A DNA stretch of 6,578 bases from Nitrospiraceae bacterium. Its GTDB lineage: Bacteria > Nitrospirota_A > Leptospirillia > Leptospirillales > Leptospirillaceae. The notes under the pieces were generated by a model, which ran no database searches, was not told the DNA's origin, and saw nothing but the letters and a program-made list of their open reading frames with translations. The position numbers and the translations under genes were made by a program. The stretch is from contig JAPTWQ010000142.1 of NCBI GenBank assembly GCA_028064945.1, positions 1 to 6,578 on the forward strand, given 5' to 3'. The stretch's first letter is position 1, and each line of letters begins with the position of its first letter. Positions 1-6,578 of the stretch are shown here, one piece after another.

Positions 1-1133
1 CGGATCGGGGCCCAGGCGGCGTTCACCCCCTGGTGGGTCCAGTCGCCGGTATGGGCCGCGGTGTGCATGGCCTGAACGAGGTGATAGCCGTATGTAAGGG
101 ATAGGAGAAAGAGCGCCAGAATCGAGACCATTCCGGCCACGATTGAGAGAGTTGAAGGAATAGCGCCCAGCACGCTTGATCCCGAAACGAAAGCTCCCAA
201 TGGAGAGGACGAACAGGTGTTCTGTCCTGCTGAAGATCCGAAAAGGGAATAGAGGACGCAAGAGGCCAAGGATCCGGGTGCCGAATGGACGAACGAGGGA
301 ATGGCGAATCCGGCCAGCATGCTGTTTTTGATTCTTTCGAGGTCCACCTCAAGGGGCCACTTTTGCTGTGGGAGCCACCGGGGGAGATCATCGAGACACC
401 AGTACCAGAGAACGATTGGATAAAAGGTGGCGGCGATTCCGGAAAGAACATCGATCACATACAGCCAGCTTGGAAGACCGATCGTCTCCTCCAGGATGAC
501 TGTCTCCGCCAGCATGGCGAAGCCTCCGACGAGAGGAGGGAAGGCACAGTGCCAGAAGATTTTCTTGAGAGTCGTCTTCGGTGGGCGTATCAAGCGGTTC
601 TCATCCCGGAAGCGCTGGAAATCGGCAAACGCCGTAGACATGAGCGCGGCGTAGCGGGTGGAGTATTGGAGCGGGATGACGCACGTCAATTTAAAGGCCC
701 AGGCGATACGCCCAAACCCGTCAAAAACATGTCGGGCGAGGGAGGCCCAATAACGCCTGGCCCCCAGAAATCCTTTCCAGCCTCCTCCGGAGATCCACAT
801 CCAGATCCGGCTTTTTCGCCAGTCGGTAGAGCGGGAAAGGGCATTTTCCGTTCCGGAAAGGGAATGGAGCTTCTCTTGAGCAGGTGAACCCCACTCTTGG
901 GGATGTTTAGGCGGAGGGAGAGCTGCCAGGTCCTGATTCTGGCCTGGGGGAAGTCCGGGGAGAGCCGGCTGCCGGAGGTCGAATGCCCGTTTCCCTGTCC
1001 GCATGATCGCCCGTCCGGAGGCTTTTACCACCGCAAGGGCAAGATTTCCCAGAGTTTTAGCAGCGCCGTCCCGGTTCCACTTCCTCAGAAAAAGAACCTT
1101 GAAGTTTGTTCTTTCCACCTTTTTACTGTTCAT
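1..1133 (-). CDS. DotA/TraY-like type IVB secretion membrane protein, 3' end outside window
   Basis: Reading the minus strand from the ATG at 1133 gives 377 uninterrupted codons that run off the window start, so the C-terminus is missing. The start is supported by GGAGG five bases upstream. Residues 1-110 are basic and then Pro/Gln-rich (linker about 55-90) with no clear signal peptide. Hydrophobic, membrane-like segments lie at about 196-214, 223-246 and 325-348. The last one is followed by YGYHLVQAMHTAAHTGDW and, at 371-377, NAAWAPI. A membrane helix followed by a TA-x-x-G segment and a W-x-P-[IL]-R-like motif is what I know from DotA (Legionella) and TraY (IncI plasmids), inner-membrane proteins of the type IVB apparatus. 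The neighbouring dotO supports this. It has its own promoter, unlike an internal operon gene, perhaps because the cargo block separates it from dotO. The family call rests on a short motif and context; a different polytopic transfer protein is possible. Confidence 0.68.
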   Translation of the reverse strand, partial: MNSKKVERTNFKVLFLRKWNRDGAAKTLGNLALAVVKASGRAIMRTGKRAFDLRQPALPGLPPGQNQDLAALPPPKHPQEWGSPAQEKLHSLSGTENALSRSTDWRKSRIWMWISGGGWKGFLGARRYWASLARHVFDGFGRIAWAFKLTCVIPLQYSTRYAALMSTAFADFQRFRDENRLIRPPKTTLKKIFWHCAFPPLVGGFAMLAETVILEETIGLPSWLYVIDVLSGIAATFYPIVLWYWCLDDLPRWLPQQKWPLEVDLERIKNSMLAGFAIPSFVHSAPGSLASCVLYSLFGSSAGQNTCSSSPLGAFVSGSSVLGAIPSTLSIVAGMVSILALFLLSLTYGYHLVQAMHTAAHTGDWTHQGVNAAWAPI

Positions 1134-1136
1134 GCG

Positions 1137-1202
1137 TTCCTCCGTTTTATTTAAAATGTTATTCTATTATACCATATTAATAAATAAACAAAAACGGAGG
1201 AA
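1137..1202. repeat. 12-bp perfect inverted repeat in the divergent promoter region
   Basis: TTCCTCCGTTTT at 1137-1148 is the exact reverse complement of AAAACGGAGGAA at 1191-1202, with 42 bases between the arms. The left arm is the Shine-Dalgarno region of the dotA-like gene read on the minus strand. The right arm lies upstream of the plus-strand extended -10 and has no start codon at ribosome-binding distance. The arms also bracket the minus-strand -10 (1166-1171). It could be a two-site operator controlling both directions, or a chance or duplicated ribosome-binding segment. Confidence 0.5.
1166..1174 (-). promoter_or_regulatory. extended -10 promoter of the dotA-like gene
   Basis: On the minus strand TGGTATAAT runs from 1174 to 1166: a perfect TATAAT preceded by TG plus one base, the sigma70 extended -10 form. 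No good -35 is visible; TTTTTG lies 17 bases upstream. The predicted transcript start near 1158-1160 leaves a leader of about 25 bases before the ATG at 1133. The surroundings are very AT-rich compared with the rest of the window. Confidence 0.6.
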
Positions 1203-1218
1203 TATAAGGGTATTCCTG

Positions 1219-1227
1219 TGCTATGAT
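1219..1227 (+). promoter_or_regulatory. extended -10 promoter of the cargo block
   Basis: TGCTATGAT is a five-of-six match to TATAAT with the TG extension one base upstream. There is no recognisable -35, as is common for extended -10 promoters. Transcription would start near 1234, giving a short leader before the small frame at 1253 and placing both downstream hairpins inside the mRNA of the nucleotidyltransferase gene. It is divergent from the dotA-like promoter about 50 bp away. Confidence 0.45.
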
Positions 1228-1252
1228 GGACGAAAAAATGGGGGGGAGTGCG

Positions 1253-1351
1253 ATGAAAATGATCGGATTGGCTCAAAAGGTGATGAAAGCGCCCAGCCAC
1301 CTCCTCTGGGCGCTCTATGTTTGGATCGTTGAGGGTGCATGTGAATTCTAA
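1253..1351 (+). CDS. small 32-aa open reading frame, possible leader peptide
   Basis: ATG at 1253 is preceded by GGGGGGAG four bases upstream, a strong ribosome-binding site, and the frame ends at TAA 1349-1351. The peptide begins MKMIGLAQKV, is basic in its first half and hydrophobic in its second (LLWALYVWIV), and ends GACEF. I recognise no family. Both perfect hairpins of this region fall in or across the frame, and its stop codon lies in the loop of the second, so a translating ribosome would open both. The nucleotidyltransferase start is 32 bases past the stop. This arrangement suits a regulatory leader peptide. Alternatives are a small membrane-active toxin, or an untranslated structured RNA with a chance frame; the hairpin-forming bases constrain the codons, which weakens the coding case. 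Confidence 0.4.
   Translation: MKMIGLAQKVMKAPSHLLWALYVWIVEGACEF
1288..1314 (+). promoter_or_regulatory. perfect 9-bp GC-rich hairpin with an anti-Shine-Dalgarno-like loop
   Basis: AGCGCCCAG (1288-1296) and CTGGGCGCT (1306-1314) are exact reverse complements around the nine-base loop CCACCTCCT. The loop contains CACCTCCT, which matches the 3'-terminal anti-Shine-Dalgarno of 16S rRNA, so it could pair with the AAGGAG at 1372-1377 before the nucleotidyltransferase gene or with the purine run at 1241-1248. No T-run follows on either strand, so it is not a standard intrinsic terminator. Confidence 0.55.
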
Positions 1352-1365
1352 ACCATGCACCCTCA
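1330..1365 (+). promoter_or_regulatory. perfect 12-bp hairpin upstream of the nucleotidyltransferase gene
   Basis: TGAGGGTGCATG (1330-1341) and CATGCACCCTCA (1354-1365) pair perfectly across a 12-base loop that holds the TAA of the small frame. The stem ends seven bases before the AAGGAG ribosome-binding site of the gene at 1384. Neither strand has a following T-run, so a role in translation control, attenuation or protein binding fits better than intrinsic termination. Confidence 0.6.
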
Positions 1366-1383
1366 GAGCAAAAGGAGTTTGTC

Positions 1384-1950
1384 ATGAGATCGAGCACATC
1401 GGCACTTCCTCCCTGGAGCAACGTGGGTGTGTTGCCGCCGATACGACCTACTGTGCCGGGTTGCAGTACGGATCGCTCGCCTTATACTGTTGATCTGGCC
1501 GCTTTTGTCGAACGTTTCGCTACTTCGCCTGAGCGGAAGAAAATCTTGGGTGGCCTACTCAAATTCCGGCAAGCGCTGCACAAACAGGGTATCGTTCGCG
1601 GCTTCCAATGGCTGGACGGTAGCTTTTTGGAAGATGTCGAAACATTGGAGAAACGCCATCCCCGTGATATGGATATAGTGACTCTTTTTCATCTGCCAGA
1701 CGGGGACGATCAATCCACGTTGACTAAACGCGCAGGGACGCTGTTTCACAATAATCACCTGAAGACCACCTATGCCATGGATGCTTATTTCGTTGTGCTT
1801 GATCAGCCCACAGACGAATGGCAGGTCAGGAATGTGTCCTACTGGTACAGCATGTGGTCGCATCGTCGCGATGGCCTCTGGAAGGGTTTTGTACAGATAG
1901 ATCTGGACTCGGCACAAGACGGCGATGCCGGGGCGATCCTGAGTAGCTAG
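1384..1950 (+). CDS. nucleotidyltransferase-fold protein, DUF6932-like
   Basis: This is a 188-aa protein; its ATG is preceded by AAGGAG at a six-base spacing. The N-terminal LPPW...GVLPP segment (8-19) and the F-x7-S-x2-R-x2-I-L-x-G-L helix (45-58) lead into WLDGSF (76-81), then P93-R94-D95-M96-D97 and a further acid in MDAYFV (D133). The GS...D-x-D...D layout is the metal- and nucleotide-binding pattern of the polymerase-beta nucleotidyltransferase fold, as in MNT antitoxins and AbiEii toxins, with a slightly long GS-to-DxD gap. The C-terminal W-Y...RRDGLWKGFVQI segment (154-172) also fits my recollection of DUF6932 proteins, small stand-alone members often found beside a partner gene. All three carboxylates are present, so activity is plausible; its substrate cannot be read. 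It is co-oriented with the next gene 14 bases away and likely cotranscribed. Fold call is firm, biological role is not. Confidence 0.75.
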   Translation: MRSSTSALPPWSNVGVLPPIRPTVPGCSTDRSPYTVDLAAFVERFATSPERKKILGGLLKFRQALHKQGIVRGFQWLDGSFLEDVETLEKRHPRDMDIVTLFHLPDGDDQSTLTKRAGTLFHNNHLKTTYAMDAYFVVLDQPTDEWQVRNVSYWYSMWSHRRDGLWKGFVQIDLDSAQDGDAGAILSS

Positions 1951-1964
1951 GGAAGGGATTCATC

Positions 1965-2891
1965 ATGGATAACGAGTATCTCGCTATTGCCTCCGAAATT
2001 CGTGAGTTGGAGTCATTGCTGGTCGACATTCCCAAGAATAATCTGATAGAGCGTATGAGCTTGGACGCCCGCCTTGCTACCGCCCGCGATTCATTGGGTG
2101 CCTTTTTGCCACAACAACTCGCTCCGAGGGTAAAATTAACCTTCCGTGGTAAACCGGTGTTTGGTAGTCATGGTATCGTAGCTGACTTTGCCTCTAAGGC
2201 TGCCATGGCCTTTTCCGATATTTTTGTGGTCGTTGCCGCCGACGGGTTGAGCGAAGGGCTTCGGTCTATGGGGCCGATACCCAACAAGGAAAAGAACCAG
2301 TTATTGATCACCGGAACAGCAATTGGTTCCTTTGGATTTGAGTTTGAGCTTCCAGCACCCGAACCGTCGTTTTTCCCCGAGTTAGAGAAGGGGCAGGAAG
2401 CCATGGTTAAGATTGAGGCGTTGTTGAGACTCTCCGCCGAAGGCAGCGATGACGAAGTTGCAGAGATCATTGAGGAAGTCCACCCTCGGGCAGTCAAGAA
2501 GGTCTATGCCTTTCTCGATTTGTTGGTTCAAGAAGAGGCGTGGTGCGGTCTTGAATTTGCAGACCGATTCTTCCGCTATAAGGACTTCGAACAGATTAAA
2601 ATATCCTCCGAACGCTTGAAGGAGGAGAACATTCATGGACGGGAAGAAACCTTTTCTGGCGAGTTTCAGGGAGTACTTCCTGCGGGGAGAACCTTTGAAT
2701 TTCGTCGTTCCGACCAAGGGAAGCTAATCCGCGGTAAGGTTGATGCCACGATAGATGATCCTGGTATTCTTAACAGGAAATGGCTGCACAAGCCGGTGTC
2801 CGTCGTACTCCATGTAATGCAGGTTGGGCAGGGGAGGCCGCGCTATAGCTTGATGTCGCTGGATAGCTTGACTGAGATACCACCTACTTAA
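1965..2891 (+). CDS. conserved-looking protein of unknown function, partner of the nucleotidyltransferase
   Basis: This 308-aa protein starts at an ATG with GGAAGG about eight bases upstream, 14 bases after the nucleotidyltransferase stop, so the two very probably form one transcript. I recognise no characterised family. Residues 1-46 are a charged helical, possibly coiled-coil segment rich in Glu, Arg and Leu. Residues 54-92 (RVKLTFRGKPVFGSHGIVAD onward) and GTAIGSFGFEFEL (117-129) look like a compact alpha/beta core with conserved-type glycines. Residues 130-210 are acidic and helical. The last 80 residues or so (EFQGVLPAGRTFEFRR and GKLIRGKVDATIDD onward) read as a beta-rich domain. There is no signal peptide, membrane segment, Walker motif or nuclease motif. 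It is predicted cytoplasmic. Adjacency suggests it binds, targets or neutralises the nucleotidyltransferase, or is its effector; that is inference. Base composition looks more balanced than in the flanking dot genes. Confidence 0.8.
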   Translation: MDNEYLAIASEIRELESLLVDIPKNNLIERMSLDARLATARDSLGAFLPQQLAPRVKLTFRGKPVFGSHGIVADFASKAAMAFSDIFVVVAADGLSEGLRSMGPIPNKEKNQLLITGTAIGSFGFEFELPAPEPSFFPELEKGQEAMVKIEALLRLSAEGSDDEVAEIIEEVHPRAVKKVYAFLDLLVQEEAWCGLEFADRFFRYKDFEQIKISSERLKEENIHGREETFSGEFQGVLPAGRTFEFRRSDQGKLIRGKVDATIDDPGILNRKWLHKPVSVVLHVMQVGQGRPRYSLMSLDSLTEIPPT

Positions 2892-2920
2892 GTAGATGTG
2901 TTTGCGCAGAAGGAGACAAA

Positions 2921-2980
2921 GTGGATTATCTCTCCATTGCCTTCTCTACCACGAGGATATGTGGGGTGTTGATAATATAA
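2921..2980 (+). pseudogene. 19-codon frame resembling the start of the preceding gene; possible remnant
   Basis: GTG at 2921 follows GGAG at an ideal five-base spacing and opens a frame of 19 codons ending in TAA at 2978-2980. The peptide starts VDYLSIAFSTTRICG. Its opening resembles MDNEYLAIAS at the start of the 308-aa gene, and the DNA GGATTATCTCTCCATTGCC is similar to the matching stretch near 1968-1992 with a short gap. It may be the decayed start of a lost related third gene, or a chance similarity. Confidence 0.25.
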
Positions 2981-2994
2981 GCGGAGGGGTTTTT

Positions 2995-3258
2995 ATGAGT
3001 AAAATTCAGGGGTTGGGAAAAATAGGGCCGTATACCATCGTCAGGATCTATGCGGTGGATGAAAATGGGCAAGAAACTCACTTGGGCTATGGGGTATTGA
3101 GCTCGGACGGATCTTTATTGAAAGGGGCGTTTGGTCAAACCATCTTTGGGTCGATAGAAGAGGCGATAAATTTGGCCGAAGAAGAAATCAAAAAAACGAT
3201 GCCAGAGGAGAAAAAATTAGCACCACCTGTTCGACGCGGGCCGGGATTCTCCAGATAG
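2995..3258 (+). CDS. 87-aa hypothetical protein
   Basis: The chosen start is the ATG at 2995, which has GGAGG about seven to eight bases upstream; an in-frame ATG at 2896 would add 33 residues but lacks comparable support and reads as unlikely protein. The product begins MSKIQGLGKIGPYTIVRIYA. The first half looks beta-rich (YTIVRIYAVDENGQETHLGY), the middle is a helix rich in Glu (IEEAINLAEEEIKKTMPEEK), and the tail is basic and Pro-rich (APPVRRGPGFSR). No signal peptide or membrane segment is visible and I recognise no family. It closes the plus-strand cargo block and faces the 3' end of dotO. It looks more AT-rich than the dot genes. It might be a third member of the module or an unrelated passenger. 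Confidence 0.65.
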   Translation: MSKIQGLGKIGPYTIVRIYAVDENGQETHLGYGVLSSDGSLLKGAFGQTIFGSIEEAINLAEEEIKKTMPEEKKLAPPVRRGPGFSR

Positions 3259-3353
3259 TCCATTTCTGTCTCCGAAGGCTCTCTTGTTCTTGAAGAGACA
3301 AAATTAGCCACCTCGCATCCGATTTGGCGGTTTTTAGGGGTAATTTGGCTCTC
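3259..3353. other. convergent junction between the 87-aa gene and dotO
   Basis: These 95 bases separate two convergent genes, so a terminator is expected. The only small stem I see is TCTCTT/AAGAGA (3280-3285 and 3293-3298) around a seven-base loop, with no T-run on either side in the needed place. GGTTTTTA at 3329-3336 has no strong stem before it. I cannot support a clear intrinsic terminator here. Confidence 0.3.
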
Positions 3354-6314
3354 TCACTTCTCCTTCCCCATCTCTTCCACCAATTGCTGGACAATCGTCT
3401 TGTCGGCATCTCCGCTTTCTCCCCGATCCTTCATGTTCTGGGACCGGCGCTCGATCTCTTCCCGGGCCGTTCCTCCCGGGAATCGGGCGGCAAGTCTCCT
3501 CCGGGCTTCCACAGGACCCAGAAGTCGATAAAGCTCATCTCTCAGAACCGCGTCCTGGGCAGTGGTTGAAAACGCCCACAACTCGATCGGCCCCAAGGTA
3601 TTCGTGACGAACTGCTGGAACGTCCCCCGGTTCGTTACCAGGCGGGTAATCAGGTTCGCGCCGGCTTTGGAAGGGGACCCGATCTTCTCCATTGCCCCCA
3701 GCACGCTCTCCGAGAATCCGAAGATCTTTCCCGCCTTGTCGATCGCCTGCTTCGTGGCCGCTCCCAGGATCCAGACCGAGGTGGAGAGATCCACCATCGT
3801 CTCGTCGAAATCATTGATCGACTGGGAGAAGAGGGCAATCTGGATTCCTCTTTTGCGGCCTTCTCGAATGTCCGTCATGACCTGCGTCCGCACAAGGGGC
3901 GCCGCGTCGGTGCGGTGGAACTCGTCGAAGACCAGGCGCTTGGCGTCCTCTTTCAGATCCCGAGCCCTGTCGAGATGAAAGGACTTGTAGCGGTCCGGGG
4001 CCAAGACCGCTTCTTCCGCGTCCAGGAAAAAGTCCCGGACGAGCATGTAGCGTCCCAGGAGATACATGACGGCCGTCTGGCGGGCGGCTGGTCCTGAACC
4101 TTTTGGACAGACCGCATCGAGATCCAATGCCACCACCCGGGCCTCTCCCAGGTCGAACTTCGTTTCCCCCGCCAGAATCGGGTACTCCCGGATCGCTTCC
4201 TGGATCCGTCTTTTAAAATACTCCACCGCAGATTCTCCCGTCGGTGTTGTCAACCGATACTCGGAGGTCACCGCAGGGTCGCTTGCTATGGACGGAATGT
4301 CCTTCAGATTCGGAACGGCATGCGTCTGAGCAAGCCATGCTTCCCGGATCCGCCCCTGGTCATAGAGAGCATCGACGACGTCCCACCAGTAGAGTTTAGA
4401 ATGCTTCTCAAATGGGAAGGCGATTTCGGAAAGGGTCTGGTCGACTACGGGGTCGATATGAGGCGCGTATTCCCGGGGAGATGTGTTCGCTTCCCGGTCC
4501 TCAAGGGAGGAATACGCCCGATCGACCACGAGGCTAGCGATTCCCGAAACTCCGTCATAAGGGTCATTCGCTCCCAGAGGGGTCGCCAAAAGGCTCAGGA
4601 AATTCGCGAGAAACGCCCGGTGTGCTGGAAGAGGGGTGCGGTAGCCCAAGGGCAGGTCGAAAGGATTAACGGAATAATCCGAGCTCATCGTCACCCGGTA
4701 ATGGGCTGCCAGATGCTTCTTTCCTTCCGGTAGTGCCCCCTTCAGAAGGGATATGAGTCCGGACGACGATGGGCCGATATCGAGAATGGCGATTCGGGGA
4801 AGACGCCGGAGACCCGGAAGAAGACAAAGCGCGAGGTTCAGTGCGTTCGAAAACACGCTCTTTCCTCCGCCGCTAGGAGCAAATCCCAGCTCGATCCAGG
4901 AGGATTGAAGGGGAGATCCGGGCTGGAAGGGCAGGATCTTCCCGTCGGGAGAGCGGAGCAGGAGTGCTCCCTTCTCGAACACGCTGGCCGGACGGACGGG
5001 AATCGTAGGGGCCACCTCGGAAAGTGGTGCAATCAGGACGGGCGCAACCGACCGGCGAGAAAGTCCCGGAACGGTCGAAACGAGTCCCAGAAAGGGATCT
5101 CCCGTTCTGGCGGTTGCCTCCACTCCGCCCCAGGCGTTTAGTGCCTGCTGGAGAATGGAAGCGTTCCGGCGGACCTCCTTCCCGTCTTCTCCCCAGGTGC
5201 AGACAGCCATGGAGATTCGTACAACCGGCTGTCCGGCCAGAAAGCGGGCCCGGATGTCTTCCGCACCGGCCACGATCTGCTTGTTCCGGGCCGAAACGAA
5301 CGACAGGATCTGGGCGACCACAGGCCGCCAGGAGAGGCTCCCGATTCCGTTCCCCTCGAACCGGAAAAGAATCCTCCATGGGATTTCCCGAAGGTACGAG
5401 AACAGTTCCCCGAAGGGAACGGGGGAGAGTTGGGGCATCGTTACGGAGAATGTCCGGATATACCGGTCCCCCAGACGAACGGTTTCGAGATCCAGAACCT
5501 CGGCAGGTCGGGGAACGACCTGTTGTGCGACCTGTGGCCACTGGACGCAGTCGATCAGGTCTTCCCCCGGATCCGGGTACCGGACCGGAATTTTGTCTCC
5601 GGGAAGTCTTGGCCTCCATTCTTCCGGAGTCACATCCGGATCGACCATGTGGCGAATCTGCCGTAGCGCCGTGTGGCAGTCGAGTGCCCGGACGAGGAAG
5701 CCGGTCTGGGAAAGCCCCATTTCGAAATTGGAGACCACCGCCCGGTGCTTTTCCCGGAGACGTGCGAGACCGGCATAAATATCCTGGCCGGCAGAACCTG
5801 ATCGCCATTTTGAGGATTTCCGTTCGCCGTCGCGTTCAAACTGCCGGTCCTTGATGGCTTCTTTCCGGGAATCGGGAGGCAGAACGTCGGGAGTGGTCCA
5901 GACAGCGATAAGGACGGACTCCTGAGCACACCAGTCGGACAGAACCTTTGTCTTTTCATCGAACAGATCCGATAAGTCAAGACCAAGGCGCCCGGAAGTC
6001 CGGATCGCCGAATCCAGACTCTCCCGGACCGCCCGCCTGGATTCCAGAGGATCCCGGGAGAAGGACATCTGGACGATGTGTCCTCCGCGCCCCACCGCCG
6101 TGTTCATGACATCGGAGATTTTTCCCACGAGAACGTCGAATTCGGGCCCTCCAACGAGGGACGCCACGCCACCGATGGACAGAAGGGTCACGAGAGACCC
6201 GTCTCTGGCCGCCAGGACATACTTCGAATCCGATGTCTCGAGTTCGACGAAGGCGCCCGCGGATCGTCCCAGGCTGTCCAGAAGATTTCCCGCAATAGAT
6301 GAACCGATGCTCAT
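3354..6314 (-). CDS. dotO: DotO/IcmB-family VirB4-like ATPase of a type IVB secretion/conjugation system
   Basis: The product is a cytoplasmic ATPase that energises assembly and transport at the inner-membrane base of the type IVB apparatus. From the ATG at 6314 it has 986 residues, close to the roughly 1000 of Legionella DotO. The N-terminal LDSLGRSAGAFVELETSDSK and DGSLVTLLSI segments resemble DotO. The Walker A variant APSGGGKS places its lysine at K485. Walker B is LVFDEFH (D797, E798), followed by the FSQSINDFD motif near 829-837, as in VirB4-type ATPases. ATG 6314 is preferred because GGAG lies nine bases upstream and its N-terminus lines up with DotO. ATG 6329 (991 aa) and TTG 6377 (1007 aa) are alternatives with no ribosome-binding site that I can see. 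The gene ends in a helical tail (VQQLVEEMGKEK). It is intact, and its start lies about 140 bp from the tRNA-derived attachment site, placing it at the element's edge. Confidence 0.9.
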   Translation of the reverse strand: MSIGSSIAGNLLDSLGRSAGAFVELETSDSKYVLAARDGSLVTLLSIGGVASLVGGPEFDVLVGKISDVMNTAVGRGGHIVQMSFSRDPLESRRAVRESLDSAIRTSGRLGLDLSDLFDEKTKVLSDWCAQESVLIAVWTTPDVLPPDSRKEAIKDRQFERDGERKSSKWRSGSAGQDIYAGLARLREKHRAVVSNFEMGLSQTGFLVRALDCHTALRQIRHMVDPDVTPEEWRPRLPGDKIPVRYPDPGEDLIDCVQWPQVAQQVVPRPAEVLDLETVRLGDRYIRTFSVTMPQLSPVPFGELFSYLREIPWRILFRFEGNGIGSLSWRPVVAQILSFVSARNKQIVAGAEDIRARFLAGQPVVRISMAVCTWGEDGKEVRRNASILQQALNAWGGVEATARTGDPFLGLVSTVPGLSRRSVAPVLIAPLSEVAPTIPVRPASVFEKGALLLRSPDGKILPFQPGSPLQSSWIELGFAPSGGGKSVFSNALNLALCLLPGLRRLPRIAILDIGPSSSGLISLLKGALPEGKKHLAAHYRVTMSSDYSVNPFDLPLGYRTPLPAHRAFLANFLSLLATPLGANDPYDGVSGIASLVVDRAYSSLEDREANTSPREYAPHIDPVVDQTLSEIAFPFEKHSKLYWWDVVDALYDQGRIREAWLAQTHAVPNLKDIPSIASDPAVTSEYRLTTPTGESAVEYFKRRIQEAIREYPILAGETKFDLGEARVVALDLDAVCPKGSGPAARQTAVMYLLGRYMLVRDFFLDAEEAVLAPDRYKSFHLDRARDLKEDAKRLVFDEFHRTDAAPLVRTQVMTDIREGRKRGIQIALFSQSINDFDETMVDLSTSVWILGAATKQAIDKAGKIFGFSESVLGAMEKIGSPSKAGANLITRLVTNRGTFQQFVTNTLGPIELWAFSTTAQDAVLRDELYRLLGPVEARRRLAARFPGGTAREEIERRSQNMKDRGESGDADKTIVQQLVEEMGKEK

Positions 6315-6328
6315 TCCCGATTTCTCCA

Positions 6329-6347
6329 TTGTGACGAATTTGTGACG
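6329..6347. repeat. tandem TTGTGACG repeats, one helical turn apart
   Basis: TTGTGACG occurs at 6329-6336 and again at 6340-6347, an 11-bp period, with a further partial copy (GTGACC) at 6347-6352. They lie between the candidate dotO promoter and its preferred start, so on the minus strand they would sit in the mRNA leader region. Same-face spacing is typical of operator half-sites, but the repeats are short and may be chance. Confidence 0.35.
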
Positions 6348-6386
6348 TGACCTTAAACGGAGGGCTTGGAATTTCAATCCGTTTTG

Positions 6387-6415
6387 ATCCGGTTAGACTT
6401 TGGCAGACACCGGAT
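6387..6415. repeat. 7-bp inverted repeat between dotO and the attachment site
   Basis: ATCCGGT (6387-6393) and ACCGGAT (6409-6415) are exact inverted copies 15 bases apart. A related ATCCG also occurs at 6377-6381. Lying between the att-like tRNA fragment and dotO, they could be arm-type or excisionase sites or a dotO operator. Support is sequence symmetry only. Confidence 0.3.
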
Positions 6416-6416
6416 A

Positions 6417-6445
6417 AGTTGTTAAAAAACAAGTATTTATGTCAA
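6417..6445 (-). promoter_or_regulatory. candidate dotO promoter
   Basis: On the minus strand a perfect TTGACA (6445-6440) is followed after 17 bases by ACAACT (6422-6417), a poor -10. The strong -35 and the AT-rich spacer are suggestive, but the -10 mismatch keeps this weak. If real, dotO transcription begins inside the element, only eight bases from the tRNA-derived segment. Confidence 0.35.
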
Positions 6446-6452
6446 TATAATC

Positions 6453-6501
6453 CTGACTCTTAATCAGCGGGTTGGGAGTTCGATCCTCCCTCGGCCCACC
6501 A
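6453..6501 (+). other. 3' fragment of tRNA-Lys(CUU), putative attachment (att) site
   Basis: The segment reads as tRNA parts in order: anticodon stem CTGA (6453-6456), loop CTCTTAA with anticodon CTT at 6459-6461, stem TCAG(C) (6464-6468), variable loop GGGTT (6469-6473), T stem GGGAG (6474-6478), T loop TTCGATC (6479-6485), CTCCC (6486-6490), 3' acceptor strand TCGGCCC (6491-6497), A73 and CCA (6498-6501). The base at 6452 no longer pairs with C6468, and nothing upstream resembles a D arm or 5' acceptor strand. It is therefore not a functional tRNA. Tyrosine recombinases of ICEs, islands and phages commonly integrate in tRNA 3' halves and leave exactly this duplicated 3' piece. If this is the distal end of an integrated element, the element lies to the left and chromosome to the right. 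If the window comes from the excised circle, element lies on both sides. Confidence 0.85.
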
Positions 6502-6578
6502 TATTTTCCCGCCCCGAATGCCGACTCCTTGACAGAAACTCCACCCGTTTTTGTATTTATCCTATTCTTCTTCATGTT
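6502..6578. other. flank beyond the tRNA fragment, no gene identified
   Basis: These 77 bases run from the tRNA CCA end to the window edge. A minus-strand ATG at 6575 opens a frame (MKKNRINTKTGG...), but it runs straight into the antisense of the tRNA fragment and is probably not a gene. I see no integrase start, hairpin terminator or other feature. Whether this is chromosome or element cannot be told from so little sequence. Confidence 0.4.

Follow-up and report, generated by a model that had tools for sequence, protein, structure and literature searches.

The gene pair described here, a DUF6932 nucleotidyltransferase gene (A) followed by a partner gene (B), occurs together far beyond chance and, judged by profile comparison, is a divergent branch of PDC-M63, a defence candidate that is already listed and still unvalidated. 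It forms a mobile two-gene cassette, often seated in type I restriction operons, and probably belongs, as a branch not described so far, to a predicted system of the anti-virus or toxin-antitoxin kind. We refer to the whole stretch of DNA analysed (6,578 nucleotides of a Nitrospiraceae contig) as the window. Its features are the following:

3-1133, minus strand: dotA-like gene, left flank (context), extending beyond the window end
1137-1383, no strand: GC-poor intergenic stretch of about 250 bp 5' of A, with two inverted repeats
1137-1202: inverted repeat 1, imperfect, in the gap that separates A from the dotA-like gene
1330-1365: inverted repeat 2, perfect 12-bp arms, in the same gap
1384-1950, plus strand: gene A, 188 aa, DUF6932 nucleotidyltransferase
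1965-2891, plus strand: gene B, 308 aa, partner of A
2998-3258, plus strand: small ORF 3' of B, 86 aa from ATG
3354-6377, minus strand: dotO/IcmB-type type IVB transfer ATPase gene, flank (context outside the module)

Genomic context of the pair

A sequence-only reading of the window had placed A and B 14 bp apart between type IVB transfer genes, and the ORFs confirm both the coordinates and the spacing. Of the two flanking assignments, dotO stands: the product is 37.8% identical over 95% to a protein annotated as IcmB in a Pseudomonas aeruginosa plasmid record (we take DotO and IcmB to be one protein under two names) and has matches in 3767 plasmid records. A search for dotO in five host genomes gave no match, a negative to which, given the limits of the tool, no weight attaches. 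The dotA-like assignment at the other side is weaker, with a match to TIGR04346 at E 0.0031 and 16.2 bits (cut-off 100). The pair had also been credited with a promoter region of its own. The GC-poor gap and its inverted repeats are there, but the sigma-70 scan upstream of A found no plus-strand site and a single site in total, on the minus strand, against 2.4 expected. By eye, no T-run follows the repeat at 1330-1365, which makes an operator possible, and the two repeats could be a putative operator or regulatory hairpin. The GC content is 48-52% in windows over A and B, and most of those covering the transfer genes reach 57-62%, a difference that fits a separate acquisition of the pair.

The small ORF 3' of B was considered as a third gene of the module and left out, since none of the ORFs in loci L001-L168 is related to it and it matched no family over cut-off. 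A tblastn search of the window for remnants of hsdS or hsdR found none (best E 0.76). At 6450-6502, bordering the transfer genes, half of a tRNA gene (the 3' part), presumably tRNA-Lys, can be recognised by eye from its anticodon loop (CTCTTAA), T-arm and CCA. This half tRNA is likely the attachment site of the transfer element; ARAGORN and Rfam reported no tRNA at these positions.

Features of the two proteins

Members of the nucleotidyltransferase superfamily are marked by a GS motif, a DxD motif and a third aspartate, and the sequence of A carries all of these residues. Protein A matched Pfam DUF6932 (PF22014) with an E-value of 2.3e-32 and 112.8 bits, passing the gathering cut-off of 27, and phrog_9194 with 1.1e-38. 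In an alignment of 46 relatives G79-S80, D95, D97 and D133 are invariant, which bears out the earlier description of A as a DUF6932-like nucleotidyltransferase with these motifs intact; H160 and W166-K167-G168 are likewise invariant. The AF2 model of A (pLDDT 90.8) has a predicted nucleotidyltransferase-like fold, with weak fold matches. The C-terminus of A is about 7 aa shorter than in most relatives among the matches listed (195 aa).

Protein B had been described as of unknown function. None of the Pfam, NCBIfam and PADLOC families scored above threshold with it. It does match phrog_18731 (E 1.1e-57), a family annotated as 'unknown function'. Its predicted structure comprises an N-terminal helical hairpin (residues 2-51), an alpha/beta middle part and a C-terminal OB-like barrel (approximately 221-308). 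One B relative, in L004 (6441-7478), gave a weak match to the PADLOC candidate PDC-M32A (2.8e-4), possibly a further kin family. Searches of solved structures with the A and B profiles returned no sequence relative at a meaningful E-value (best 0.49 and 1), and a literature search, preprints on bioRxiv excepted, found no mention of DUF6932.

HEPN-MNT and AbiE resemble the window pair in being two-gene, defence-linked systems that include a nucleotidyltransferase. The resemblance ends at the families: no HEPN was found in B by family search, AbiEi had no Pfam match in it at E<=1, and no invariant or nearly invariant histidine is present among 60 B sequences, so that the absence of HEPN and AbiEi hallmarks noticed at first sight holds at the family level. 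For A, Pfam gave no AbiEii match at E<=1 and DUF6932 alone was matched. Membership of HEPN-MNT was accordingly rejected because B has neither a HEPN family nor a conserved histidine, and that of AbiE because neither AbiEi nor AbiEii is matched by A or B. Another option is signalling, in which A would make a nucleotide signal as in CBASS and B would be its receptor or effector. This we consider improbable. Neither A nor B matched CD-NTase or CBASS families, effectors included, in Pfam or PADLOC at E<=1, and no effector domain was recognised in B. CBASS membership of the pair was rejected for want of a CD-NTase or effector match.

Occurrence of the pair

If A and B form a functional unit they should be found together, and they are. 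Relatives of B were found at 122 loci of the species-genome collection, 80 of which were fetched; together with 3 plasmid and 18 viral-contig loci they make up a set of 101 (including four near-identical copies, L010-L013, and one locus, L008, where B is truncated by the contig end). A lies directly upstream of B, on the same strand and within 500 bp, in 99 of the 101, and in the remaining two (L045 and L089) B begins at contig bases 24 and 87. The genes overlap in 94 of these 99 pairs, by exactly 4 bp in 39 (starts were assigned mechanically). Protein distances of A and B are correlated over 86 non-redundant pairs, some truncated A frames included, with r 0.72 against a permutation maximum of 0.21 (n=1000), which shows co-divergence of the two sequences.

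The hosts, many of which are metagenome bins, include Pseudomonadota, Chlorobi, Planctomycetes, Verrucomicrobia, Acidobacteria, Chlamydiae, Spirochaeta, a Levilinea and archaea, and about a thousand database homologues exist for each of the two proteins. The 18 viral-contig loci were retrieved with A patterns; B patterns retrieved none from the viral contigs, nor was B found in the INPHARED phages, and the pair of L010 was not found in the E. coli genomes searched. On a Pseudomonas aeruginosa plasmid (L001, 5005-8897) the pair is located 1.4 kb from a site-specific integrase gene. On a Bradyrhizobium plasmid (L002, 8916-11748) the genes that follow it, on the opposite strand, are those of DUF6527, ThiF and multiubiquitin and form a cluster for ubiquitin-like conjugation.

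We have also surveyed the family from the side of A. Counted by genome, PF22014 was present in 5/274, 11/385, 31/395 and 14/387 members of four clades, counts that include the centre genomes, which carry A by selection; 10 of the 11, 24 of the 31 and 10 of the 14 were over cut-off. A further genome set gave 5/369, four of these five being shared with the 5/274, and none of 14 control genomes had the family. The fetched loci are a part of the matches, and three over-cut-off matches of the 395-genome set have no locus. Nineteen loci outside the centre genomes carry a long-form A (score of at least 100 with the A profile). In 17 of them B is directly downstream, in L110 it comes after an interrupted A, and in L138 the contig ends. 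The recurrence of the pair in unrelated settings, on which the module proposal of the sequence-only reading had hinged, is thus seen both from B (the 99 loci) and from A (18 of 19, the other at a contig end), and the settings are plasmids, viral contigs and restriction operons.

This distribution also bears on the idea that A and B are a housekeeping pair with no part in genetic conflict. The conserved catalytic residues would suit such a role. The rare and patchy presence of PF22014 in the four clades, its absence from the controls and the location of pairs on plasmids and viral contigs and beside restriction genes speak against it, to the point that we regard it as very improbable.

Relation to PDC-M63 and other DUF6932 partners

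The suggestion that the pair could be a new type found no support, as it stood, in the comparison with predicted defence candidates. A matched PADLOC PDC-M63A (7.2e-15 and 2.8e-05). The PDC-M63B models, at E<=1, matched neither the window B nor seven other B proteins nor the B of L110, while the partner in L103 matched six of them (best 5.7e-45). Comparing profiles instead of single sequences, B and PDC-M63B were colinear over 218 columns with a score of 40.6 (hhalign probability 60%, P 9e-5); the maxima of the controls were 25.5 for 200 column shuffles and 28.1 for 100 block shuffles, and the reversed profiles gave 18.9 and 17.9. In addition, among the ORFs searched, those of L132, L137 and L163 matched both partner profiles, the weaker match being 1e-4 to 1e-5. 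B is most likely a distant homologue of PDC-M63B. It is this homology, together with the match of A to PDC-M63A, that places the window pair as a divergent branch of PDC-M63.

Gene order and overlap are the same as in the PDC-M63AB pair of L103, and the partners are of similar length. The differences are the size of A (about 190 aa in the pair versus about 150 aa in PDC-M63A) and the failure of the PDC-M63B models to match the window B and the eight other B proteins. The two branches coexist in a Massilia genome (G005), where PDC-M63AB is at L103 and the A-B pair, its A frameshifted, at L055/L107. In the single paper in which PDC-M63 was found, deletion of PDC-M63AB from a prophage of E. coli NILS69 is reported to give no defence phenotype (PMC12409345).

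Among the fetched loci, the long form of A goes with B. The short forms of DUF6932, where a partner could be assigned, go with Xre-like proteins in two sizes (137-172 aa, and 420-508 aa with an HExxH motif), with PDC-M63B or with short proteins of 65-85 aa; the Xre and Xre-peptidase genes lie downstream of DUF6932. Pfam identified an HTH in the L108 partner and an HTH plus an IrrE-like peptidase in that of L109; Xre in the remaining partners and HEPN in those of L149, L151 and L152 were assigned by eye. A homology between the N-terminal hairpins of B and of the Xre-type partners was tried and is not claimed, since the hhalign score (16.1, with a shuffle maximum of 16.0, n=100) was below that of the reversed control (16.9).

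One of these sister arrangements connects DUF6932 to a characterised system. In L109 (194-1932) the DUF6932 gene, of the short form, shares 4 bp with a gene of the PD-Lambda-2_B Xre-peptidase type (2.2e-86 against PD-Lambda-2_B), and it occupies the position of the HigB-like gene of PD-lambda-2. The latter is described as an experimentally validated abortive system that begins with a HigB-like gene and includes a third gene (PMC9519451). The likeness concerns the sister gene; the window pair itself differs from PD-lambda-2 in having neither an Xre nor a peptidase domain.

Type I restriction neighbourhood

Genes of type I restriction systems are frequent neighbours of the pair. Among the genes directly upstream, HsdS was identified by Pfam in 13 of 71 (first 330 aa scanned), and the commonest PADLOC specificity models were matched by 16 of 71; mad5, a specificity-like MADS model, also matches 15 of this set. 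Directly downstream, HSDR_N was present in 10 of 74 and at most 10 matched one PADLOC REase_I model. As a background, a manual count gave 20 HsdS frames in 10 host genomes (about 43 Mb), from which, at one gene per kb, some 0.03 would be expected among 71 genes. In a search with seeds taken from these same loci, 18 of the 99 pairs had HsdS directly upstream, 16 had HsdR no more than 1.5 kb downstream and 11 had both. Of the 11 relatives closest by E-value, nine (L022-L030) come directly after hsdS, the exceptions being L064 and L031. The L022 locus is tightly packed, its hsdS, A, B, Abi_C and hsdR genes lying end to end or overlapping. Other neighbours among the matches listed were AbiEi, Abi_C, Fic, MmeI, GmrSD, GajB, MADS and AriA, one to three times each, and many metabolic and unassigned genes are found beside the pair as well.

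The pair could then be a non-toxic accessory that tunes or protects the HsdMSR complex, as the hsdS-A-B-hsdR order of the 11 loci and the tight packing in L022 would suggest. We think this quite unlikely, as 81 of the 99 pairs have no HsdS directly upstream, the seeds used matched neither HsdS nor HsdR in the 21 plasmid and viral loci, and the window copy comes without either gene.

Other modules are known from the same kind of location. In enteropathogenic E. coli, darTG2 is reported to lie between hsdS and hsdR (PMC12255303), and prrC is reported as embedded in a type I locus, PrrC responding to the inhibition of restriction (PMC12707154). Embedded A-B pairs share the slot with DarTG2, and a part of the pairs is seated, like PrrC, in a type I restriction operon. 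Family search nevertheless finds no relation of either to A-B, and the window copy lies outside an hsd operon. The chemistry also differs, PrrC being an anticodon nuclease, and DarTG2 acts by ADP-ribosylation of DNA. A 2024 preprint by Payne reportedly describes candidates obtained through guilt by embedding.

Interrupted genes and polarity of the pair

A way to glimpse which member of the pair is costly to the cell is to ask which one is found broken. Of 114 pairs, 11 carry an interrupted A; B is uninterrupted in all 113 in which it does not run into a contig end. Stops or frameshifts are present in the A genes of L017, L041, L055, L060, L078, L097 and L110, and A is partial in L034, L053, L056 (here also in two frames) and L084. 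In this count stops within the first 8 and last 15 aligned residues were ignored and duplicate loci dropped. It supersedes a first pass (18 A and 9 B) in which terminal stops and duplicate loci had been included; the flagged B stops, when inspected (L005, L007, L010, L015 and L060), were terminal, and L011-L013 copy L010. As for sampling, nine of the 11 broken A genes come from the 75 pairs found via B, and the 36 pairs found via A contain two broken A and no broken B. Assembly errors may account for some of the cases; B is longer than A and random errors would be expected to hit it more often.

Broken A beside intact B fits a role of A as the costly member and of B as its restraint. A caution comes from PD-lambda-2, in which toxicity can reside in the second gene (PMC9519451). 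The opposite polarity would make B the toxin and A an antitoxin silencing B by nucleotidylation. Such is the manner in which MNT antitoxins silence HEPN toxins. We find this polarity doubtful for the window pair. B belongs to no HEPN or nuclease family, the 11 pairs with a broken A and an intact B run opposite to the pattern expected when an antitoxin is lost, and the sister partners of DUF6932 (Xre regulators and the 65-85-aa proteins) resemble antitoxins more than toxins.

Proposed mode of action

The reading that we prefer, with chances that we would call about even, is that A and B are an obligate defence or toxin-antitoxin module, a divergent PDC-M63 branch with A as the effector and B as restraint and sensor. 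In such a module A would act as an NTP-dependent nucleotidyltransferase and put a component of the cell out of action, most likely a tRNA or other RNA and less likely a protein, which would stop the growth of the infected cell (abortive infection). For nucleotidyltransferase toxins that act on tRNA there is a precedent in MenT (PMC10435456). The N-terminal part of B may bind A and keep it inactive, and the C-terminal OB-like barrel may read DNA, RNA or the state of a linked restriction enzyme, then freeing A. The window copy stands alone as cargo of a type IVB transfer element, which it would protect or stabilise.

A more specific proposal, which we hold to be possible although rather unlikely, is that A-B is a suicide module that guards restriction. 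The putative OB barrel of B would here monitor the type I complex or the state of its DNA, an anti-restriction protein of a phage or plasmid would be the trigger, and B would then free A, which by adding nucleotides to RNA (tRNA or another) would halt translation. Lone copies on transfer elements, such as that of the window, would have been freed from the operon and would use the same switch for maintenance of the element or exclusion of rivals.

For the detection of such systems, the PADLOC 2.0 models recognise the pair through A alone and miss B. The pairings of DUF6932 with B, PDC-M63B, Xre and Xre-peptidase proteins are here joined into one system with apparently swappable partners. If a restriction-guarding nucleotidyltransferase were indeed at work, it would add another chemistry, beside anticodon cleavage and ADP-ribosylation, to the modules linked to type I restriction, and the position flanked by hsdS and hsdR would be a practical place for finding more of them.
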